52,985 bases of DNA, from the NCBI GenBank assembly GCA_026391595.1, contig JAPLDY010000048.1, positions 1 through 52,985 on the forward strand, given 5' to 3'. Positions 1-52,985 of this stretch are shown piece after piece. The translations under genes were made by a program, and so were the position numbers. Origin of the DNA: Bacteroidia bacterium. Lineage in GTDB: Bacteria > Bacteroidota > Bacteroidia > Bacteroidales > VadinHA17. Numbering within the stretch: the stretch's first letter is position 1; every line of letters starts with the position of its first letter. The notes below the pieces were generated by a model. That model had not been told where the DNA came from, made no database searches, and saw nothing but the letters and a program-made list of their open reading frames with translations.

Positions 1-189
1 GGCCTGGGCGAAATGGAATTGACCGCCCATCTGTCTGAATTGGCCGCGCAAAACACGCCGGCAACGGCTGCTGCCTGCTTCCTCGGCGGCGGCAGCTACG
101 ACCATTTCATTCCGGCCGTGGTCGATATGGTCGCCTCGCGCAGCGAGTTTTATACGGCCTATACTCCCTACGGGGTTATGAAACCGTGA
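1..189 (+). pseudogene. gcvPA: Glycine dehydrogenase (decarboxylating) subunit 1 fragment, broken at both ends
   Basis: The open frame from base 1 encodes a stretch typical of the N-terminal part of the P-protein alpha subunit of the glycine cleavage system, which decarboxylates glycine using pyridoxal phosphate. The recognisable motifs are FLGGGSYDHFIPAVV and SRSEFYTAYTPY, which match the family's usual FLGAG-YDH and SRSEFYTAYTPYQPE blocks. The similarity stops sharply after TPY (base 171). The family continues QPEISQG, but here only GVMKP and a TGA follow. The first 171 bases are much richer in G+C than everything downstream. From base 172 on, the DNA belongs to a PD40 gene on the other strand. 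I see a gene piece of about 57 codons with no start and no natural end, so it is probably a contig-joining artefact. Confidence 0.8.
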
Positions 190-1055
190 GATTCCCAGTA
201 AATCGTATTTATTGGTTTTCCCGGGTTTTTAATCCTCGTCCAGGCATTATATTTTCTCTCGCAGAAATAAAGGTTCCCGTCGCCACCGTCGTCCAGATAA
301 AGGACGAGAAATTTTCCGTCGCCTGTGATTGAGTTTGAATAGAACCTGTCATATCCTCCCAGCTGTTTTGTGATATCCTCCGGGGGCAGCCAGGCACCTT
401 TTTTGTAGGAGCAGAGGATGCGGGTTTTATCGCCGGTCTTCTGGGTAAAGATGAAGATTGAGTCATTTCTGGACAGGACCGGATTGCATGCACCCGGAAA
501 ATCGATGAGCCATGGAGCAAACAGGTTACTGATTATTGTCAGGGGTTTCTTCTTCTGTTGCATGGCATATCTGCAGTCCCTTATCTGGTTATCGATGTAA
601 TCCATCCTGAAAATGTCTGTTTCTCCCAGCTTCTTTTTGACATCATAATACATCGACAATGCTTTATCAAGGCTATCATTCCTGTGATATGCTATAGCAT
701 AGTACAGCCAGGTATCGAGAGGTGCCTGATCTCCATATTCTGTATAATCCTTTTCGTTTTCAACAACATTTGTGGAAGCTCTGGCAAGAAGTTCGAGAGC
801 TTCTTTTTTCCTTCCATCAATATTAAGGCAGCAAATGCCAAGTTTGGCAGCAAGATTCTCATTATCAGGGTAAGCTTTTACAAGAGGCTCATAAAGAGAA
901 GCAGCCTTTGCAAAATCCTCATCATAATAATATGAAATATCAGCTTCCTGGACAGCCCTGATCAGATCTCTTTTGGAAGATTCCTGCGAGAGTATTGACG
1001 AAATGCAGGATGTAAGGAAGATTACAGAAAAAGCAAGCTTTGATAAAAAGTTCAT
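168..1055 (-). CDS. TPR/PD40 beta-propeller envelope protein, C-terminally truncated at a junction
   Basis: This is the fourth gene of a TPR-PD40 array and is read toward the start of the window. It begins with a signal peptide (MNFLSKLAFSVIFLTSCISS, with a possible lipobox Cys), followed by TPR-like helices (about residues 30-165) and the first blades of a PD40/WD40-like propeller (from about 185). It aligns almost residue for residue with the first 300 residues of the upstream neighbour, up to YWESHGFITP. The neighbour continues DGKTLFLASN at that point, whereas this frame meets a TAG stop at 168-170, exactly where gcvPA-like DNA begins. So the missing propeller, CRD and OmpA parts were probably lost to the junction, not by natural mutation. 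The start overlaps the neighbour's stop (ATGA, 1052-1055), which implies translational coupling. Confidence 0.8.
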   Translation of the reverse strand: MNFLSKLAFSVIFLTSCISSILSQESSKRDLIRAVQEADISYYYDEDFAKAASLYEPLVKAYPDNENLAAKLGICCLNIDGRKKEALELLARASTNVVENEKDYTEYGDQAPLDTWLYYAIAYHRNDSLDKALSMYYDVKKKLGETDIFRMDYIDNQIRDCRYAMQQKKKPLTIISNLFAPWLIDFPGACNPVLSRNDSIFIFTQKTGDKTRILCSYKKGAWLPPEDITKQLGGYDRFYSNSITGDGKFLVLYLDDGGDGNLYFCERKYNAWTRIKNPGKPINTIYWESHGFITP

Positions 1056-3286
1056 TTATTAAGTTCGTAATAGTCTACAATATATGCATCCTGAAATCCT
1101 TTTTCCTTAGCATAGGCCAGATATTTATCTGCATCCTGTTTGCTATAAAATACTCCTATCGAATAGACAAATCCAGCGTCAGTGGGCAAAGTTCTTATGA
1201 ACATCAATCCATTTAGCATAAGGTTATTGAAATATCCGGGAAGCAATTTTTCATTTGATTTTTTAAGTACGACACTATATTTTATTGATGATATAAGTCT
1301 GAGATGTTCAGGAGTGAAGGACTCCTGTCTGATTACTATACCGGAATGAGGATCGACTATTCCGAAAGTCACCCTCCTGTTATATTTTCTGCCCTCCGGA
1401 TTATCCGAACCATCGCTGTTGGTATTTATTGCAGCAAAATTGGATTCACCAAAAGCCTTTTTGACAAAACTGGATGCAGGTATGCCAGTTGATGATAAGT
1501 AGTCAATAACGCTCTGTGCCCTGTTATCAGCAAGTTTAAGGTTATAGGCTGCACTTCCCTTTGGATCCGTATACCCTGCGACTTCCATTTTAAGGTCAGG
1601 GTAGCTGAAAACAATTGGTTTAATCGCTTCAAGCCCTGACTTGGCCTGATCGTCGAGTGCGTAACTGTCGAAATCAAAAAGTACATTTTTGATAGTCAGG
1701 AAAGTGCCGGTAACTACCTGTTCCGGAGTAAGCTCAGGGTTGAGCACAATCTTATGACTCTGGAAATACAGAGGAATATTTAAAAGAACTGTGTCGGTCT
1801 GATATCCTGCATGGCTTACCAAAACCTGATAGTCACCTGGTTTTATTTCTAATTTAAAGGATCCGTCCGGATTAACACCGGTGACTTGCGGTGTTGTTTT
1901 CTTTTTGAGATTTGTAACCTTAACTGATGCTTTTTCCGGATTAACTGACATCCCGTCTTTCAGGATGACTTTTCCTTCAGCAACTGTTATCTCATCGACA
2001 GGATCGATGGCCACAATTGAGTAAATATTCTTTGACTGGCTTTTTGTGTCGAACCTGCTCGCAACAAAACCAGGGGTATTATTGTTTAGAATAAAAGAAG
2101 TATTATCTGTGGTGGTGTTGAAGGCATATGGCATTCCAACAGGTTTAGTCCAGGTGTCTCCCATTTTAGTAGATCTGAAAACATCATACCCTCCCATAGT
2201 TATATACCCTTTAGAACTGAAGATTAAGGCATTATTTGTTGGATCATAGAACGGAGTATCTTCATTTTCGGGTGTATTGATCACATCTCCGCAGTTAACA
2301 GGATCTCCCCATGTCCCATTTGAAAGTTTATCAGATACCCAAATGTCGAGTTCTCCCATTCCTCCGGGTCTATTGCTGGCAAGGAACAGGGTTTTTCCAT
2401 CAGGTGTTATAAACCCAAATGATTCCCAGTAAATAGTATTTAAGGGTTTGCCAGGGTTCTTGATTTTAGTCCACAATGTATCTTCCCTTTGACAGAAATA
2501 AAGATTACCATCAGCACCATCATCAAGAAATATTATGAGCAGTTTACCGTCTCCCGTAATTGAGTTTGAATAGAACCTGTCGTAGCCTCCAAGCTGACCG
2601 GTAATGTCAGATGGCAGATCCCACTGGCCATTGGTTTTAAAAGAACATAAGATCCGGGTTTTAGCTGCTGTTTTTTGAGTAAAAATAAATACAGAATCAT
2701 TTTTTGAAAGTACAGGATTGCATGCTCCCGGGTAGTCCTTGAGCCATGGGGCAAAAAGTTCCGACAATATAGTTAATGGTTTCTTTTTCATTTCCATGGC
2801 ATAATAGCAGGCACCGATTTGAATGTCAATATATTCTGCCTGTGGAGCATCAAATTTCCCAAGTGTTTTCCTGTAATCATTATATATTGAAATCGCTTTT
2901 TTCAGACTGTCGTTCATATGATATGCTGCAGCCAGATAAAAGTATGTATCTGCAGGAGCCTTTTCTCCATAGAAAACATACTCCTGTTCGATGGCAATAT
3001 TTTTTGAGGCTTGTTCAAGAAGTTTCAGGGCATCCTGTTTTTTCTCATCGATATTCAGGTAGCAGAATCCCAGTTTGGCGGCAAGGTTAGCATTACCAGG
3101 ATGTGCATTCAGAAGAGCTTTATATAATCCGGCAGCTCTTTCATAGTCCTTATCATATAAATACACCAGATCAGCTGTCTGAACAGATCTGATGAATTCT
3201 TTAGTAGTTACTTCCTGCGAATTAAGCAGAGTGAACCAGTTGATAATAAAGACAATTAAAGTAGATCTTCTTAATAGGCTATTCAT
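1052..3286 (-). CDS. PorE-like TPR-PD40-CRD-OmpA protein with a C-terminal SPOR-like domain
   Basis: This 744-residue exported protein starts with a signal peptide (residues 1-23, ending NSQ). TPR repeats follow (about 30-165), then a PD40 propeller (about 180-430) with SNRPGGMGELDIW and SSKGYITMGGYDVF blade motifs, a carboxypeptidase-regulatory-like beta domain (about 440-525) and an OmpA C-terminal domain (about 535-655). The OmpA domain contains LFDFDSYAL, GYTDPKGSAAYN and LADNRAQSV, including the Asp and Arg that bind peptidoglycan. The last ~75 residues (YSIGVFYSKQDADKYLAYAK) look like a SPOR fold. Apart from that extra tail, the order matches PorE of the type IX secretion system, a periplasmic protein that ties the machine to peptidoglycan. 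Assigning it to secretion is inference. Its start overlaps the preceding stop by one base (TAATG). Confidence 0.82.
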   Translation of the reverse strand: MNSLLRRSTLIVFIINWFTLLNSQEVTTKEFIRSVQTADLVYLYDKDYERAAGLYKALLNAHPGNANLAAKLGFCYLNIDEKKQDALKLLEQASKNIAIEQEYVFYGEKAPADTYFYLAAAYHMNDSLKKAISIYNDYRKTLGKFDAPQAEYIDIQIGACYYAMEMKKKPLTILSELFAPWLKDYPGACNPVLSKNDSVFIFTQKTAAKTRILCSFKTNGQWDLPSDITGQLGGYDRFYSNSITGDGKLLIIFLDDGADGNLYFCQREDTLWTKIKNPGKPLNTIYWESFGFITPDGKTLFLASNRPGGMGELDIWVSDKLSNGTWGDPVNCGDVINTPENEDTPFYDPTNNALIFSSKGYITMGGYDVFRSTKMGDTWTKPVGMPYAFNTTTDNTSFILNNNTPGFVASRFDTKSQSKNIYSIVAIDPVDEITVAEGKVILKDGMSVNPEKASVKVTNLKKKTTPQVTGVNPDGSFKLEIKPGDYQVLVSHAGYQTDTVLLNIPLYFQSHKIVLNPELTPEQVVTGTFLTIKNVLFDFDSYALDDQAKSGLEAIKPIVFSYPDLKMEVAGYTDPKGSAAYNLKLADNRAQSVIDYLSSTGIPASSFVKKAFGESNFAAINTNSDGSDNPEGRKYNRRVTFGIVDPHSGIVIRQESFTPEHLRLISSIKYSVVLKKSNEKLLPGYFNNLMLNGLMFIRTLPTDAGFVYSIGVFYSKQDADKYLAYAKEKGFQDAYIVDYYELNK

Positions 3287-5220
3287 TATTTAGAGACTTT
3301 TTTGATAAAGATTTCATTTGGATACCCTTTCCTTATCAACTCTTTTCTCAAAGCAGCTGCTTCTTCCTTCGTTGTGCAGCGGCCTGTTGTGTATCTGTAA
3401 AATTTATCAACTTCGCTATACATCACCCTCATATCGGAAATATGCTTGAAGTAGCTGACGTCCACAGGATTATAAAGGGCCATAACCTGAACGGTATAAT
3501 AGAGGACATCAGAATCGATCAAATCATCCACATTATTCACATGCATGTTTCTAATAAGGATGCTGCTGTCGATTGCTTCAACCACGGGTATATCAGAAAG
3601 ATTAATTTTTTCGTAGACCACCGGTTCTATCAGAGAGGAATCTCTTTTAAGTATCACGTCAAGCGTGATCATAAGTTCAGGATTGTCCTGGACAATAGTT
3701 GTATCAATTGATGTAGTGAAATAGCCTTTTGCTGAATAGGCTACCCTGAAACTTCCTGGAGCTACGCTGATTGAATATATTCCTGATGTCTTATCCGGAA
3801 AGCCTTTGTAAAGCGTGTCTCCTGAGGTCTTATTGAGGATGTGAATATTGTTGATTTTGCTGGCAGATAAGGATGTATCATTCAGCTGGAAATTACCGGT
3901 TATTTCGTATATCTGGTTGACATCCAGACCTCCAAGTCCGAGGTAGAAGATATCTCTTTTCTTGTAATCAGTTTTCATCGAATAGAATGCGTTCATTCCA
4001 TTATTTGCGGGTTGGAAGAATTTATCATCATCCGTGGTATTGACAGGATACCCCAGGTTCTCCGGTTTTTTCCATTCATTACCGGTCTTACGACTTTTAT
4101 AGTTGTCATAACCGCCCATTGAGTTATGGCCTTCAGAGCAGAAAAAGAGCAGGGAGTCGTTTTCTGTTATGAATGGATTATCTTCATTGTATAATGTGTT
4201 CACCGAAGTTCCTAGATTAACAGGCACACCCCAGTCTCCGGATGATTCTTTCTCCGACATGTAAATATCGAGTCCTCCCTGTCCGCCCTCCCTGTTGCTG
4301 GTAAAGAAAAGTCTTTTATCATCCGCAGAGACTGATGCATGGGATTCATAGAATTTGGTATTTATATTTTTATTGAGCTTGACTATGGGTGTCCAGGCAT
4401 CATTCACGAATTTCGAAGAATAGATATTACCGTCGAACATATCGTTCTTATATAGGAAAAGTTCTGTGCCGTCGCTGTTGAGTGCACATGTTGAACAATC
4501 TTCGCCTGCATTGAGCTGGTCAGTTATTTCAACAGGATTCTGCCATTTGCCTCTTATCCTCTTTGAAAAAAGGATCACATTGATAAGACCTCTTCGTTCG
4601 GTATATACGATTGTGTTGCCATCGAAGCTGACAGCAGGATTTTCATTCATTGAGCCCTGGGTGAAGCCGGGGCCAAGGGTTTTCTTGCTTAAAGGGACAG
4701 GTTTTTCGACAAATTGCATTGCATTTTTGCACGCAAGGATCTGCTGATCAACAAATTCAACGTTTTTTATCCCGTCCTTTTTCTGAATCTCTTTTGCAAG
4801 GTTGGCAAAAGTTTGAAGTGTATTGAGCCCTTTTTCAAGGTCACTATTGATCATGTATGCTTTACCAAGATAGAAATAGGCATCCAGAGGGGCTCTTTTT
4901 TCCTTGAAGGATCCTGACTTTGCATCGTATACTGCATTTTTTACTGCAGCTTCGAGGTAAGAAATCGCTTTCTCTTTTTCGTCAGGGATATTAAGATAGC
5001 ATGTGCCGATCTTATAGCTTAAATTCAGGTTCTCAGGATTTTCCATGATGATATAGAGCTGGTTTGCCAGATCATATTCTTCATACAGGTAGTAGGATTC
5101 AGCCTGAGCAAAGATCGCTTTCAGTTCTTTGGCGGACTGGGCTAAGGTGGCAACCGGGAAAATTATCAGAGTCAATAGCTGCAACCTGAGGCACATTATT
5201 TTTCCCCTGAAATTTTTCAT
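3286..5220 (-). CDS. TPR-PD40-CRD envelope protein with a C-terminal SPOR-like domain
   Basis: Second gene of the array, 644 residues from the chosen ATG at 5220. An in-frame ATG lies at 5259, but only the later start puts a proper signal peptide (MKNFRGKIMCLRLQLLTLII, cleaved after LAQS) at the N terminus. TPR-like helices (about 20-170) precede a PD40 propeller (about 180-435) with TSNREGGQGGLDIYMSEK and CSEGHNSMGGYDNY blades. A CRD-like domain (about 440-530) follows. The OmpA domain of the neighbouring paralog is absent. In its place is a linker and a SPOR-like end (YYTVQVMALYNPVDVSYFK ... AAALRKELIRKGY), a fold that often binds denuded peptidoglycan. It is likely a periplasmic or outer-membrane scaffold; its exact partner cannot be told from the sequence. 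Confidence 0.78.
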   Translation of the reverse strand: MKNFRGKIMCLRLQLLTLIIFPVATLAQSAKELKAIFAQAESYYLYEEYDLANQLYIIMENPENLNLSYKIGTCYLNIPDEKEKAISYLEAAVKNAVYDAKSGSFKEKRAPLDAYFYLGKAYMINSDLEKGLNTLQTFANLAKEIQKKDGIKNVEFVDQQILACKNAMQFVEKPVPLSKKTLGPGFTQGSMNENPAVSFDGNTIVYTERRGLINVILFSKRIRGKWQNPVEITDQLNAGEDCSTCALNSDGTELFLYKNDMFDGNIYSSKFVNDAWTPIVKLNKNINTKFYESHASVSADDKRLFFTSNREGGQGGLDIYMSEKESSGDWGVPVNLGTSVNTLYNEDNPFITENDSLLFFCSEGHNSMGGYDNYKSRKTGNEWKKPENLGYPVNTTDDDKFFQPANNGMNAFYSMKTDYKKRDIFYLGLGGLDVNQIYEITGNFQLNDTSLSASKINNIHILNKTSGDTLYKGFPDKTSGIYSISVAPGSFRVAYSAKGYFTTSIDTTIVQDNPELMITLDVILKRDSSLIEPVVYEKINLSDIPVVEAIDSSILIRNMHVNNVDDLIDSDVLYYTVQVMALYNPVDVSYFKHISDMRVMYSEVDKFYRYTTGRCTTKEEAAALRKELIRKGYPNEIFIKKVSK

Positions 5221-5441
5221 TATAACAAATATAATACTTTTTGGATACGGAAATCCCATGGCTCCGTCTTATTTTTGTTTGATAATGATATGGTTGTTAA
5301 CATCAGAAAGCCGATCCGGTTCTGATAATTGAAGAGTGTACAAGAAAAATTCTGGAAGAAGATACAGGATACTCCTTCTCATAGCTATTGGTTTGCTGAC
5401 AAAACTAATAAAAAATATCAGCAAATAAAACGGGTACTAAA

Positions 5442-7886
5442 TCATGACTTTTTTCCCTTATCCTTTTTCCTTTTAAAGAGGATAATGAACAGAATAAGCC
5501 CCATTCCAAGCAGCAGCCACAGGTACCAGAGTTTTACTCCTTCAACTGGTTCCGCAGGCTGAACGACAGGCTCTACAGGTGTAATGACTTCAGGTTCTTT
5601 CTCTGCAAGAATTTTTGCTGCAAGGTTATTAAGATCCTCTGCGGTTAACTTGCCACCTGATCTTGAAATAATATAATTCCGGAGGTCAGTCCATGTTTTA
5701 AGCTTTAATTTATAGATATCAATCTCGCTAAGGATCTTCTTCATATCACCGTCGGCATATTTTTCCAGAAGATCGACTGCTGCCTGAGTCAGGACGTTAT
5801 CCATGACAGCTATCTTCAGAGCTAATTTATCAACATCTTCAGGTTTAATATTGCTCTGGGCCGCTCTGTCCTTGATATATGAAACCACATCATCCACTGT
5901 ACCAAACTGGTGGTTCTCAATGTCAGCTTCCTCAATGATCCTTTTCAGCTTATCATCGGCACGGTTCTTTTGCATTCCGGTGAATGCTGCAATCTGCTTT
6001 TTAGCAATGATACTTGAGTATTCAGGACGGACAACCTTTTCAGGAGCTTCATAAACTACAGGAACTTGAGTTGTGGTAATATTTCCGTATTTGTCTGTGA
6101 GTCTGAATTTCAGCTTGTCGATACCAGCCTGCTTAGCCATCTTAAAGTTGAAAACAGTATCATTTATAACGAAACTTTCAGAAGAGATAAGCGAATCGCC
6201 GGTCCATTTCTCGACAGTCAGCAATGATTTTGGTTCAGTTTTAAGCGGGAATACAAGAGTATCTCCCGAGGTCCTCGCTGAGTTTACCTTAAAGTCGGCA
6301 ACAAAATCGGTCTTAGGCAGTACCACTCCGGGTATCATAAAGGTATCGGATGTAGCTGTAAGGGAAAGATTCAGTTCCTTGCTTACTTTTTCGCTGTTGG
6401 GAGCTTCAAATGTAACTTCATAATCGCCGTGCTGTGCTTCAAATTCATAATTACCTGTAACTGGATCAGAGTAGGTTACTACCGATTTCTCCTTTTCTTT
6501 CAGATTAGTCGATGTGATCAAAACACTGTCGTTGGCGGTGATGTTAAGATCAGCTACCTTAACGTTCCCTTTTACCGTGAATTTACGTGGATTCTGATCT
6601 GAGAATATTTCAATCCTATAGATATCAGACTGTCCGAAACCGCCATCGGAGATCATTGCATAATAGGCCTGATATCCGTCATTTAACGGATGGAAGAAGA
6701 GATCATCATCAGTTGTGTTCAGCGGGTAACCTATATTCATAGGGGTGGACCATTGTCCATCCTCGAGGAGAGTTGAATAAAAGATGTCGTAGCCACCAAT
6801 ATTGTAGTGTCCGGCTGAGCTGAAGAACAACGTTTTGTCATTCTCGCTGAGGAAAGGTGTATCCTCATTATATTCGGTGTTGATAACAGGACCGAGGTTT
6901 GTGGCAGGACCCCATGCATCAGCGCTGTCTCTTTCCGAAACATAAATGTCAAGTCCTCCAAGAGTTCCTTTCCTGTTGGAAGTGAAATATAGTTTTTTCC
7001 CGTCATGCGATAAAGTAGCATGGCTTTCCCAGTATTTTGTATTTATATTGTCATTCAACTTGACGATATTTGACCACCGTTCACTGCTGATTTTCCTGGT
7101 AACATAAATATTACCATCGTAATCTGTTCCGCGGCGATAGATATAAAGCTCATTGCCGTTGTGTGAAAGTGAAGTGGCGTAGTTGCCTGCTTCCTGTCCT
7201 AGCCCCAGATCAGGAATAATGTTCAATGGGTTACTCCATCTCCCGTCAACCTTTTTTACATAGTACAGGGCTTCCTGAAATGGTTCCAGCCTGTTATAGA
7301 CCATAGAACTCTGATCTCCTGAAACTACAGGGTTCAGATCGGGGTACTGATCGTTAATAATGTCGCCGAGGTTTTCCTTCCTGATGTACAACGGTGTCTT
7401 CATCAGTTCTTTTGCATGGAGGCATGACTGGATCTGAAGATCTACAATTGCCGGTCTGTAAACTTTAGTATCCAGGTTCTTATTGAACAGCTCATAAGTT
7501 TCAAGAGCCTTGTCGATCTGGTTATTTATCCTGTAAGCATTTGCCAGATAATAGTATGCATCAAAAGGTGCTCCTGTCTCCCTGAATTTACCTTCCTTGT
7601 AATCAGGATTAATATTTTTTACCGCATCTTCAAGATAAGCCAGTGATTTATCCTTTTCAGCAGGAATGTTGATATAACACTGGCCGATCCTGAATTTGAG
7701 ATTTGAATTGTTGGGATAAGACTTTATAAGCTCCTGGTACAGCTTAAGGGCTTCCTTATATTCCTCAAACAAAACATATCCTTCAGCTTCATAAAACTTC
7801 AATTTATTCTCAATTTTTGCCTGGGAAAACGAAACATTACTTACCAGAATATTCAGGAGAGCTGTTAGCAGAATAAACTTTTTCAT
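5442..7886 (-). CDS. TPR-PD40-CRD protein with a duplicated helical module and a C-terminal membrane anchor
   Basis: First gene of the four-gene array, 814 residues from the ATG at 7886. The frame opens at 7940, but MKKFILLTALLNILVSNVSF is the obvious signal peptide. TPR-like helices (20-165) lead into a PD40 propeller (about 180-430, with TSNRKGTLGGLDIYVSE and SSAGHYNIGGYDIFY). Two beta-rich CRD/Ig-like segments follow (about 440-620). Residues about 648-695 and 717-761 are two copies of a ~45-residue helical unit. A Pro/Glu-rich linker and one membrane segment (about 787-804) with a Lys-rich tail close the protein. A C-terminal anchor is unusual beside the OmpA- and SPOR-ended paralogs. It is probably fixed in the inner membrane with its propeller in the periplasm (inference). 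Confidence 0.78.
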   Translation of the reverse strand: MKKFILLTALLNILVSNVSFSQAKIENKLKFYEAEGYVLFEEYKEALKLYQELIKSYPNNSNLKFRIGQCYINIPAEKDKSLAYLEDAVKNINPDYKEGKFRETGAPFDAYYYLANAYRINNQIDKALETYELFNKNLDTKVYRPAIVDLQIQSCLHAKELMKTPLYIRKENLGDIINDQYPDLNPVVSGDQSSMVYNRLEPFQEALYYVKKVDGRWSNPLNIIPDLGLGQEAGNYATSLSHNGNELYIYRRGTDYDGNIYVTRKISSERWSNIVKLNDNINTKYWESHATLSHDGKKLYFTSNRKGTLGGLDIYVSERDSADAWGPATNLGPVINTEYNEDTPFLSENDKTLFFSSAGHYNIGGYDIFYSTLLEDGQWSTPMNIGYPLNTTDDDLFFHPLNDGYQAYYAMISDGGFGQSDIYRIEIFSDQNPRKFTVKGNVKVADLNITANDSVLITSTNLKEKEKSVVTYSDPVTGNYEFEAQHGDYEVTFEAPNSEKVSKELNLSLTATSDTFMIPGVVLPKTDFVADFKVNSARTSGDTLVFPLKTEPKSLLTVEKWTGDSLISSESFVINDTVFNFKMAKQAGIDKLKFRLTDKYGNITTTQVPVVYEAPEKVVRPEYSSIIAKKQIAAFTGMQKNRADDKLKRIIEEADIENHQFGTVDDVVSYIKDRAAQSNIKPEDVDKLALKIAVMDNVLTQAAVDLLEKYADGDMKKILSEIDIYKLKLKTWTDLRNYIISRSGGKLTAEDLNNLAAKILAEKEPEVITPVEPVVQPAEPVEGVKLWYLWLLLGMGLILFIILFKRKKDKGKKS

Positions 7887-7935
7887 TTTCTCAATCAGAT
7901 ATAAATGGTAAGAAAAACCCCCGTGCCCGATATCT

Positions 7936-7950
7936 TGCAATCACATTGCA
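7936..7950. promoter_or_regulatory. Perfect inverted repeat upstream of the PD40 operon
   Basis: TGCAAT-CAC-ATTGCA is a perfect 6-bp inverted repeat with a 3-bp centre, 50 bp upstream of the first gene of the PD40 array. It lies in the 249-bp space between that gene and the E2 gene. The size and symmetry suit a dimeric regulator's operator, but it could be chance. I see no other clear feature in this AT-rich gap. Confidence 0.25.
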
Positions 7951-8135
7951 CAAAATTTAGCAAGCAGGAAGGTTTTATGTCTTATGTTTCTAAAATTATG
8001 GCTACTAATATAACAGAAATATTAGTAAAAATGTCAAAAACATTCGGGCCTTTTTTACGAATGGATAATAATTAAGTGCCAAACAGGAATATTGTTTGAT
8101 GAAAAAGGGATAGACTAATGGTTAAATAAATGCTA

Positions 8136-9431
8136 TCAAACCAAATCGGATGAATAGTTTTCGAGGATCTCTTTTACCTTGTTAAGAAACTTTCCTGCAA
8201 GAGCGCCGTCTATCACCCTGTGATCGTAGCTGAGCGACAATATCATAATATGGCGGATAGCTATTACATCACCATCCGGGGTTTCAATCACCGCCGGCAT
8301 TTTTCTGACGGCTCCCGTTCCCATAATTGCTGCCTGGGGCTGGTTTATAATAGGAGTTCCGGCAAGGTTATTATAGCTTCCGAAGTTTGTAATTGTAAAG
8401 GTGCCTCCGGTTATCTCCTCTGGTTTAAGCTTACCTTTCCTCGCTCTCTCAGCAAGGTCGTTGACACTTCTTGCCAGGCCAGTAAGACTCTTTTCGTTGG
8501 CATTCCTGATCACCGGAACTATCAGGTTTCCATCGGGCAACGCAGTTGCCATTCCGATATTTATATTTTTCTTTTTTATAATATTGTTTCCGTCAACCGA
8601 GATATTGATCATCGGGTAATCATATAATGCCCTGGCCACAGCATCAATAAAAATAGGCGTAAGAGTAAGCTTCTGACCTTCTGTTGAATAGAATTTTTCC
8701 TTTACTGAGTTTCTCCAGTTAATAAGCTTAGTTACATCGGCATCGATGAATGAGGTAACATGAGGAGAGGTCTTTTTTGAAAGTACCATATGTTCAGCTA
8801 TGAGTTTCCTGACCCTGTCCATCTCGATAACCTCATCTCCGCCCTGCATGCTGGTTGCTTTCTCTTGCTTCTTTGCAGTCTTTAAAGCCTCGACAGCTTT
8901 TATAGCATCCTCTTTCTCTCTTAATTCCAGGAGCTTCAATATATCATCTTTTGTGATCCGCCCATCCATACCGGTTCCGGTAATCCTGTCAAGATCTGTA
9001 TAGGTTATGTTTTCACGTACGGATATACTTCTTACGAGTGGAGATATGAATTTTCCTGATGGGGTCCTGCTCTTAAGATCGCGCGACAGGGATTGGACTT
9101 CCTTTTTTTCTTTTTTTATCTCTGCAATTGTTTCCCTTACTCTTTCGACCTCCCTCATTACCTGACGGGATTCTTCAGACGACGGTGGGCTACTATTCTC
9201 AATTATGGCGATTATATCACCCACTTTAATGGTTGAGCCTTCCCTGGCAATTATTGAAACTATGGTTCCTTCAGAAGGTGCAGGAACTTCAGAATCGACT
9301 TTATCCGTAGCCACTTCTACCAGAGGATCATCTTCTTTTACCTTTGCTCCTTCGGGAACAAGCCATTTGTTGATGGTGGCTTCTATCACACCTTCGCCCA
9401 TTGCCGGGAGTACTATGTTCATGCGTACCAT
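8136..9431 (-). CDS. 2-oxoacid dehydrogenase complex E2 component (dihydrolipoamide acyltransferase)
   Basis: This 431-residue protein is the acyl-transferring core of a 2-oxoacid dehydrogenase complex. It passes an acyl group from lipoyl-lysine to CoA in the cytoplasm. A single N-terminal lipoyl domain (about 2-78) carries the modified lysine in VATDKVDSE (Lys44). A charged linker leads to an E3-binding domain (about 125-160, SPLVRSISVRENI ... GTGMDGRITKDDIL). The catalytic domain ends with SLSYDHRVIDG, containing the active His (about 404) and Asp (about 408). One lipoyl domain and this C terminus fit branched-chain or pyruvate E2 enzymes. Substrate specificity cannot be decided, because no E1 or E3 gene lies nearby. 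An alternative start is the ATG at 9422. Confidence 0.9.
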   Translation of the reverse strand: MVRMNIVLPAMGEGVIEATINKWLVPEGAKVKEDDPLVEVATDKVDSEVPAPSEGTIVSIIAREGSTIKVGDIIAIIENSSPPSSEESRQVMREVERVRETIAEIKKEKKEVQSLSRDLKSRTPSGKFISPLVRSISVRENITYTDLDRITGTGMDGRITKDDILKLLELREKEDAIKAVEALKTAKKQEKATSMQGGDEVIEMDRVRKLIAEHMVLSKKTSPHVTSFIDADVTKLINWRNSVKEKFYSTEGQKLTLTPIFIDAVARALYDYPMINISVDGNNIIKKKNINIGMATALPDGNLIVPVIRNANEKSLTGLARSVNDLAERARKGKLKPEEITGGTFTITNFGSYNNLAGTPIINQPQAAIMGTGAVRKMPAVIETPDGDVIAIRHIMILSLSYDHRVIDGALAGKFLNKVKEILENYSSDLV

Positions 9432-9530
9432 AGATGCATTATTTTACTTTTATTCCGTACTCTAGTAACACAATTATGGGCAATTTGTTCTGCCTGCAGC
9501 CGGTAAAATGAATAAATCTTTTTGGAGTTA

Positions 9531-11147
9531 CTAATCTCCTTTTCTGAAAGAAGACTTAATGAACGGTGTCAAGTCTTCTTTCGGACTTATATACCTGCTA
9601 CCAAGAAGATATTTTTCATCAGCAGAAGCAATTCTGATGGTGATATTGTGATTTGAAATCTCATGCATCGAATTGATTATCTGGGAAGCACTCAGGTTGC
9701 GTGTGGTAAAAATAACCTCTTTTATCCTGTTGACCCTAAGGACTTCACTCAGCTGTGTCAGATTCCCAAGAACTTCCTCAGCCAGATCATCCTTAAGTAC
9801 GCTTACCCTTCCTGCAATTATATTACGGGCCTTTGTTGATTCAATGAGATCAAGTACTCTTGAATATCCCTGTTGGTCAGCAACAATGACGGTTTTACGG
9901 ATTATGGAAAGAGGATTTTCTGCGATATCGGGGCGAAGGAATGAAAGCAGCAACCTGTAAAAGGGTACAGACAAGACAGACAACAATCCGCCTATGATAA
10001 TTATTGCCCTTGAAAACCTGAGGTTGAGAGGCAGGAGAGCATATATAATGAGAATGATCAGAGAGCCGGAAAAGATCCCCTTTAGAGGATTTAGAATCCT
10101 TGAAGGGATCCTGTATCCGGAGAACAGGGCTATTGAAAGAATGATCACCAACGTGTAACCCGGAATTATCAAGTCGGTAAATAAACCCGGGTACCGATAG
10201 CCTTCACCAAACTTATGTAATGCCCAAATAACCGTTGCAAACCGGTAAGCGAGAAAAACAGCAGCTATGTCGAAAATGGGCAGGAGGGCTCTTTTAAAGG
10301 ACTTTCTTAAAAAAGAGAGGCCTGCACTGAAAAGTATAGCAGCCTGAATAAAATGGACGAAACCTTTCATGCTGCCATTGGAAAAATGTTTTTTTACAAA
10401 TATTACCATTGCTCTGTAAAAATTGACAACTGTATTCAGGTTCTCCTTTTTGGTACTTTCTCCCTTGTAGTGAATTATCTTTATTTCAGGATAATAGTAA
10501 TTATTATATCCGGCTTTTTGAAGCCGGTAACTGTAGTCAATATCTTCTCCATACATAAAAAACGCTTCATCCAGCAGTCCGGTCTTTTCCACAGCCTCCC
10601 TCCGGAGGAACATGAAGGCTCCGGATATTATGTCAGCCTTTGTTGTTTCAAGAGAGTCGAGATGCCCCAGGTAATATCTGTTGAAAAACCGCGATTTCGG
10701 GAATAGATATGATAATCCTGACATCTTGAAGAAGGCAGTTCTTGGTGTAGGGAGGGCTCTCTTTGATTCAGGAAGAAGCTTCCCTTTCCCGTTGATCATC
10801 CTAACCCCGGAAGCTCCTGCATCGGGATGGCTGTCCATAAAACTAATGCAGCTTCTGAAGGTATTTTCCTCGACTAAAGTATCTGGATTAAGAAGAAGGA
10901 TATAGCGGCCGGAAGCCATCTTAAAAGCCTGATTATTGGCTGCTGAAAATCCCTTGTTAACGGGATTCATGACCAGCTTTATTTCCGGGAACTCCCGGGT
11001 GACCATTGAGCACGAACCATCGGTTGAATTATTGTCGACAACAAAAACCTCACAATCAATATTTTCCGAAGCTTTGCGCACTGATCGCAAAGCTTGCTCA
11101 AGGAAATACCTGACGTTGTAACTGACAATGATGACTGAAAGCTCCAT
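9531..11147 (-). CDS. GT2 glycosyltransferase fused to a multi-membrane-span and nucleotide-binding-like half
   Basis: Residues 1-260 are a family 2 glycosyltransferase of the rhamnosyltransferase type: SVIIVSYNV at the start, VVDNNSTDGS, the acidic LLNPDT motif near residue 88 and FMYGEDIDYSYRL near 205. Residues about 265-410 contain four to five hydrophobic spans. The last ~125 residues (RKTVIVADQQGYSRVLDLIE ... VIFTTRNLSASQIINSM) resemble the Rossmann-like CoA-binding region found in the N-terminal half of polyprenyl glycosylphosphotransferases. The Bac-transf catalytic domain that usually follows is missing. It is probably an inner-membrane enzyme adding a sugar to a lipid-linked glycan (inference). 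It is followed 99 bp later by the E2 gene and preceded by recR 13 bp upstream, so it is probably cotranscribed with recR. Confidence 0.8.
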   Translation of the reverse strand: MELSVIIVSYNVRYFLEQALRSVRKASENIDCEVFVVDNNSTDGSCSMVTREFPEIKLVMNPVNKGFSAANNQAFKMASGRYILLLNPDTLVEENTFRSCISFMDSHPDAGASGVRMINGKGKLLPESKRALPTPRTAFFKMSGLSYLFPKSRFFNRYYLGHLDSLETTKADIISGAFMFLRREAVEKTGLLDEAFFMYGEDIDYSYRLQKAGYNNYYYPEIKIIHYKGESTKKENLNTVVNFYRAMVIFVKKHFSNGSMKGFVHFIQAAILFSAGLSFLRKSFKRALLPIFDIAAVFLAYRFATVIWALHKFGEGYRYPGLFTDLIIPGYTLVIILSIALFSGYRIPSRILNPLKGIFSGSLIILIIYALLPLNLRFSRAIIIIGGLLSVLSVPFYRLLLSFLRPDIAENPLSIIRKTVIVADQQGYSRVLDLIESTKARNIIAGRVSVLKDDLAEEVLGNLTQLSEVLRVNRIKEVIFTTRNLSASQIINSMHEISNHNITIRIASADEKYLLGSRYISPKEDLTPFIKSSFRKGD

Positions 11148-11160
11148 TACACCAATTTTA

Positions 11161-11775
11161 TCATTGCTGGTACAGATTTCTGTTGTTTATGGCACGGCCA
11201 AGAGTGATTTCATCTGTATATTCAAGCTCATCGCCTATTGCAACACCTCTTGCCAGGGTTGTGATCGAAGTATTATATTTGCTCAGCTTTTTGAAAAGGT
11301 AAAAATTTGTAGTGTCGCCTTCCATTGTGGTACTTAGAGCAAATATTATTTCATTGACTCCACCGCTCATGATCTTTTCTTCGAGAGTGTCGATTTTAAG
11401 ATCTGCAGGGCCTATGCCATCGATTGGAGAGATTATACCTCCAAGCACATGATATAAACCCTTGTACTGGCGAGTGTTTTCGATAGCCATCACATCCTGT
11501 ATGTTTTCGACCACGCAGATGACAGACCTGTCGCGTTTATCATCACTGCAAATACTGCAAATTTCGGAATCGGAGATGCTGTTGCATACCTTACAATAGT
11601 GGATCTCATCATGAAGCCTGATTATAGTCTCGCCGAATCGTCTTACCTCATCAGCGTCTCTTTTCAACAGATGCATTACCAGCCTGAAAGCTGTCTTTCT
11701 CCCTACCCCCGGAAGTGATGCGAATTCATTCACTGCATTTTCCAGCAGCCTTGAAGGGAATTCGTTAAAACTCAT
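11161..11775 (-). CDS. recR: Recombination mediator RecR
   Basis: At 204 residues this is the usual RecR length. The N-terminal helix-hairpin-helix reads [21 protein letters not shown] four-cysteine zinc finger follows ([16 protein letters not shown], about 57-73), then a Toprim domain with [14 protein letters not shown] and the [15 protein letters not shown] block. The C-terminal segment contains [20 protein letters not shown], the family's ARG-P-GG-LEY region with small changes. RecR works with RecF/RecO to load RecA on gapped DNA in the cytoplasm. The gene leads a minus-strand group with the glycosyltransferase 13 bp downstream. It is divergent from the symporter. Confidence 0.96.
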
Positions 11776-11862
11776 AAAGAATTATTTTGGTCAAAAATAA
11801 TCCAATTATTGCTTTAAAAAAAGTCCGGCATTTTTTGAGATGCATTCTTTTTGCTATTCTTG

Positions 11863-11870
11863 TATCTTTA
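11863..11870 (+). promoter_or_regulatory. Candidate -7 promoter box for the symporter gene
   Basis: TATCTTTA matches the Bacteroidota -7 consensus TAnnTTTG except for the last base. It ends 10 bp before the ATG at 11881, so transcripts would have a very short leader. A TTTG lies further upstream, but its spacing is not ideal. The call rests on the motif only. Confidence 0.3.
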
Positions 11871-11880
11871 TTTTCAATTT

Positions 11881-13380
11881 ATGGCTCCCGGAATCATTCT
11901 AGGTATATTTATTCTTTATACACTTCTGCTGTTTACAGTAACCTGGATAACTGCCAGGAAAGCAGATAGTCAGTCGTTTTTCATTGGCAACAGGAAATCG
12001 CCCTGGTTCGTTGTTGCGTACGGGATGATAGGCGCTTCGCTTTCGGGAGTCACCTTCATGTCGGTTCCCGGGTGGGTGAAAGAGACACACTTCAGCTATA
12101 TGGTCGTAGTATTCGGCTACCTGGTCGGATATTATGTCATTGCACTTGTCCTGCTGCCTCTCTATTACAGGCTTAAACTCACTTCTATTTATAGCTATCT
12201 CGAACAGCGTTTTGGATTCTGGTCGTACAAGACAGGTGCAGGATTTTTCATAATATCAAGGATTCTGGGAGCATCGCTAAGAATGTTCCTTGTAATAAAT
12301 GTGCTTCAAATCTTTGTCTTTGATGCATGGAATGTCCCGTTTTGGGTAAATGCCATGGTATTCATAATACTTATCATTATTTATACTTTTAAAGGCGGCA
12401 TAAGGACAATAATCTGGACTGATACTCTGCAAACGACATTTATGCTGCTGGCCGTGGTACTTTCGATATTTTTCATCAGCAAGGAGATGGGTACGCCGGT
12501 CACCAGGCTTTTCTCGGATATAAGTCACAGCAGTATTTCAAGGATGTTCATAACAGATTGGACTAATGAGCGGCATTTCCTGAAGCAGTTCTTTTCGGGA
12601 ATGTTCATTACAATAACAATGACAGGGCTTGATCAGGAGATGATGCAGAAGAACCTGAGCTGTAAGAACCTGAAGGAAGCACAGAAGAATATGTTTACAT
12701 TCAGCGGGATTACTGTATTTGTCAACCTTCTCTTTCTTTTTCTGGGTGGGTTCCTGCTGCTTTTTTCCAGAAGCCGTGGTGTTGAGGTAGGCTTGTCAGA
12801 TGATCTGTTTCCGACTGTTGCCCTGCAATATCTGGGGCCGGTGGCAGGAATAGTATTTCTTGTAGGATTGATCTCAGCAGCTTTCCCGAGTGCAGACGGT
12901 GCCCTGACTTCCCTGACAACAGTGGTGAGCATCGACTTCCTGGGGCTTAATAAAAGGGAAGATCTTTCTGAAAAGAAATCGACGTGGATCAGGTATGCAG
13001 TGCACCTGTCTATTTCGGTGCTGTTTTTTATCAGCATATTGATATTCAGTTTATTGAATGATCGTGCAGTGATCGATAAACTGTTCACAATTGCCGGGTA
13101 CACTTACGGACCGCTGCTGGGGCTGTACTCATTCGGTTTGTTTACCAAACGAAGCGTAAAAGATAATATAACACCGGTAATTGCAGTTTTATCTCCTGTA
13201 ATTTGCTTCTTCCTGAGCAAGTATTCTGTTCAATTATTCGATGGATATAAATTCGGATTCGAACTTATTCTGCTTAATGGCTTCCTTACATTTATAGGAT
13301 TATTGCTGTTTAGCAGGAAACCTGCAACTATTACCCAATCACCAATCACCAATCACCAATCACTAATCACCAATCACTAA
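11881..13380 (+). CDS. Sodium:solute symporter (SSS family)
   Basis: This 499-residue integral inner-membrane protein has about 13 hydrophobic spans and the SSS signature regions: FFIGNRKSPWFVVAYGMIGA near the N terminus, SGVTFMSVPGW, and GLISAAFPSADGALTSL in the middle. The family couples sodium influx to uptake of sugars, amino acids, nucleosides or sialic acid. The substrate is not evident here. I start at MAPGIILG (11881), since this places the first membrane span normally; an earlier in-frame ATG at 11851 adds ten odd residues. The final dozen residues (PITNHQSLITNH) are encoded by a heptanucleotide tandem repeat and are probably not conserved. The gene converges with the DUF6048-like gene. 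Confidence 0.9.
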   Translation: MAPGIILGIFILYTLLLFTVTWITARKADSQSFFIGNRKSPWFVVAYGMIGASLSGVTFMSVPGWVKETHFSYMVVVFGYLVGYYVIALVLLPLYYRLKLTSIYSYLEQRFGFWSYKTGAGFFIISRILGASLRMFLVINVLQIFVFDAWNVPFWVNAMVFIILIIIYTFKGGIRTIIWTDTLQTTFMLLAVVLSIFFISKEMGTPVTRLFSDISHSSISRMFITDWTNERHFLKQFFSGMFITITMTGLDQEMMQKNLSCKNLKEAQKNMFTFSGITVFVNLLFLFLGGFLLLFSRSRGVEVGLSDDLFPTVALQYLGPVAGIVFLVGLISAAFPSADGALTSLTTVVSIDFLGLNKREDLSEKKSTWIRYAVHLSISVLFFISILIFSLLNDRAVIDKLFTIAGYTYGPLLGLYSFGLFTKRSVKDNITPVIAVLSPVICFFLSKYSVQLFDGYKFGFELILLNGFLTFIGLLLFSRKPATITQSPITNHQSLITNH

Positions 13381-13410
13381 TCACCAATCACCAATCACTA
13401 ATCACCAATC
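13335..13410. repeat. Heptanucleotide tandem repeat (CCAATCA / CTAATCA), about 11 units
   Basis: Roughly eleven uninterrupted 7-bp units alternate between CCAATCA and CTAATCA. The array spans the 3' ends of two convergent genes and supplies both stop codons: TAA of the symporter at 13378-13380 and TAG of the minus-strand gene at 13398-13400. The 7-bp unit is not a multiple of three, so gain or loss of units shifts the frame of both C-terminal tails. There are no unique spacers of CRISPR type. Confidence 0.9.
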
Positions 13411-14180
13411 CCCTGTCTCCCTATATTTCTGGTATTGCCGGTATCGACGTCTTCTGCATTTTCATCAGTTTCCTCTACCGGTTCAGGTTTGATCTGGACT
13501 TTGATTTTTTTAAATGGGATATTATATGAAATGTAATAGCCAAGGCCATAGGTCAATGATCTGCCGCCCTCCCCGTATCCGGGATAATAAACCGGTCTAA
13601 GGTCTACGGGTGCACCGGTGTAGATAAGTTTCCTGATACTGATCAGCCATCCGATGCTGAAGTTCCTGAGAACCTCCACCTTAAAACCGCCGGATAGTTC
13701 AAGATAGTGACACCAGTTTAATTGACGGGGCAGAGTAAGCGAAACGGATCCCCAATAGTTATCATGTTTCAGCGAAGGTGTTTCCGAGGTGAACCTGCTC
13801 AAGCCATAATGAATTCCAATTCCACCCCAGTATTTTCCTAAAGCTGCCTCAGGCCTCAGGATATTGAAATCGATGCCTGCTTTAAAATAGGATCCTTTAG
13901 AAAGAAAACTATAATTATACTGGGAGTAGTTATAATCTGAATAACCTCCCCCGAAATAAAGTGACCTCTTCTCATTCAAATCAACAATAACTGAAGCTTC
14001 CATGTTCAGTATATTCTTGTCGGTCAGATAAATAACAGGACCAGCCATTTCAATTGAAGCACGTATTTTAAGCGGAACAATAACACTGTCGACGGGTGTT
14101 ACTTTGTCCTGTTGTCCTATTGATGGAATGCAGATCAGGGCCGCAAGGAAGCTAATAATATATACGGATATTCTCTTCAT
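13398..14180 (-). CDS. DUF6048-like outer-membrane beta-barrel-type protein
   Basis: This 260-residue protein has a signal peptide (MKRISVYIISFLAALICIPS, ending IGQ). The body is rich in aromatic and alternating hydrophobic residues (YFGGGYSDYNYSQYNYSF, GYGEGGRSLTYGLGYYISYN), as expected of a small outer-membrane beta barrel. The acidic tail (EPVEETDENAEDVD) is short. It follows a small lipoprotein gene with a 29-bp overlap. This pairing, the size and the N terminus recall the DUF6452-DUF6048 pair common in Bacteroidales, whose function is unknown. The name is from memory of the family's context, not from a search. Its stop codon lies in the heptamer repeat. Confidence 0.6.
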   Translation of the reverse strand: MKRISVYIISFLAALICIPSIGQQDKVTPVDSVIVPLKIRASIEMAGPVIYLTDKNILNMEASVIVDLNEKRSLYFGGGYSDYNYSQYNYSFLSKGSYFKAGIDFNILRPEAALGKYWGGIGIHYGLSRFTSETPSLKHDNYWGSVSLTLPRQLNWCHYLELSGGFKVEVLRNFSIGWLISIRKLIYTGAPVDLRPVYYPGYGEGGRSLTYGLGYYISYNIPFKKIKVQIKPEPVEETDENAEDVDTGNTRNIGRQGIGD

Positions 14181-14619
14181 TCAATGTTGTAATAGTGCTC
14201 TTTGTGACAGTAACTGTATCAATCATTCTTTTTGTATAAACAGGCATTTCAATTGTATGATAAAAAGTATAGCCGCATTCTTTTGATATCATATGTATTG
14301 CAGTGGAATAGGTGAAAGAGATAGTATCGCTGATACCGTTTATTCTGATTACAAAACCACATTCCTCTGAAGAAGCATCAAGAGGCAGCAGGGCCTGACC
14401 TACACTTCGGCTTTTCTTGTAGATGGTGCTTGTATCTCGTCCGATGCCATATAGAGTAAGAGTGTCGGGCGAAGTCTTCTTGCCGTTACTTTCAAGATAG
14501 AAAGCAGCTTTTACATAAGAATTTGTCTCCTCGAAACATGATCCGGGCGTACATGAAGGCAGAAGCAAAACGATTGCCATCGAAACTATAAATAAGAAAC
14601 AAAAGAGTTTTTTGCTCAT
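14152..14619 (-). CDS. DUF6452-like small lipoprotein
   Basis: The protein has 155 residues from the ATG at 14619. An in-frame ATG at 14667 would add 16 residues ahead of the signal peptide. MSKKLFCFLFIVSMAIVLLLPSC is a lipoprotein signal with a lipobox ending at Cys23. The rest is a beta-rich domain including DTLTLYGIGRDTSTIYKKS, LLPLDASSEECGF and a C-terminal TVTVTKSTITTLNEENIRIYY. This pattern of a cleaved lipoprotein with DTLT, LPLD and CG-Y motifs resembles DUF6452 proteins of Bacteroidales. It probably sits in the outer or inner membrane facing the periplasm. It overlaps the downstream DUF6048-like gene by 29 bp, so the two are surely cotranscribed. Confidence 0.6.
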   Translation of the reverse strand: MSKKLFCFLFIVSMAIVLLLPSCTPGSCFEETNSYVKAAFYLESNGKKTSPDTLTLYGIGRDTSTIYKKSRSVGQALLPLDASSEECGFVIRINGISDTISFTYSTAIHMISKECGYTFYHTIEMPVYTKRMIDTVTVTKSTITTLNEENIRIYY

Positions 14620-14660
14620 CACAATGATTAACGGCTCAAAATTAAGAAAATTACGGAATG

Positions 14661-14784
14661 TACTCATCCCCCCGGCTCCCCTTCTCTACTGAAGCAAAGA
14701 AGGGGGGCTATTTAATTGTATACTAATGAATTCCCCCTCTTTGCGCCGACTGGCGGAGAGAAGGGGAACACAAAGGGGTGAGTA
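14661..14784. repeat. Paired-hairpin intergenic element A
   Basis: The element is bounded by TACTCATCCCCCC and GGGGTGAGTA, which are inverted copies of each other. Inside are two C-run/G-run hairpins, the second containing CCCCCTCTTTGC and GGCGGAGAGAAGGGG. The same termini and the CCCCCTCTTTGC core recur at 24969-25079. It lies between the DUF6452-like gene and the acyl-CoA ligase and codes for nothing visible. Confidence 0.75.
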
Positions 14785-14798
14785 CGTGTTAACGCTTC

Positions 14799-16643
14799 TT
14801 AAAATTTCGGCAATCCCTTAAGGATACCTGTAATCCCATTCCTGATCCTCGACAGCACGTTTGAATCTTTTTCGCCACCAAAGTAGATCTCAGCAATCTG
14901 GTCCTTATACCGTTCCATTAGGTAATTTCTGCGAAGCTTGAGTGTAGGCGAGAGCTCCCCATTCTGGGGTGTCCATTCTTCGGTTACCAGGCGGATTCTC
15001 TTTATCTGTTCATGTTCGCCCAGTGATTTATTTACTTCCCTGACTTCCCTGGAATATCTTTCGATGACCTCAGGAACATCTATAAGATCGCTGTTGTCGC
15101 GGAACTGGATCTTGTGTTCTGAACACCAGTCGTGAAGAATTACAAAGTTCGGAGAGATAAGGGCACTGGCGAACTTCTCATTTTCTCCAATGACCATGAC
15201 CTGTTCGATATAGATTGATTCCTTGAGCTTGTTCTCTATTATCTGTGGTGCAATATATTTGCCGGCAGAAAGCTTGAACATCTCCTTTTTCCTGTCGGTT
15301 ATTTTCAGCCATTTCTCATCTTCAAAGACTCCTATGTCTCCTGTATGGAACCATCCATCCATATCAATTACCTCTGCAGTAAGCTCCGGCGCCTTATAGT
15401 AGCCCATCATTACGTTAATACCACGGCACAGGATCTCTCCGTCGTCAGCTATTTTAACTTCAACATTTTCGAGTACCGGTCCGACAGTTCCAAATCTTAT
15501 CTCCGGTATCCTGAATGGATTAACCGCTATTACGGGTGATGTCTCGGTAAGTCCGTAGCCCTGGATAACAGGCATACCTGCAGCCCAGAAGATCCTTTCC
15601 AGTCTCGATTGAAGTGCTGCACCTCCTGATACAATAACCTGAACCTCACCGCCAAGAGCTTCACGCCACTTGCTGAAAATAAGCTTGCTGGCAATACTAA
15701 GCCTGAGCTTGTAAAATGTAGAATTGTTATGAAGCCTGTATCTGAGCCCCAGGCTTACCGCCCAGAAAAATATTGTCTTCTTCACCCATGTAAGATCCTT
15801 TCCTTTTGCCAGGATGTTGTCGTAAACCTTTTCAAGTAAACGGGGTACTGTGTTGAAAATATGTGGTTTTACTTGCCTGGCATCATCGGCGACTGTTGCC
15901 ATGTTCTCGACATAGTAAACACTGATGCCTTTATACTGAAAATGATAATTCATCATTCTTTCATACACATGGCAGAGGGGAAGGAAGCTCATAGCCCTGT
16001 GACCATATCCAAGATCATGCGCTTTTGATGTAGATAATGCATTGGATACCAGGTTTATGTGGGACAACATGACTCCCTTTGAGTTCCCTGTGGTTCCGGA
16101 GGTATATATAATGGTAACAAGGTCCTCAGGCTTGATGCTGTTCCTTATTTCAGTGACGATAGGGGCGTACTTGTCCGCATTGCTTTTGCCAGATTTGATT
16201 ATCTCGGAAAATGACCTCACTCCATCGACAGGATCGAAAGAAAAAACTTTATTAAGGAGACCTGACTTTTCAGCTGTAGGTTTAACCTTGTTGAAAATAC
16301 TTTTGTTTCCCAGGATAATTGCCTTTACTTCAGAGTGGTTCAGGATGTAACTGTACTCCTCAAAGCTTATAGTCGGATAGATAGGCACGTGGATGAAGCC
16401 GGCCTGGGCAAGCCCCATGTCGACAAAATTCCATTCGGGCTTATTGCCGCTGATGGTGGCAATTTTATCGCCTTTCTGAAAGCCCATGGAAAGCAAACCA
16501 TAACTTACCCAGTTGACATTATCACGGACTTCTTTGGTAGAGTATGTTATCCATTCCTTGTCATGCTTTCCGCCGTACATATTTTTACGGGGATATTTCT
16601 CAACATTAAGGTCGATAAGATCAAATGTTCTTCTGATTTCCAT
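14799..16643 (-). CDS. Long-chain fatty acid-CoA ligase (AMP-forming)
   Basis: This 614-residue adenylate-forming enzyme activates a long-chain fatty acid to acyl-AMP and then to acyl-CoA. The P-loop-like motif IYTSGTTGNSKGVMLSH sits near residue 180. The family motif GYGLTETSPV follows near 370. The hinge region reads GWFHTGDIGVFE ... ITDRKKEMFKLSAGKYIAP, including the catalytic-lysine region of the C-terminal domain. The protein is cytoplasmic or membrane-peripheral. Length and motifs match the FAA1/FadD15-type ligases common in Bacteroidota. The 212-bp gap upstream, toward alaS, is AT-rich with no recognisable RNA or hairpin. The stop lies 15 bp past repeat element A. Confidence 0.93.
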   Translation of the reverse strand: MEIRRTFDLIDLNVEKYPRKNMYGGKHDKEWITYSTKEVRDNVNWVSYGLLSMGFQKGDKIATISGNKPEWNFVDMGLAQAGFIHVPIYPTISFEEYSYILNHSEVKAIILGNKSIFNKVKPTAEKSGLLNKVFSFDPVDGVRSFSEIIKSGKSNADKYAPIVTEIRNSIKPEDLVTIIYTSGTTGNSKGVMLSHINLVSNALSTSKAHDLGYGHRAMSFLPLCHVYERMMNYHFQYKGISVYYVENMATVADDARQVKPHIFNTVPRLLEKVYDNILAKGKDLTWVKKTIFFWAVSLGLRYRLHNNSTFYKLRLSIASKLIFSKWREALGGEVQVIVSGGAALQSRLERIFWAAGMPVIQGYGLTETSPVIAVNPFRIPEIRFGTVGPVLENVEVKIADDGEILCRGINVMMGYYKAPELTAEVIDMDGWFHTGDIGVFEDEKWLKITDRKKEMFKLSAGKYIAPQIIENKLKESIYIEQVMVIGENEKFASALISPNFVILHDWCSEHKIQFRDNSDLIDVPEVIERYSREVREVNKSLGEHEQIKRIRLVTEEWTPQNGELSPTLKLRRNYLMERYKDQIAEIYFGGEKDSNVLSRIRNGITGILKGLPKF

Positions 16644-16855
16644 TTTCCAGAGTTTTTCCTATAGCAATTCTAATAAATAATTTCAAACAAACGCCAACAG
16701 AAATTACGAATGATTTTAAATGGTTGTATAATACAGAGATAGCCAATATTATAAAAAAGAATATTTGCTGAGATATTTCGACTGCCAGGAAAGAAGGAAT
16801 GGGAGAAGGGGAGAGTGAATGAGCGCTTATTCCGGATCCTGTTACCCTGTATTGC

Positions 16856-19486
<2,631 letters not shown>

Positions 19487-19528
19487 ATGTAATTGTAGAT
19501 CTGTTATGTAAATATACCCGAATATAGG

Positions 19529-19560
19529 CTTGTAAAATTAATTTATTTGATTTAGATTTG
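19529..19560 (+). promoter_or_regulatory. Candidate promoter of the M23 peptidase operon
   Basis: TAGATTTG (19553-19560) fits the TAnnTTTG -7 box. CTTG at 19529-19532 lies 20 bp upstream of it, a near match to the -33 TTTG element. The first gene starts at 19602. The call rests on motif and spacing only. Confidence 0.4.
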
Positions 19561-19601
19561 TCGATTACCAGAAATAAAAATTCGGAATCCATCCTCGGAA
19601 A

Positions 19602-20570
19602 ATGGGTAAGCGGAAATATTTCCTAGATCTTAATGATCTGCAATACAAGCAGGTAAGACATTCTCTTGGAAAGAGGTTCCTGCACTTTCTTTTCTGGTTT
19701 TCCGGTTCAGCTGCAATAACCATGTTTTATGTGGTTATGTTCCAGAATTCATTCGGTTCTCCAAAGGAGCGCCTTCTGAACCAGCAGATTGACAATATAA
19801 AGCTAGAGTATTCTATTGCAAACAGGGAGCTGGATCTTTCAATGAGAGCAATAAAAAGCCTCAAAATGTCAGATGAAATAAGATACCGCCCTGTATTGAA
19901 AATGGACAGCATCCCATGGTCGATAAGAAATCCTGGTTTTGGTGGTACTGAGAGGTTCAGAGACCTTGACGGGTATAAGTTCAGCTACCTTATGAAGTCA
20001 ACCCGCGAAAGGATAGAAGAGATGAAAAACATGGCAAATGTTCAGAATGAATCCTTTATTACAATAAAAGACAAGTCTGAGGAATGGCAGTTTGAGATGG
20101 ATCATCTGCCTGCAATAAGCCCTGTCGATCCCTCCTTCAGATTGGGTGATAGATTTGGTTTCCGCGAAAAACACCCTATTTTAGGATATGGAAGGATGCA
20201 TTATGGTCAGGATTTCGAGGTTCCTTATAATACAAAGGTTTATGCAACAGGTGATGGCAAGGTTGTCGAATCAGGCTTTAATACCGGTGGTTTCGGAAAT
20301 TATGTCGTTATCGACCATGGATTTGGACTTGTTTCAATCTACGCCCATCTGAGCTCGATCAACGTACCTAAGGATATAAATGTGAAAAGAGGAGACCTGG
20401 TAGGTCTGAGTGGAAGTACGGGAAGCTTGTCTACAGGCCCGCATCTGCATTATGAGATCAAAAAGTACGGTTCTCCTATTAATGCCATAAATTTCTTCAA
20501 CAACGATATCACTCAGGAAGAATTCAATGAGATGATCCAGGCTTTCGGATCAAATTCAATATTCAGATAA
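19602..20570 (+). CDS. M23 (LytM) family metallopeptidase, membrane-anchored, first copy
   Basis: This 322-residue protein has an N-terminal cytoplasmic stub, one membrane span (about 30-50, FWFSGSAAITMFYVVMFQN) and a periplasmic coiled-coil segment (about 55-150). A C-terminal LytM peptidase domain follows (about 180-300). All zinc ligands are present: His and Asp in MHYGQDF, and the HLH of GPHLHYEI, plus the catalytic-site His in YAHLS. It therefore looks like an active endopeptidase cutting peptidoglycan cross-bridges, tethered to the inner membrane. It is followed 79 bp later by a paralog of the same design, and both head an operon running to 24911. A role in cell-wall growth or division is inference. 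Confidence 0.9.
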   Translation: MGKRKYFLDLNDLQYKQVRHSLGKRFLHFLFWFSGSAAITMFYVVMFQNSFGSPKERLLNQQIDNIKLEYSIANRELDLSMRAIKSLKMSDEIRYRPVLKMDSIPWSIRNPGFGGTERFRDLDGYKFSYLMKSTRERIEEMKNMANVQNESFITIKDKSEEWQFEMDHLPAISPVDPSFRLGDRFGFREKHPILGYGRMHYGQDFEVPYNTKVYATGDGKVVESGFNTGGFGNYVVIDHGFGLVSIYAHLSSINVPKDINVKRGDLVGLSGSTGSLSTGPHLHYEIKKYGSPINAINFFNNDITQEEFNEMIQAFGSNSIFR

Positions 20571-20634
20571 TCAGACTACTGTTCATTTTTACTTCCATCC
20601 CGGCCTTCCTTCGCTTGTTTTTTTATGAATTGAT

Positions 20635-20642
20635 TATCTTTG
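20635..20642 (+). promoter_or_regulatory. Candidate near-leaderless -7 box before the second M23 gene
   Basis: TATCTTTG is a perfect TAnnTTTG match that ends seven bases before the ATG at 20650. A CTTG lies 17 bp upstream, slightly closer than usual for a -33 box. It suggests that the second peptidase gene also has its own start of transcription with almost no leader. Confidence 0.35.
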
Positions 20643-20649
20643 TACGGAT

Positions 20650-21621
20650 ATGCCAAAATCTAGATACAGGTTTAATCCAGAATCGCTGAGCTTCGACAAG
20701 ATAAAGCTGGGATTCAGAGCTGTGATGCTGAGAGGCCTCTCTTATTTTGTCGCTTCACTTCTTGTTGCTGTAGTATATTATGCGATATATGCTTCATTCT
20801 TCGATTCACCCAAAGAGAAAGCCCTTCTGCGCGAAATAGACCAGCTTACCCTTCAGTATGACATTATCCATCGTGATATGGAAAACCTCGACAAGGTTAT
20901 CGGTCAGCTTGAAGAGAAGGATGACAATCTTTACAGAACTATCTTTGAAGCGGAACCAATTACTTCAACCCAGAGAGAAAGCGGAGTGGGAGGTATTAAC
21001 AGGTACAAGGACCTTGAGGGCTATGATAATTCCAGCATCGTAATCGAAACAGCCAAAAAACTTGATCATCTGAAGAAAAAAGTTGTTGTCCAGTCAAAAT
21101 CTTACGATGAATTGTACAACCTTGCCAGGAGAAAAGAGGAGATGCTGGGATCAATACCGGCCATTATGCCTATATCCGACAAGAATCTTATTCGTGTAGC
21201 TTCAGGATTCGGGCTGAGGATACATCCCTTTTATAGAATTGTCAAATTCCATGCTGGCATGGATTTTACCGCACCCCTGGGAACCGAAGTGTATGCGACA
21301 GGCAACGGGACTGTAAAAGATGTAATGCCGTCCCTGAGAGGTTTGGGTAATCATATTATTATTGATCACGGCTTTGGCATAACATCAATTTATGCGCATC
21401 TTGACAGATTCAATGTACGGAAGGGACAGAAAGTTCAAAGAGGTGATGTGATCGGATTTGTTGGAAGTACCGGGATGTCACTGGCAAACCACCTTCATTA
21501 TGAAATTAAGGTTAACGGTAAAAATGTAGATCCGGTAAACTATTACTTTAACGATCTTACACCTGCAGAATACGAAAAGATGATTGAGATTGCCTCGAAT
21601 ACCGGACAATCATTTGATTAG
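20650..21621 (+). CDS. M23 (LytM) family metallopeptidase, membrane-anchored, second copy
   Basis: This 323-residue paralog of the preceding gene has the same plan: a short basic N terminus, one membrane span (about 27-47, LSYFVASLLVAVVYYAIYAS), a coiled coil (about 55-155) and a LytM domain (about 185-300). The zinc site is complete: HAGMDF supplies His and Asp, ANHLHYEI supplies HLH, and YAHLD holds the other conserved His. The two proteins share SPKEKALL/SPKERLL-type and GGxxRxxDLxGY blocks, so they arose by tandem duplication. Both copies retain catalytic residues, unlike the degenerate EnvC/NlpD activators. The CapA-like gene follows after 18 bp. Confidence 0.9.
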   Translation: MPKSRYRFNPESLSFDKIKLGFRAVMLRGLSYFVASLLVAVVYYAIYASFFDSPKEKALLREIDQLTLQYDIIHRDMENLDKVIGQLEEKDDNLYRTIFEAEPITSTQRESGVGGINRYKDLEGYDNSSIVIETAKKLDHLKKKVVVQSKSYDELYNLARRKEEMLGSIPAIMPISDKNLIRVASGFGLRIHPFYRIVKFHAGMDFTAPLGTEVYATGNGTVKDVMPSLRGLGNHIIIDHGFGITSIYAHLDRFNVRKGQKVQRGDVIGFVGSTGMSLANHLHYEIKVNGKNVDPVNYYFNDLTPAEYEKMIEIASNTGQSFD

Positions 21622-21639
21622 GAAAACCGGTTTCATGTC

Positions 21640-22713
21640 ATGAAGAGAAATCTTATTCAAATCCCGATTTTCTTATTTATTATAAGTTGCATGCAGTTCC
21701 GGGTTTTTGCCGGATCAGCTGATACTTCACATGTTGAGAAGAGGGTTACCATTGCCGGTGTCGGAGACATAATGCTGGGAACTGCATTCCCCTCAACCAG
21801 GTTCCTTCCCCCTCACGATAATCCGTTATTGCTCCTTGGCAACCTTGCCGATACACTGGCTCAATCTGACATTACCTTTGGAAACCTTGAGGGTTCATTC
21901 CTTAACGATGGGGAGCCTGCAAAAAAATGCAGGGACACTACTATCTGCTACCTTTTCAGAATGCCGGAACGATATGCAGGTGCACTTGCTGTTTCCGGAT
22001 TCGATTTTCTCAGCCTCGCCAATAACCATTTCGGCGATTTTGGCTATCCCTCGCGGATGCGCACCATGCAGCTGCTCGATTCACTCGGAATCAGATATGG
22101 AGGACTCATTGAATACCCGTTTTCATTTCAAATTAGAGACAGCCTCCTTTTCGGCTTCTGTGCATTTGCACCCAATGCAGGCACTGTTAGCATAAATGAG
22201 ATTGCAGAGGCTGAAAAAATTGTAAAGCACCTTGCAGACACATGCGACATTGTGATTGTATCATTTCATGGCGGTGCCGAAGGAGCAGATTATCAGCATG
22301 TTCCAAAAACTGATGAGATGTTTTATACTGAGAACAGGGGCAACGTTTATAATTTTGCACACAGGATGATCGATGCCGGCGCTGATGTCATATTCGGACA
22401 CGGGCCTCATATAACACGTGCTGTGGAAGTCTATAATGACAGGTTCATTGCATATAGTCTCGGAAATTTCTGCACTTACGGGAGATTCAATCTATCGGGC
22501 CCGAACGGGATTGCTCCGGTAATCAGGATCAATGTTGATACAACCGGCAAGTTCCTGTCCGGAAGGATAATCCCTGTTTACCAGGAATACTCCGGAGGAG
22601 TTAGAATTGATCCGGGTAAACGAGTTATTCAGAAGATCCATGATCTTACAGCTGCTGATTTCCCTGATGCAGTGATCAAAATAAATGAGTACGGAGAAAT
22701 ATCATATAAATAA
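21640..22713 (+). CDS. CapA-family (poly-gamma-glutamate synthesis type) metallophosphatase, exported
   Basis: This 357-residue protein has an N-terminal signal sequence (MKRNLIQIPIFLFIISC, possibly a lipobox at Cys17). The PGA_cap fold is recognisable from GVGDIMLGTAFP, ITFGNLEGSFL, LSLANNHFGDFG, IVSFHGGAE, FGHGPHITRAVE and IAYSLGNFC, which together supply the metal-binding Asp, Asn and His residues. The family includes CapA of poly-gamma-glutamate capsule synthesis, but most bacterial members have no known substrate. No capB, capC or pgs genes lie nearby, so a capsule role should not be assumed. Its position between cell-wall hydrolases and a MerR regulator suggests an envelope function. 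Confidence 0.88.
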   Translation: MKRNLIQIPIFLFIISCMQFRVFAGSADTSHVEKRVTIAGVGDIMLGTAFPSTRFLPPHDNPLLLLGNLADTLAQSDITFGNLEGSFLNDGEPAKKCRDTTICYLFRMPERYAGALAVSGFDFLSLANNHFGDFGYPSRMRTMQLLDSLGIRYGGLIEYPFSFQIRDSLLFGFCAFAPNAGTVSINEIAEAEKIVKHLADTCDIVIVSFHGGAEGADYQHVPKTDEMFYTENRGNVYNFAHRMIDAGADVIFGHGPHITRAVEVYNDRFIAYSLGNFCTYGRFNLSGPNGIAPVIRINVDTTGKFLSGRIIPVYQEYSGGVRIDPGKRVIQKIHDLTAADFPDAVIKINEYGEISYK

Positions 22714-22718
22714 TTGCC

Positions 22719-23054
22719 ATGCCATACAAGGAAAAACCCATCGAGAAGCTTTATTATCCAATAGGCGAAGTAGCTGAAATGCTTGATGTTCCCGTATCGA
22801 CCGTGAGGTTCTGGGAAAATGAGTTCAATATCCTGAAACCGATGAAGAACAAGAAAGGCAACAGGATGTTCACTCCTGAAGATATCAGGAATCTGAAAAT
22901 CATTCATCATCTTCTAAAGGAAGAAGGTATGACTCTTCCTGGTGCAAAAAAGAGACTTTCAGGCAAACGGGAGGAGACAGATTACAAGTACGAGATCAAC
23001 GAATCTCTGCAAAAGATAAAGGGACTCCTGTTAGATTTAAGGGATAATATATGA
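22719..23054 (+). CDS. MerR-family transcriptional regulator
   Basis: This 111-residue protein has a MerR-type winged helix: YYPIGEVAEMLDVPVSTVRF (about 12-31), WENEFNILKP, and NRMFTPEDIRNLKIIHHLLK. It has only a short C-terminal helix (YEINESLQKIKGLLLDLRDN) and no metal- or drug-binding domain. This compact form, typically preceding a Nif3-like gene, is common in Bacteroidota. It follows the CapA-like gene by 5 bp, and its stop overlaps the ATG of the next gene (ATGA, 23051-23054). What it senses and controls cannot be read from the sequence. Confidence 0.9.
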   Translation: MPYKEKPIEKLYYPIGEVAEMLDVPVSTVRFWENEFNILKPMKNKKGNRMFTPEDIRNLKIIHHLLKEEGMTLPGAKKRLSGKREETDYKYEINESLQKIKGLLLDLRDNI

Positions 23055-24145
23055 AACTAAAAGACCTTACTTTATTTCTCGATTCTGCAATACCTCTTTC
23101 ATTCCAGGAGGGGTACGACAATGCCGGTTTGCAGTATGGATTACCTGATAAGGAGATCAATTCAGCTCTGGTAACCCTTGATGTAACAGAAGAGGTGCTT
23201 GATGAGGCGGGATATGCAGGCTGTGACGTTATAATTTCCCATCACCCGGTAATATTCAACGGAATAAAACAGCTGTCAGGCAAAAATATTACTGAAAAGA
23301 TCATTTTAAAAGCAGTAAAGCAGGATGTGGCAATTTATTCAGCTCATACAAACCTTGATGTTCTTGAGAACGGAGTCAGCAGGAAAATGGCAGAGAAACT
23401 TGGGCTGAAGAATATTCATGTGCTGGTGCCTCTGAAGAACAAATTACTTAAGCTAGTAACTTTCGTTCCTGAGGAGCATATAGAGAAGGTCAGGGAGGCC
23501 ATCTTCAGTGCTGGGGCCGGAGCCATTGGAGGTTATGACAAATGCAGTTTCGTAACACCGGGAACAGGCAGTTTCAGGGCAGGAGAGGGGACAAAACCTT
23601 TTGCGGGAGAAAAAGGGAAGCTTCATTTTGAGAAAGAGGTAAGGTTTGAGACCGTTTTATTCTCCCACCTGAAAAGCAGGGTTGTAAGGGCGCTCCTGGA
23701 TACGCATCCCTATGAAGAGGTTGCATATGATCTTTATCCTCTTGAAAATGATAACGTGAGGTCAGGACTGGGTTGTACCGGAGAATTTGCTGATCCGGTA
23801 AGCGAAAAAGAATTTCTTGAGACACTAGGATCCGTTTTTACGGCAAAAGGGATAAAATTCTCAAAGCCAACAGGAAAACAAATTAAGAAAGTTGCCATGT
23901 GCGGTGGTGCCGGAGGTCCGTTCATTGGCGATGCGATTGCTTCAGGTGCCGGTGCCTACGTTTGCGCAGATATAAGATATCATAGTTTCTTTGAGGCTGA
24001 CAACAAGATCCTGCTGGCAGATATTGGCCACTTTGAAAGCGAAAAATTCTCAACTGAAATATTATACGATCTAATTATCAAAAAATTCCCTAAATTTGCA
24101 GTCCGGTTTTCAGAAATAAATACGAATCCGATAAACTATTTGTAA
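23051..24145 (+). CDS. Nif3-like dinuclear metal center protein
   Basis: This 364-residue cytoplasmic protein belongs to the NIF3/YbgI family, a toroidal hexamer with a dinuclear metal site (sometimes annotated as GTP cyclohydrolase 1 type 2). The metal-binding motifs are ISHHPVIFNG near residue 63, SAHTNLD near 97 and, at the C-terminal end, DIGHFESE. A central insertion of about 100 residues (KLVTFVPEEHIEKVREAIF ... DTHPYEEVAYDLYPL) has the PII/CutA-like fold of the long form of this family. It is translationally coupled to the MerR gene. The zinc-ribbon gene begins one base after its stop. The biochemical role of the family is still unsettled. Confidence 0.93.
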   Translation: MKLKDLTLFLDSAIPLSFQEGYDNAGLQYGLPDKEINSALVTLDVTEEVLDEAGYAGCDVIISHHPVIFNGIKQLSGKNITEKIILKAVKQDVAIYSAHTNLDVLENGVSRKMAEKLGLKNIHVLVPLKNKLLKLVTFVPEEHIEKVREAIFSAGAGAIGGYDKCSFVTPGTGSFRAGEGTKPFAGEKGKLHFEKEVRFETVLFSHLKSRVVRALLDTHPYEEVAYDLYPLENDNVRSGLGCTGEFADPVSEKEFLETLGSVFTAKGIKFSKPTGKQIKKVAMCGGAGGPFIGDAIASGAGAYVCADIRYHSFFEADNKILLADIGHFESEKFSTEILYDLIIKKFPKFAVRFSEINTNPINYL

Positions 24146-24146
24146 G

Positions 24147-24911
24147 ATGGAAAAAAACAAATCACACGAAGCTGAGATCCCTGTTGAAGATAGATTGCGT
24201 GCATTATACAGTCTGCAGCTGGTTGATTCAGAAATAGATAAGATAAAGACTCTCAGAGGCGAACTGCCCCTTGAAGTACAGGACCTCGAGGACGATATAG
24301 CCGGGCTGGAGACCAGACTTGGTAATCTGAGGGATGAAGTTCTGGCTCTTGAAAAGAACGTTCAGAAGAAGCATAATGAGATAACTGATTCAGAAGGCCT
24401 GATAAAAAAATACGAAGAGCAGCAAAAGAATGTAAGGAATAACAGAGAATTCGATTCACTTTCAAAAGAGATTGAATATCAGAATCTTGAAATAGAACTC
24501 TATAATAAGAAGATTAAGGAGTTCACGGTTCAGATAGATGAAAAGAAAGTGCTTATCAAGGAATCGGAAACTACCCTCGATGAAAGGAAATCTGATCTTG
24601 AGACTAAAAATTCGGAACTTGAGGAGATAATCATGGATACTCAGAAGGAAGAGGAAGGCCTGTATAAGAAGCTGGATAAAGTCCAGAATCTCATTGAGGA
24701 CCGTTTGCTCACCGCATATAAGAGAATTCGTTCAAATGCAAGGAACGGGCTGGCTGTTGTTCCGGTTCAGCGCGATGCTTGCGGCGGATGCTTTAACCAG
24801 ATACCTCCGCAGAGGCAGCTCGACATCAAATCGAGGAAGAAAATTATTGTTTGCGAATACTGCGGCCGTATTCTCGTGGACGATGAAATAATAAAGGAAG
24901 GTAAGATATAA
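24147..24911 (+). CDS. Coiled-coil protein with C-terminal C4 zinc ribbon
   Basis: This 254-residue protein is almost entirely heptad-type coiled coil from about residue 20 to 195. A C-terminal zinc ribbon follows: ACGGCFNQIPPQRQLDIKS and IIVCEYCGRIL, with two CxxC pairs about 22 residues apart. It matches the zf-RING_7 / CT398-like family, found in many bacteria directly after a Nif3 gene. Its job is unknown, though the fold resembles that of nucleic-acid or secretion-associated coiled-coil factors. It is the last gene of the M23-CapA-MerR-Nif3 transcription unit and is followed by a strong terminator. Confidence 0.9.
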   Translation: MEKNKSHEAEIPVEDRLRALYSLQLVDSEIDKIKTLRGELPLEVQDLEDDIAGLETRLGNLRDEVLALEKNVQKKHNEITDSEGLIKKYEEQQKNVRNNREFDSLSKEIEYQNLEIELYNKKIKEFTVQIDEKKVLIKESETTLDERKSDLETKNSELEEIIMDTQKEEEGLYKKLDKVQNLIEDRLLTAYKRIRSNARNGLAVVPVQRDACGGCFNQIPPQRQLDIKSRKKIIVCEYCGRILVDDEIIKEGKI

Positions 24912-24934
24912 ATCCTGAGAGGAATGAGAGATAC

Positions 24935-24961
24935 GCCGGTCAGTTTCTGACCGGCTTTTTT
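24935..24961 (+). terminator. Rho-independent terminator after the zinc-ribbon gene
   Basis: A perfect 9-bp stem (GCCGGTCAG / CTGACCGGC) with a TTT loop is followed at once by six T. It lies 23 bp after the stop codon at 24911 and ends the 19602-24911 unit. Confidence 0.93.
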
Positions 24962-24968
24962 ATTCATG

Positions 24969-25079
24969 TACTCACCCCCTTAGTCCCCCTATCTACTTCG
25001 AAAAGAGGGGTAAATGTCAGATACAGAATAAATTACACCCCCTCTTTGCTTTAGCAGAGAGGGGGTTGGGGGGTGAGTT
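24969..25079. repeat. Paired-hairpin intergenic element B
   Basis: It starts TACTCACCCCC and ends GGGGTGAGTT, so its termini are inverted and nearly identical to those of the element at 14661-14784. Its second hairpin pairs CCCCCTCTTTGC with GCAGAGAGGGGG and shares the core sequence of element A. It lies between the terminator at 24935-24961 and hutU. Confidence 0.75.
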
Positions 25080-25104
25080 AGTGAAGAGAAAAGAGAAAAA
25101 GGTA

Positions 25105-25112
25105 TATCTTTA
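25105..25112 (+). promoter_or_regulatory. Candidate -7 box for hutU
   Basis: TATCTTTA, one base off the TAnnTTTG consensus, ends 16 bp before the hutU ATG. No good TTTG is seen at the -33 position. Confidence 0.25.
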
Positions 25113-25128
25113 TCATTAAAAATATAAT

Positions 25129-27132
25129 ATGACTTCCGCAGAATTCAAAAGTCTTATATCACAGGGTATCCCTTCTCCACTACCCGCTCCAAAACCTTAT
25201 GATAAGGCAATCAATCATGCACCTAAACGTAAAGATATACTTACAAGTGCCGAGAAAAAGCTGGCGCTCAGGAATGCTCTCAGGTATTTTCCAAAAGAGT
25301 TCCACAAAGTACTGGTCAGGGAGTTTGCAGAAGAACTCAGGGATTATGGCAGGATTTACATGTACAGGTTTCGTCCCGTTTACGAGATAAAAGCGCGTCA
25401 TATCGATGATTTCCCTTTCCGCTCACGAAAGGCCGGCGCCATAATGCTAATGATATCGAACAACCTTGATCTGAGTGTGGCCCAGCATCCTCATGAGTTG
25501 ATAACCTACGGCGGTAACGGAGCTGTATTCCAGAACTGGGCCCAGTATTTGCTCACAATGAAATACCTGTCTGAAATAACAGATGATCAGACACTTGTAA
25601 TGTATTCGGGTCATCCACTCGGGCTGTTCCCGTCGCACAGGGATGCCCCAAGGGTAGTTGTGACAAACGGGATGATGATACCAAATTATTCATCACATGA
25701 TGACTGGGAGCGATTCAATGCAATGGGTGTGACTCAATACGGACAAATGACTGCAGGCTCCTATATGTATATCGGTCCGCAGGGAATTGTTCATGGCACT
25801 ACAATAACCATATTGAATGCCGGAAGAATTATCGGCGGAAAAGAGGGGACACTGAGAGGGAAACTTTTCGTTTCATCAGGACTGGGGGGTATGTCGGGTG
25901 CTCAGCCTAAGGCAGCAAAGATAGCCGGAATTTCGTCAGTCATCGCTGAAGTGAATCCAATGGCAATCCGCACCCGCCATTCCCAGGGGTGGATTGATGA
26001 GGTGATTGAGGATATGGATAAGCTGATCAACAGGGTGAGGGAGGCAAAAGAAAATTATGAGGTTGTGTCAATCGGTTACCATGGAAATATCGTCGAGGTG
26101 TGGGAGAGATTTGCTGAGGAGGAGATAAAGGTTGACCTGGGTTCTGACCAGACATCTTTGCATAATCCATGGGCAGGAGGATATTATCCTGCAGGACTTG
26201 GTTTTGAGGAGTCGAACAGGATGATGTCCTCCGACCCTGAAAATTTCAGGGCACATGTTAAAAAATCGCTGATCCGCCAGGTTGACGCAATCAACAGGCA
26301 TACTGCCCGGGGAACCTACTTCTTCGATTATGGAAATGCTTTCCTCCTTGAAGCATCCCGCGCCGGAGCAGATATCATTAAGGCTGGTGGCGAATTCAGG
26401 TATCCATCTTATGTCCAGGATATTATGGGTCCTCTCTGCTTTGATTACGGATTTGGCCCTTTCCGTTGGGTGTGCTGCTCAAATGATCCTGCCGACCTTG
26501 AAACCACTGACAGAATAGCTATCAAAACACTTGAGCGTCTGATGAAAAAGTCTCCTGTCCGTATCAGACAGCAGATGGCCGATAATATTCACTGGATAAA
26601 GGAGGCAGGAAAAAACAGACTCGTGGTCGGATCGCAGGCACGGATACTTTATGCAGATGCTGAAGGGAGGATTGCACTTGCAGAGGCGTTTAACAAAGCA
26701 GTCGCTTCACTAAAGATAAAAGCTCCTGTAGTTATAGGCAGGGATCATCATGATGTCTCAGGGACAGATTCGCCTTACCGGGAGACATCAAATATTTATG
26801 ACGGATCGAGGTTCACTGCCGATATGGCAGTACAAAATGTTATAGGCGACTCTTTCCGCGGGGCCACCTGGGTGTCGATTCACAATGGAGGCGGGGTAGG
26901 CTGGGGAGAAGTAATAAATGGTGGCTTCGGAATGGTGCTCGACGGGACAAGAGATACCACCAGGAAGCTTAAAATGATGCTTTGCTGGGATGTCAATAAC
27001 GGCATTGCCCGAAGGAGCTGGGCCAGGAATGACGGGGCTCTGTTTACTCTTCAAAGAGAGATGGAAAGAACACCAGGACTGAAGGTTACAGTTCCAAATC
27101 TGGTTGAGGATGATATTCTGGAAGGGATTTAA
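25129..27132 (+). CDS. hutU: Urocanate hydratase
   Basis: This 667-residue enzyme of histidine breakdown adds water to urocanate to give imidazolone propionate, using tightly bound NAD. Recognisable blocks include YGGNGAVFQNWAQYLLTMKY, YSGHPLGLFPS, TAGSYMYIGPQGIVHGT, FVSSGLGGMSGAQPKA (NAD site), FDYGNAFLLEASRAGAD and HNGGGVGWGEVINGGFGMVL. The length is that of the longer Bacteroidota form (about 110 residues more than the Pseudomonas enzyme). The other hut genes (hutH, hutI, ftcD/hutG) are not in this window, so hutU is isolated here. It has its own candidate promoter and converges with ispF across a paired-hairpin element that could act as a two-way terminator. Confidence 0.95.
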   Translation: MTSAEFKSLISQGIPSPLPAPKPYDKAINHAPKRKDILTSAEKKLALRNALRYFPKEFHKVLVREFAEELRDYGRIYMYRFRPVYEIKARHIDDFPFRSRKAGAIMLMISNNLDLSVAQHPHELITYGGNGAVFQNWAQYLLTMKYLSEITDDQTLVMYSGHPLGLFPSHRDAPRVVVTNGMMIPNYSSHDDWERFNAMGVTQYGQMTAGSYMYIGPQGIVHGTTITILNAGRIIGGKEGTLRGKLFVSSGLGGMSGAQPKAAKIAGISSVIAEVNPMAIRTRHSQGWIDEVIEDMDKLINRVREAKENYEVVSIGYHGNIVEVWERFAEEEIKVDLGSDQTSLHNPWAGGYYPAGLGFEESNRMMSSDPENFRAHVKKSLIRQVDAINRHTARGTYFFDYGNAFLLEASRAGADIIKAGGEFRYPSYVQDIMGPLCFDYGFGPFRWVCCSNDPADLETTDRIAIKTLERLMKKSPVRIRQQMADNIHWIKEAGKNRLVVGSQARILYADAEGRIALAEAFNKAVASLKIKAPVVIGRDHHDVSGTDSPYRETSNIYDGSRFTADMAVQNVIGDSFRGATWVSIHNGGGVGWGEVINGGFGMVLDGTRDTTRKLKMMLCWDVNNGIARRSWARNDGALFTLQREMERTPGLKVTVPNLVEDDILEGI

Positions 27133-27224
27133 ACCCCCCATCCCCCCTGAAGGGGGGCTATAAACCCGAATCATAATTTAATATGTAATGGATTTTAACC
27201 CCCCTTCAGGGGGGCCGCGGGGTT
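27132..27224. repeat. Paired-hairpin element C between hutU and ispF (possible bidirectional terminator)
   Basis: Two 6-bp stem hairpins, CCCCCC-TGAA-GGGGGG (27142-27157) and CCCCCC-TTCA-GGGGGG (27199-27214), are reverse complements of one another. AACCCCCC and GGGGTT ends enclose both. It fills the whole gap between two convergent stop codons. The plan resembles the elements at 14661, 24969 and 41582, though the sequence between hairpins differs. Confidence 0.7.
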
Positions 27225-27699
27225 ATTTCTTCAGCAGGACTGAAGCCAGCGCCACGACACCTTCTTCCTTTCCAATGAATCCCATCTTTTCAGCAGTTGT
27301 GGCTTTTATCGAAATATTGTCAGCAGATGTTTCAAGGATGGCTGCGATCACTGATCTCATTTCAGGAATAAAAGAGGCGATTTTTGGTTTTTCGAGGCAG
27401 ACGGTACTGTCGACATTGACAATGCTGAATCCATTTTCTCTTATCAGATTGAATGACCTTTTCAGCAGGATTATACTGTCGATATTTTTAAATTCAGAAC
27501 TGTTATCGGGGAAATGATGGCCTATATCGCCAAGCGCTGCAGCTCCAAGCATTGCATCGCATATGGCATGAAGAAGAACATCACCGTCGGAATGTGCCAC
27601 ACAACCTTTTTCTGATGGTAAAAGGACACCTCCGAGCCAGAGTTTCAGCCCATTTTCAAGACGGTGAAAGTCTATACCCTGGCCTATTCTGAGATTCAT
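27223..27699 (-). CDS. ispF: 2-C-methyl-D-erythritol 2,4-cyclodiphosphate synthase
   Basis: At 158 residues this is the usual IspF length. The metal site is seen in GIDFHRL (Asp and His near residues 10-12) and in HSDGDVLLHAICDAMLGAAALGDIG (the second His). HFPDNSSEFKN and KATTAEKMGFIGKEEGV are the other conserved stretches. The enzyme forms the cyclic diphosphate of the MEP isoprenoid pathway as a cytoplasmic trimer. Its start overlaps the porV stop by four bases (ATGA at 27696-27699), so it is translated with a secretion gene to which it has no obvious biochemical link. I recall a similar porU-porV-ispF order in Porphyromonas. Confidence 0.96.
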   Translation of the reverse strand: MNLRIGQGIDFHRLENGLKLWLGGVLLPSEKGCVAHSDGDVLLHAICDAMLGAAALGDIGHHFPDNSSEFKNIDSIILLKRSFNLIRENGFSIVNVDSTVCLEKPKIASFIPEMRSVIAAILETSADNISIKATTAEKMGFIGKEEGVVALASVLLKK

Positions 27700-28844
27700 C
27701 TGCTTACCTGGGTTGCTTTCCTTAATGCACTGCTGTCAAAGGAGAGTGAGAATCGAAGTGTACGGGCAAGAGGATGATTAAGGGTTAACGGCATGAGATA
27801 CGAAAAGTCAATTGTGAAACCGCTCATCCTGAACCCTGCACCTGCTGTAAAAAACTGACGTTTCCCTTTGTAGGCATTCTCATGAAAATATCCTGCCCTC
27901 AGGGCAAATATGTTATTGTACCAGTATTCAGCCCCATAAGAATAGGTTATCTCATGAATCTCTTCGGCAAAACCTCCAGGAGCATCGCCAAATGATGTAA
28001 ATAAGGCTTCAGGAACTGAAATATTTTTATCTTCCGTAATCGAAGAGTCGGGAGTAGGAACAAGCAGCTTATTGAGATCTATCGTAATTGAGATCTTGTT
28101 AAACCGGTCGAGATTATAAGTAAGAGCTGATCCGATCCTCAAATTCATAGGAATAAAATCGGAATATGAATCGGTATAGCTCATTTTGCTACCAATATTT
28201 GAGATATCTAAACCAAGTGCAATCAGGGCATCTTTGTTAAGCAGATTAATATTCTTATGATAATATCCTGAAATATCTGCGGCAACTGAAATACCAGGCT
28301 TTGTATCTTCTCCCTGGGCAGGGTAGCCATGGGTAAGATTTGAATAGATGAACCTGAATGCCACGCCTCCCGAAAAATTTTCCGAGAAGAGCCTTGAGTA
28401 GGCCAGGTCTGCTGCCCATTCATTTGGATTAACAATAAGCTGGGTGGCTCCGCCCTCATCAGTAAATTCAATTTTACCATAAGAGGAGTATATAAGACTT
28501 CCGCTAAGGACCTGTTTCTTGTCGAATCTGTAATATCCTGAAAGGTAGGCGATGTTAATATCAGGGACCATAGATCTCAACCATGGGATATAGGAGATAG
28601 CAGCTCCGTATTTACCGTCAATAAATGCAAATTTTGCAGGATTCCAGTGCATACTGTAGATATCGGGAGTGGTTGCCACACCTGCGTCGCCCATTGCCCC
28701 TGCTCTTGAGTCGGGGGCAATCGTAAGCCACGGAACTACCGTCTGGATGGGATTATATTCATATTTATCAGCCTGGCTAAATGTTGTTGTGCTGATTGAA
28801 AGAGCAGCCAAAAACAATACAAGTGCAACCGGGTTCTTTTTCAT
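27696..28844 (-). CDS. porV: Type IX secretion outer-membrane shuttle protein PorV
   Basis: The protein has 382 residues from the ATG at 28844; an in-frame start at 28874 would add ten residues in front of the signal peptide. After the signal (MKKNPVALVLFLAALSISTT, ending FSQA) comes the PorV signature: VVPWLTIAPDSRAGAMGDAG followed by MHWNPAKFAF. The rest is a FadL-like outer-membrane barrel with YSYGAEYWYNNIFALRAGYF near the C-terminal third. PorV carries type IX cargo proteins from the translocon to the sortase PorU, whose gene lies immediately upstream (68-bp gap) on the same strand. It is translationally coupled to ispF. Confidence 0.93.
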   Translation of the reverse strand: MKKNPVALVLFLAALSISTTTFSQADKYEYNPIQTVVPWLTIAPDSRAGAMGDAGVATTPDIYSMHWNPAKFAFIDGKYGAAISYIPWLRSMVPDINIAYLSGYYRFDKKQVLSGSLIYSSYGKIEFTDEGGATQLIVNPNEWAADLAYSRLFSENFSGGVAFRFIYSNLTHGYPAQGEDTKPGISVAADISGYYHKNINLLNKDALIALGLDISNIGSKMSYTDSYSDFIPMNLRIGSALTYNLDRFNKISITIDLNKLLVPTPDSSITEDKNISVPEALFTSFGDAPGGFAEEIHEITYSYGAEYWYNNIFALRAGYFHENAYKGKRQFFTAGAGFRMSGFTIDFSYLMPLTLNHPLARTLRFSLSFDSSALRKATQVSR

Positions 28845-28871
28845 TATCATTCCTGGATTTCTGTGAAAGTA

Positions 28872-28879
28872 CAAATATA
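28872..28879 (-). promoter_or_regulatory. Candidate -7 box upstream of porV
   Basis: On the minus strand TATATTTG matches the TAnnTTTG box. It lies 27 bp before the porV ATG, inside the porU-porV gap, and could give porV expression independent of porU. No clear -33 TTTG is seen. Confidence 0.3.
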
Positions 28880-28912
28880 AAACAATTTTTTACCTATGTT
28901 ATTGTGTTTAAG

Positions 28913-31900
28913 TTACAATATGATGATTCTTCCCGAGGCTGCGGCTTTTTCTCCCCCGGATATTCTTGCAGTCACCCTGTACAGGTAAATTCCTTTTTCT
29001 ACTCTTGTGCCTCCGCTGTTGTTCCCGTCCCAGACTACCGGTAAAAGCTGATATCCGGTTGCAAATTCTGTCGTATTAAGGATCCTTACCAGCCTTCCTG
29101 CTCCATCATATATTGATATGACTATTTCCATCTCTTTGTCGGGCCTGTTATGACCGGCGCTTATTTTTGTCCTTTCTATTGCAGGATTGGGATAATTAAC
29201 AAGATTTGTAAGTATGAATTTACCGTCCGTCTCAACGATAAAGTGTATAATCTCCTCTGATGAATTATTGAAATTGTCCCAGGCTTTGATCTTAACGGAA
29301 TGGTTTCCGGTGGTAAGGTCAGAAAGGTCATATACAATTCTTCCCTTCATGTAGTTGTCGAAGTCATTCTCAAAATAATTATTTAACACAAATGATTTGT
29401 TCTGATTGTTATCGAGAAATCCGGTAAGGTCATGCCCTATACCTGATCCGGTTGTATTAATTCCACCCGGATCTTCAATAATGGCCAGCATCCTGGGATT
29501 CCTGTCCGTTAGCCCTCCGTTTCTGAAGAGTGTATCATTCATGAAAAGCCTTATTTCCGGCCCGGTAGTGTCGACGACATTTGTATTGGCAAATCCTCCC
29601 ACAACGATATCGGAGTAGTAACCACCCATATCCTTGTCCGGATCATATGCATAATAACTAATTTTTCCATTCCCAAAGGTGTAATCAATATCCCTTGGCA
29701 CTATAAAAGAAAAATGAAATCTGCCATTTACTACAGTTGTTTTTCCGCTGAATATTATATTATTCAGAAGATCAAATTTTATTGATTGTCCACCGTCATT
29801 TGCCAGTGTCCTCACGCTTGATGCCTTTTCATAGACCAGGGGTGTTATGATCCCGTTAAAGTCGTTCAACGAAACTCCTCTGTTGTCTGCTATGTGTCCT
29901 GATATTGTCACGTTAGTGAGTGCTTTGAGGCTGTCGGGTGTGTCAATAACCGATATGTGGTTTATGGAATCTGTAACAACCTGTCCATGCCATGGGTATG
30001 CCAGCCTGACTGCCGGGTCTCCAAGGAGAGAAAAGTTCCTTTTGTTGGGACCGCTCCCCGAATTATTCTTCGCTTTCCTGATAATATCGCCCAGTCTGAT
30101 AGCGTTGCCTTTACTGTCGAGTTTAAAGGCTGCTTCATAAATGTTCTTGTTAAGGAAATAGTTGGGTGCGGAATATACCACCCTCGTCGTTGACATCAGG
30201 GCAATTGCACCACCATTCTCATTAAGGAGAACCATCTCTCCGGCCGATGTTTTTCCGGTCATCTCCTTGGTTATGAGATTAATGTCTAAATCATCGAACC
30301 TACTGAATTCGCATGTGGCTGTTACAAACAAAGGCAGCCTTGGGCCATTGTCCCATGCTTTAATATCCTCAGTTTTCATTACTCTTTCATGTGCCAGACC
30401 GGTTTCACTGCCATGGCCGACATAGTTGAATATCAGGCATCCCGAATTGATGCGTGCATTTATTGCCGAATTCACTTCAGGATACGACTGCCCGTTTGCA
30501 GTGGTGACCTGCCTGAAAGCATCGAGGTAGATCTTGTCGACATTGAATGAAGGGACACTGTCATTCAGTAATTTTGCAAGTCCTTCAGCATCAGACATAT
30601 GTGCATTACCATCCTCGTCGTCTGCTGTCAGGCAGATCACATTCTTCCAGTCGCCTGTGTTAGATGCGTTAATATAACCTGCAATTTTTCTGACCAGCAT
30701 TCCTGCCTGGGTTGTGTCTGAAACAGGGAGACGGCCGATGCCAATATCTTCCGTTCCGTCTGCCTCACCTTCACCAGCCTCAAGCAGACCATAAAAATCA
30801 TCAGAAGTAAATGAAGATACTATGATATTTGAGACCTGTGATTGATATGTGGGGATGAAATTTGGATTTTTTGGAGGCAGGGTGCGGTTCTCGAATGATC
30901 CGTCCCCGAAAAGAAGCAAGTATTTAAGAGGGTGTTGTGTGGAGGATTGCCTGATAAATTTCATCCTCAAGAAATTCCTAATGGCTGCAATATCAGAACT
31001 CCCGCCTGAGAATTCATTATAGATCTGTTCCGGAGTGACAATAAGAGAGACAAGTCCGCTATTACTGAAATGCAGGTCAGCAAGCATATCAGCATATTTT
31101 CTGAAAAGCGGATGTGTGACTATGATCATGTCAGCGGCTTCTGAACCGTGGAGATCCTGGTTAGGGATCGAATACGGTTTTATTAAAGGTGAAAGGTAAC
31201 CCGATTCATTAAAGAGAACATATGATCTTAATGTATCCGTTCCAGCTTTAAATGAAACATTTTCACCCGTTTTTGTGTATTGTATCTTTTTTGGTGAACC
31301 AGGATTGGTGATATCCCATACAGATGGCGAATAGGAAGGACTTTTGAATGTAAATTCGGTAACACGGCCTTGACTTTTGGATCTTGAATCTGAGTAGAAA
31401 GCAGTTTTTCCTGAGAAGTTATTCAGTTTTCTACCCTGAATACTTACAAAATCGAGCCAGCCCCGTGCACCCGATTCTCCATTATTATAGAATTTCAGAT
31501 CGAATACCGGAGAGGAGGAAAGCGGGTAAACTGATCCGGATGAGTCCGTGATCTGAGCATAGGTGCCAGTGTAATTGAACATATTGACATTCTGTACCTG
31601 AATACTCTTGTGAAGGGTTGTCCCTTCGTAGAACCTGAACAAAGTGTTTGCTGAAGATCTTGCGAGCACCCTTATCCTGAATTTCATCTTCTCGGTGGTT
31701 ATAAGGTCTGAGAATCCGGGATTAATTGAAATTCCACTTATGGCTGAAACCGTCTGGTACCATTCCCTTCCCGACTTGATCAGGTTTTCATTATCTATGT
31801 CCTGGATAAAGAGGGCATCCGATTCTGAAGATGAGTAATTCGGCGATGCCGATAGTACCTGTACATTTCCCATTTTCTTAACCGGTTCTTTGCCGGACGA

Positions 31901-32335
31901 GATAAAATAGAAAGCAGTATCAGAATAATAATGTTTAATGAAATCATATCCTCCGGATGCACTGTTGTATTTCCATCTGCCTGTTGCCTGTCCGTAAAAC
32001 AGAAGATAATCACCGGAGTTAAAAATTCCGTCACTGCCGGTCTCCAGATATATTGCTATCTGTTCCAGATCATCCGGTCTCGGATCATCATTATAAAAGG
32101 AAAGCTGGCCGAAATTGTTTGAAAATATCTGCGGATCAGAAGGATTATTTAACCCTATTTCCTGAAGCTTTGAGTAATCGATTCGGTATATGCCATCACG
32201 GAGGACAGCTATTTTAAACCACTGACCTTCAGAAAGGACTGATTTGGATGAATAGCTCTCTTTGGCTTGCTGAGCATGAAGGCTGTAACTGACAAAAAGA
32301 AAAAAAAGTGCCGATATTTTAAATAATCTTACCAT
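28913..32335 (-). CDS. porU: Type IX secretion system sortase PorU (C25 gingipain-like peptidase)
   Basis: The protein has 1140 residues from the ATG at 32335. After the signal peptide (ending LHAQQ) comes a ~380-residue N-terminal beta region, then the C25 caspase-like domain with LLLFGDGSFENRTL, the catalytic-His motif FNYVGHGSETGLAHE and the catalytic Cys in FVTATCEFSRFDD. An Ig-like region follows. The end is a FlgD-like / type IX C-terminal domain (NYPNPAIERTKIS ... YDGAGRLVRIL ... GTRVEKGIYLYRV). PorU cuts the C-terminal domain of secreted proteins at the cell surface and attaches them to A-LPS. It is upstream of porV and divergent from the porP-like and gldJ genes, the usual Bacteroidota arrangement. 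Confidence 0.95.
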   Translation of the reverse strand: MVRLFKISALFFLFVSYSLHAQQAKESYSSKSVLSEGQWFKIAVLRDGIYRIDYSKLQEIGLNNPSDPQIFSNNFGQLSFYNDDPRPDDLEQIAIYLETGSDGIFNSGDYLLFYGQATGRWKYNSASGGYDFIKHYYSDTAFYFISSGKEPVKKMGNVQVLSASPNYSSSESDALFIQDIDNENLIKSGREWYQTVSAISGISINPGFSDLITTEKMKFRIRVLARSSANTLFRFYEGTTLHKSIQVQNVNMFNYTGTYAQITDSSGSVYPLSSSPVFDLKFYNNGESGARGWLDFVSIQGRKLNNFSGKTAFYSDSRSKSQGRVTEFTFKSPSYSPSVWDITNPGSPKKIQYTKTGENVSFKAGTDTLRSYVLFNESGYLSPLIKPYSIPNQDLHGSEAADMIIVTHPLFRKYADMLADLHFSNSGLVSLIVTPEQIYNEFSGGSSDIAAIRNFLRMKFIRQSSTQHPLKYLLLFGDGSFENRTLPPKNPNFIPTYQSQVSNIIVSSFTSDDFYGLLEAGEGEADGTEDIGIGRLPVSDTTQAGMLVRKIAGYINASNTGDWKNVICLTADDEDGNAHMSDAEGLAKLLNDSVPSFNVDKIYLDAFRQVTTANGQSYPEVNSAINARINSGCLIFNYVGHGSETGLAHERVMKTEDIKAWDNGPRLPLFVTATCEFSRFDDLDINLITKEMTGKTSAGEMVLLNENGGAIALMSTTRVVYSAPNYFLNKNIYEAAFKLDSKGNAIRLGDIIRKAKNNSGSGPNKRNFSLLGDPAVRLAYPWHGQVVTDSINHISVIDTPDSLKALTNVTISGHIADNRGVSLNDFNGIITPLVYEKASSVRTLANDGGQSIKFDLLNNIIFSGKTTVVNGRFHFSFIVPRDIDYTFGNGKISYYAYDPDKDMGGYYSDIVVGGFANTNVVDTTGPEIRLFMNDTLFRNGGLTDRNPRMLAIIEDPGGINTTGSGIGHDLTGFLDNNQNKSFVLNNYFENDFDNYMKGRIVYDLSDLTTGNHSVKIKAWDNFNNSSEEIIHFIVETDGKFILTNLVNYPNPAIERTKISAGHNRPDKEMEIVISIYDGAGRLVRILNTTEFATGYQLLPVVWDGNNSGGTRVEKGIYLYRVTARISGGEKAAASGRIIIL

Positions 32336-32344
32336 CTTTCCGGG

Positions 32345-32352
32345 CAAAGATA
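32345..32352 (-). promoter_or_regulatory. Candidate near-leaderless -7 box for porU
   Basis: On the minus strand TATCTTTG, a perfect TAnnTTTG match, ends nine bases before the porU ATG. No good -33 TTTG is visible. On the plus strand the same gap holds TAATTTTG (32376-32383), a possible box for the porP-like gene. Confidence 0.35.
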
Positions 32353-32452
32353 GAAATGAGTTTTAGTTTGTATGCTAATTTTGCTTCTTTGTGAGCTGGT
32401 CAGGTTAAAATAATAACGTTTTCAGTACGTTGATATTGCAAAATTGTTGAAT

Positions 32453-33412
32453 ATGGTAAAGTATTTCCTGTGCTTGATTTGTATCACACTGATCATTTCT
32501 GCCCGGAGTCCGGGGCAGGGAGGGCTGAATTACCAGTCGACGATGATCAGCAATCCTTCGGTGACGGGAAGTGCTGGCAATGGAATATTGAGATTATCTT
32601 ATCTGAATCTTTACCCTGGGAACAGTTATAACCTACATTCCGTCAGCTTGTCTTATGACAGTTATTTTCCTTCTCTTCACGGAGGGGCTGGCTTCTATAT
32701 TTCGGATGAATATCTCGGTGGGATAATCAATAACCTGGCTGGCGGTATTTCCTACTCATACTTTCTTCAGGCAAGTGAAAAACTATATGTCAGTGCAGGA
32801 TTATCTGCCTCTTTTTACCACAGGGGGTACGACTTCAGTAATGCAGTGCTTCCTGATCAGATCGATCCTCTTCTTGGAGCCGTATTACAGTCGGGAGAAA
32901 CATTATCGGTACGCGGAAAAACAGTTTTTGACCTCGCCACCGGAATTATGTTTATGTCAGGAAAGTTCTTTGGAGGATTTTCTGTCAAACACCTTGCTGA
33001 ACCAGATCCTTCAGGCACTGACTATACCCGCGGGAATCTTCAAAGAATGCTGGTTGTTCATGGAGCAGGCGACTTCAGTATCAGCAGGGAAAGGAATATA
33101 AGAATACTTCCTCTTGCGAGCATCGAAACAGGAAAAGGGATATTTTCTGCAGCCGCGGGAGCATCACTCGAAAGTAAATACCTGTCAGTCAATGCTATAA
33201 TACTTACTGATAATGGCGGGAATCTGGATCTGCAAACGGGATTTTCAATAAGTTCGGGAAACTTTATGGTGTTTTACAGTTATCGTTTTAATGTTGTATC
33301 GGGAGAAAACCTGCTTCCATTTTCGCTTCAGCACCACACTGGTATTGCTTTAGGTTTAAATAATGTTGATAAAAGAAAAACTGTTAAAACAATAAATTTT
33401 CCTAAATTGTAG
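32453..33412 (+). CDS. PorP/SprF-family type IX secretion outer-membrane protein
   Basis: The protein has 319 residues from the first ATG (32453); the two upstream TTG codons are unlikely starts. A signal peptide (MVKYFLCLICITLIISARS) is followed by a PorP/SprF-type barrel. NYQSTMISNPSVTGSAGNG is the typical N-terminal segment (family: NPA..G..), then FYISDEYLGG, SAGLSASFYHRGYDF and the C-terminal FMVFYSYRFNVVSGENLLPF with SLQHHTGIALGL. Members of this family are outer-membrane components of the secretion/gliding machinery, often paired with specific cargo such as SprB. It lies between porU and gldJ, as expected for this machinery. Which cargo it serves is not visible. Confidence 0.88.
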   Translation: MVKYFLCLICITLIISARSPGQGGLNYQSTMISNPSVTGSAGNGILRLSYLNLYPGNSYNLHSVSLSYDSYFPSLHGGAGFYISDEYLGGIINNLAGGISYSYFLQASEKLYVSAGLSASFYHRGYDFSNAVLPDQIDPLLGAVLQSGETLSVRGKTVFDLATGIMFMSGKFFGGFSVKHLAEPDPSGTDYTRGNLQRMLVVHGAGDFSISRERNIRILPLASIETGKGIFSAAAGASLESKYLSVNAIILTDNGGNLDLQTGFSISSGNFMVFYSYRFNVVSGENLLPFSLQHHTGIALGLNNVDKRKTVKTINFPKL

Positions 33413-33455
33413 TTATATTTGATGAACAAAAAAAGCTAGGTTTTATAAAAATTAT

Positions 33456-33463
33456 TATATTTG
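33456..33463 (+). promoter_or_regulatory. Candidate -7 box for gldJ
   Basis: TATATTTG matches TAnnTTTG and sits 33 bp before the gldJ ATG. A second copy of the same octamer occurs at 33414-33421, just after the porP-like stop. No clear -33 TTTG is found at the standard distance for either. Confidence 0.35.
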
Positions 33464-33496
33464 AATATTCTTAAAAGCTATAAAATTAAAGGAGTT

Positions 33497-35008
33497 ATGC
33501 GTAATTACAGAACTTTAGCGGTAATATTTTTAGCTTCACTTTTCCTGGTGTCCTGCAGTTTGTTCAAGAAGAAAGGTGATTCCAATGTTTCTTCAACTAC
33601 AGGGTGGGCTTACAATGATCCTGACAACGGAGGATTTGAGGTTGCACTTGGCGCCGAACAGCAGCAAGGGCCGGGGCTGGTTCTTATTCAGGGAGGACGG
33701 TTTACCATGGGCCAGATTACACAGGATGTCCTGTATGACTGGAACAATAAACCAAGAACAGTTACTGTTTCCTCATTTTATATGGATGAGACTGAGATCA
33801 CGAACGTCGATTACCGGGAATATCTTTTCTGGCTGCGCCGGGTTTATACCGACTACCCTGAAGTATACAGGAGACAACTTCCCGACACACTTGTCTGGAG
33901 AAGCCCTATGGGATTCAATGACCCTTATGTTCAGTATTATTTCAGGCACCCCTCCTATAACCAATACCCGGTCGTTGGAGTAAGCTGGTTAAAGGCAAAC
34001 GATTACTGCCTCTGGAGGACCGACAGGGTGAACGAACAGCTTCTTATCGACGAGGGCGAACTGAGCCCGAATCCAAATCAGGTAAATCAGGACAATTTTA
34101 ATACTGAAGCTTACCTGGCAGGTCAATATGAGGGAGTTACAAATAAGCTGAGGGAAAGCCTTAACCCTAATCAGACTGAAAGAAGAACAAATTTTGAGGA
34201 TGGATTGCTTCTTCCTTCCTATCGTCTTCCAACAGAAGCAGAATGGGAATTTGCAGCATATGCCCTTATGGGAACAACTTTCGAAGAGAGAATATATGAA
34301 AGAAGAATATTCCCGTGGGACGGACATAATGTAAGAAATTCAGCTCCGAAAAACCGCGGCGAAATGATGGCCAATTTTGTGCGTGGCAGAGGCGATATGA
34401 TGGGCGTTGCCGGTAATCTCAACGATAATGCAAGTATTACAAGTGAAGTCAGATCTTACTGGCCAAATGACTATGGTCTTTACTGCATGGCAGGAAACGT
34501 AAACGAATGGGTATCGGATGTCTATAGACCTCTTACTTCTGATGATGTCGATGAATTTAACCCATTCAGAGGAAACGTATATACTGACCTGCGCCGTGAT
34601 GCCAATGGAAAAGTCGTTACAAAAGACAATCTTGGAAAACTTTATGTTGATACAGTCAGATCAAAAGACGTATCTACCAGGTACAACTACCAGAAAGGCG
34701 ATTACAGAAACTACAGGGATGGTGATCAGAAATCTTCAGTAGGAACTGACTGGATCAATGAAGATGATCCGGATAACAAGAAAGGCTCTTACAGGATGTA
34801 TTCTCAAAAGCTGAAAGAAGGCGGCGATGTTGAAGATTTTGTTACGCTTATCAACGACAATGCAAGAGTATATAAGGGAGGCTCATGGAAAGACAGAGCT
34901 TACTGGCTTAATCCGTCAACCAGAAGATTCCTCGACCAGAATGAATCACGTGACGATATTGGATTCCGCTGTGCAATGATCAGAGTGGGTAGTCCCGCTG
35001 GATTCTGA
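33497..35008 (+). CDS. gldJ: Gliding motility / type IX secretion lipoprotein GldJ
   Basis: The protein has 503 residues from the ATG at 33497, which has a good AAAGGAG ribosome site a few bases upstream; the earlier TTG at 33461 is not needed. The N terminus is a lipoprotein signal (VIFLASLFLVSC). The body is an FGE-sulfatase-type fold: LIQGGRFTMGQI, FYMDETEITNVDYREYLFW, YRLPTEAEWEFAAYAL, MAGNVNEWVSDVYRP, and a C-terminal KGGSWKDRAYW ... IGFRCAMI. The region TGWAYNDPDNGGFEV before the fold is characteristic of GldJ and separates it from GldK/PorK. GldJ is an outer-membrane lipoprotein needed for stable secretion-machine assembly and gliding. It stands next to porU and before murF. Confidence 0.93.
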   Translation: MRNYRTLAVIFLASLFLVSCSLFKKKGDSNVSSTTGWAYNDPDNGGFEVALGAEQQQGPGLVLIQGGRFTMGQITQDVLYDWNNKPRTVTVSSFYMDETEITNVDYREYLFWLRRVYTDYPEVYRRQLPDTLVWRSPMGFNDPYVQYYFRHPSYNQYPVVGVSWLKANDYCLWRTDRVNEQLLIDEGELSPNPNQVNQDNFNTEAYLAGQYEGVTNKLRESLNPNQTERRTNFEDGLLLPSYRLPTEAEWEFAAYALMGTTFEERIYERRIFPWDGHNVRNSAPKNRGEMMANFVRGRGDMMGVAGNLNDNASITSEVRSYWPNDYGLYCMAGNVNEWVSDVYRPLTSDDVDEFNPFRGNVYTDLRRDANGKVVTKDNLGKLYVDTVRSKDVSTRYNYQKGDYRNYRDGDQKSSVGTDWINEDDPDNKKGSYRMYSQKLKEGGDVEDFVTLINDNARVYKGGSWKDRAYWLNPSTRRFLDQNESRDDIGFRCAMIRVGSPAGF

Positions 35009-35027
35009 CAGAGAAATCTTTATATAA

Positions 35028-35063
35028 AATAAGCCTCATTATGGTCGCATAATGAGGCTTATT
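35028..35063 (+). terminator. Long perfect hairpin between gldJ and murF
   Basis: A perfect 16-bp stem (AATAAGCCTCATTATG / CATAATGAGGCTTATT) with a GTCG loop lies 20 bp after the gldJ stop. It ends 8 bp before the murF ATG at 35072. The U-tract is weak (TTATTTG), so it may be a terminator, an attenuator, or a structure hiding the murF ribosome site. Confidence 0.7.
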
Positions 35064-35071
35064 TGTGAAAA

Positions 35072-36364
35072 ATGAAAACAGACCAGATATATAAGCTCTT
35101 CACGGAATCGAACGGTATATCCACCGATTCCAGGACTGTTACTGACGGCCAGCTGTTCTTTGCATTATGGGGTGATAATTACAATGGCAATAAATTTATT
35201 GCTGATGCCCTGGAGAAAGGAGCTTCCTGGGCGGTTATTGATGATCCGGCCTTTGAGACGGAAAAGACAATTCTTGTAGACGACACTCTTGCTGAACTTC
35301 AGGCATTGGCAACCCATCACAGAAAAGAGATGAATGTCGAGGTGCTTGCTATAACCGGATCCAACGGCAAGACTACCACAAAAGAGCTGACAGCTGCCGT
35401 ACTCTCCCGTAAATTCAAGGTCCATTCAACCTACGGTAATCTCAATAATCACATCGGAGTACCCCTTACAATATTGTCCGCACCCGCTGACACTGAGATG
35501 TTGGTCATTGAAATGGGGGCAAGCCATGTAGGCGAAATAAGGACTTTATGCCTTATAGCTAAACCTGACTACGGGATAATCACCAATATCAGCCCTGCCC
35601 ATATAGAAGGATTTGGCTCCTTTGAGGGAGTCATTAAAGCCAAAATAGAGCTCTATGAACACCTTCGAAAAATAAATGGCATTGCTCTATATAACGATAA
35701 GGACCCGATCCTTTCAGAGAAGATCTACAGGCTGGTGAACAGAGCAGTTCCATTCTCCGATCCAACGGGCGTTGGCCTTGTTATCGATTCCGTACAATCT
35801 GAAATGAATCTTAAAATGATTGCTAAATATCAGCAAAAGACATATAATATAAGTACACACCTTTTCGGGAAATATAATATTGAAAATATAAGAGCTGCTA
35901 TTGCAACTGGCCTTTTCATGGGAGTTGATATGAAGGACATTATCGATGAGGTTGAGAAATATGTTCCCCAGAATAACAGGTCGCAGATTAAAGTTACGAA
36001 AAATAATACTCTTATATGTGATTCATATAATGCAAATCCTGTTAGCATGCGTCTGGCTATTGAATCGTTTGCCGCCTTAAAAGCAGAGAAAAAAGTTTGC
36101 ATACTCGGGGATATGCTTGAGCTGGGAGATAAGAGCGAAGAAGAACATATTGGGATCCATAAAGTATTATCAGACCATAATCTACAGGATGTTATACTCG
36201 TCGGACCTGTTTTTTGTAAAGTATCTGCCGGATTCCGGTTCAAGACATTCAGGGATATATCCAGACTGAAGGAATTCTTTAAGACGAAGCCTCTGAAAGG
36301 CAATCATATTCTGATAAAGGGATCGAGAGGAATTGCTCTGGAGCAACTTTATGACATTCTGTAA
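35072..36364 (+). CDS. murF: UDP-N-acetylmuramoyl-tripeptide:D-alanyl-D-alanine ligase
   Basis: At 430 residues this has the expected Mur ligase length. The N-terminal domain shows the UDP-substrate motif STDSRTVTDGQLFFAL. The ATP-binding P-loop is AITGSNGKTTTKELTAAVL near residue 95, followed by TYGNLNNHIGVPLTIL and MLVIEMGASHVGEI, which are MurF-specific. Later come ISPAHIEGFGS and DSYNANPVSMRLAIESF. MurF adds D-Ala-D-Ala to the UDP-MurNAc-tripeptide in the cytoplasm. No other mur/dcw genes are here; the gene follows gldJ, an association also seen in other Bacteroidota. The hairpin just before its start is notable. Confidence 0.96.
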   Translation: MKTDQIYKLFTESNGISTDSRTVTDGQLFFALWGDNYNGNKFIADALEKGASWAVIDDPAFETEKTILVDDTLAELQALATHHRKEMNVEVLAITGSNGKTTTKELTAAVLSRKFKVHSTYGNLNNHIGVPLTILSAPADTEMLVIEMGASHVGEIRTLCLIAKPDYGIITNISPAHIEGFGSFEGVIKAKIELYEHLRKINGIALYNDKDPILSEKIYRLVNRAVPFSDPTGVGLVIDSVQSEMNLKMIAKYQQKTYNISTHLFGKYNIENIRAAIATGLFMGVDMKDIIDEVEKYVPQNNRSQIKVTKNNTLICDSYNANPVSMRLAIESFAALKAEKKVCILGDMLELGDKSEEEHIGIHKVLSDHNLQDVILVGPVFCKVSAGFRFKTFRDISRLKEFFKTKPLKGNHILIKGSRGIALEQLYDIL

Positions 36365-36384
36365 AAGACTCTTTGCAGATTAGG

Positions 36385-37539
36385 TTAATTACCCGTAAAG
36401 CTAATATTTATAAGTAGTATCTCCGACCTGCTTGCTGATCTTATTCTTGGACCCCATATTCCAAAACCTGAGGATACAATTATCTGCGTATTGCCTTTTT
36501 TTATGTAGCCATAACTGACTTCGAAAATAGCCTTTGTAAAATAGTTTAATGGCCAGAATTGGCCGTTGTGCGTATGTCCGGAAAGCTGAAGGTCCACCCC
36601 GTTCTTCACTGCTTCATTGAGATTTACCGGTTGATGGTCAAGAAGAATTACCGGGTAGGTATGGTCGACATCTTTCATAACGATTTCAAGGGGTGTTCTA
36701 TCCTTTTGATAAAACCGCTTTGAATCCCTGTCGATCCTTCCAATAAGCTGGATACCGCCCGGAAGAATCACCATTTCATCCTTCAGTACCCTGATCCCCT
36801 TGCTCTCAATGTAAGGGATGGTGCGTTTTGCACCTCCTATAAATTCATGATTGCCTGTTATAGCATAAAGACCATCCTTTGTCACCGGAACTTTGAAATA
36901 TTGAAGAAGGTCCCCTCTTAGGACGGGCCCCATTTCACCATCAATAATATCTCCCAGGAGGAACACTGCATCCGGTTTTACTCCGGCGAGTATAGCTGAT
37001 AGCTTTTTCATGCTCCGCTTCCTTATTATACTCCCGAGATGAATATCTGAAACTGCAGCCACTTTTAAATTATCGATGCCTTCAGTTTTTTTCGGTATGG
37101 TTACATTATATTCCCTGACTTTTGGAATAATTGCATTTATGAATCCGCCTGTAATAAGAATAAAGGAAAGAGATATCGTAACAATGAATGACCATTTTCT
37201 GTAATCAGTGAGATTATGCACATTTATAACACTTGTAAAACGAAGAATAAGTCCAGCTATATCTGAGATAAGAAAAAAGAAGAATCCATATACCATAAAG
37301 CCCATCCAGAATCCGCCGATTATATTCAGGGAGTCTGAGAAAATAGTAGAGTGCCTTGATTCAAGGATCTTCGCAAAGATGAAGGTCAGGGCAAGCGACA
37401 GAAAGATGACAGCATAAAGTGACTTGTGCTCCTTTAGTATTGGAATCGCATTATATCCTTTGATAAAAATATACGCATTTCCCACGAAATAGACTAAAAG
37501 AACAACTAGGAAGAATACTAAAAGCTGGTAAGTCTTCAT
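36385..37539 (-). CDS. Membrane-anchored metallophosphoesterase
   Basis: The protein has 384 residues from the ATG at 37539; a TTG at 37548 would overlap the preceding stop. The first ~145 residues hold four hydrophobic spans. A calcineurin-like phosphoesterase domain follows, with all metal-binding motifs: SDIHLG (about 166), GDIIDG (about 197), GNHEF (about 230), LLDHQP and SGHTHNGQF (about 335). This layout is like YkuE/YaeI-type phosphodiesterases of the inner membrane, some of which act on lipids. The substrate here is unknown. It is the last gene of the mtaB-to-phosphoesterase unit, next to a glycosyltransferase and an acyltransferase, which hints at envelope lipid processing. It converges on murF, 20 bp away. 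Confidence 0.87.
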   Translation of the reverse strand: MKTYQLLVFFLVVLLVYFVGNAYIFIKGYNAIPILKEHKSLYAVIFLSLALTFIFAKILESRHSTIFSDSLNIIGGFWMGFMVYGFFFFLISDIAGLILRFTSVINVHNLTDYRKWSFIVTISLSFILITGGFINAIIPKVREYNVTIPKKTEGIDNLKVAAVSDIHLGSIIRKRSMKKLSAILAGVKPDAVFLLGDIIDGEMGPVLRGDLLQYFKVPVTKDGLYAITGNHEFIGGAKRTIPYIESKGIRVLKDEMVILPGGIQLIGRIDRDSKRFYQKDRTPLEIVMKDVDHTYPVILLDHQPVNLNEAVKNGVDLQLSGHTHNGQFWPLNYFTKAIFEVSYGYIKKGNTQIIVSSGFGIWGPRIRSASRSEILLINISFTGN

Positions 37540-37544
37540 TGAGA

Positions 37545-38573
37545 TCAAAGTTTCGTTTTCAGGCTGTTGAAAGTTCTATGCCCTTTGATATAAAACTCAA
37601 AAACGATGCTTTTGTTCAAAATGAGATCTTCCGGCACATTATTTCCTGTCGCCTTTATAATTTCTCTTTTTTGCCTAAGCTTGTCAATGTTTTTCCGGGC
37701 ATCTGCATGGGCTTTCCATACGGCCCTGAAACTACTGACATCACCCTTAATAAGGAAGAACAGGGCTGCAATGCCATCCATGATCTTCCTGAAGAACATA
37801 TGCCATTGAAAATTCCTTTCGGGAAGGTTCTTATATAAAAGGTATATGCTGTTGCGAAAATTAAGATATGTTTTGAAAGGTGAACTGTAGGGAAGAGCTC
37901 CTCCTCCGATATGGTAAACAGATGATTGTGGAATGAACGAGACCTTGTATCCCATCCTGTGAAACCTCCAGCATAGATCAATCTCTTCCATATGCGCAAA
38001 AAAATCAGCATCGAACCCGCCGCATTTCTTCCAGGCATCTGACCTGACCGCCATGCATGCCCCGGACGACCAGAAGATTTCGACAGGGGAATCATATTGT
38101 CCTGAATCTTTTTCCACCAGGCTGAGGATCCGGCCCCTGCAGAAAGGATAGCCGAACTTATCGAGGAAACCACCAGCAGCACCTGCGTATTCAAAATGAT
38201 CTTTGTTTTTATATGAGAGGATCTTTGGCTGACATGAAGCAACAGTCGGATTATCGTCAAGATAGCTTATCAGCGGTTTAATCCATCCGCCGGTCACCTC
38301 AATATCTGAATTGAGAAGGATAAAATACTCAGAGTCGATCTGCTTTAGCGCAAGATTGTAACCTTCTGCAAATCCATGGTTTTTGTCAAATCTTATGACC
38401 TTTACTTCTTTGTGATATTCTGCAATCCATTCACAGGAGCCGTCAGTTGATCCATTGTCTGCGACATAAAGTAAAGTATCTTCACTTAAGGACTTCTCTG
38501 CGACATCACCCAGAAACATTTTCAGGAAGCTTAATCCGTTCCAGTTAAGTATGACGACAGCCGTTTTAACCAT
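37545..38573 (-). CDS. Family 2 glycosyltransferase
   Basis: The 342-residue enzyme has a GT-A domain: VVILNWNGLSFL at the start, ADNGSTDGS near 40, LLNSDIEVTGGW near 90, SSGACMAVRSDAW near 175 and FFAHMEEIDLCWRFHRMGY near 200. The C-terminal part has a weak hydrophobic stretch (GIAALFFLI) and basic helices suited to membrane association. The N-terminal pattern is that of rhamnosyl- or glucosyl-transferases working on lipid-linked surface glycans. The exact sugar is unknown. Its start overlaps the acyltransferase stop by 8 bp, so the two are translated together. Unlike the GT2 at 9531, it lacks the membrane/nucleotide-binding extension. Confidence 0.9.
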   Translation of the reverse strand: MVKTAVVILNWNGLSFLKMFLGDVAEKSLSEDTLLYVADNGSTDGSCEWIAEYHKEVKVIRFDKNHGFAEGYNLALKQIDSEYFILLNSDIEVTGGWIKPLISYLDDNPTVASCQPKILSYKNKDHFEYAGAAGGFLDKFGYPFCRGRILSLVEKDSGQYDSPVEIFWSSGACMAVRSDAWKKCGGFDADFFAHMEEIDLCWRFHRMGYKVSFIPQSSVYHIGGGALPYSSPFKTYLNFRNSIYLLYKNLPERNFQWHMFFRKIMDGIAALFFLIKGDVSSFRAVWKAHADARKNIDKLRQKREIIKATGNNVPEDLILNKSIVFEFYIKGHRTFNSLKTKL

Positions 38574-39450
38574 TCTGTGGTTCCCTTTTATGTTTCCATC
38601 TTTTATGACTCCAGATCCAGTACTCGGGATGCTCTTTTATTATCTCCTCGAGCCGTTTCACGTGGGTTTCTGTTATAACGTATTCAGGCAATCCGGCAGA
38701 GTGTTCGAACAGGAGTTCAATAGTAAAATAATACTGTCCTCTTTTTACTTTCTGAATATTGAAAAAAATAACGGCCATGTCATATTTAGACGCTATTTTT
38801 TCGGCGCCACGATATACAGGAGTTTCCTGGTTAAGGAAGTTTGACCAGAATCTGATATCGCCTTTTGCAGGGGTCTGATCAGTAAGAAAAGAATAGAGTG
38901 CCCTTATTTTATTCTTCCGGTTGTTCAGCACATCTCTGACAACATGCTGCATAGGTGTTACGGTCATGCCAAACCTTGTCCGATTATCGATCATGAATTT
39001 ATCAAAGTGATTATTGGCCAGTGGCTTATAAATAGAGACGAACTTATAATTTGCATAAAGCGGAAGACAGATAAGCCATTCCCAGTTCCCAAAATGGCCC
39101 AGTATGGCAGCAACATCGCGGCCTTCACTATACAGCTTTTCAAGCAGTTCCGGGTTGGTAAGGGGCACTCTTTTCATCAGCTGCCTGCTGCTCAGGTGAG
39201 TCAACTTGAATGTCTCGATAAACAAATCACACAGGTGGCGATAGAATTTTTTTTCAATTGTTATGATCTCCTTTTCGCTTTTATCTGGGAAGGAATTATT
39301 CAGATTTGTACGTACTACTTTTCTGCGATAGCCGGGGAAATAATAAAAGAATAGAAATATCAGGTCCGAAAAAAGGTAAAGTACCCTTAGCGGAAGAAGG
39401 GTAATAATCCAGTTGAAGCCATAAAAGATATAATATCCTATTGCGCTCAT
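38566..39450 (-). CDS. Lipid A biosynthesis-type lysophospholipid acyltransferase (LpxL/HtrB family)
   Basis: This 294-residue membrane-associated protein has an N-terminal anchor (YYIFYGFNWIITLLPLRVLY). The HxxxxE catalytic motif reads GHFGNWEW near residue 117, and the second block is FLTDQTPAKGDIRFWSNF. A C-terminal EYWIWSHKRWKHK is the family's typical W-HrRwk end. These enzymes add a secondary acyl chain to lipid A precursors at the inner face of the cytoplasmic membrane. Members in Bacteroidota may also act on other lipids. It sits 13 bp after the inositol monophosphatase-like gene and overlaps the glycosyltransferase gene by 8 bp. The operon setting supports an envelope lipid role. Confidence 0.9.
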   Translation of the reverse strand: MSAIGYYIFYGFNWIITLLPLRVLYLFSDLIFLFFYYFPGYRRKVVRTNLNNSFPDKSEKEIITIEKKFYRHLCDLFIETFKLTHLSSRQLMKRVPLTNPELLEKLYSEGRDVAAILGHFGNWEWLICLPLYANYKFVSIYKPLANNHFDKFMIDNRTRFGMTVTPMQHVVRDVLNNRKNKIRALYSFLTDQTPAKGDIRFWSNFLNQETPVYRGAEKIASKYDMAVIFFNIQKVKRGQYYFTIELLFEHSAGLPEYVITETHVKRLEEIIKEHPEYWIWSHKRWKHKREPQNG

Positions 39451-39463
39451 TCCTGTGGTTATT

Positions 39464-40261
39464 CTATTCGTGCATAAATTTACTCACATTTTCCAGAAAT
39501 TCAGGGAAAACCATCTTGTTGGCAGCCACAATTTCATTGCCGGTAAGATTTCGTTCGTTTCCCGAGAAGTCGCTGACCCGGCCGCCGGCTTCGCGTACCA
39601 GCAGGATACCTGCAGCAACATCCCATCTTTTCAGGTCATATTCGTAGAATGCCTCGAATCTACCGCATGCCACGTATGCAAGGTCGATGGAGGCAGAACC
39701 CAGCCTGCGTATCCCGTGAGTTATTTTGCAGAAATGAGTCAGACATTCTATGTATTTTTCGAGACGGTTGAATTCGTTGTAGGGAAAACCTGTAGCTACA
39801 AGGCTGTCAGCCATGCGGGGAGCAGAAGAGACTTTTACGGGCTGTTCATTCAGCCATGTTCCTCCGTTTTTCCAGGCTTTAAAAATTTCATTACCACCTA
39901 CATCGCAGACGACACCGGCAACAGGTTCTCCATTTTCAGTGAGGGCAACGCTAATCGCATAGGGATGTACACCATGTACAAAATTCGTTGTCCCATCGAG
40001 GGGATCTATAACCCAGTTGTATCTCTCTCCCTTTTTTGTTGCGGACCCTTCTTCAGCAATAAAACCGGCTTCAGGCAAGATCACACTCAGCCTTTCGACC
40101 AGCATTTTCTCTGATCCCTTATCGACGTACGAAACAAAATCGTGCAGGCCTTTTGTTTCCGCAAGGCATATATTAAACTTTCCTGATTCTCCACTTATGA
40201 ACTTTTCCGTTTCCCGGACTGCAACTTCAATCTCATTGCAGATCTTCTTCAGATCAACCAT
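39464..40261 (-). CDS. Inositol monophosphatase family protein
   Basis: This 265-residue cytoplasmic phosphatase has the magnesium-binding motifs of the family: FIAEEGSATKKG (about 70), WVIDPLDGTTNFVHGVHPYA (about 87-106) and KRWDVAAGILLVREAGG (about 218). The family hydrolyses inositol-1-phosphate and related sugar phosphates; in bacteria it is often called SuhB. Whether this protein acts on inositol phosphates, a sugar phosphate or as a transcription-related SuhB cannot be told. It follows mtaB after 4 bp. The acyltransferase gene follows after 13 bp. Confidence 0.93.
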   Translation of the reverse strand: MVDLKKICNEIEVAVRETEKFISGESGKFNICLAETKGLHDFVSYVDKGSEKMLVERLSVILPEAGFIAEEGSATKKGERYNWVIDPLDGTTNFVHGVHPYAISVALTENGEPVAGVVCDVGGNEIFKAWKNGGTWLNEQPVKVSSAPRMADSLVATGFPYNEFNRLEKYIECLTHFCKITHGIRRLGSASIDLAYVACGRFEAFYEYDLKRWDVAAGILLVREAGGRVSDFSGNERNLTGNEIVAANKMVFPEFLENVSKFMHE

Positions 40262-40265
40262 ATTT

Positions 40266-41570
40266 TCAATCTAATAATTCTACGCTCATTCTGTTATCTT
40301 CTGACATCCCTGTCAGCCTGACTTTTCTTATATGTCCGGAAAGCTTTGATTGCCATGGATATACAACCCTGATATAGTTACCGGTGTAACCGGTTATCAT
40401 GTTATTGGTCCTTGTCTTTTCAAAAAGAACTGCAGCAGTTTTTCCTATATTAAGAACAAGGAATTTGTCATGTTTGAGATGAGACAGTTCTATGAGCTTC
40501 CGGCTTCTTCCTTCTTTTTTTTCATGACTTATTTTCCCTGTCATTCCGGCAGCTTTGGTGCCTGGCCTTTCCGAAAAAGTGAAAACGTGCAAATAAGTAA
40601 TTGGAAGTGCTTCGAGAAAAGTGAAGGTCTCCTCAAAGTCGTCATCCGTTTCTCCCGGGAATCCGACAATTACGTCTGCTCCGATACCGGCAAGAGGCAG
40701 GTGTTTCTTAATCATTTCTACCCTGTCAGCAAAGATCTCCCTATTATATCTTCTTCCCATGAGATCCAGTATTCTGTTGCATCCGCTCTGAAGAGGTATA
40801 TGAAAATGGGGAAGGATCTTCGAATTGCCGTAGATCATTTCTATCAGTTCATCTGTGAGAAGGTTTGGCTCGATAGATGATATCCTGAATCTTTCAATGC
40901 CCTCAACTTTAACCAATTCTCTCAGGAGTAAGGTAAAATTATCGCCGGTTGATTTTCCGAAATCACCGATATTGACTCCTGTAAGGACAATCTCCTTCAC
41001 TCCTTTTTCTGCAATGGCAACAGTTTCATTTACAAGCGTACTTATTTCAGGATTCCTGCTCCCTCCCCTTGCCAGGGGGACCGTGCAATAGGAGCAATGG
41101 TAATCACATCCATCCTGGATCTTCATGAACGATCTTGTCCTGTCGCCGATTGAATATGAAGGAACAAACCTGTCGGAGGCTGACAGTTCGCATGAGTGAA
41201 CCTCAGCATCCTTCTTTATTTCATGGTCCGCTATATAATTGGCGATATCGAATTTCTCGTTGATTCCCAATACGAGGTCGACTCCCGGAATTGATGAGAT
41301 CTCATGTGGCCGAAGTTGTGCATAACATCCTACTACAGCAATGAATGCATTCGGCGACTGGTGGATGAATTTTCTTATTGCCTGCTTGCATTTCCTGTCA
41401 GCGGCCTCTGTCACCGAGCACGTATTAATTATATATATGTCAGCTTTTTTCCCTGCAGGCACCCTTTCGAACTTATCAACTGGAAAGGACCGGGATATTG
41501 TCGATGTCTCGGTAAAATTCAACTTGCAGCCAAGAGTATGAAAAGCTACTTTTTTTTTCTCAAAATTCAT
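40266..41570 (-). CDS. mtaB: tRNA (N6-L-threonylcarbamoyladenosine(37)-C2)-methylthiotransferase
   Basis: The protein has 434 residues from the ATG at 41570. The longer frame to 41624 would translate a GC-rich hairpin element and is rejected. The N-terminal UPF0004 domain holds three cluster-binding cysteines: TLGCKLNFTE, INTCSVTEAADRKC and VVGCYAQ. The radical-SAM motif is DGCDYHCSYCTVP (CxxxCxxC). A TRAM-like C-terminal domain ends the protein. LGCKLNFTE, rather than the YGCQMN of MiaB, points to MtaB, which converts t6A37 to ms2t6A37 in tRNAs reading ANN codons. It heads a five-gene minus-strand unit ending at 36385. Confidence 0.94.
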   Translation of the reverse strand: MNFEKKKVAFHTLGCKLNFTETSTISRSFPVDKFERVPAGKKADIYIINTCSVTEAADRKCKQAIRKFIHQSPNAFIAVVGCYAQLRPHEISSIPGVDLVLGINEKFDIANYIADHEIKKDAEVHSCELSASDRFVPSYSIGDRTRSFMKIQDGCDYHCSYCTVPLARGGSRNPEISTLVNETVAIAEKGVKEIVLTGVNIGDFGKSTGDNFTLLLRELVKVEGIERFRISSIEPNLLTDELIEMIYGNSKILPHFHIPLQSGCNRILDLMGRRYNREIFADRVEMIKKHLPLAGIGADVIVGFPGETDDDFEETFTFLEALPITYLHVFTFSERPGTKAAGMTGKISHEKKEGRSRKLIELSHLKHDKFLVLNIGKTAAVLFEKTRTNNMITGYTGNYIRVVYPWQSKLSGHIRKVRLTGMSEDNRMSVELLD

Positions 41571-41581
41571 ATTGAAACTTG

Positions 41582-41653
41582 ACCCCCTTCCTAACCTTCC
41601 CCCAAGGGGAAAGGCATTAATCATTTCCCCCCTGGGGGAAAATGAAAGGGGGT
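41582..41653. repeat. Paired-hairpin intergenic element D upstream of mtaB
   Basis: The outer ends ACCCCCTTC and GAAAGGGGGT are inverted copies (one extra A). Inside are CCTTCCCCC-AA-GGGGAAAGG and TTTCCCCCC-TGGGGGAAA hairpins. The element lies 12 bp upstream of the mtaB start and 20 bp downstream of the DUF1080 stop. It is the shortest of the four elements. Confidence 0.7.
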
Positions 41654-41672
41654 GATTATTAAATGAATTGAA

Positions 41673-42347
41673 CTATTTCTTCCGCCTTGTAAGGAATACA
41701 TTTCTGAATTCAATGTCTTTTCCTTCACTTTGAAGACAGATATGACCGCTTGTTAAGCTTACACCAGTTGCTTTATTCTGAAGGACACCATTTACATAAA
41801 CTATAAAAGTGTAGGTTGTGCAGGTGACTTCCATTACATTCCATTCGCCAATGGGTTTTTCTGATGAAGCAGCTGCTTTTTTAACAGATTTTTTTGACTT
41901 GTCGGTTCTTTCATTCATATTGCTGCCGTTTGCACAGATAAAATCTCCGGCATTTCCGGCAGCAAGCTGGCATTCAATGCATTTCGGCCAGATTGTATCA
42001 GGAAGCTGAGCATGAATGAATACTCCGCTGTTTGTCGCTTCTGAAGGCCACCTCCATTCGACGTGAAGAACGTAATCGGAATATGCTTCTTTAGTACGCA
42101 TATATCCGAAAGGATTACCGGTTATATGGATCATCCCGTCCTTAACATAAAAGACCCTGGCAGGATCAACTGAAGGATCCTTGAGGTTGAATGCCCAGTT
42201 ATTAAGGTCCTTGCCGGTAAATAATTTTATTATTTCGGTTTTCGGCTTTTTTGGTGCCTTCTCCTTTTTCTGTTTTGACTGGGATTGCAGGCTGCCCGCG
42301 ATTAAAAACATAGCCAGAGCCATGAGGAAGTATGATCTTATTTTCAT
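41673..42347 (-). CDS. DUF1080 (3-keto-disaccharide hydrolase-like) secreted protein
   Basis: This 224-residue protein has a signal peptide (MKIRSYFLMALAMFLIAGSL) followed by a Lys-rich spacer. A DUF1080 jelly-roll domain follows, with LFTGKDLNNWAF, VKDGMIHITGNPFGYMRT, YVLHVEWRWPSEATNSGVFI, IECQLAAGNAGDF and GEWNVMEVTC. The family includes 3-keto-glycoside hydrolases and many glycan-related periplasmic proteins of Bacteroidota and Planctomycetes. No companion oxidoreductase or sulfatase is present here. It starts 10 bp after the PhoH-like gene, so it is probably cotranscribed, though a functional link is not apparent. Confidence 0.87.
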   Translation of the reverse strand: MKIRSYFLMALAMFLIAGSLQSQSKQKKEKAPKKPKTEIIKLFTGKDLNNWAFNLKDPSVDPARVFYVKDGMIHITGNPFGYMRTKEAYSDYVLHVEWRWPSEATNSGVFIHAQLPDTIWPKCIECQLAAGNAGDFICANGSNMNERTDKSKKSVKKAAASSEKPIGEWNVMEVTCTTYTFIVYVNGVLQNKATGVSLTSGHICLQSEGKDIEFRNVFLTRRKK

Positions 42348-42357
42348 TTCAGATTAA

Positions 42358-43695
42358 TTATAATAATTTGCTTGCTAGTTCAGCCAGGAAGCTTCTCTCT
42401 CCCTTAACAAGATTTACATGGGCAAAAATATCCTGGTTTTTCATTTTGTCGGAGAGGTAGCTGAGTCCGTTGGATGCAGTATCGAGGTAAGGCGAATCGA
42501 TCTGTTCTATATCTCCCGTGAAGACCATTTTTGTTCCTTCCCCGGCACGCGTTATAATAGTTTTTATCTCGTGTGGTGTCAGGTTCTGGGCTTCGTCGAC
42601 GATGAAGAAAATACTTGAGAGACTTCTTCCCCTTATATAGGCAAGTGGTGTTATCACAAGCTTCTCCTCCTTCATCATCTCATTGATCCGGATAAATTCA
42701 GGGCTCTGATGGCTGAACTTATGTTTTATGACTGTGAGGTTGTCATATAGTGGCTGCATATACGGATCCATTTTCTCCTTGACGTCTCCCGGAAGAAACC
42801 CGAGATCGCGGTTTGCAAGCGGAACAATGGGTCTGGCCAGGAAGATCTGTTTGTATCTCTTGTGCTGTGCAAGGGCTGCTGCCAGTGCCAGGAGAGTCTT
42901 GCCGGTTCCCGCTTTTCCCGTCAGAGAAACCAGCTGGATATCCGGATTTGCCAATGCCTCAAGTGCAAAAGTCTGTTCAGCGTTCCTTGGATCAATGCCA
43001 TAGGTAGTCTGCTTGATAACCCTGTTCAGAAGCTTATTCACCGGATTATAATGGGCAAGAGCGCTGGAACCGTTATTCTTCATTATAAAGAACTGATGTC
43101 CTTTAAGATCCGACTCCAGCTTGAATTCTTCAGAAACAACTCCTTCAGGAACTTCATATAGTTTGCTTATAAGCTCCTGGTTGACTCCTTCCATTATAGT
43201 TATTCCCTTGTAGAGGTCGTCTATGTTCGCAACTTTGTCATTCTCATAATCCTGGGCGATGATACCCAGAGATTTTGCTTTCATGCGAAGGTTTATGTCC
43301 TTTGTTATCAGGACGACGGTCTTGTCCTTGTTGGAAGTGCATACATAATCAGCGATGGCAAGTATGCGATGGTCAGCTGTCCTTTCAGGGAACGATTCGC
43401 TGACCTTCTCTGAGAAATCCCTTCCGGTCTCAATGTGTAAATTTCCAAGGTTCTCCCCTAACGGTATGTTGGCAGTAAGGAGCAAGTCACCTGAGAGCTT
43501 GTCGAGTTCTCTTGTAAATTCTCTTGCATGGAAGTTGATTATATCGTTCCCTCTCTTGAATTTATCAAGTTCCTCAAGAACCACAATGGGAATGATAACA
43601 TCATTTTCCTCGAAGTTGTAAATGCATTTATAATCGTGAAGAAGAACGTTGGTATCAATTATGAAAAGTTTCTTGTTATGCTTTTTTGTCATCAT
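42358..43695 (-). CDS. PIN-domain PhoH-like ATPase
   Basis: The 445-residue cytoplasmic protein joins two domains. The N-terminal PIN nuclease-like domain (about 9-140) begins LFIIDTNVLLHDY, with further acidic positions in LEELDKFKRG, ADHRILAIADYV and VLITKDINLRMKA. The C-terminal PhoH-type ATPase has Walker A VSLTGKAGTGKTLLALAAAL (about 258) and Walker B SSIFFIVDEAQNLTPHE (about 355), plus MVFTGDIEQID. This matches the YlaK/PhoH2-type family, linked to RNA unwinding and cleavage. The start overlaps nothing and lies 101 bp from the divergent nitroreductase gene. Confidence 0.93.
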   Translation of the reverse strand: MMTKKHNKKLFIIDTNVLLHDYKCIYNFEENDVIIPIVVLEELDKFKRGNDIINFHAREFTRELDKLSGDLLLTANIPLGENLGNLHIETGRDFSEKVSESFPERTADHRILAIADYVCTSNKDKTVVLITKDINLRMKAKSLGIIAQDYENDKVANIDDLYKGITIMEGVNQELISKLYEVPEGVVSEEFKLESDLKGHQFFIMKNNGSSALAHYNPVNKLLNRVIKQTTYGIDPRNAEQTFALEALANPDIQLVSLTGKAGTGKTLLALAAALAQHKRYKQIFLARPIVPLANRDLGFLPGDVKEKMDPYMQPLYDNLTVIKHKFSHQSPEFIRINEMMKEEKLVITPLAYIRGRSLSSIFFIVDEAQNLTPHEIKTIITRAGEGTKMVFTGDIEQIDSPYLDTASNGLSYLSDKMKNQDIFAHVNLVKGERSFLAELASKLL

Positions 43696-43796
43696 GTAAA
43701 TAATTTATAAACAGCATCTTATGTTTGAAACATCACTCTTTTTCGGAATGTAAAATTACTAAAAATTTGCCATAAATTGCGATCTGTTATTAAAGT

Positions 43797-44339
43797 ATGT
43801 TAATTTGTGGAAAAATGTATCCTGCCATGGAACTTTATGAAGGACTTCTTTCACGGCGCAGTATCAGGAAATACACAGGTGAAAAGATTGATGAAGGGAA
43901 AATACAGGTTATCATTAAAGCCGGAATGTATGCTCCTTCAGCCAGGAACAGGCGCCCCTGGCATTTCATCGTTATTGACGACAAGTCGGTTCTGAAAAGC
44001 ATAATGAATGTACATCCTTATGCATCAATGCTTTCAGAAGCCAGCCATGCAATTGTAGTATGCGGTGATGAGACACAGGAGAATGGCCCGGGTTATTACA
44101 AGCTTGATTGTTCGGCTGCTTCTCAGAATATATTGCTTGCCGCACATTCACTTGGTATCGGTGCAGTGTGGCTTGGTATTGAACCGAAAAAAGAACGGAT
44201 CGAAGCAGTGAGCAGATTGCTGGGTCTTCCTTCTCATATCCATCCACTTTCAATAATTTCGTTGGGAGTTCCGGTGAAAATTCCGGAAGGTATTCCTGAT
44301 CGCTTTGAACCTGAAAAAATCAGAAGAAATAAATGGTAA
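43797..44339 (+). CDS. Nitroreductase family protein
   Basis: At 180 residues this is a compact FMN-dependent oxidoreductase of the nitroreductase superfamily. LLSRRSIRKYTGEKID is the N-terminal FMN-phosphate motif, and MYAPSARNRRPWHFIVID the second. QNILLAAHSLGIGAVWLGI is the core helix, and ISLGVPVKIPEG lies near the C terminus. It reduces nitro groups, quinones or similar acceptors with NAD(P)H in the cytoplasm; its natural substrate is unknown. Three in-frame starts are possible (43797, 43815, 43827). The family usually begins about ten residues before SRRS, so 43815 or 43827 may be the true one. folC follows after a 103-bp gap filled by a repeat-like element. Confidence 0.88.
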   Translation: MLICGKMYPAMELYEGLLSRRSIRKYTGEKIDEGKIQVIIKAGMYAPSARNRRPWHFIVIDDKSVLKSIMNVHPYASMLSEASHAIVVCGDETQENGPGYYKLDCSAASQNILLAAHSLGIGAVWLGIEPKKERIEAVSRLLGLPSHIHPLSIISLGVPVKIPEGIPDRFEPEKIRRNKW

Positions 44340-44369
44340 TATTCCGGTGACAATCAAAATAATACAATT

Positions 44370-44441
44370 GCAAGACCGCACGACTGCCAGCCTTCGTCCC
44401 GAGTCCTCGGGACTACGGCTGCCAAAGCAAGACCGCAAGAC
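44370..44441. repeat. Palindrome flanked by 15-bp direct repeats, directly before folC
   Basis: GCAAGACCGCACGAC (44370-44384) and GCAAGACCGCAAGAC (44427-44441) are direct repeats with one mismatch. Between them lies an imperfect 30-bp inverted repeat centred on TCCCGAGTCCTCGGGA (44397-44412), with two mismatched pairs in its outer part. The element is GC-rich, unlike its surroundings, and ends one base before the folC ATG. Confidence 0.75.
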
Positions 44442-44442
44442 A

Positions 44443-45732
44443 ATGAACTACACAGAGACTCTTGATTTCCTTTATAACCAGCTTCCGGCTTACCATCGGA
44501 TCGGAAAGGCAGCTTACAAAAACAATCTGGACAATACTTTAGCATTGGATTCATATTTTGAACATCCGCATCGTAAATTTAAGACTATCCATATTGCCGG
44601 AACAAACGGGAAAGGATCAGTATCTCACATGGTTGCGTCTGTACTTCAGGAGGCCGGATGGGTAACGGGTCTCTATACCTCTCCCCACCTGAAGGATTTC
44701 AGGGAACGGATAAGGGTGAATGGCCGGATGATCCCGAAGCAGGATGTAACATCATTTGTAAAAAAGCATCATGAGATTATCGATTCACTGAAGCCTTCAT
44801 TTTTTGAGATGACGGTGGCAATGGCGTTTGATCATTTTGCCAGGAAAAAAGTCGATGTAGCCGTAATTGAAGTCGGCCTGGGAGGAAGACTCGATTCAAC
44901 CAACATAATAAATCCAGTGCTCTCCGTGATAACAAATATCGGACATGATCATATGGACCTTCTGGGTGATTCAATCGGGAAGGTTGCCTTTGAAAAGGCA
45001 GGTATTATTAAGACTAATGTACCTGTAATTGTTGGTGAGACACAACAGGATACGAGCAGAATATTTATATCAAAAGCTGAGGAAACAGAATCGCCCTTGT
45101 TCTTTGCTGATGGCAATTTCAGATGTATGCTCCGGGATTGGGAAGCCTCACCGGGCAAAAGAAAGTACACTTTAAATGATTTAAAGAATAACCGGTCGAT
45201 AAATGGAACAATTCCCCTTGGCGGAGATTATCAGCAAAGAAATCTTCAAACAGTATATCAGATCTTTAAGATACTTCAGGATGATTTTACGATTACTGAG
45301 AAATATATTAAAGACGGCATAAGCAGAGTAATAAAAAATACCGGACTTCTGGGCAGGTGGCAGATTATAGGCAGAGATCCCCTGACAATATGTGACACTG
45401 GCCACAACAAGGAGGGATTGGAATATGTGCTGGCGCAGATAAAAAAAATACCTGCTACTGACTTGCACATAGTTATAGGATTCGTCAGTGACAAGGACAT
45501 TAGCTCTATATTACCCATGTTTCCTGTAAATGCACATTACTACTTTACCAGGGCCAGGGTTCTGAGAGCTCTTGATGAGAATATTCTCCGAACCAAAGCA
45601 ACTGCATACAGGTTGGAAGGGGAAAGCTATCCGGATGTAAAAACAGCACTTGAAACTGCCAGGGCTAATGCCTTGCCTGCAGACCTGGTTTTTGTCGGAG
45701 GAAGCAACTTCATTGTAGCAGAGGTCATTTAA
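44443..45732 (+). CDS. folC: Bifunctional folylpolyglutamate synthase / dihydrofolate synthase
   Basis: The protein has 429 residues from the ATG at 44443 (MNYTETLDFLYNQLPAYHRI). The longer frame from 44305 would translate an intergenic repeat and overlap the nitroreductase. The ATP-binding loop is HIAGTNGKGSVSHMVASVLQ (about 45-64), with LYTSPHLKDFRERIRVNG next. The Mur-ligase-like core continues with VAVIEVGLGGRLDSTNIINP, TNIGHDHMDLLGDSI and CDTGHNKEGLEYVLAQ. The enzyme adds glutamate to dihydropteroate and to folates in the cytoplasm. The usual leader sequence is replaced by the repeat element at 44370-44441, so no ribosome-binding site is evident. Confidence 0.93.
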   Translation: MNYTETLDFLYNQLPAYHRIGKAAYKNNLDNTLALDSYFEHPHRKFKTIHIAGTNGKGSVSHMVASVLQEAGWVTGLYTSPHLKDFRERIRVNGRMIPKQDVTSFVKKHHEIIDSLKPSFFEMTVAMAFDHFARKKVDVAVIEVGLGGRLDSTNIINPVLSVITNIGHDHMDLLGDSIGKVAFEKAGIIKTNVPVIVGETQQDTSRIFISKAEETESPLFFADGNFRCMLRDWEASPGKRKYTLNDLKNNRSINGTIPLGGDYQQRNLQTVYQIFKILQDDFTITEKYIKDGISRVIKNTGLLGRWQIIGRDPLTICDTGHNKEGLEYVLAQIKKIPATDLHIVIGFVSDKDISSILPMFPVNAHYYFTRARVLRALDENILRTKATAYRLEGESYPDVKTALETARANALPADLVFVGGSNFIVAEVI

Positions 45733-45762
45733 TTCTATATTTTTATCATCAAAAAGTTGTAT

Positions 45763-47565
45763 ATGAAAAGAGTTGCCTCCATCATTTTCTTATTTATGCT
45801 CCTCTCATCACTTGGAGCTCAGACCGGAAAGAAAATAACGGTTCTGTTTACCAATGATATTCATTCCCGGCTTATTGGTTATACCCCGGAATCATCATAC
45901 ATCCCTCTTTCTGTCAATGACGATAACACTATCGGCGGATTTGCAAGGATTGCCACTATAATTAAAAATGAAAAGCAAAATAATGAAGGCACTTCTCTGG
46001 TTGTTGATGCAGGCGACTTCCTGATGGGAACCCTTTTCACGGGACTGGAACCTGAAACAGGATTTCAGTTGCGTCTGATGAAAACCCTTGGATATGATGC
46101 AGTCGCAATCGGCAATCATGAATTTGACTACGGACCAGGGAAGCTGGCAGATATCGTAAATGCAGCTGCGACAAAGGGTGAAATTCCACAGTTGCTTCTT
46201 GGTAATGCTGTTTTTGATGAAGAGGATACTTCAGATGATAGCCTCGAGAAATTGTTTGCTTCCGGCACTATTAAACATAAGTTTGTCCTTGAAAGGGACG
46301 GTCTTAAGATTGGCTTCTTCTCGCTGCTGGGCGTAGTAGCTGTTGATGATGCAGACTTTTCAAAACCAGTCACTTTTGCAAACCAGGTTAAGACTGCAAA
46401 GTCACTTGTTAAGGAGCTGCAAGCGGAAAAATGTGACCTGATTGTTTGTCTTTCACATTCAGGTGTTGCTGTCGATAAGTCTGGCAACTGGATTGGAGAG
46501 GATGTTACACTGGCTGAGAAAGTGAAAGGAATTGATGTCATAGTAAGCGGCCACACACATACCAAAATCGAGAAACCGATAATTGTGAACGGAATACCAA
46601 TTGTCCAGGCATACGAACACGGACAATACGTTGGCAGACTGACATTAACTGCCAATAATGGCATCGTAAACGTGATTGACTATTCTCTGATCCCGGTTGA
46701 CAGCAAGATAATTGGTGATCCTGCGATCAACAGCATTATTGAGGATCAGAAAAAATCGATTAATGATGTGATTCTGAAACCAATTGGGATGGACTATGAC
46801 ACAAAACTGGTTGAAAGTGATTATTTGCTTGAATGTGTTGAACTGGGTGACATTGAAGGTAGCAATCTGGGTCCTCTTGTAGCAGATGCCATTCACAGTT
46901 ATGTCAACAATCATGTTAAAACAGGGACTGATATATCTATGGTAGCAGTAGGACTGATATGCGACAGGATCGTGCCAGGTTTTCAGACTGCTCCCGATAT
47001 CTTCAGGATAATGATGATGGGACTAGGCAATGACAATGTACCAGGTTATCCTCTTTCAAGATTGTATGTTACAGGTCATGAACTTAAAGGCATACTGGAA
47101 ATAATGTATATTGCCGGACAATCAACTCCTGCAAATTATTGTTATTATGCGGGAATCAGAGTTGATTATGATCCCGGCAAAGGATTGCTGAAAAAGATAC
47201 GGAAGGTTACCATTGTCCGTGCCGACGGAAGCACTCAGGATGTCGATTTTTCAAGGGAGAACACAACTTTGTACTCCATTGTGGCCAATTCATATATGCT
47301 TGAGAATGTGAGCATTATTAAGAAACTAAGCAAGGGTCTGGTCAAGGTTGTTCCGAAAGATGCCAGAGGGAATCCAATTACGGATATGAAGAGTGCCGTT
47401 ATGGATTTTGATGAAAACCGTAATGGCATTCAGGAAGGTAAGGAATGGCTTGCCATTGTTGAATATCTGACTTCAATGAAGGATGTCAACGGGAATGGTG
47501 TGCCGGATATTGATCACAAATATAAAACTGCAATTCATTCCTTTAAGGTCGTGAAAAGCAAGTAA
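45763..47565 (+). CDS. 5'-nucleotidase / UshA-family bifunctional metallophosphatase, exported
   Basis: The protein has 600 residues from the ATG at 45763. A signal peptide (MKRVASIIFLFMLLSSLGAQ) precedes a calcineurin-like domain with LFTNDIHSRL (about 30), DAGDFLMGTLF, GNHEFDYG (about 118), CLSHSGVAVD and VSGHTHTKIE (about 255). The 5'-nucleotidase C-terminal domain begins about residue 350 and contains SNLGPLVADAIHSYV, SRLYVTGHELKGILEIMYIA and YAGIRVDYDPGKG. These enzymes release phosphate from nucleotides in the periplasm. It starts 30 bp after folC. Only three bases separate its stop from that of the convergent M28 peptidase gene. Confidence 0.93.
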   Translation: MKRVASIIFLFMLLSSLGAQTGKKITVLFTNDIHSRLIGYTPESSYIPLSVNDDNTIGGFARIATIIKNEKQNNEGTSLVVDAGDFLMGTLFTGLEPETGFQLRLMKTLGYDAVAIGNHEFDYGPGKLADIVNAAATKGEIPQLLLGNAVFDEEDTSDDSLEKLFASGTIKHKFVLERDGLKIGFFSLLGVVAVDDADFSKPVTFANQVKTAKSLVKELQAEKCDLIVCLSHSGVAVDKSGNWIGEDVTLAEKVKGIDVIVSGHTHTKIEKPIIVNGIPIVQAYEHGQYVGRLTLTANNGIVNVIDYSLIPVDSKIIGDPAINSIIEDQKKSINDVILKPIGMDYDTKLVESDYLLECVELGDIEGSNLGPLVADAIHSYVNNHVKTGTDISMVAVGLICDRIVPGFQTAPDIFRIMMMGLGNDNVPGYPLSRLYVTGHELKGILEIMYIAGQSTPANYCYYAGIRVDYDPGKGLLKKIRKVTIVRADGSTQDVDFSRENTTLYSIVANSYMLENVSIIKKLSKGLVKVVPKDARGNPITDMKSAVMDFDENRNGIQEGKEWLAIVEYLTSMKDVNGNGVPDIDHKYKTAIHSFKVVKSK

Positions 47566-47568
47566 CTA

Positions 47569-49200
47569 TTACCACTTGCTGTAGGGATTGTCAACGATGA
47601 TCCTTTTTTCCCTGTTCGCTACGTTGTAACCAATCTGGAACATTGTTCTGGAAACCAGTTCCATCTTATTAAAGTCGATTCTGTCGAGGACATCCCCCGG
47701 AGTATGATAAGTGGTATGCAAACCTGTTGTAAAAAATAAAACGGGTATATCTTTCTTTACAAAATTAAAATGGTCGCTGCGTGAAAAAAGCTGAAGAGGG
47801 TGATTTCTTCCGCTAAGGCTGTAATCCAGGTCAAGCGCTGTAGTCTTGTCGACTTCTTCTGCTATGGAAAGAAGTTCCTTGCTCTGGTTGCAGGTGATGA
47901 CAAATACCTTGTCCGGACCAGTCATCGGGTTTTCGCTGGATGTGTCAGCGACACTTTTTATTCTGCCTATCATATCCATATTGAGGTCAGCTACCGTGTT
48001 CTCAAGCGGAACGAGCGGATCATTAATATATGACCGGGATCCATACAATCCAATCTCTTCGCCTGAAACCCACAGAAAAAGGATTGAACGGAGTGGTTTT
48101 TTTTGTAGGTTCTGAAAAGCTTTCGCCATCGACAAGAGTGCTGCGCATCCTGATGCATCATCGTCGGCTCCTGCATTTATTTTATCACCTGATGCTCCAA
48201 TATGATCTGCATGACCTGAAAATATTACATATTCCTTTTTAAGTATGGGGTCGCTTCCCTCGATATATGCTGCTACATTGTTCAGAGTGATCTCTCCCTG
48301 TTGCACTGCTTCGGTTATTCTGACCTGTTTGCCGGGAATAGTGAAGGTAAATGGTTTAACCTCACTGTCGATCTTTTTCTGAAGATCTTCAAAAGTGTAG
48401 CCGGTTCCCTTAAAAAGTTCATCAGCGACACTCCTGTCAGCAAATAATATCTTGGGCATGTTGGGCATCTGAAATGTACGAGGCTTCTCTCCCTTGAGGC
48501 TTTTTGAGGAGCTAAGCTCACCGGCGTAGCCCGGGAAACGCTCGTCAATAGATGAGAATCCTGATTTTGGATCCATAACTATTATGACTGCTTTTGCGCG
48601 GCTGAATAGAAGGGCAGTCAGCTTTGCCTCGATAGACCTGAAGGAAGACCCGTCTATTCCTTCGAACAAGCTTGTCTTTCCGTCCTCCGATGTGGGAGAT
48701 CCTGCCATTACTAAAAGGATCTTTCCTTCGGCCTTAAGATTCTCAAAATCATTATAGCCATATTTGTCCTGTTTAAGACCATAACCTGCAAAAATAACCT
48801 CACCGCTCACGTCATAGTCAGCAGGCCCTGTGGGAATAAGCTGGTATATAGGTTTCTTAATGGTAACGGTATCACTGTTCCCAATGATAACCTTTATCAT
48901 GGTTTTATCAGGATTCATGGTATTTTTTGTTAGGGTGTAAGGCTGATAGAAGCTAGTCCCGTTGGCCGGTTTAAGTCCTATCATTTTAGCCTCTGAAACA
49001 ATATACTCCTGGGCGATTTCAAGTCCCGGTTCACCATTTGCTCTTCCCCTGAGAAGCGGTGATGCAAGAAATTCCATATAGCTTTCAAGGTCTGAAGCAG
49101 TTATTGCATCGATGCCTGCAGTTTTTTTCTGGCCTGCGGAGGTAGCAGGGAATAAGGTTATTGCAAGTGCGAGCAGGAGAAAATAGTTTAATGTTTTCAT
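47569..49200 (-). CDS. M28-family zinc aminopeptidase, exported
   Basis: The protein has 543 residues from the ATG at 49200. The signal peptide is MKTLNYFLLLALAITLFPAT; an in-frame start at 49218 adds six residues. A PA-domain-like insert (about 85-290) interrupts the N-terminal half. The peptidase domain holds the co-catalytic zinc ligands in FSGHADHIG, NAGADDDASGCAALL, VSGEEIGLYGS, LNMDMIGR and the final TTYHTPGD. All five expected ligand motifs are present, so it should be active. It probably trims peptides in the periplasm or at the surface to supply amino acids. It stands alone, convergent with the nucleotidase and divergent from the histidine kinase. Confidence 0.93.
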   Translation of the reverse strand: MKTLNYFLLLALAITLFPATSAGQKKTAGIDAITASDLESYMEFLASPLLRGRANGEPGLEIAQEYIVSEAKMIGLKPANGTSFYQPYTLTKNTMNPDKTMIKVIIGNSDTVTIKKPIYQLIPTGPADYDVSGEVIFAGYGLKQDKYGYNDFENLKAEGKILLVMAGSPTSEDGKTSLFEGIDGSSFRSIEAKLTALLFSRAKAVIIVMDPKSGFSSIDERFPGYAGELSSSKSLKGEKPRTFQMPNMPKILFADRSVADELFKGTGYTFEDLQKKIDSEVKPFTFTIPGKQVRITEAVQQGEITLNNVAAYIEGSDPILKKEYVIFSGHADHIGASGDKINAGADDDASGCAALLSMAKAFQNLQKKPLRSILFLWVSGEEIGLYGSRSYINDPLVPLENTVADLNMDMIGRIKSVADTSSENPMTGPDKVFVITCNQSKELLSIAEEVDKTTALDLDYSLSGRNHPLQLFSRSDHFNFVKKDIPVLFFTTGLHTTYHTPGDVLDRIDFNKMELVSRTMFQIGYNVANREKRIIVDNPYSKW

Positions 49201-49414
49201 CGAGATTTGAGTTTTCATTAAAGAGTTGTAAAGTTAGAAAAGAATTCTGAAAATGCAGTCCCGGACTATTTTGACAAGTGCCTCTATCGATCATAAATAA
49301 AAAGAAAGGACATCCTGTTTATCATTTCAATGCTTATATTAAAAGGAAAGTATTAATTTTACTTTTTTGAACTGGCCTGTGATCGTCAAATTCTGTGTCT
49401 AAAAGAGCTCAATA

Positions 49415-52321
49415 ATGAATCCGAAACAGCAAAAACCCTCAACTCCATGGGCACTTATTGTACTCTTTTTTATTATAACAACTGTCATAATTTCTGGTGG
49501 AGTAGCCTATTATACTGTTCAGAAGAAAGAAGCGCTGGCAAACAGCATACAGGAACTCTCAACAATTGCAGATCTTAAAATCAGGCAGATAACCCAGTGG
49601 AGGAGGGAACGAATCGGTGATGGTACATTCCTGTCTCAGAATATATCCATGAAGAGACAAATTTCTCTATTTATTCAGCACCCGGGAGACATTAAACTGA
49701 GAAGAGATATCATTGAGGATCTGAAGTCGCTTACTGATAATTATGATTATAAAAATGTCCTCTTTCTGGACAAGAAATGCAACGTCATTCTTTTTTATCC
49801 TGATCAGGATACTGTAATTGGCGATTATCTTAAAGATAAACTGCCCGGGGTTATACGTGATGGGGAAGTAGTTCTTACTGACCTTCATCAGACAGGGAAA
49901 GTCAGTTTTATTCACCTCGATCTTCTTGTTCCGCTTAAAGAACCAGGGGGTACTGGTGTTTTCGGCCTGCTTGTTATAAGAATAAATCCTCAGAATGTCC
50001 TCTATCCTTTGATTACATCCTGGCCTGTCGCAAGCAAGACATCAGAGACACTGCTGGTCCATCGTGAAGGCGATGAAATAGTTTATCTGAATGAATTGAG
50101 GCATGCCGGGAATACGGAGATGGTACTTCGTTTCCCGGTTACCACAGATAAACTTCCGGCAGCCATGGCTCTCCAGGGTATACAGGAAACTGACAATGCA
50201 ATTGATTACCGCGGCGTTAATGTAATAGCGGTTATGAAGAAGGTACCTGAAACACCCTGGTATATGGTTGCCAAAGAGGACCGCAAAGAAGTTTTTGATA
50301 AGCTGGGGAGGCAAGGCTGGATGGTTGGTTTAACATTATTTCTCTTAATCCTCAGCACGGCTTACTTAATCGGATTTATCTGGTGGAATCAGCGTGCCAG
50401 GTTTTATCGCAGCAAATATGAAGCAGAAGTTGAACGGCTTGCACTTGTAAGGCACTATGATTATATACTCAAAAATGCGAATGACATTATATTTTTATTT
50501 GACAATAACTATTTAGTTGTAGAAGCCAACGACAGGGCCATCGAAACTTACCAATATGAAAGGGATGAACTTATCGGACAGAGCGTCAGGATGCTGCGCG
50601 CGAAAGAGACTGCAGGAAGGGTGGATGACGACCTGGAAGAACTTAACACTTTGGGATATTCGACATTTGAAACAATCCATAAAAGGAAAGACGGGACTAC
50701 TTTCCCTATTGAGATAAGCGCCCGAAAGTTTGAGATTGAAGGTGCAGTATATTACCAGTCTATCTGTCGCGATATAACTGAGAGAAAAACTGCTGATGAA
50801 ACTCTCAGGGAGAGTGAGGAAAGATTTAGAAAACTCTTTGAAGACAGTCCTCTTGGCATGGTTATGACAGGAAAGGATATGGGTATAGTAAGAGCAAATT
50901 CTGCTTTTTGCAAGATGATAGGCTATTCGGAAGATGAACTTCATGGCATGACCTTCAGGAACTTCACACACCCCGATAATGTTGGTCCTGATGAAGTGGG
51001 GCTTCTTCTTCTGGTGGCAAAGAAAATCCCGATTTATCGTACAGAAAAAAAATATGTCAGAAGTAATGGTTCGGTGATCTGGGGATCGTCGACAATAATT
51101 CTTATACGGAACAAGAAAGATGAGGTTCAGCTCTTTTTTGCTATGGTTGAAGATATAACTTCAAGAAAAACTGCAGAGTCTGAGCTTGAAAAATCATTCT
51201 CTTTGCAAAAGGCTACTCTCGAGTCCACTGCCGATGGAATTCTGGTTGTTGATATCAATGGCAAAATTGTCCAGTATAATCAGAAATTTGCCGAGATGTG
51301 GAAGATCCCTGTTAATGTTCTTGAAACAATGGAGGATGAAGCTGCACTCAGTTTCGTCCTTGATCAGCTGAAAGATCCTGATAGTTTTATAAACAAGGTT
51401 AAATTCCTGTATTCTGATCCCGAGGCCATCTCTTCGGACCAGATGGAATTCCTTGACGGACGGGTATTTGACCGTTATTCACAACCACAGAAAATCGGAG
51501 GAAAAACCGTTGGCAGGGTGTGGAGCTTCAGGGATATTACTGAACGGAAAAAGGCCGAAGCTGAGATTATTGCCGCAAAAGAAAAAGCAGAGGAGAGCGA
51601 CAGGCTTAAGACTGCATTCCTCCATAATGTATCTCACGAGATAAGAACACCTATGAATGCCATTCTCGGATTTTCAACACTTTTAAGTGAACCGGGGATA
51701 ACAGACGATGAGAGGCGTCAGTTCACCGATGTAATATTCCAGAGCGGGAACCAGCTTCTGTCGATTATAAATGACATTGTTGATCTTGCCAGCATTGAGA
51801 GCGGACAGATGAAGGTCAGCATCAAGCAGATAAATCTTAATACTACGCTAAGGAGACTGAGTGAGCAGTTCAGCTACAAGGAGAAACCACATAAGATAAC
51901 ACAGAGCCTCCAGACTCCTCTTTCGCAGAAAAATGCTGAAATTATGACTGACAGCACCAAGCTTGTTCAAATAATTTCAAACCTTATCAATAATGCTTTC
52001 AAATTCACGAAAAAAGGGAAAATAACTTTCGGATACGAAATTAAAGAGGGATTCATCGAGTTCTACGTGAAGGATACAGGCATAGGAATTGCACCCAAGC
52101 ACCAACCAAAGATCTTTGAGAGGTTTTACCAGGTCGACAGTGCAGTATCAAGGCAATATGGTGGAACCGGACTTGGACTTTCGATATGCAAGGCATATGT
52201 CGAGCTGATGGGAGGGAAGATATGGCTTGAATCACTCCCCGGAGAAGGGACAAGCTTCTATTTTACATTACCTTATGTGAAGGGAGAAGAGAAGCAATCC
52301 TCATTTCGGGCACAGCTTTAA
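49415..52321 (+). CDS. Membrane-bound PAS-domain sensor histidine kinase (orphan)
   Basis: This 968-residue sensor starts with a membrane span (about 13-35), followed by a ~265-residue periplasmic sensor region and a second span (about 302-324). Three PAS modules follow (about 345-460, 470-590 and 600-715), each ending in a DITERK- or DITSRK-type PAC motif. The HisKA domain has the phospho-acceptor His in FLHNVSHEIRTPMNAILGF. The HATPase domain has the N box SNLINNAFKFTKKG, VKDTGIGIAP and GGTGLGLSICK. No receiver domain is fused and no response-regulator gene lies within the window, so its partner is elsewhere. The periplasmic part suggests sensing of a small extracellular ligand (inference). 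The 195-214 bp gap upstream shows nothing clear. Confidence 0.93.
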   Translation: MNPKQQKPSTPWALIVLFFIITTVIISGGVAYYTVQKKEALANSIQELSTIADLKIRQITQWRRERIGDGTFLSQNISMKRQISLFIQHPGDIKLRRDIIEDLKSLTDNYDYKNVLFLDKKCNVILFYPDQDTVIGDYLKDKLPGVIRDGEVVLTDLHQTGKVSFIHLDLLVPLKEPGGTGVFGLLVIRINPQNVLYPLITSWPVASKTSETLLVHREGDEIVYLNELRHAGNTEMVLRFPVTTDKLPAAMALQGIQETDNAIDYRGVNVIAVMKKVPETPWYMVAKEDRKEVFDKLGRQGWMVGLTLFLLILSTAYLIGFIWWNQRARFYRSKYEAEVERLALVRHYDYILKNANDIIFLFDNNYLVVEANDRAIETYQYERDELIGQSVRMLRAKETAGRVDDDLEELNTLGYSTFETIHKRKDGTTFPIEISARKFEIEGAVYYQSICRDITERKTADETLRESEERFRKLFEDSPLGMVMTGKDMGIVRANSAFCKMIGYSEDELHGMTFRNFTHPDNVGPDEVGLLLLVAKKIPIYRTEKKYVRSNGSVIWGSSTIILIRNKKDEVQLFFAMVEDITSRKTAESELEKSFSLQKATLESTADGILVVDINGKIVQYNQKFAEMWKIPVNVLETMEDEAALSFVLDQLKDPDSFINKVKFLYSDPEAISSDQMEFLDGRVFDRYSQPQKIGGKTVGRVWSFRDITERKKAEAEIIAAKEKAEESDRLKTAFLHNVSHEIRTPMNAILGFSTLLSEPGITDDERRQFTDVIFQSGNQLLSIINDIVDLASIESGQMKVSIKQINLNTTLRRLSEQFSYKEKPHKITQSLQTPLSQKNAEIMTDSTKLVQIISNLINNAFKFTKKGKITFGYEIKEGFIEFYVKDTGIGIAPKHQPKIFERFYQVDSAVSRQYGGTGLGLSICKAYVELMGGKIWLESLPGEGTSFYFTLPYVKGEEKQSSFRAQL

Positions 52322-52350
52322 TGCACTCGGATCAGCTCCGGGAGCTTTCA

Positions 52351-52382
52351 TTTGACATGAGTTATTCTTTTTGGTAATTTTA
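52351..52382 (+). promoter_or_regulatory. Candidate promoter of the small membrane-protein gene
   Basis: TTTG (52351-52354) is followed after 20 bp by TAATTTTA (52375-52382). That is the Bacteroidota -33/-7 pair with one mismatch in the last base, and the ATG lies 25 bp further on. It is the best-spaced promoter I see in the window. Confidence 0.45.
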
Positions 52383-52407
52383 TCAAACTAATATAAATCG
52401 TATTGTA

Positions 52408-52845
52408 ATGGAAAACTTAATTTTCGAACGTAAAGGATGGAGGTGGGTTAAGAGAATAGTAGGTATATTTTGGATATTGTTCGGCATTTTTAACCTGCTA
52501 TTTTTTTACGATAAACCTTTGACACTATCAAACTGGATATGGTCAGTTGCCTGTGTTCTCCTTGGAGTTACATTTTTTACTCCATTAGGGGGATATAATG
52601 AAACCAGATTCATGGTTGACGATGGTAATCTAAAAATAAAGTGGAAGTTAAAGATCGGAGAGATTACGATCAGGGATAATGAAATTGAAAAAATTCTCCT
52701 CAGAAATACAAAAATTGAAATCCAGAGAAAAGGAAAGAAACCGGTAGTATTACTGTTTGACCAATGGAAGTTAGAAGATAAAACGAAAGTTTATGAATTT
52801 ATGATTGAATACGCACGGCAAAAAAACCTTATCCTGGAAAAATAA
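52408..52845 (+). CDS. Small two-span membrane protein of unknown function
   Basis: This 145-residue protein has two closely spaced membrane spans (about 16-34, VGIFWILFGIFNLLFF, and about 42-61, SNWIWSVACVLLGVTFFTPL). A soluble C-terminal half follows, rich in beta strands (ETRFMVDDGNLKIKWKLKIG, KIEIQRKGKKPVVLLF) and ending in a helix. This layout resembles small bacterial PH-like membrane proteins, but I do not recognise a specific family. It is probably inner-membrane with the beta domain in the cytoplasm. It has its own candidate promoter and lies 86 bp after the histidine kinase gene. The last 140 bp of the window after it hold no gene that I can see. Confidence 0.7.
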   Translation: MENLIFERKGWRWVKRIVGIFWILFGIFNLLFFYDKPLTLSNWIWSVACVLLGVTFFTPLGGYNETRFMVDDGNLKIKWKLKIGEITIRDNEIEKILLRNTKIEIQRKGKKPVVLLFDQWKLEDKTKVYEFMIEYARQKNLILEK

Positions 52846-52985
52846 AATGATTTCCTGATAATGAAGATTCCCGATTCTCTATAGTGATCTTTCAGAACAT
52901 TGATGAAATAAAACTTATCTTCAACTGCCTCGCTGAGTACATTTACAACCTTTAAACAGATGTTAAATTTATTTCAATCACGATA

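What the first reader, a model, noticed from the sequence alone, without database searches (positions are those of the whole stretch)
14661..25079. Two related ~110-125 bp intergenic elements with shared termini (A and B)
Seen: 14661-14784 and 24969-25079 share TACTCA-C(n) / G(n)-TGAGT inverted ends, a first hairpin, an AT-rich middle of similar length and a second hairpin beginning CCCCCTCTTTGC and closing GAGAG-GGGG. They are 10 kb apart in unrelated intergenic gaps and code for no protein. They look like a small non-autonomous mobile or REP-type family.
Basis: partly seen in the sequence, partly recalled or inferred. Interest (0 to 1): 0.55.

Follow-up and report, generated by a model that had tools for sequence, protein, structure and literature searches.

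The report
Twin-hairpin intergenic repeat of Bacteroidales
The two short intergenic pieces are copies of one old, widely scattered repeat that forms two hairpins and often sits just after the ends of genes; it is built like a known bacterial repeat type (REPINs), but that type's usual enzyme and signature were not found with it.

Summary
A (14657-14788) and B (24965-25083) are copies of one dispersed family; 28 two-ended copies were found in the loci taken from the host MAG (3.64 Mb), plus partial ones.

It occurs in 50 of 62 genomes examined of the genus; weaker matches of the same design occur in 16 of 247 sampled genomes of the order, all from other families. Hairpin tips often differ between the two arms of one copy, yet stay paired within each hairpin (229 of 236 tip pairs), and one mismatch per hairpin is nearly invariant. 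Copies are enriched between convergent genes (35 of 83, against 49 of 388 control gaps). No target duplication, autonomous parent or linked Y1 transposase was found. Orthologous sites in relatives are filled, inverted, remnant, empty, or hold a different hairpin element.

Best filed as a REPIN-like repeat without a known enzyme: a new variant of a known kind. Mover and host function are unproven.

The parts
14657..14788 (-). Element A, whole copy, inverted relative to B
   Evidence: Covariance model R1: 103.7 bits on -, 69.4 on +
14657..14673 (-). A, alpha end (reads GGGGGGATGAGTACATT on -)
   Evidence: sequence; end consensus from 89 copies
14678..14706 (-). A, hairpin 2 in element polarity (alpha side)
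14708..14732 (-). A, AT-rich polar centre
14733..14766 (-). A, hairpin 1 in element polarity (beta side), with the long tip CCGCC..GGCG
14775..14788 (-). A, beta end (CACGTACTCACCCC on -)
24965..25083 (+). Element B, whole copy
   Evidence: Covariance model R1: 112.6 bits on +, 76.9 on -
24965..24979 (+). B, beta end CATGTACTCACCCCC
24985..25010 (+). B, hairpin 1
25011..25037 (+). B, AT-rich polar centre
25038..25065 (+). B, hairpin 2 (CCCCCTCTTTGC..GCAGAGAGGGGG)
25068..25083 (+). B, alpha end GGGGGGTGAGTTAGTG
24935..24962 (+). Intrinsic-terminator-like hairpin and T-run of the upstream zinc-ribbon gene, directly before B (not part of the element)
   Evidence: a similar hairpin and T-run is seen at this place in many of the relatives printed

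Best explanation
A and B belong to an old, dispersed, non-coding family of REPIN-like twin-hairpin elements. Shown: each copy is two inverted arms (a conserved end plus an imperfect hairpin with a nearly fixed mismatch) around a short AT-rich centre that gives polarity; pairing inside each hairpin is kept while the tip sequence changes; copies lie close downstream of genes and are enriched between convergent genes; occupancy of a given site changes between species. Inferred: copies were spread in trans by an enzyme that reads the conserved ends and/or the folded single strand and leaves no target duplication (as Y1/HUH enzymes do), at a low rate now or in the past; they then persist by descent in gene 3' ends, where a stable hairpin is tolerated or useful, and decay by internal deletion to single hairpins or end remnants. 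The enzyme is not identified.
For: Copies: the two-end script found 47 copies in the loci then held, 28 of this genome and 19 of named MAGs; the model matches 50 of 62 genomes of the genus at E up to 0.01. Architecture: in 89 of 89 copies at least 8 of the first 16 bases pair with the last 20 in the best RNA fold; local tip pairing 229 of 236 pairs against 183 of 236 arm-to-arm, in the 59 of 89 copies with standard tips; mismatch C.A in 73 of 75 first hairpins and its mirror T.G in 64 of 69 second hairpins that the pattern could read. Ends: ACTCA of the beta end 98-100% conserved. Niche: 35 convergent, 35 tandem, 13 divergent of the 83 of 89 copies with both neighbours called, against 49 convergent of 388 control gaps, Fisher p=5e-9. 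Turnover: A absent in the six relatives viewed, G071, G072, G057, G038, G051, G078; B full in G066, inverted in G075, single hairpin in G073, damaged in G040, remnant in G077, absent in G071 and G044.
Against: No mobilising gene was found. Mean identity within a genome (0.795, 366 pairs) barely exceeds that between genomes (0.775, 2794 pairs) and the closest within-genome pair is 0.917, so there is no sign of recent transposition. Some sites are shared between species (L017 with G072; L002 and L034 with G073), so part of the distribution is vertical. Empty A sites in G071 and G072 carry about 20-25 bp of unrelated sequence, so no clean insertion was seen. A gene-end role is only inferred: no terminator was found inside B and only a 6-pair one at the edge of A; direction relative to tandem genes is unbiased (14 same, 21 opposite); the gap left between convergent genes without the element (median 35 bp) is not significantly shorter than control convergent gaps (77 bp; p=0.14). 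The copies compared are the well-scoring ones, which inflates conservation, and some are orthologous to each other, so the Fisher counts are not fully independent.
Confidence: 0.6

Rival explanations
1. A true REPIN family served by a Y1/RAYT enzyme that was lost from this genome or not recognised.
For: Inverted pairs of imperfect hairpins that can fold as one long hairpin or as a clover, as described for REPINs (PMC3116915, passages; here); location between convergent and unidirectional genes as described for REPs (PMC3733652, passages); no target duplication; genomes with 5 or more model matches have a Y1 match more often (40 of 44 against 11 of 16, Fisher p=0.048).
Against: No GTAG/CGTC foot; no copy in 31 Y1 loci, 91 kb; model matches and Y1 matches per genome not correlated (60 genomes, Spearman 0.21, p=0.11); in 27 of the 31 loci the Y motif could be read and was Y..Q, in 24 of these Q-x-x-HH, in none -NP. 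These loci are about one per genome; most of the Y1 matches were not read.
Confidence: 0.22
2. A classical MITE: a deletion derivative of a DDE-type insertion sequence, moved in trans through its terminal inverted repeats.
For: Long imperfect terminal inverted repeats, size mostly 110-130 bp, no coding capacity, many copies.
Against: No target duplication in 88 copies over repeat lengths 2-11 and boundary shifts: in the ten best settings identity was 0.30-0.36 against 0.24-0.28 for shuffled pairs, a small excess (top setting z=8.8 for 3 bases) but far from a duplication. No insertion sequence with these ends was recognised among the 87 end sites; the one pair 1.4 kb apart (contig C245) is a copy interrupted by an IS481 insertion, and of 15 unpaired or odd sites printed, those that resemble the family are truncated, single-hairpin or otherwise incomplete copies.
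Confidence: 0.17
3. A vertically inherited regulatory RNA or bidirectional terminator, not a mobile element.
For: Convergent-gene enrichment; compensatory changes in hairpin tips; other hairpin elements at the same sites in relatives.
Against: A and B are absent at orthologous sites in close relatives; B already follows a terminator-like hairpin and T-run; no T-run after the hairpins of A and B; no direction bias; no Rfam family at gathering score; for A one sub-threshold plant microRNA match, 24.3 bits against a cut-off of 90.
Confidence: 0.15

Closest known systems
REPINs (REP doublets forming hairpins; PMC3116915, 12 of 31 passages read)
   Same: Two inverted REP-like hairpin units with conserved ends and a less conserved spacer, compensatory changes, long-hairpin and clover folds, dispersed extragenic copies, single units as remnants.
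   Different: Different sequence, no GTAG foot, C/G-rich outer stem with ACTCA, AT-rich polar centre, no linked RAYT found, low identity among copies of one genome.
BIMEs and the GTAG and CGTC REP families (PMC3733652, passages read; BIMEs of E. coli recalled)
   Same: Palindromes in inverted pairs, extragenic, between convergent or unidirectional genes.
   Different: Foot tetranucleotide absent; units longer and closed by an outer stem; another lineage (CGTC repeats are reported in Bacteroidetes, but no CGTC foot is seen here).
MITEs (e.g. RUP, NEMIS, ERIC, as named in PMC3733652)
   Same: Short non-coding elements with terminal inverted repeats next to genes.
   Different: No target duplication and no parent insertion sequence found.
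'Atypical secondary structures' beside Y1 subclass 2.6 genes of Bacteroidetes (PMC6006769, passages read; figures not held)
   Same: Unusual hairpin structures in Bacteroidetes with copies elsewhere in the genome.
   Different: Their sequences could not be compared; no subclass 2.6 motif (YIH[QN]NP) was seen in the 27 Y1 loci whose motif I could read.

Membership tests
REP/REPIN | Imperfect palindromic units in inverted pairs forming hairpins | tested here: met
REP/REPIN | Conserved foot tetranucleotide (GTAG, CGTC or close variant) at the hairpin | tested here: not met
   Outer arm reads CAYGTACTCACCCCC, linker, hairpin; no GTAG/CGTC at the foot
REP/REPIN | Many copies, extragenic, mostly between convergent or unidirectional genes | tested here: met
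   70 of 83 copies convergent or tandem, convergent enriched
REP/REPIN | Cognate RAYT gene flanked by the repeats | tested here: not met
   No match better than E=0.15 in 31 Y1 loci; G039, G046, G048, G070 have 17-30 model matches and no Y1 match; Y1 loci beyond these 31 not examined
REP/REPIN | Excision intermediates in population reads | not testable with these tools
   no reads held
MITE | Terminal inverted repeats, short, non-coding | tested here: met
MITE | Target-site duplication | tested here: not met
   (88 copies)
MITE | Related autonomous insertion sequence with the same ends | tested here: inconclusive
   none recognised in this MAG; drafts may lack repeats; other genomes not searched for it
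Intrinsic terminator | GC hairpin followed by a T-run | tested here: not met
   None inside B, a 6-pair one at the edge of A; other copies not scanned
Rfam RNA families | Match at gathering score | tested here: not met
   whole window; A only, E-value mode

The most novel reading that the evidence does not exclude
Bacteroidales carry an order-wide superfamily of RAYT-independent twin-hairpin elements that act as exchangeable 3'-end parts. The outer ends and the architecture are kept, whole stems and tips are swapped as cassettes, and different subfamilies replace one another at the same gene-end positions in different species, moved by an enzyme not yet known (possibly the orphan Y1 subclass 1.2 proteins of the genus).
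Probability: 0.2. Interest if true: 0.7.

Novelty: new variant of a known kind. Interest (0 to 1): 0.46.

Why it matters
REP-type repeats are common small repeats of bacteria, and the published view is that REPINs depend on a RAYT enzyme. A widespread family with the same build but no such enzyme in sight makes two questions testable: what else can move such elements, and whether hairpins at gene ends are kept because they move or because they help where two converging genes meet. The family also gives a marker for a genus known here from draft MAGs.

Tried and rejected
Reading A and B in the same orientation: rejected; in the pairs of scores listed that I compared, a copy scores 10 bits or more better on one strand (the model was built from oriented copies, which favours this). 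CATG as a target duplication: rejected; left ends vary as CATG/CACG and right ends as CATG/CGTG, which fits a terminal repeat and not a direct repeat. An autonomous copy on contig C245: rejected; it is an IS481-family insertion in the tip of hairpin 2 with a 7-bp direct repeat. A Y1/REP pair: not supported. Phage carrier: no exact-pattern match in the viral contigs. Genus-only family: doubtful, which found weaker matches in other families of the order. Intrinsic terminator: no suitable tail in A or B. Short residual convergent gaps as evidence for a role: dropped, not significant (p=0.14; I had entered 34 of the 35 values, leaving out one by slip; one search uses all 35, median 35 bp in both). 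Literature: word searches, which returned papers on other repeats, and a search for three 12-letter strings of the consensus (one unrelated paper) showed no description of this family in the listings or in the passages read; (five of six words required) returned no paper. Supplements, figures and subscription journals were not searched.

Full report
WHAT IS THERE. Element A (14657-14788) lies between two minus-strand genes, a DUF6452 protein and an AMP-binding ligase; element B (24965-25083) lies between two plus-strand genes, a zinc-ribbon protein and urocanase (Pfam). A search of the host genome (G000, 3,637,412 bases in 265 contigs, 95.5% complete) with B gave 54 matching pieces at E up to 10. 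The end motif CATGYACTCAYCCCC at up to two mismatches gave 87 sites, against 6 for the reversed pattern. A script that pairs facing ends in the loci then held found 47 two-ended copies, 28 of this genome and 19 of named MAGs (two of the 28, L072 and L003, have doubtful ends). Further copies are halves or single hairpins.

ANATOMY. Aligned copies show a polar element: a beta end CATGTACTCACCCCC, a short linker, hairpin 1 CCCCCTCTCTGC-tip-GCAAAGAGGGGG, an AT-rich centre close to AATTTATTTATATACAATnATTTA, hairpin 2 CCCCCTTCTTTGC-tip-GCAGAGAAGGGGG, and an alpha end GGGGGRTGAGTACATG. Hairpin 1 is the reverse complement of hairpin 2, so the whole is two inverted arms around the centre. A is inverted relative to B: model scores 103.7 (-) against 69.4 (+) for A, and 112.6 (+) against 76.9 (-) for B. 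In all 89 distinct copies at least 8 of the first 16 bases pair with the last 20 in the best RNA fold; the rest folds either as one long hairpin (one hairpin loop, 53 copies) or with two or three loops (14 and 22 copies).

WHAT IS CONSERVED. In 59 of the 89 copies both tips have the standard length. Their tip pairs (two per hairpin) are paired locally in 229 of 236 cases, arm to arm in 183 of 236; in 39 of the 59 the first two tip bases differ between the two hairpins. So the local hairpin, and not only the long foldback, is kept. One position is kept mismatched: C opposite A in 73 of 75 readable first hairpins, and its mirror T opposite G in 64 of 69 readable second hairpins. ACTCA of the beta end is 98-100% conserved. 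These copies are the well-scoring ones, so conservation is somewhat overstated. A palindrome TCCCGCnGAAGCGGGA sits at one fixed place of the outer arm in some copies; of its 15 exact places in the genome, 10 coincide by coordinates with copies of this family, one of them (C86) a doubtful copy and one (C129) truncated.

WHERE IT SITS. With a simple ORF caller, 83 of 89 copies had neighbours on both sides: 35 convergent, 35 tandem, 13 divergent; 6 of 89 overlapped an ORF call by more than 45 bp. Gaps without an end motif in the fetched loci gave 49 convergent of 388 (Fisher p=5e-9); with gaps of at least 60 bp only, 27 of 200 (p=4e-7); a smaller control gave 10 of 67. Some copies are orthologous to each other, so the counts are not fully independent. 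In tandem pairs the median distance to the upstream stop is 12 bp and to the downstream start 41 bp, and the element's direction is unbiased (14 same, 21 opposite). The gap that remains between convergent genes without the element has a median of 35 bp (35 cases), against 77 bp in 49 control convergent gaps, which is not significant (p=0.14). REPs are reported to lie mainly between convergent and unidirectional genes (PMC3733652, passages).

DISTRIBUTION. The covariance model matched 53 of 117 genomes of the family at E up to 0.01: 50 of the 62 of the genus, and 3 of the 55 others with 1-2 weak matches each (30 candidates scored per genome, both strands counted, so these are matches, not copies). 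Coordinates of matches show that the genus holds the MAGs UBA10805 (G048) and LacPavin (G075) (inference). An exact core pattern over the collection of 84,980 species found 23 stretches, all in three named MAGs: Bacteroidia bacterium LacPavin_0920_SED3_MAG_41_20, Bacteroidales UBA10805 and Bacteroidales Prado086 (the own genome may be left out there). At order level the model matched 18 of 247 genomes at E up to 1e-4, two of the genus and 16 of other families. Twenty of those matches from nine genomes, read by eye, show the same build with other stems and ends such as TACCCACCCCC and CACCTCACCCC, except one single hairpin, L338. E-values are rough, and a model rich in C and G runs can overrate such sequences; common descent is not proven.

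HISTORY OF SITES. Site A is empty in the six relatives viewed; in G071 and G072 the flanks align closely and about 20-25 bp of unrelated sequence stand in its place. Site B, in 30 loci of which one is the own genome: full and same orientation in G066, full and inverted in G075, single hairpin in G073, damaged by a nested element with a 9-bp direct repeat in G040, end remnant in G077, no copy recognised by eye in 23 others (several hold other hairpin repeats, e.g. L167, L182, L184), and one locus (L183) too short to tell. In G083 a copy lies 20 bp beyond a fragment of the same gene on contig C209. For eight other copies I compared 20 orthologous stretches in four relatives by eye: same family at L017 (G072), L002 (G073) and L034 (G073, damaged); end remnant at L034 (G077) and perhaps L013 (G071); single hairpin at L008 (G072); twin-hairpin elements with other stems at L002 (G071, G077), L004 (G077), L014 (G072) and L017 (G077); nothing recognisable or other repeats in the rest. 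One of these other elements gives 40 matches in G077, 6 in G071, 5 in G000, 3 in G073 and none in G072 (both strands counted); its centre (GATATACAGTGACTTC) resembles ours. Mean identity among copies of one genome is 0.795 (366 pairs) and between genomes 0.775 (2794 pairs); the closest pair within a genome is 0.917. So the family looks old, slowly turning over, partly vertical, with no visible recent burst; draft assemblies could hide identical copies.

MOBILITY. No target duplication: over repeat lengths 2-11 and boundary shifts, the ten best settings had 0.30-0.36 identity against 0.24-0.28 in shuffled pairs (88 copies). The Y1 idea was tested with Pfam PF01797. This genome has two matches, one complete, next to five copies of a different repeat spaced 58 bp. 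In the genus 51 of 60 genomes have a match. The model found nothing better than E=0.15 in 31 Y1 loci. Model matches and Y1 matches are not correlated over 60 genomes (Spearman 0.21, p=0.11); genomes with at least 5 model matches do have a Y1 match more often (40 of 44 against 11 of 16, p=0.048), but four genomes with 17-30 model matches have none, and five genomes with Y1 have no model match. The complete Y1 protein here reads DHIH, WQ, YIQNQETHH, which fits subclass 1.2 of PMC6006769 (signature Y---Q--HH, passages), not the -NP motif of RAYTs; in 27 of the 31 loci the motif could be read, 24 with Q-x-x-HH and none with -NP.

READING. The anatomy is that of a REPIN: inverted REP-like units, conserved ends, variable spacer, compensatory changes, long-hairpin and clover folds, singles as remnants (PMC3116915, passages). 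Two defining REP features were tested and not met, the foot tetranucleotide and the linked RAYT, so I do not file it as a REPIN; I say that it works like one, with an unidentified mover (inference). A MITE reading fails on the missing target duplication and parent. A pure terminator or RNA reading is weakened by the changing occupancy, the missing tail in A and B and the lack of direction bias, but a benefit at gene ends remains possible and would explain why other hairpin elements take the same places.

Noticed in passing
L032:1980-2270 (G000:C261): The only complete Y1 gene of the genome lies beside five copies, spaced 58 bp, of a repeat with the palindrome CCGCTACGCGG or a variant; its motif fits a Y1 subclass said generally to lack flanking structures.
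   Followed up: partly
G000, 15 places: A short palindrome (TCCCGCnGAAGCGGGA plus tail) is inserted at one fixed position of the outer arms; 10 of its 15 exact places in the genome lie in copies of this family (one copy doubtful).
   Followed up: partly
L064:519-1947 (G000:C245): An IS481-family insertion sequence sits in the tip of hairpin 2 of one copy, with the 7-bp direct repeat ACGAAGT.
   Followed up: yes
L160 (G040), downstream of the zinc-ribbon gene: Another inverted-repeat element (CTACTCTTTATA ends) is nested in a hairpin tip with a 9-bp direct repeat GCAAAGCAG; a truncated copy in G000 (L070) may carry a relative.
   Followed up: no
L226:538-656 (G077) and L217: A sister twin-hairpin family with stems CCCTTCCCTTAA..TAAGGGAAGGG and a similar centre occupies sites that hold our family in G000.
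   Followed up: partly
L223 (G072), L224 (G073), L225 (G077): The convergent gap of the L014 copy is filled in each of three relatives by other repeats (CCCCCCTAAAGGGGGG pairs, or CTCTGTG..CACAGAG repeats).
   Followed up: no
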